A stretch of 12,998 nucleotides of DNA. Source: Melioribacter roseus (GTDB taxonomy: Bacteria; Bacteroidota; Ignavibacteria; Ignavibacteriales; Melioribacteraceae). The translations under genes and the position numbers were made by a program. Positions 1 to 12,998 of this stretch are shown one piece after another. Location of the stretch: contig DYHC01000009.1 in assembly GCA_020724325.1 (NCBI GenBank), forward strand, positions 1 through 12,998, in the 5' to 3' direction. The notes beneath the pieces were generated by a model. The model had not been told where the DNA came from. It searched no databases and saw only the letters and a program-made list of their open reading frames with translations. How positions within the stretch are numbered: the first letter of the stretch is position 1; every line of letters begins with the position of its first letter.

Positions 1-11
1 TTGCAAAAGCT

Positions 12-563
12 TTATCTCCTTAAAATTCCTTTGCGAAAGATGTAAAGCTTGCCGTTTTCTGGACGGAGATCTATTTTACCGTTGTAGCCGATTTTAAGTA
101 ATTGTTCAACAAACACCCTCATAAAAAACCCGTGCGTTACAAGAAGTACGCTATTATAATTCTTGCCGGATATTTCATCAATAAAATTATTTATTCTGCA
201 CAATGTTTCCTTTCGTGTTTCCGGCTGGGAACAACGGTTTCTATACCAGGCAATTCTTCCGCCCAGATGCCAGAAGAAGGATGATAATCTAATTTTTCTT
301 TTTGTGAATGGCGCAATAGGTACCTCAACAATCAGATCTGAATAAACTATTGTATCGTTATAAATATTTTTTGCTGTTTCTACTGCTCTGCTTATTGTGC
401 TGCAATAACAAATATCCCAGCCGGTATTATGTGTAATTAAAGGATTAATTATAATTGGAGAATTTTCGTAACGATCCATTGCATCAGAAAATTCTTCTGC
501 CGTGTAATATTTTTTTGACGGCGTGAAATCAACTTTGAAATGCCTTATCAAGCCAATCTTCAT
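12..563 (-). CDS. Histidine phosphatase family protein (phosphoglycerate mutase-like)
   Basis: A 183-residue member of the histidine phosphatase superfamily, probably a cytosolic phosphatase acting on a small phosphorylated molecule; the substrate cannot be read from the sequence. The N-terminus MKIGLIRHF carries the catalytic RH (His8), with Phe where the family usually has Gly. Residues 56-63 (STISRAVETA region, Arg59) match the second phosphate-pocket arginine, Glu80 fits the usual acid position, and VTHGFFMRV (His144) is the second catalytic histidine. The length is typical of short family members. There is no signal peptide or membrane segment. The ATG start is directly followed by the catalytic strand, which fits the family, though only a weak ribosome site precedes it. 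It is separated by 267 bases from the next minus-strand gene, so it is probably transcribed alone. Family assignment is firm; function is not. Confidence 0.85.
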   Translation of the reverse strand: MKIGLIRHFKVDFTPSKKYYTAEEFSDAMDRYENSPIIINPLITHNTGWDICYCSTISRAVETAKNIYNDTIVYSDLIVEVPIAPFTKRKIRLSSFFWHLGGRIAWYRNRCSQPETRKETLCRINNFIDEISGKNYNSVLLVTHGFFMRVFVEQLLKIGYNGKIDLRPENGKLYIFRKGILRR

Positions 564-830
564 TCAAGAGTAAGTTTTATGATTATTATAGCTGCAAAAT
601 TACAGAATAATTTATTAATGACGCGATTAAGTACTATAATATGCTGTAAGCTAAACTCTCTAATTTACTTTTCTAATGCAAAATCCTTTCCAACTTCTGA
701 GTGTATGATGCAACAAGAAATTAATTTCTTGGAATGGAGAGCTATATTAACCGGAGTAATTGAACTTGACTAACAGAGTTGAAGCGTAGTAAACAGTCAA
801 TTTAATACAGCTATAATTCGTGCAGATCAA
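564..830. other. Intergenic spacer with an 18-base perfect palindrome
   Basis: AT-rich spacer between the start of the phosphatase gene and the end of the lipoprotein gene, both on the minus strand. It should hold the phosphatase promoter, but I could not identify a convincing one. A perfect palindrome at 714-731 is the only clear structure. An open frame running through here on the plus strand has no recognisable protein features. Confidence 0.5.
714..731. repeat. Perfect 18-base palindrome, possible operator or hairpin
   Basis: CAAGAAATTAATTTCTTG is its own reverse complement with no spacer. It lies 151 bases upstream of the phosphatase start and about 100 bases downstream of the lipoprotein stop. 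The two-fold symmetry would suit a homodimeric regulator; as RNA it would form only a strained hairpin without a loop. It is AT-rich, so chance is possible. No second copy was seen in the window. Confidence 0.35.
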
Positions 831-1238
831 TTAATATGAATTTGATTTGGCTATCAGTTTAAAACTGATTGAATTTTGTAAAATATTATATTCATTCCGC
901 AGCATATATCCGCCGGCTAACGACTTTCCTTCTTCATCAAAGAATCCGTCAATTGTACCTTCATGATCTCCCAGCGATGTTTTCTTGAAAGAGAAATGAA
1001 GTATTGCATGTTTATTAAGAACTGTTCCTGCAAAATTGAAAGTCATTCCATTCCAGTTTCCTGTTCCCGATAACGACATTTTGCCATCGTGGTAAACATA
1101 AAGTAAAACGGTTTGCACATCTTGAATGTTTGTCTGATATTTTCCCGAGTAATTCAATACTTTATTTGGTTCAACGGGGTTATCCTGATTGCAGCCATAT
1201 AAAGCTGCTATAAAAAATATTAGTAAAATTTTTTTCAT
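831..1238 (-). CDS. Small predicted lipoprotein of unknown function
   Basis: A 135-residue protein with a classic lipoprotein signal: MKK, a hydrophobic stretch, then the lipobox LYGC with Cys16 as the predicted lipidation site. The mature part begins NQDNPVEPN, a flexible linker often seen after the lipidated Cys. The remainder alternates polar and hydrophobic residues (for example LSGTGNWNGMTFNFAGTVL) and probably folds as a small beta-sandwich or barrel, resembling secreted lipocalin-like proteins in general shape only. I do not recognise a family. It is probably attached to the outer membrane or the outer face of the inner membrane. It lies 187 bases downstream of tag on the same strand, too far to assume a shared transcript. 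Confidence 0.75.
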   Translation of the reverse strand: MKKILLIFFIAALYGCNQDNPVEPNKVLNYSGKYQTNIQDVQTVLLYVYHDGKMSLSGTGNWNGMTFNFAGTVLNKHAILHFSFKKTSLGDHEGTIDGFFDEEGKSLAGGYMLRNEYNILQNSISFKLIAKSNSY

Positions 1239-1425
1239 AAATCACCATCATTATTTCTTGCGTCATTTCCTTTTGCCGCAATTTTATTTTTGGTTTATTA
1301 TCGGTTGGTTCTATGAAAAGTTTAACTTTGTTAAGGGTAAAAATATTTTTTGTATGAAGGGAATAATTCTTTTATAAATTATTAAAATAAATCGAAATGT
1401 TTCTATCGGGAGGTCAAAGCTTCTG

Positions 1426-1986
1426 CTAAAGTTGTCTGTGCCTAAAACAATCTATGGTGTGGTCATTTACCATTCCAACAGCTTGCATAAAAGCATAACA
1501 AATAGTGGAGCCGACAAATTTGAAACCATTTTTCTTAAGTTCTTTACTCATTAGATCCGATTCAATTGTTCTGGTTGGAATTTCTTTAATTGACTTCCAC
1601 TTGTTCTCTATTGGAGTATAATCTACAAATTTCCAAATGTAATTATCGAACGAACCAAACTTTTTTTTAATCTCTAAAAAGCAGCCAGCGTTTTGAATTG
1701 CAGAGGCAATTTTTAATCTATTACGGATAATGCCATCATTATTCAAAAGTTGTTTTACCTTTTCAGTATCATACCTGGCGATTTTGTAAGGATTAAATTT
1801 ATCGAAAGCGCTGCGGAAATTTTCCCTTTTACGTAGAATTGTTATCCAGCTTAATCCCGCCTGTGAACCTTCTAGAATTAACATTTCAAACAATTTTCTA
1901 TCATCATGAACCGGAACGCCCCATTCATTATCATGGTATTTAACATAAAGCGGGTCATTCCCTGCCCACGCACAACGCTGCTTCAT
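1426..1986 (-). CDS. tag: DNA-3-methyladenine glycosylase I
   Basis: Base-excision repair enzyme that removes 3-methyladenine from alkylated DNA; cytosolic, helix-hairpin-helix superfamily. At 186 residues it has the length of E. coli Tag and aligns end to end from memory. RCAWAGNDPLYVKYHDNEWG (residues 4-23) is the family N-terminus. LEGSQAGLSW (38-47) supplies Glu39 and Trp47 of the base-binding pocket. The zinc-snap ligands appear as Cys5, His18, His176 and Cys180 (HTIDC near the C-terminus). All expected key residues are present. The start is supported by an AGGTG ribosome site about 7 bases upstream and by the cysteine ligand at residue 5. It lies 58 bases downstream of the aldehyde dehydrogenase gene on the same strand, so cotranscription is possible but there is no functional link. 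Confidence 0.95.
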   Translation of the reverse strand: MKQRCAWAGNDPLYVKYHDNEWGVPVHDDRKLFEMLILEGSQAGLSWITILRKRENFRSAFDKFNPYKIARYDTEKVKQLLNNDGIIRNRLKIASAIQNAGCFLEIKKKFGSFDNYIWKFVDYTPIENKWKSIKEIPTRTIESDLMSKELKKNGFKFVGSTICYAFMQAVGMVNDHTIDCFRHRQL

Positions 1987-2044
1987 TTACACACCTGAAG
2001 CGTTGTTCTTCTAACCGATATTTCTAACCTAAAATCGTAACTCA

Positions 2045-3409
2045 CTATTTAACCCAAACAGATTTGATATTTACAAATTCCTTTATTCCGTAGTGAGATA
2101 GTTCTCTTCCATAACCAGAATTTTTTATCCCGCCGAATGGAAGGCGCGGATCCGACTTAACAATTCCGTTAATAAAAACAGAACCAGATTCAATTTCTGT
2201 TGCCATCTGTTTTGCTTTTTCAATATTACTTGTCCAGATAGAAGCGCCAAGTCCAAAAGGCGAATCGTTAGCTATTCTAACTGCTTCTTCCTCATCTTTT
2301 ACTTTTATAAGAGAAGCAACCGGTCCAAATAGTTCATCATCAAACGCCGGCATCCCTTTTTTCAAATTATCCAATATTGTAGGTGCATAATAAAATCCTT
2401 TTCCGGCAAGAATTTTTCCTCCTGTTAAAATTCTTGCCCCTTTAGCTGCAGAATCTTTTACAAGTGAATCGAGTTCGTATAGAAGGTCTTCTCGTGCAAT
2501 TGGTCCTAACTCAACAGATTCATCCATCGGGTCTCCAATTTTAACATCATTCATCGCCTTAACAAATTTGTCAGAAAATTCATCGTAAATTTTTTCAACA
2601 ACAATAAACCGTTTAGAGGCAATGCAGCTTTGACCGTTATTAATCAATCTTGCAACGACTGCCATTTTAGCTGTTTCTTTAATATCGGCATCATCCAACA
2701 CAATGAAAGGATCGGATCCGCCTAATTCCAGAACAGTTTTTTTTAATTCCTTGCCGCATACTTCGGCAATTTTTCTTCCAGCCGGTTCGCTTCCAGTTAA
2801 TGTAGCTGCCTTTATTATCGGTTCCTTTATAACATCCTTAACTGGTTCCGAACCAATTAAAAGTGTTTTAAAAACATTTTTAGGGAAGCCGGCGTTGAGA
2901 AAAATTTGTTCGATTGCCAAAGCACACATTGGTACATTTGATGCATGCTTAAGCAAGCCGGCATTCCCCGCCATAAGCGAAGGAGCTGCAAATCTGAATA
3001 CTTGCCAGAATGGAAAATTCCACGGCATCACGGCAAGAATTACTCCAAGCGGACTAAATTCAACATAACTTTCTGAAGCGTCCGTTTCTATAATTTCTTT
3101 TGCAAGCATTCTTTCCGTGTTCTCTGCAAAATATTCGCAAACCCATGCACACTTTTCAACTTCGGCAATCGATTGTTTAATCGGCTTTCCCATTTCTGTC
3201 GTTATAATAAACGCATACTCGTTACGCTTACTTCTCAATACAGATGCAGCGTTTTTCATTAAGCGCGATCTTTCTTTAATATCTGTTCCTTTCCATTTTA
3301 GATATGATTCATATGTATCGTGTATTGATTTTTTGATCTCTTCCTTCGAAAATTCTACATAAGTTTTTTCAATTTTTCCGGTTGCCGGGTTAATCGTTTG
3401 AATTGGCAT
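2045..3409 (-). CDS. NAD(P)-dependent succinate-semialdehyde dehydrogenase, Sad/YneI type
   Basis: A 454-residue aldehyde dehydrogenase superfamily enzyme, probably oxidising succinate semialdehyde to succinate in the cytosol (4-aminobutyrate or related catabolism). Landmarks: INPATGK at the N-terminus; PWNFPFWQ (129-136) with the oxyanion Asn131; Lys154 in LLKHAS for cofactor binding; ELGGSDPFIVL (228-238) with general base Glu228; NNGQSCIASKRF (257-268) with nucleophile Cys262; and ELFGPV (359-364). The C-terminus GRELSHYGIKEFVNIKSVW closely resembles E. coli Sad (YneI) as I recall it, which is also about 460 residues and shorter than GabD. The start fits the family and follows a GAGAGA ribosome site. 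No aminotransferase or transporter gene is adjacent, so the substrate is inferred from subfamily resemblance only; another short-chain semialdehyde remains possible. Confidence 0.88.
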   Translation of the reverse strand: MPIQTINPATGKIEKTYVEFSKEEIKKSIHDTYESYLKWKGTDIKERSRLMKNAASVLRSKRNEYAFIITTEMGKPIKQSIAEVEKCAWVCEYFAENTERMLAKEIIETDASESYVEFSPLGVILAVMPWNFPFWQVFRFAAPSLMAGNAGLLKHASNVPMCALAIEQIFLNAGFPKNVFKTLLIGSEPVKDVIKEPIIKAATLTGSEPAGRKIAEVCGKELKKTVLELGGSDPFIVLDDADIKETAKMAVVARLINNGQSCIASKRFIVVEKIYDEFSDKFVKAMNDVKIGDPMDESVELGPIAREDLLYELDSLVKDSAAKGARILTGGKILAGKGFYYAPTILDNLKKGMPAFDDELFGPVASLIKVKDEEEAVRIANDSPFGLGASIWTSNIEKAKQMATEIESGSVFINGIVKSDPRLPFGGIKNSGYGRELSHYGIKEFVNIKSVWVK

Positions 3410-3586
3410 TTATCTCTCTCGTTGTTTATTACTTTGATGATGATAAGGATTAAATAAAGGAATATCTCACTGTGTGAAATTAATTATTCTGCAACAAATA
3501 TTCTTCCGAAATAAAATGAGTTAAATTGCCGGTAAAATTATTATGGCTGTTTTTAAAACGAAAAATGAATGAGGCAGTAATCGTTT

Positions 3587-3623
3587 CTTGTTACTTTAGA
3601 AGTGTGAACGAAGCGGTAACAAG
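3587..3623. repeat. Inverted repeat just downstream of the T9SS cargo gene
   Basis: CTTGTTAC at 3587-3594 pairs perfectly with GTAACAAG at 3616-3623 across a 21-base loop. It starts 7 bases past the stop of the minus-strand T9SS gene, a normal place for a transcript end. No U-tract follows on the minus strand, so a standard intrinsic terminator is not supported; it could be a 3'-end stabilising hairpin. Confidence 0.35.
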
Positions 3624-3629
3624 CTACAG

Positions 3630-6059
3630 TTACTTCATAAGCAGCATTTTACGAGTTTGAACTCTTTGGAATGTTATAAGCTGATAAAAATAATAACCGC
3701 TTGTTAAGTTAGCAGCATTAAAATTAATCGAATAGAAACCGGGTGGTTTTATTTCATTTACCAAATCTGCAATTTTCTCTCCAAGCATGCTGTAAACTGA
3801 AAGAACAACTTTACTTTCTTTCTTCAATGTGTATGAAATTACTGTAGAAGGATTAAACGGGTTGGGAAAGTTCTGAAGTAAAACATCTTCTGTAATTAGC
3901 TGATCGTCTTCAACGGAAGTAGCATTTTTCAGAACCAGCTGGAATGAATGCTCATCAAAGATATTGCCGTTATCTGAATCAGAAATTCTTAACAATGCGC
4001 TGCATGATTTATTGATATTGGGCAGCCAGTTGTGCTTTCTTATAACCGCATTTAAGTTACCGGCAACATTAGCCCATGTAGTTCCGTTATCCGTTGAAAA
4101 TGTTATATGCACTTTGTCAACACCTTTGCTTTCCCAGGAAACATTAATTGTCTTTGGTACCTCAATAATATCTCCAGGTTCTGGAGACAAAATAGAAAGC
4201 TGTTTTGATACTGCAATTCTAAATTTCGATTTGTATCCAAGTTTTTCAAGTTCTGCCGTTGTTATCGTAATTTGGTTCTTTGCTAAATCCGAAATGTAAA
4301 CGCTTACGGTCCAATCCCCTTCTTTAGGATTTTTCAGTTCTAATTTACCTTTATAATCAAACCTTGACGACCGTATATTATTAAATTTAGCAAATACACC
4401 TCCGCCATTATCTACCGGTTCAAACATTATTTTTACTTCATCTATTCCACTCAAATCGTCTGATACGGAAACATTGTAGTCTATCACAAGAAATTTTTCG
4501 GTTAAATTTTGTGAGCTGATATCAAAACTAAAACTACCAAGGACGGGCTGTTTAGTATCAATACTGTTTACTACTTCTAATGAGGAACTGAACCCTTTCG
4601 ATTCCAATTCTGCTTTCTTATAAATCCTCTTGTTCCTTTGATTATCTGTAAGTTCTACTTCAATAAACAAATGCCCATCTTTAACATTTTTAAAATCGAT
4701 CCAGCCGGTAATTTCATAGGATGTTGTATTGATCTTTGATAATCTCTCAACCTTATTGCCCCCGCCATTCGCCGGTATAAATGTTATTTGAACTTCTTCG
4801 ATACCGCTTAGATTATCGGTGGCAGATAATTTATACTCTACAGATTGCGAAGTGCTGTTCAAATCAATTTTTGATGGTGTTATACGGAACCCGATTAGTT
4901 CCGGCGGAGCCGTGTCTTTTGTGTCCTTTACTTCAAATGACGATGCGAAATTATTTGTGCTAAGATATTCCGAAGAGTATGATGCCTGGTTTCCTGCTCC
5001 GTCTTTCAAAGTAATATTTGCTTCCCAGATCCCGGTTGATGGATTATTCCCAAGATCAATTGACCCGGATAAACCAACTGTTTTGTTACTGATCTTTCTA
5101 AATGTCTCTGATTTACTTCCGCCGTTTCCCGGTGGACTAAATTCAACCGTTACTTCTTCTACTCCGCTAATATCATCCAAAGCCGCCAGATCAAAACTTA
5201 TTGTTCTTTGTTCGGTAGCTAAATCAATTTCCATAGGAGAAAATGAAAAACCTGTTAACCGGGGCGGAGTAATATCTTTAGTTTCTTTTATTTCCAGGGA
5301 TGATGGAAAGCTTCTGTTATAAAGATCCTCCGAAGTAAAAGTTTTTTGATTTCCGGTTTTATCTTTTAATGTGATACTTGCTAACCAAATGCCGGTATCA
5401 GGATTTTTTCCAAAATCGATTATGCCCGATAAACTTGCTGTTAGTCCGGAAAGCTTCTTTATAGATTCGGACTTACCATTTCCTTTGCCTGGAGGAGAGA
5501 ACTCAATTGTGGCTTCTTCCAGTCCGCTTATGTCGTCACTTACCTCTAATTGATAACGTAGAGCAAGAGTGCTTGATGATAATTCAAATTCTGTTGGAGA
5601 AAAAGAAAAAGTATTCAACGATGGAGCTGTTTTATCAACTGTAGTACTTTCAATTATGTCAAATGTTGAATTGAAACCCAAATTCATAATGTCGCTGCTC
5701 GATAATGTAACTTTATTCTTTTTATCATCTTCCAGGTAAATGCTTACCAGCCAGAGTCCGGATTTAGGATTTTTTCCAAAATTAATTTCGCCGGATACGC
5801 TTGCTGTAGGCAAATCAATTTTATTAAATGTTTCGGATTTGCTTCCACCGCCTCTTACGGGCGAAAACTCTACAATAATTTTTTCTACTTTGTTTTGCGA
5901 ATCACTTGCTGTAAGACTAAAAGTAACTTTTATATTATCACTTAATTGAGCAGATGATGGCGAGAATGAAAAAGAATTTAATGCCGGTGTATTATTATCC
6001 TGAGAATACAATAAACCGGCTTGAATAAAAAGTAGAAGGGATAAAATGATAGATTTCAC
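3630..6059 (-). CDS. Secreted T9SS cargo protein with five Ig-like tandem repeats
   Basis: An 809-residue secreted protein. Residues 1-19 are a Sec signal peptide (MKSIILSLLLFIQAGLLYS, likely cleaved before Gln20). Residues 25 to about 618 hold five tandem repeats of about 120 residues, beginning at 25, 146, 266, 386 and 505. Each starts P-x-L-x-x-F-S-F-S-P-like and carries a SDDxSGxEE segment, an EFSPPGxGGxKSE-type loop and an FGxNPxxGxW strand, suggesting beta-sandwich domains. About 620-710 is a different Ig/FN3-like domain (ISWESKGVDKVHITFSTDNGTTW type). Residues 727-809 are a T9SS type A sorting domain (LLQNFPNPFNPSTVISYTL, then LGEKIADLV, SGYYFYQL), expected to route the protein through the outer membrane to the cell surface. 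No enzymatic domain is visible; adhesion or a structural surface role is an inference. The start is GTG, preceded by AAAGG about 10 bases upstream; an in-frame stop six codons upstream leaves no better start. Confidence 0.9.
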   Translation of the reverse strand: MKSIILSLLLFIQAGLLYSQDNNTPALNSFSFSPSSAQLSDNIKVTFSLTASDSQNKVEKIIVEFSPVRGGGSKSETFNKIDLPTASVSGEINFGKNPKSGLWLVSIYLEDDKKNKVTLSSSDIMNLGFNSTFDIIESTTVDKTAPSLNTFSFSPTEFELSSSTLALRYQLEVSDDISGLEEATIEFSPPGKGNGKSESIKKLSGLTASLSGIIDFGKNPDTGIWLASITLKDKTGNQKTFTSEDLYNRSFPSSLEIKETKDITPPRLTGFSFSPMEIDLATEQRTISFDLAALDDISGVEEVTVEFSPPGNGGSKSETFRKISNKTVGLSGSIDLGNNPSTGIWEANITLKDGAGNQASYSSEYLSTNNFASSFEVKDTKDTAPPELIGFRITPSKIDLNSTSQSVEYKLSATDNLSGIEEVQITFIPANGGGNKVERLSKINTTSYEITGWIDFKNVKDGHLFIEVELTDNQRNKRIYKKAELESKGFSSSLEVVNSIDTKQPVLGSFSFDISSQNLTEKFLVIDYNVSVSDDLSGIDEVKIMFEPVDNGGGVFAKFNNIRSSRFDYKGKLELKNPKEGDWTVSVYISDLAKNQITITTAELEKLGYKSKFRIAVSKQLSILSPEPGDIIEVPKTINVSWESKGVDKVHITFSTDNGTTWANVAGNLNAVIRKHNWLPNINKSCSALLRISDSDNGNIFDEHSFQLVLKNATSVEDDQLITEDVLLQNFPNPFNPSTVISYTLKKESKVVLSVYSMLGEKIADLVNEIKPPGFYSINFNAANLTSGYYFYQLITFQRVQTRKMLLMK
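4215..5987 (-). repeat. Five tandem ~360-base repeat units inside the T9SS cargo gene
   Basis: These encode the five ~120-residue repeats of the secreted protein, with starts spaced 121, 120, 120 and 119 codons apart. Units 1-3 (5987 down to about 4905) are most alike, sharing EFSPxxxGxGKSE and GKNP/GNNPxTGIW segments; units 4 and 5 have drifted (TFIPANGGG, MFEPVDNGG). This fits older duplication at the C-terminal side and more recent copying near the N-terminus. The reading frame is open throughout. Confidence 0.85.
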
Positions 6060-6499
6060 TTTATTACGCCTTTCTTATAATTCAAAAAAATATCCCTTGC
6101 TGCGCCCGTGAGTATTAGCTGCTTTCATATTGGCTATGATTTCGCACTAAATCTAATGTTTATTAAAAATTATGTCAATTATTCTGACAACAATTAACGA
6201 AATCATTACTAATGTTGAGATTAATCACATTGCCATAGGGTTCGGATATCAGCTAAAATAAAAGAAATTATTGCATTTTTAGAATTTTACCATACTTATT
6301 TTAGACTTTGTTAATTATAGTAGACCGCGTTGTGAATATTCCGGCTAATTTTTCAAGATGAATTACATAATATTACAACAGAGTTAATAGAAAATTATTT
6401 ACTTGAATGATAGAGCGTTATGTCTAAGGAAAAATTTTCGCCAAAGAAAAAAATTTTTTGTATGTTCGAAATAAATTTTAGCCAACACTTCACAAAAGA
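6060..6499. promoter_or_regulatory. Divergent intergenic region, promoters for both flanking genes
   Basis: A 440-base, strongly AT-rich spacer between the outward-facing T9SS cargo gene (minus) and the PIN-PhoH gene (plus). Both promoters must lie here because no other upstream space exists. I found no clean match to the Bacteroidetes -33/-7 promoter pattern or to a sigma-70 pair. Runs such as AAAAAATTTTTT-like tracts near 6448-6461 are present. No RNA gene or small coding sequence was recognised. Confidence 0.5.
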
Positions 6500-7849
6500 A
6501 TGTTCTTTATGAGGAAAGCAAACCCAAAAACTTTTGTTATTGATACAAATGTAATTCTGCATGATCCAACATGCATCCATCATTTCCAGGAAAATAATAT
6601 TATCATTCCGCTGGCTGTAATAGAAGAGCTAGATCATTTTAAACGTGGAAACTATGTAATCAATTTAAACGCCCGCGAATTTGTTCGAACGCTCGATTCG
6701 GTTACCGGCAACGAAATCTTTAACGGCGGAGTATCATTAGGCAGAGGTCGTGGTAAGGTTAGAATTGTTATTACAAAAGGATTATCCAAAGAAATACATG
6801 ATGTGTTTAAAGATGATAATGTAGATCACAGAGTCTTAAGTGCTGCGCTCGATGCTCAAAAATCCAACAGAGATAAACAGAAAATTATACTTATAAGCAA
6901 AGATGTTAATCTCCGCATGAAAGCTAAAGCGCTCGGAATAACTGCAGAAGATTATACAACGGATCGTGTAACAAATGTTGAAGAGCTTTACGGCGGTAAA
7001 GAAGTGCTTGAAGATTTTGATGATGATATACTTCAGAAATTATACCAGGCGCCGTTTGAGGTTCCCGCGAAGCAGATTATCAAGAAAACAAAAACAGATG
7101 CAGTACCAAATAAATTTTACATAATGCGTAACAGCAGCAGATCCGTTTTATCGGTTCTTTCGAGCGACCTTGAAAAATTTAAAAAGATCGATAAAGAAAT
7201 TGTTTATGGAATTAAACCCAGGAATGCAGAACAGACTTTTGCTGTTAATGCATTGTGCAATTTGGATATTCCTCTTGTATCTATGACTGGTAAAGCCGGA
7301 ACCGGCAAAACATTATTAGCACTTGCAAGTGCATTACAGGTTCGAAAATTTTACAGACAAATTTATATTGCACGACCTGTAGTTCCTCTAAGCAATAAAG
7401 ACATCGGTTATTTGCCGGGCGATGTAGAAAGCAAGCTCGCGCCTTATATGCAGCCGCTGTGGGATAATCTTAAAGTTATTCAAGATCAATTTTCTGAAAC
7501 GGATAAAAATTATCAGCTTATTAACAATATGATTAAAGAAGAAAAGCTTGTAATTGAGCCGTTAAGTTATATCCGCGGAAGAAGTTTACAACGAATCTAC
7601 TTTATCGTTGATGAAGCTCAGAATTTAACCCCGCACGAAATTAAAACAATTATTACTCGTGCCGGCGAAGGTGCAAAGATAGTTCTAACAGGTGATATCT
7701 ATCAGATTGATCATCCTTATCTGGATGCTCAATCAAACGGATTATCTTATTTGATCGAACATTTCAAAAATCAAAAACTTTATGCACATGTAAATTTAGA
7801 GAAGGGTGAAAGATCAGAATTAGCCGAACTAGCAAGCAATTTACTATAA
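6500..7849 (+). CDS. PIN domain-PhoH ATPase fusion protein (YlaK/PhoH2 type)
   Basis: A 449-residue cytosolic protein combining an N-terminal PIN ribonuclease domain with a C-terminal PhoH-type P-loop ATPase; such proteins (B. subtilis YlaK, mycobacterial PhoH2) are thought to be RNA helicase/nucleases. PIN domain, about 10-150: TFVIDTNVILHD with Asp15, IEELD (Glu42/Glu43) and SKDVNLR (Asp135) supply the acidic metal site. After a linker, IKPRNAEQTFAVN (238-250) opens the PhoH domain. Walker A is GKAGTGKT (264-271), followed by ARPVVPLSNKDIGYLPGD; Walker B is IYFIVDEAQN (366-375), then LTGD (396-399) and the arginine-finger-like GERSELAE near 436-443. Length is typical. The ATG at 6500 was used; a second in-frame ATG at 6509 is equally plausible, since neither has a good ribosome site. 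It stands alone, 402 bases before gatE. Confidence 0.93.
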   Translation: MFFMRKANPKTFVIDTNVILHDPTCIHHFQENNIIIPLAVIEELDHFKRGNYVINLNAREFVRTLDSVTGNEIFNGGVSLGRGRGKVRIVITKGLSKEIHDVFKDDNVDHRVLSAALDAQKSNRDKQKIILISKDVNLRMKAKALGITAEDYTTDRVTNVEELYGGKEVLEDFDDDILQKLYQAPFEVPAKQIIKKTKTDAVPNKFYIMRNSSRSVLSVLSSDLEKFKKIDKEIVYGIKPRNAEQTFAVNALCNLDIPLVSMTGKAGTGKTLLALASALQVRKFYRQIYIARPVVPLSNKDIGYLPGDVESKLAPYMQPLWDNLKVIQDQFSETDKNYQLINNMIKEEKLVIEPLSYIRGRSLQRIYFIVDEAQNLTPHEIKTIITRAGEGAKIVLTGDIYQIDHPYLDAQSNGLSYLIEHFKNQKLYAHVNLEKGERSELAELASNLL

Positions 7850-7884
7850 CTGTTAATTATACATAACTTCTGAAAAATATCGCT

Positions 7885-7932
7885 TGTCATTTCTCCCCCG
7901 ATTAAATACATCGGGGTCGAAATAACACTTCT
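7885..7932 (-). repeat. Short interspersed inverted-repeat element, copy A
   Basis: Ends TGTCATTTC (7885-7893) and GAAATAACA (7919-7927) are inverted with one mismatch. Inside, CCCCGAT (7896-7902) and ATCGGGG (7910-7916) form a perfect 7-base stem with a 7-base loop. Read on the minus strand it starts AGAAGTGTTATTTCGA and matches a second copy at 11667-11708. It has no coding capacity. It may act as a 3' hairpin for phoH. Confidence 0.55.
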
Positions 7933-7934
7933 CA

Positions 7935-7972
7935 GTCGTTTCTCTCCTTCGAAGCGACGTTTCTGATTTTTT
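7935..7972 (+). terminator. Weak candidate terminator downstream of phoH
   Basis: GTCGTTTC (7935-7942) can pair with GAAGCGAC (7951-7958) over an 8-base loop with one G-U pair. A run of six T follows at 7967-7972. The eight bases between stem and T-run make this a poor intrinsic terminator, and it sits about 85 bases past the phoH stop. Confidence 0.25.
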
Positions 7973-8156
7973 CGGAAATCTAAATACATTATTCATTGTA
8001 CATTTTACACTTTACATTAACCGGGTTTGCTTATTTAGGCATCTCTCTCTATGTTTTCAATAGAAATTAATTTTCTTTTACTTATGCAAAATACTCATCA
8101 CTCATTCTTCTACTCCGCCGATTATTTTTCCCTTTTATATAAATCCATAATATTGT

Positions 8157-8245
8157 CTTTGTGTTTCTCCGAGCTTTCACTGTGTTCCTCTTCGAAAAAA
8201 AAGTTGCACGGAGAACCCCGGAGAATTCACAGAGCTACGCCGAGA
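8157..8245. repeat. CTCTGTG/CACAGAG-family inverted repeat before gatE
   Basis: The left part (CTTTGTG, TTTCTCCG, ACTGTGTTCCTC; 8157-8190) is the imperfect reverse complement of the right part (CGGAGAATTCACAGAG, 8219-8234). CTTTGTGTTTCTCCG pairs with CGGAGAATTCACAGAG with one mismatch and one gap. The element ends six bases before the gatE ATG, so the gatE leader RNA would begin with or contain this hairpin. A related element lies before gatD. Confidence 0.6.
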
Positions 8246-8251
8246 TAAAAA

Positions 8252-10162
8252 ATGAAAGAATTCTTATTTAAGCCGTTCGAAGAAATGACTGAAAAGGATT
8301 ATGAAACTATTGGTTTCAAATCCGGGCTCGAAATTCATCAGCAGCTGCTAACAGATAAAAAATTATTCTGCCGGTGTCCAGCCGGCAAATACAGCACAAA
8401 ATACCATGCAGAAATATTGCGACACATGCGCCCAACTCTTTCCGAACTAGGCGAATATGACGGAACTGCACTAATGGAATTCAAAACGAAGAAAGATATT
8501 ATTTACAGAATTAATCGCGATACAGTCTGCACATACGAAATGGACGACACTCCGCCGTTTATAATTAATGACGATGCATTAGACATTTCTCTAAAATGCG
8601 GATTGTTGTTCGATTGTTCAATTATAGATGAACTCCACATCGCACGCAAACAATATTTAGATGGCAGCATACCTACCGGATTTCAGCGGACAGCAATCTT
8701 TGCCCTCAACGGAAAAATTCCTTATAAAGATAGAACTATTGATGTTGTTCAAATGTCGATTGAGGAAGATTCATGCCGCGAAGTATCCGACCATGGTCAT
8801 ACGCGTGTTTATTTAACAGACCGGCTTGGTATGCCGCTTATAGAAACCGTGACCGGACCGAATATGCGGACTCCTTTCGAAGTAGCCGAAGTTGCGGAAA
8901 TATGTGCAAAGCTTGTAAGAAGTACTAATAATGTTAGAAGAGGAATTGGCTCTGCACGCGAAGATGTTAACGTAAGCGTTGACGGCGGTACAAGAATCGA
9001 AATTAAGGGCGTTCCTAAAATTGGTAGAATTCCATTGCTTACTTACAACGAGGCGATGCGTCAGTGGAATCTGCTCCGTTTGAGAGAGGAACTTCTTAAA
9101 AGAGGAATAACAAAAGAAACCTTTGAAGCATCATCTTCAGATGTTACAAAAATTATTAAAAAAGCTCACTACCAGCCGGTCAGAAATGCAATTGAGCAGG
9201 GGCTGAAAATTAAATGCGTTACTCTAAAAGGTTTTTTTGGTCTGCTCAATTGGCAGACGCAAACCGATACATACTTCTCAAAAGAAATTTCAGACCGTGT
9301 TAGAGTAATTGCATGTTTGACTTCTATTCCAAATATAATTCACTCCGATAGCCGCGGGGATAATCTACTTTCTGCAGAGTGGCAGAATATAAAAAGATAT
9401 GTAGGAGCTGCGGATAACGATACGCTTGTTATCGTTTGGGGAAATGATCTGGATACAGAAATGGCTGTAAATGAAATAATTATTAGAGCTAAAGAAGCAA
9501 CTATTGGCGTTCCATCAGAAACAAGACAGGCGTTGAGAGACGGAACAAACGGATTCGAAAGAATTTTACCGGGTGCCGATAGAATGTACCCTGATACTGA
9601 CCTTCCGCCTACAAAAATTACTAACATCCGTTTGAATAGACTAAAAGAAAATTTACCCGAGAAATTCTGGATTAGTGAGGAATGGTATAAACAATTAAGA
9701 ATTCCTACAGACATTATTTGTGAATTATCAATTTCAAAATTTGCCGGATTATTTAAGTATCTGGTTACTGAATGGAATATCAACCCTGTCTTAGCTGCCG
9801 TTGCCCTTATTCAATTTCCGAAAAGATTGAAGAAGATGGGTTTTGATATTTCTCTTCTTACACCCGAAATGATGAGAGATATTTTTATTGCATACAAGGA
9901 CGGCTTACTTTCGCGTAATGGAATTTTGATTGCAATGCAAAAGACAATTACCAAAGGAAAATTCTATCCGGAATTACTGCCAAAACCTCTGTCGTCAAAA
10001 GAGATTGATGAAATAATATATCAGACAATAAAAGAAGTTGAACAAATAAATTTGTTAAACTATTCGAAGAGAAATGACATTCTGATTGCACATACTATGA
10101 ACAGAGTTAGGATGAGTGTTGAAGGAAAAATTGTAAAAGAGAAAATTATAAAGATGTCTTAG
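8252..10162 (+). CDS. gatE: Glu-tRNA(Gln) amidotransferase subunit E (archaeal type)
   Basis: GatE is the tRNA-binding kinase/amidotransferase subunit of GatDE: it phosphorylates the glutamate of Glu-tRNA(Gln) and uses ammonia from GatD to make Gln-tRNA(Gln). The 636 residues match archaeal GatE along the whole length. GLEIHQQL (25-32) is the GatB/GatE signature. CRCP (40-43) is in the metal-site region. RPTLSELGEYD (60-70), DGSIPTGFQRTA (137-148), SIEEDSCREV (169-178) and RLGMPLIET (191-199) form the cradle domain. About 292-415 aligns with the AspRS-like insertion that separates GatE from GatB, followed by IGVPSETRQAL and DRMYPDTDLPP (443-453). The helical tail runs from about 470 to the end, but its last part (HTMNRVRMSVEGKIV) lacks the glycine-rich MGxxMxxxRG motif usual there. 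The ATG start is preceded only by a GAGA site. gatD follows. It is unexpected in a bacterium. Confidence 0.95.
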   Translation: MKEFLFKPFEEMTEKDYETIGFKSGLEIHQQLLTDKKLFCRCPAGKYSTKYHAEILRHMRPTLSELGEYDGTALMEFKTKKDIIYRINRDTVCTYEMDDTPPFIINDDALDISLKCGLLFDCSIIDELHIARKQYLDGSIPTGFQRTAIFALNGKIPYKDRTIDVVQMSIEEDSCREVSDHGHTRVYLTDRLGMPLIETVTGPNMRTPFEVAEVAEICAKLVRSTNNVRRGIGSAREDVNVSVDGGTRIEIKGVPKIGRIPLLTYNEAMRQWNLLRLREELLKRGITKETFEASSSDVTKIIKKAHYQPVRNAIEQGLKIKCVTLKGFFGLLNWQTQTDTYFSKEISDRVRVIACLTSIPNIIHSDSRGDNLLSAEWQNIKRYVGAADNDTLVIVWGNDLDTEMAVNEIIIRAKEATIGVPSETRQALRDGTNGFERILPGADRMYPDTDLPPTKITNIRLNRLKENLPEKFWISEEWYKQLRIPTDIICELSISKFAGLFKYLVTEWNINPVLAAVALIQFPKRLKKMGFDISLLTPEMMRDIFIAYKDGLLSRNGILIAMQKTITKGKFYPELLPKPLSSKEIDEIIYQTIKEVEQINLLNYSKRNDILIAHTMNRVRMSVEGKIVKEKIIKMS

Positions 10163-10166
10163 CACT

Positions 10167-10243
10167 CTCTGCGTAATCTCAGCGTGAACATCGTTAAAGA
10201 TTTGAACGCAGAGTTCGCAGAGTTTTCCGCAAAGAACACAGAG
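10167..10243. repeat. CTCTGCG/CGCAGAG-family inverted repeat between gatE and gatD
   Basis: CTCTGCG at 10167-10173 is the reverse complement of CGCAGAG at 10207-10213 and again at 10216-10222; the right arm continues through AAGAACACAGAG to 10243. It is the same kind of element as that before gatE. If the upstream GTG at 10184 were the gatD start, this repeat would be translated as NAEFAEFSAKNTEG, a typical artefact of such repeats. It leaves a GAGGG ribosome site (10241-10245) at its right edge. Confidence 0.6.
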
Positions 10244-10249
10244 GGAAAA

Positions 10250-11632
10250 ATGGCAGAAGATTACAAAGGTTACAGAGGCAAAGCCCTCAGTACACTAAAA
10301 AATTTTGGCGCCCAGGTTTGGAGTGATGTTGAAATCAAAACTACAAAAGGAAATTTTAAGGGAATAATTCTTCCACGGTCAGAAACCGCAGATCATTTTC
10401 ATATTGTAATTAAACTACGGGTCGGTTATAACATTGGAATAGCTGCAGAAAATATAACCGATATTAAGATCGAAGGACGAAAAGAAGCACATTACAAAAT
10501 TCCCGAAAAAGATTTTCCGCGCGACCCATCAAAACCAAATGTAAAACTTCTTGGCACAGGCGGCACAATTGCATCACGTCTCGATTACAGAACCGGGGCT
10601 GTTATACCTGCTTTCTCTCCCGGAGAACTCTACGGCTCGGTTCCAGAGCTTGCAAATTTCTGTAACTTAGAAACAGAAAAGTTGTATGGTGTCTTTAGCG
10701 AGAATATGGGGCCCGATCAATGGATTGGTACAGCACAGGCTATTGGACGCGAAATAGAAAAAGGAATTGATGGAATTGTAATTGGACATGGAACAGATAC
10801 AATGCATCATACAGCCGCAGTATTATCATTTATGGTTCAGGATTCACCCGTTCCTATTGTAATGGTTGGATCGCAGAGATCGAGCGACCGTCCGTCATCC
10901 GATGCTGCGCTTAATCTTATGCACAGTGTTAAGACTGCGGCAGAAAGTGATATTGCTGAAGTTATGGTTTGCATGTTCGGTCCTACATCGGATTACTACG
11001 GATTGCTTCACCGCGGAACACGCGTCCGCAAAATGCATTCGAGTTACCGCTCAACATTTCGTACTATTGGCGATATCCCAATCGCAAAAGTGAGCCGCGA
11101 GGAAATTACTCCGCTGCGTAAAGATTACAAGCGCCGGCGCAAAGACCGCAGCGTTAATATCAATACATCGTTCGAAGAGAAAGTAAGCATAGTTTACTAT
11201 TATCCTAACATGATGCCCGATATTATCGACTCTCTTATTGATAACGATTACAAAGGAATTGTTATTGCAGGAACAGGACTTGGACATGTTAACAAACCTT
11301 TATATCCATCCCTTAAGCGCGCACACGAAAAAGGAATTGCTATTTATATGACCGTGCAGACCTTATGGGGATTTGTTCAAATGTATGTTTACGATACTGG
11401 TCGGGATATGATGGAGCTTGGTGTAATACCCGCAGCTAATATGCTGCCAGAAGCTGCTTATATGAAATTGTGCTGGGCTTTGGGACAAACAAACGACCCG
11501 AAGAAATTACAGGAAATAATGCTAACACCTATTGCCGGCGAAATTACAGAACGAGAACCGAGCAATGGTTATTTGATCTATCAAGGCGGACTGCCAGAGG
11601 TTGAAGAGTTTATTGCAAAGTATGTGAAGTGA
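10250..11632 (+). CDS. gatD: Glu-tRNA(Gln) amidotransferase subunit D (archaeal type)
   Basis: GatD is the L-asparaginase-like glutaminase subunit that releases ammonia for GatE. From the ATG at 10250 the protein has 460 residues. An N-terminal Sm/SH3-like barrel (about 5-90; YKGYRGKAL, then HFHIVIKLRVGYNIGI) is typical of GatD and absent from plain asparaginases. The asparaginase domain follows: GTGGTIAS with nucleophile Thr106, GHGTDTM with Thr182 and Asp183, VGSQRSSDRPSSDAALN, and Lys261 in RVRKMHS complete the catalytic tetrad known from M. thermautotrophicus GatD (Thr101, Thr177, Asp178, Lys254). I chose 10250 because GAGGG lies four bases upstream and family homology begins just after it. 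An in-frame GTG at 10184 would add 22 residues that are translated repeat. It lies 87 bases after gatE, so cotranscription is likely despite the intervening hairpin. Confidence 0.95.
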   Translation: MAEDYKGYRGKALSTLKNFGAQVWSDVEIKTTKGNFKGIILPRSETADHFHIVIKLRVGYNIGIAAENITDIKIEGRKEAHYKIPEKDFPRDPSKPNVKLLGTGGTIASRLDYRTGAVIPAFSPGELYGSVPELANFCNLETEKLYGVFSENMGPDQWIGTAQAIGREIEKGIDGIVIGHGTDTMHHTAAVLSFMVQDSPVPIVMVGSQRSSDRPSSDAALNLMHSVKTAAESDIAEVMVCMFGPTSDYYGLLHRGTRVRKMHSSYRSTFRTIGDIPIAKVSREEITPLRKDYKRRRKDRSVNINTSFEEKVSIVYYYPNMMPDIIDSLIDNDYKGIVIAGTGLGHVNKPLYPSLKRAHEKGIAIYMTVQTLWGFVQMYVYDTGRDMMELGVIPAANMLPEAAYMKLCWALGQTNDPKKLQEIMLTPIAGEITEREPSNGYLIYQGGLPEVEEFIAKYVK

Positions 11633-11666
11633 TTTATAAATATCTATAATAGTCTCTGGCAAATTA

Positions 11667-11708
11667 AGAAGTGTCACTTCGAAGGATCGAAGGGAAAGAG
11701 AAATTACA
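11667..11708 (+). repeat. Short interspersed inverted-repeat element, copy B
   Basis: It starts AGAAGTGTCACTTCGA and ends GAGAAATTACA. It matches copy A (7885-7932, opposite strand) at both ends: the 16-base start differs at two positions and the 11-base end at one. The middle differs, ATCGAAGGG-type here against a CCCCGAT hairpin in copy A. The terminal inverted repeats are TGTCACTTC and GAAATTACA (7 of 9). Confidence 0.5.
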
Positions 11709-11722
11709 TTTCGTAGCTCAAC

Positions 11723-11772
11723 AACCTTGAATGTTATGAGGAAATAAACAACAACACTTAACCTTCAAGGTT
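11723..11772. repeat. Nine-base inverted repeat after gatD
   Basis: AACCTTGAA (11723-11731) is the exact reverse complement of TTCAAGGTT (11764-11772), separated by 32 bases. The right arm also belongs to a small palindrome AACCTTCAAGGTT (11760-11772). No U-run follows, so it is not a convincing terminator. Confidence 0.4.
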
Positions 11773-12007
11773 TAGGTTCAACTCCCTCGATAAATTGGTC
11801 CCGAGATGACAAACGCCGTTTTTTGTAGGTTTTGATTAATTCTTTGTACAGCTTGCGGGATGAGACATTCTTTTTTATTTGTTGTCTAACCTTTCTAAAT
11901 TTCCCACTGGAAATCATAAGTTTTTAGAACAATAAATTCTTAAATTTGGTGCCCGGAGAGTTACTCATTAGAATTATCGAATACAAATCTTTGATCGGCG
12001 GTCAATT

Positions 12008-12832
12008 ATGGTATCTACAGTAGAGATAATAAATATAATATTACCGTTTGCATATCTCTTTACATTTTTTATTTATGCGTTAGATTTTTTTAATGAGAAG
12101 AAATCATTCGCTAACTCAAAGAGAATTTTTCTTTTCGTTACTCTTATAACGCATGTTTGCTATCTATTATTACGAACAATAGAGTTTGACCATCCGCCAA
12201 TTACAAATAAATTCGAAATTTTTTCAATTCTTGCATTTGCAATCGGTTTTTCATACTTCATACTCGAATTACTTACAGATGTGAGAGGAACAGGCGCGTT
12301 TATCATTCTCTTTGCACTATTATTTCAAATTGTCTCGTCATTATTCATCGAAAATAATTATGTAGTACCTGACGTATTACGAAACCGCCTACTTGGAATT
12401 CATGTTATCAGCGCATTGTTAGGTTATTCCGGAATAACAATTTCTGCGGTCTATGGTCTTTTGTTCTTAGTTCTTTATAAAAACTTAAAATCGAGTAAGT
12501 TCGGATTAATTTTCAACCGGCTGCCAAGTTTGGAAATATTGGAAAAATTAAGTTTTAACTCGCTGCTAATTGGCTTTGTGCTCTTTACAGTTGCAATTAT
12601 TATAGGAATTACATGGCTTCCTTCTGCATTTCCTAACTTCAGTTACAGCGACCCCAAATTAATTGGAACAGGTTTTGTGTGGATTATTTACGGCGCCGGC
12701 ATCCTATGCAAATTTACTGCAAACTGGTACGGTAAAAAGGTAATCTGGTTTTCTATTGCCGGGTTTTTATTTGCAATAATTTCTTTAATTCTAACAACTA
12801 CTCTCGCTAACACCTTTCATTCGTTTTATTGA
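12008..12832 (+). CDS. hemX: HemX/CcsA-like integral membrane protein
   Basis: A 274-residue polytopic membrane protein of the cytochrome c assembly (CcsA/HemX) superfamily. About eight membrane segments are visible (roughly 7-27, 38-56, 70-89, 95-113, 131-157, 183-203, 218-236, 246-266). RLPSLEILEKLSF before a membrane helix ending GITW closely resembles B. subtilis HemX as I recall it. His132 (GIHVISALLGY) fits a conserved family histidine. The tryptophan-rich haem-handling WWD motif of true CcsA is not intact: the corresponding stretch reads NFSYSDPKLIGTGFVW, with DPK kept but the tryptophans missing. HemX acts on the level or activity of glutamyl-tRNA reductase in Bacillus. hemA begins 14 bases downstream, so one operon is likely, which supports the HemX reading over cytochrome c maturation. 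A GGCGG stretch lies about 6 bases before the ATG. Confidence 0.85.
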   Translation: MVSTVEIINIILPFAYLFTFFIYALDFFNEKKSFANSKRIFLFVTLITHVCYLLLRTIEFDHPPITNKFEIFSILAFAIGFSYFILELLTDVRGTGAFIILFALLFQIVSSLFIENNYVVPDVLRNRLLGIHVISALLGYSGITISAVYGLLFLVLYKNLKSSKFGLIFNRLPSLEILEKLSFNSLLIGFVLFTVAIIIGITWLPSAFPNFSYSDPKLIGTGFVWIIYGAGILCKFTANWYGKKVIWFSIAGFLFAIISLILTTTLANTFHSFY

Positions 12833-12846
12833 AAGTAAATTTTAAA

Positions 12847-12998
12847 ATGAATTTAATCGGCATTACAATAAACCATAATAATTCTCCAATTGAAATTCGT
12901 GAAGCACTTCATTTGTCTCGTAATGAAATAGTTGAATTTATTCCCGCTCTAAAAGAAATTTTGTTTGAAGGTGTTGTTATTTCAACCTGCAACCGGAC
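12847..12998 (+). CDS. hemA: Glutamyl-tRNA reductase, N-terminal part (cut by window end)
   Basis: First committed enzyme of C5 tetrapyrrole synthesis: reduces the glutamate of Glu-tRNA(Glu) to glutamate-1-semialdehyde with NADPH. Fifty codons are present before the window ends. The translation begins MNLIGITINHNNSPIEIREAL, the family N-terminus (GIxHxxxPxxxRE), and reaches VVISTCNRT, in which Cys48 is the catalytic thioester-forming cysteine. The full protein is normally about 410-430 residues. It starts 14 bases after the HemX-like gene, without a clear ribosome site, which suggests translation from the same transcript. Confidence 0.93.
   Translation, partial: MNLIGITINHNNSPIEIREALHLSRNEIVEFIPALKEILFEGVVISTCNR

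Follow-up and report, generated by a model that had tools for sequence, protein, structure and literature searches.

A GatDE amidotransferase pair related to Asgard archaeal enzymes in GlnRS-bearing bacteria

The gatE-gatD locus

The window, the whole stretch of 12,998 nucleotides that was analysed, carries two intact open reading frames in the order gatE-gatD (Table 1), and both products pass the curated models of their subunits, as expected from the initial annotation, which had described a complete GatDE. The GatE protein scores 450.6 bits against TIGR00134 (cut-off 319.55) and 521.2 bits against PRK04028 (cut-off 456), and its score of 100.2 with the GatB model TIGR00133 lies below the cut-off of 314.8, so that the proposal of a GatE, and not a GatB, was correct. 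Its closest solved structures are 1zq1_C and 2d6f_C, and 1zq1/2d6f are also the top structural matches of its AF2 model (pLDDT 90.0). By equivalence with M. thermautotrophicus (Mth) residues, we take His29 to belong to the Mg/ATP site and Glu171 and Glu198 to the Mg site.

The gatD reading frame extends over 10184-11632 and is open from a GTG at 10184. As one GatD of the same genus and other GatD proteins begin at or near MAEDYKGYRG, the real start is probably the ATG at 10250 and the GTG wrong; residue numbers run from 10250. GatD scores 517.3 bits against TIGR02153 (cut-off 324), the asparaginase N and C domains are detected, and the Sm-like N-terminal domain already proposed is confirmed by GatD_N (PF18195, 50.6 bits, cut-off 25.7). 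Moreover, Thr106, Thr182, Asp183 and Lys261, presumably the Thr/Thr/Asp/Lys catalytic set, are invariant in an alignment of 23 rows, in keeping with the claim that this set is complete. Within the bacterial class, GatD is 71-95% identical to that of the window. The protein ends in a C-terminal extension found in bacteria and in two Asgard types that we call A and C (these names, like L238-like for a third type, were coined in this analysis). In type A the extension rests on one protein reaching this point, and none was seen in other archaeal GatD.

Table 1. Features of the gatE-gatD locus in window coordinates
Feature	Position	Strand	Basis
gatE, GatB/GatE-type kinase and amidotransferase subunit, 636 aa	8252..10162	+	TIGR00134, best PDB matches
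GatE His29 (Mth His15)	8336..8338	+	Invariant in 31 alignment rows; equivalence via alignment
GatE signature Y135-I140 (RKQYLDGSI)	8654..8671	+	Common to Asgard types A and C, partly to L238
GatE Glu171 (Mth Glu157)	8762..8764	+	Invariant in the same 31-row alignment
GatE Glu198 (Mth Glu184)	8843..8845	+	Invariant in the same 31-row alignment
AspRS-like (GAD) insertion, weakened, about residues 286-408 (boundaries approximate)	9107..9475	+	PF02938, 22.7 bits
GatE tail domain, degenerate, about residues 566-636	9947..10159	+	PF02637 scores, identity analysis
gatD, asparaginase-type amide donor subunit with Sm-like N-terminal domain, 460 aa	10250..11632	+	TIGR02153, PF18195
GatD Thr106 (Mth Thr101)	10565..10567	+	Invariant in GatD alignment
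GatD Thr182-Asp183 (Mth Thr177-Asp178)	10793..10798	+	Invariant in GatD alignment
GatD Lys261 (Mth Lys254)	11030..11032	+	Invariant in GatD alignment
GatD C-terminal extension, EREPSNGYLIYQGG...	11549..11629	+	Bacteria, Asgard types A and C
Cytochrome-c-assembly (CcsB/HemX-like) protein	12008-12832

Among the neighbours, a T9SS-tailed protein and Tag, both named initially, were confirmed, together with an aldehyde dehydrogenase and a PhoH/PIN protein; what had been read as part of a HemX-hemA pair is the CcsB/HemX-like protein of Table 1. Upstream of gatE, a tRNA-Glu(CTC) occurs in one bacterial locus, L145. A GatDE-linked tRNA was rejected, as ARAGORN (default and -ps) found none in 18 other upstream stretches (16 bacterial, that of the Asgard locus L125 and that of the window). 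With -ps80, odd and mutually different tRNA-like matches appeared in six of the 18, which we took for noise. With Rfam, six other loci yielded no match that reached the gathering threshold, and the window no credible one.

The insertion and tail domain of GatE

The AspRS-like insertion that had been attributed to GatE is visible by alignment, by position and in the AF2 model, although its GAD domain score (PF02938) falls short of the cut-off (22.7 versus 23.4 bits). Among other bacterial GatE proteins the domain scores above the cut-off in L108 and below it in L145, L126 and L105; three archaeal and Asgard proteins reach 43.9-66.5 bits.

In archaeal GatDE, the tail of GatE reads the tRNA elbow and tells tRNA-Gln from tRNA-Glu. 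In the window GatE, no Pfam match to this GatB/YqeY tail (PF02637) was obtained at E 0.001, and four other bacteria score 21.7-43.2 bits, versus 72.1-85.2 in three archaea. Protein pairs with cradles 70-80% identical have tails that are 25.3% identical in bacteria (526 pairs) and 19.3% identical in Heimdall-C (3 pairs), against 44.5% both in archaea (92 pairs) and in Heimdall-A (10 pairs); after pairwise realignment the values are 26.4, 21.4, 44.6 and 44.4%, respectively. GatB of five related bacteria, taken as a control, shows no comparable decay (cradle 71%, tail 52% identity). Judged from these comparisons, the GatE tail has lost constraint in bacteria and in one Asgard branch, and the catalytic cradle has been kept. 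The tail is weakened rather than gone: PF02637 still scores above the cut-off in L145 and L108, by our own count 46 of the 120 nearest GatE proteins have a precomputed match, and the structure model predicts that the region folds.

The cradle itself carries conserved changes, at positions 94, 95, 100, 135, 140 and 448, which bacteria and the Asgard types have alike. Where canonical archaeal GatE reads RKxxIDGSN, the window GatE has the signature given in Table 1; L238 has Y135 but V140. The decayed tail, the intact tail of the GatB control, these cradle changes and the close conservation of GatD within the class all favour a changed substrate, a reading we regard as the main competitor of the repair or back-up role preferred below. 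GatDE would have been freed once GlnRS took over the synthesis of Gln-tRNA(Gln) and, with its glutaminase, kinase and amidation chemistry kept, may amidate another glutamyl acceptor, either another tRNA or a glutamyl group without a tRNA elbow. Against it stand the persistence of a weakened tail that is predicted to fold and the occurrence of the cradle changes in Asgard types from which GlnRS may be absent.

Distribution and relation to Asgard GatDE

The alternative of an overlooked bacterial lineage of GatDE, raised initially, is supported by its distribution. In a set of 57 relatives that includes the window's own genome, 20 carry GatE. It also occurs in 22 of the 296 genomes surveyed from the phylum and in other bacteria, namely Aminicenantes and a 'Cloacimonetes' bin. 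The window's own bin, 67% complete and in 368 contigs, might by itself suggest archaeal contamination or a chimeric assembly, the circumstance named beforehand as a possible refutation. However, GatE occurs in three single-contig genomes (G034, G047, G173) and in the complete genome CP054675 (L108), with GatD adjoining it in G034, G047 and L108, and the order PhoH-gatE-gatD is common to the window and four named loci. Since single-contig genomes hold the pair and this order is shared, a chimera is excluded, and the probability left to contamination is negligible; the bacterial order of gatE before gatD also speaks against it. The search for plasmid-borne bacterial GatE was fruitless: among the 20 of 21 matches listed, only a haloarchaeal plasmid covers most of the query, the remainder being GatB or partial.

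The distribution is patchy, which could be explained by a slowly decaying relic, a neutral or weakly useful GatDE that is being lost again. A genome of the same genus, G001, estimated to be 98% complete, is without GatE, gatE and gatD lie on separate contigs in G006 and G026, and the decay of the tail would fit as well. We nevertheless consider a relic improbable: 19 of the 20 over-cut-off GatE matches among the 57 relatives have no internal stop, the catalytic residues are invariant and GatD is well conserved, and the pair is adjacent in 18/18 named bacterial loci.

The concatenated tree unites bacteria with Asgard types A, C and L238 (100/99) and, within this group, bacteria with Heimdall-A (97/96). 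The AU test rejects a grouping of the three Asgard types without bacteria (p 0.0097, with groups defined from earlier trees); it does not reject bacteria plus C as one clade (p 0.095). The nearest Asgard type differs between data sets, being A in the GatE and concatenated trees and C or L238-like in the GatD tree and by gene order. Regarding the latter, gatE precedes gatD in all 18 named bacterial, 5/5 Heimdall-C and 5/5 L238-like loci, and gatD precedes gatE in 39/39 archaeal and 10/10 Heimdall-B loci holding both genes; in type A the two genes lie on opposite strands. L125 was considered for the GlnRS-linked divergent Asgard GatE and rejected, as it is a type A copy; the divergent GatE copy of its genome lies on contig C54.

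Trees, gene order, the GatD extension and the cradle signatures nest the bacterial pair within the GatDE enzymes of Asgard archaea resembling Heimdallarchaeia, which supports an archaeal source, as the initial annotation had inferred in proposing horizontal acquisition. The pair probably entered bacteria once, long ago. The direction of transfer depends on the rooting, and root placements are weakly supported.

GlnRS, possible function and known systems

It had been expected that carriers would have no glnS or gatCAB, and the genomes do not bear this out. GlnRS is present in 27/27 judgeable bacterial GatE carriers (28 tested): it scores above the cut-off in 19 of the 20 carriers among the 57 relatives and in 8/8 named bacterial carriers. 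The one carrier that could not be judged is the incomplete bin of the window itself, in which a GluRS gene is cut off by the end of a contig; glnS adjoins the GluRS gene in many relatives. A 'glnS fragment' scored in this genome was rejected, being the start of a GluRS gene. In addition, a GatB-type match was found in 17 of the 20 carriers, one of them a fragment. The presence of GlnRS therefore rejects GatDE as the carriers' sole route to Gln-tRNA. The suggested inspection for a non-discriminating GluRS revealed no shift, as 7 carriers and 5 non-carriers cannot be told apart by sequence; the two columns that separate them are variable positions.

Archaeal GatDE reads the A1-U72 pair of tRNA-Gln. 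Both isoacceptors of tRNA-Gln have U1-A72 in the carriers G335 and G047, as in a non-carrier, and tRNA-Glu has G1 paired with C72 or U72. A tRNA-Gln pattern scan of the 57 genomes gave matches in 19, apparently spurious because a reversed control matched too.

We consider it most likely, with a probability of roughly 0.45, that the pair is a genuine, Asgard-derived GatDE serving alongside GlnRS as a second, dispensable enzyme, most likely to repair or back up Glu-tRNA(Gln). GatDE of a Heimdallarchaeia-like lineage would have entered bacteria and spread within one class, which the names of close relatives indicate to be Ignavibacteria, and to a few other phyla. GatD would free ammonia from Gln or Asn, and GatE would use ATP to activate the side chain of tRNA-bound glutamate before amidating it. 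The most likely substrate would be Glu-tRNA(Gln) arising from mischarging or GlnRS failure, and GatDE would thus repair or support Gln-tRNA(Gln) synthesis, its specificity resting more on the acceptor end (U1-A72 of tRNA-Gln versus G1 of tRNA-Glu) than on the elbow.

Two observations count against repair or back-up: the decay of the very domain that distinguishes the two tRNAs in archaea, and a bacterial U1-A72 in place of the A1-U72 read by the archaeal enzyme. Moreover, two genomes (G031, G036) have GlnRS but no GatE, with GatB matches limited to a weak tail-like one, and their GluRS is not distinct; bulk Glu-tRNA(Gln) is therefore probably not made in the group, which would leave hardly any work for a repair enzyme. 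The changed-substrate alternative, for its part, comes without a candidate substrate. No conserved neighbour gene of gatE-gatD was found beyond close relatives, and two carriers showed no extra tRNA, with 33 and 35 distinct tRNAs versus 34 in a non-carrier in a comparison that included few of the long tRNAs. Its wider form is put forward with slightly more reserve: a distinct, Asgard-born GatDE branch given to bacteria would have been released by GlnRS from making Gln-tRNA, would have lost the region that distinguishes tRNA-Gln from tRNA-Glu, and would now amidate some other glutamyl substrate in archaea and bacteria alike.

Passages in two reviews describe GatDE as an archaeal signature protein exclusive to archaea (PMC8762117) and as now confined to archaea, all known archaea being without GlnRS (PMC9499178). 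Both rules are broken here, partly together, by GatDE in GlnRS-bearing bacteria and by nearest Asgard relatives that often have GlnRS. This co-occurrence makes the old idea that GatDE and archaeal tRNA-Gln exclude GlnRS directly testable, and it provides a naturally occurring series of GatDE enzymes that differ in whether the elbow-reading tail is conserved.

Compared with archaeal GatDE (P. abyssi 1zq1, M. thermautotrophicus 2d6f), the window pair has both subunits, the same domain order and catalytic residues and a like GatE fold, with GatE 32-35% identical to its counterparts. It differs in the order gatE-gatD instead of gatD-gatE, the added GatD extension, the weakened GAD insertion, the decayed tail, the GlnRS alongside and the U1-A72 of tRNA-Gln. 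In GatCAB, GatB is the homologous catalytic subunit with the same chemistry, but the amide donor, GatA, differs and the AspRS-like insertion is missing. MurT/GatD of Gram-positive peptidoglycan amidation has only the gene name GatD in common, belonging to an unrelated protein family. The nearest relatives in trees are the Heimdallarchaeia-like enzymes (A, C and L238-like), with like cradle signatures. Types A and C have the bacterial GatD extension, C and L238-like the bacterial gene order, and C also combines a decayed tail with GlnRS (five C genomes, placed by sequence). They differ from bacteria in GatD sequence (44-56% identity) and, in three GlnRS-bearing Asgard genomes, in a tRNA-Gln with A1-U72, unlike the bacterial U1-A72.

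The gatE-gatD pair and its bacterial carriers

The initial annotation recognized in the window a complete pair of genes, in the order gatE-gatD, for GatDE, the two-subunit archaeal-type Glu-tRNA(Gln) amidotransferase, and curated protein models bear this out for both subunits. Archaeal GatDE, in structures 1zq1 and 2d6f, is the nearest solved relative of both GatE and GatD by sequence and, for an AF2 model of GatE (pLDDT 90.0, pTM 0.84), also by fold. Residues T106, T182, D183 and K261 of GatD do not vary across an alignment of 23 proteins, nor do H29, E171 and E198 of GatE across one of 31; in the alignments they correspond to residues that serve M. thermautotrophicus GatDE in catalysis and metal binding. 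GCAGAG-rich repeats occupy the gap between the genes (window 10160-10250), and in five related loci (L094, L105, L126, L135, L138) gatE and gatD overlap by a few bases, as read from coordinates.

Coordinates of the GatDE genes in the window
Feature	Position	Remark
gatE	8252-10162	passes NCBI curated model
gatD, downstream of gatE	10250-11632 (ORF open from 10184)	passes NCBI curated model

GatE scores above cut-off in 20 of 57 relatives, which belong to the same genus, family or order and include the window's own genome, and in 22 of 296 genomes sampled from the phylum, all 22 with an identical class label, so that the suggestion of an overlooked bacterial GatDE lineage is upheld. GatD is above cut-off in 21 of the 57 relatives, and both subunits are above it in 19 genomes. 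The distribution is patchy, a genome of the same genus (G001, 98% complete) being without GatDE. From the labels on the closest database proteins (Melioribacter, Melioribacteraceae, Ignavibacteriales, Bacteroidota), the class of the carriers is taken to be Ignavibacteria; correct naming of these bacterial proteins is already present in databases. The two genes adjoin in the loci of the gene-order survey, apart from G006 and G026, where they lie on separate contigs, both copies of G026 being close to contig ends. The contig to which the window belongs is 17 kb long and comes from a bin of 2.3 Mb, 67% complete; an assembly chimera or artefact was discarded as an explanation, as GatE is found in three single-contig genomes (G034, G047, G173) and in CP054675, titled a complete genome.

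A contig scan with a mixed GatE alignment confirmed 570 matches, of which the best 80 were considered; these are 62 archaeal and 18 bacterial loci, assigned by title and tree. Apart from Ignavibacteria-like titles, the 18 include an unclassified bacterium, one bin each of Kapaibacterium and Candidatus Cloacimonetes, and two Candidatus Aminicenantes, whose contigs measure 379 kb and 1.32 Mb. Since the scan took the best 80 of 570, further phyla may carry GatDE. In trees of GatE and of GatD, Aminicenantes falls within the Ignavibacteria-like rows, and in that of GlnRS it joins one carrier titled Bacteroidota (support 96); in the concatenated and cradle trees, its single row is sister to the Ignavibacteria-like rows. 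Transfer of GatDE between bacterial phyla is likely.

Relationship to Asgard GatDE

Bacterial GatE shares 32-37% identity with two archaeal proteins, which are themselves 52% identical, and in a 64-row tree all bacterial GatE lie on one side of a single branch. When Asgard relatives of G332, a Heimdallarchaeota genome, were added, four Asgard types emerged, named here A, B, C and L238-like. In a tree of the concatenated GatE cradle (its catalytic part) and GatD, built at a careful setting from 44 rows picked from sequences at hand, the bacteria group with A, C and L238-like (100/99) and, within these, with A (97/96), the split between canonical archaea and all others being weak (79/76). AU tests on groups taken from earlier trees reject a clade of A, C and L238-like without the bacteria (p 0.0097) and do not reject one of bacteria and C (p 0.095). 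When GatD is rooted with one asparaginase, a long branch, the bacteria lie within Asgard GatD (98, SH-aLRT only) and adjoin type C (94). In a cradle tree rooted with five GatB, both the pairing of bacteria with A (83/60) and the joining of these to C and L238-like (82/52) are weak, and all four are separated from type B and canonical archaea at 99/94.

Gene order is consistent with an Asgard tie. Adjacent genes in the order gatE-gatD are found in 18/18 bacterial loci (those among the best 80 of 570 matches), 5/5 type C and 5/5 L238-like loci; the order is gatD-gatE in all 39 archaeal loci with both genes, also among the best 80 of 570 (22 more are without GatD in the fetched stretch), and in 10/10 such type B loci (1 more likewise without GatD), and in type A gatE and gatD lie on opposite strands in 8/8 (1 more without GatD). 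A C-terminal extension of GatD is present in bacteria, in type C and in one type A protein, only one of eight type A GatD proteins reaching the extension point, and in none of the other archaeal rows of the GatD alignment. We conclude that GatDE was probably passed from a Heimdallarchaeia-like archaeon to bacteria, a transfer judged ancient because the bacterial stem is long. An archaeal source, as first proposed, is supported, the direction of transfer depending on root placements that have weak support.

The type A locus L125 adjoins archaeal-type ribosomal protein genes, as read from its ORFs, and is therefore not a bacterial contig. Two GatDE pairs occur in G332, one of type A on contig C5 and a divergent one on C54, which carries GlnRS as well. 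On a Natrinema plasmid, L065:4001-5604 is a two-piece GatE-like stretch with no listed gene (the gene table is incomplete), perhaps a broken copy.

GlnRS and the GatE tail

Absence of glnS and gatCAB had been named as support for the initial reading; this expectation is not borne out, GlnRS and, in most carriers, a GatB-type match being present. GlnRS (TIGR00440) is above cut-off in 53/57 relatives, in 19/20 GatE carriers and in 8/8 named bacterial carriers; the missing one is the window's own bin, where a GluRS gene, in many relatives adjacent to glnS, is truncated by the contig end, and same-genus carriers G002 and G003 have a full GlnRS. As 34 of 37 relatives without GatE also possess it, GlnRS is near universal and therefore not associated with GatE; its presence in carriers means no more than that Gln-tRNA does not depend on GatDE. 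A GatB-type match occurs in 17/20 carriers (absent from G000, G025 and G047, a fragment in G002) and in 2/8 named bacterial carriers, and AsnRS is above cut-off in 53/57 relatives and 17/20 carriers. Two genomes with an estimated completeness of 100%, G031 and G036, have GlnRS and AsnRS and no GatE, G031 being without GatB and G036 having only a weak tail-like match. No GluRS shift linked to GatDE was seen, 7 carriers not being distinguishable from 5 non-carriers. Separately, G341:C107:10342-11634 is a GatB-like match in an open frame of 993 residues that may encode a fusion.

Bacterial-type GlnRS is above the curated cut-off in 26/56 Asgard genomes around G332, whose completeness is not given, so that absences of GlnRS or GatE are weak evidence. 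Among loci placed by sequence it accompanies 5/9 type A, 2/5 L238-like and 5/5 type C, or 12/19 together, versus 0/11 type B (Fisher p 0.0006, kinship ignored); type A genomes G342 and G347 have pieces below cut-off. Of the other 26 among these 56 genomes, 23 have a GatE match not placed by sequence, most scoring like type C; GlnRS is in 12 and absent from 11, which weakens the tie of C to GlnRS if the genomes are complete. The other three have no GatE match, two of them with GlnRS. Short branches divide the Asgard from the Ignavibacteria-like sequences in a 24-row GlnRS tree confined to these two sets. Genes for tRNA-Gln(UUG) and tRNA-Gln(CUG) adjoin that for GlnRS in two (L252, L254) of eight loci (L250-L257) and lie about 17 kb from it in G360 (L348); all are A1-U72, with discriminator G73 in L252/L254 and A73 in G360. 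G362 and G370, with L238-like GatDE, gave no GluRS/GlnRS match at E 1e-30; for one of them the listed size is 1.4 Mb, and its GatE lies at 1.04 Mb on C1.

According to passages of a paper on the tRNA elbow (PMC4810234), the tail domains of GatDE and GatCAB partly discriminate tRNA-Gln from tRNA-Glu. At equal cradle identity, the GatE tail (PF02637) is less conserved in bacteria than in archaea, the gap being smaller in the 60-70% bin and larger in the 80-90% bin.

GatE tail identity (%) by cradle identity bin; pairs are non-independent, some genomes being present twice (L075 = G025, L096 = G027, L076 = G052), and the divergent carrier G042 and proteins under 600 residues are left out; realigned, tails realigned pairwise (at most 700 sampled pairs per group)
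Group	Pairs (70-80%)	70-80%	70-80% realigned	60-70%	60-70% realigned	80-90%	80-90% realigned
Bacteria	526	25.3	26.4	22.0	27.8	32.6	33.8
Archaea	92	44.5	44.6	36.7	36.8	66.7	63.5
Type A	10	44.5	44.4				
Type B	4	34.7	35.8				
Type C	3	19.3	21.4				
L238-like	5	63.0	62.3				

In five relatives, including two carriers, GatB keeps 52% tail identity at 71% cradle identity (10 pairs), and the decay is therefore not general. The Pfam tail domain scores 72.1-85.2 bits in three archaeal/Asgard GatE and 21.7-43.2 in four bacteria, none being found in GatE of the window, and GAD, the AspRS-like insertion, 43.9-66.5 versus 13.5-25.4; among the 120 closest GatE proteins, 46 with a precomputed PF02637 match (own count) speak against total loss. 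The catalytic part is kept, with conserved changes at positions 94, 95, 100, 135, 140 and 448, which bacteria have wholly or largely in common with types A and C. The tail-decayed groups, bacteria and the five sequence-placed type C genomes, are the ones where GlnRS was found in all judged; in types A and L238-like the tail is kept, and full GlnRS is sometimes absent.

Function and comparison with archaeal GatDE

Taken together, these data show that bacterial GatDE is an intact, conserved enzyme, redundant on paper. In two carriers and one non-carrier, both tRNA-Gln isoacceptors have U1-A72, and tRNA-Glu has G1-C72 or G1-U72. In bacterium CSMAG_437, a tRNA-Glu(CTC) gene (L145:5738-5814) lies about 165 bases upstream of gatE. 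Our tentative preference is for a putative role in repair or back-up of Gln-tRNA(Gln) (probability roughly 0.45), because chemistry and family are fixed and the first base pair still separates tRNA-Gln from tRNA-Glu. Recruitment to a new substrate is nearly as likely, given that the tail has decayed and Glu-tRNA(Gln) is apparently lacking. That so intact an enzyme is a relic is less likely than either, and improbable.

No description of bacterial GatDE, or of Asgard or Heimdall GlnRS, was found among the papers listed in searches of open-licence literature, to judge by titles, abstract starts and passages. One review, PMC8762117, counts GatDE as a signature protein confined to archaea. Passages of PMC9499178 state that GatDE now occurs in archaea only and that GlnRS is missing from every known archaeon; GatDE in bacteria runs against the former, and GlnRS in 26/56 Asgard genomes against the rule of GlnRS-free archaea in such reviews. 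Archaeal GlnRS is not unheard of, in that passages of PMC8879553 describe GlnRS transfer from eukaryotes to archaea and bacteria. The archaeal enzyme, as described in PMC9499178, recognizes A1-U72 plus the D-loop of tRNA-Gln, whereas the tRNA-Gln of the bacteria examined carries U1-A72.
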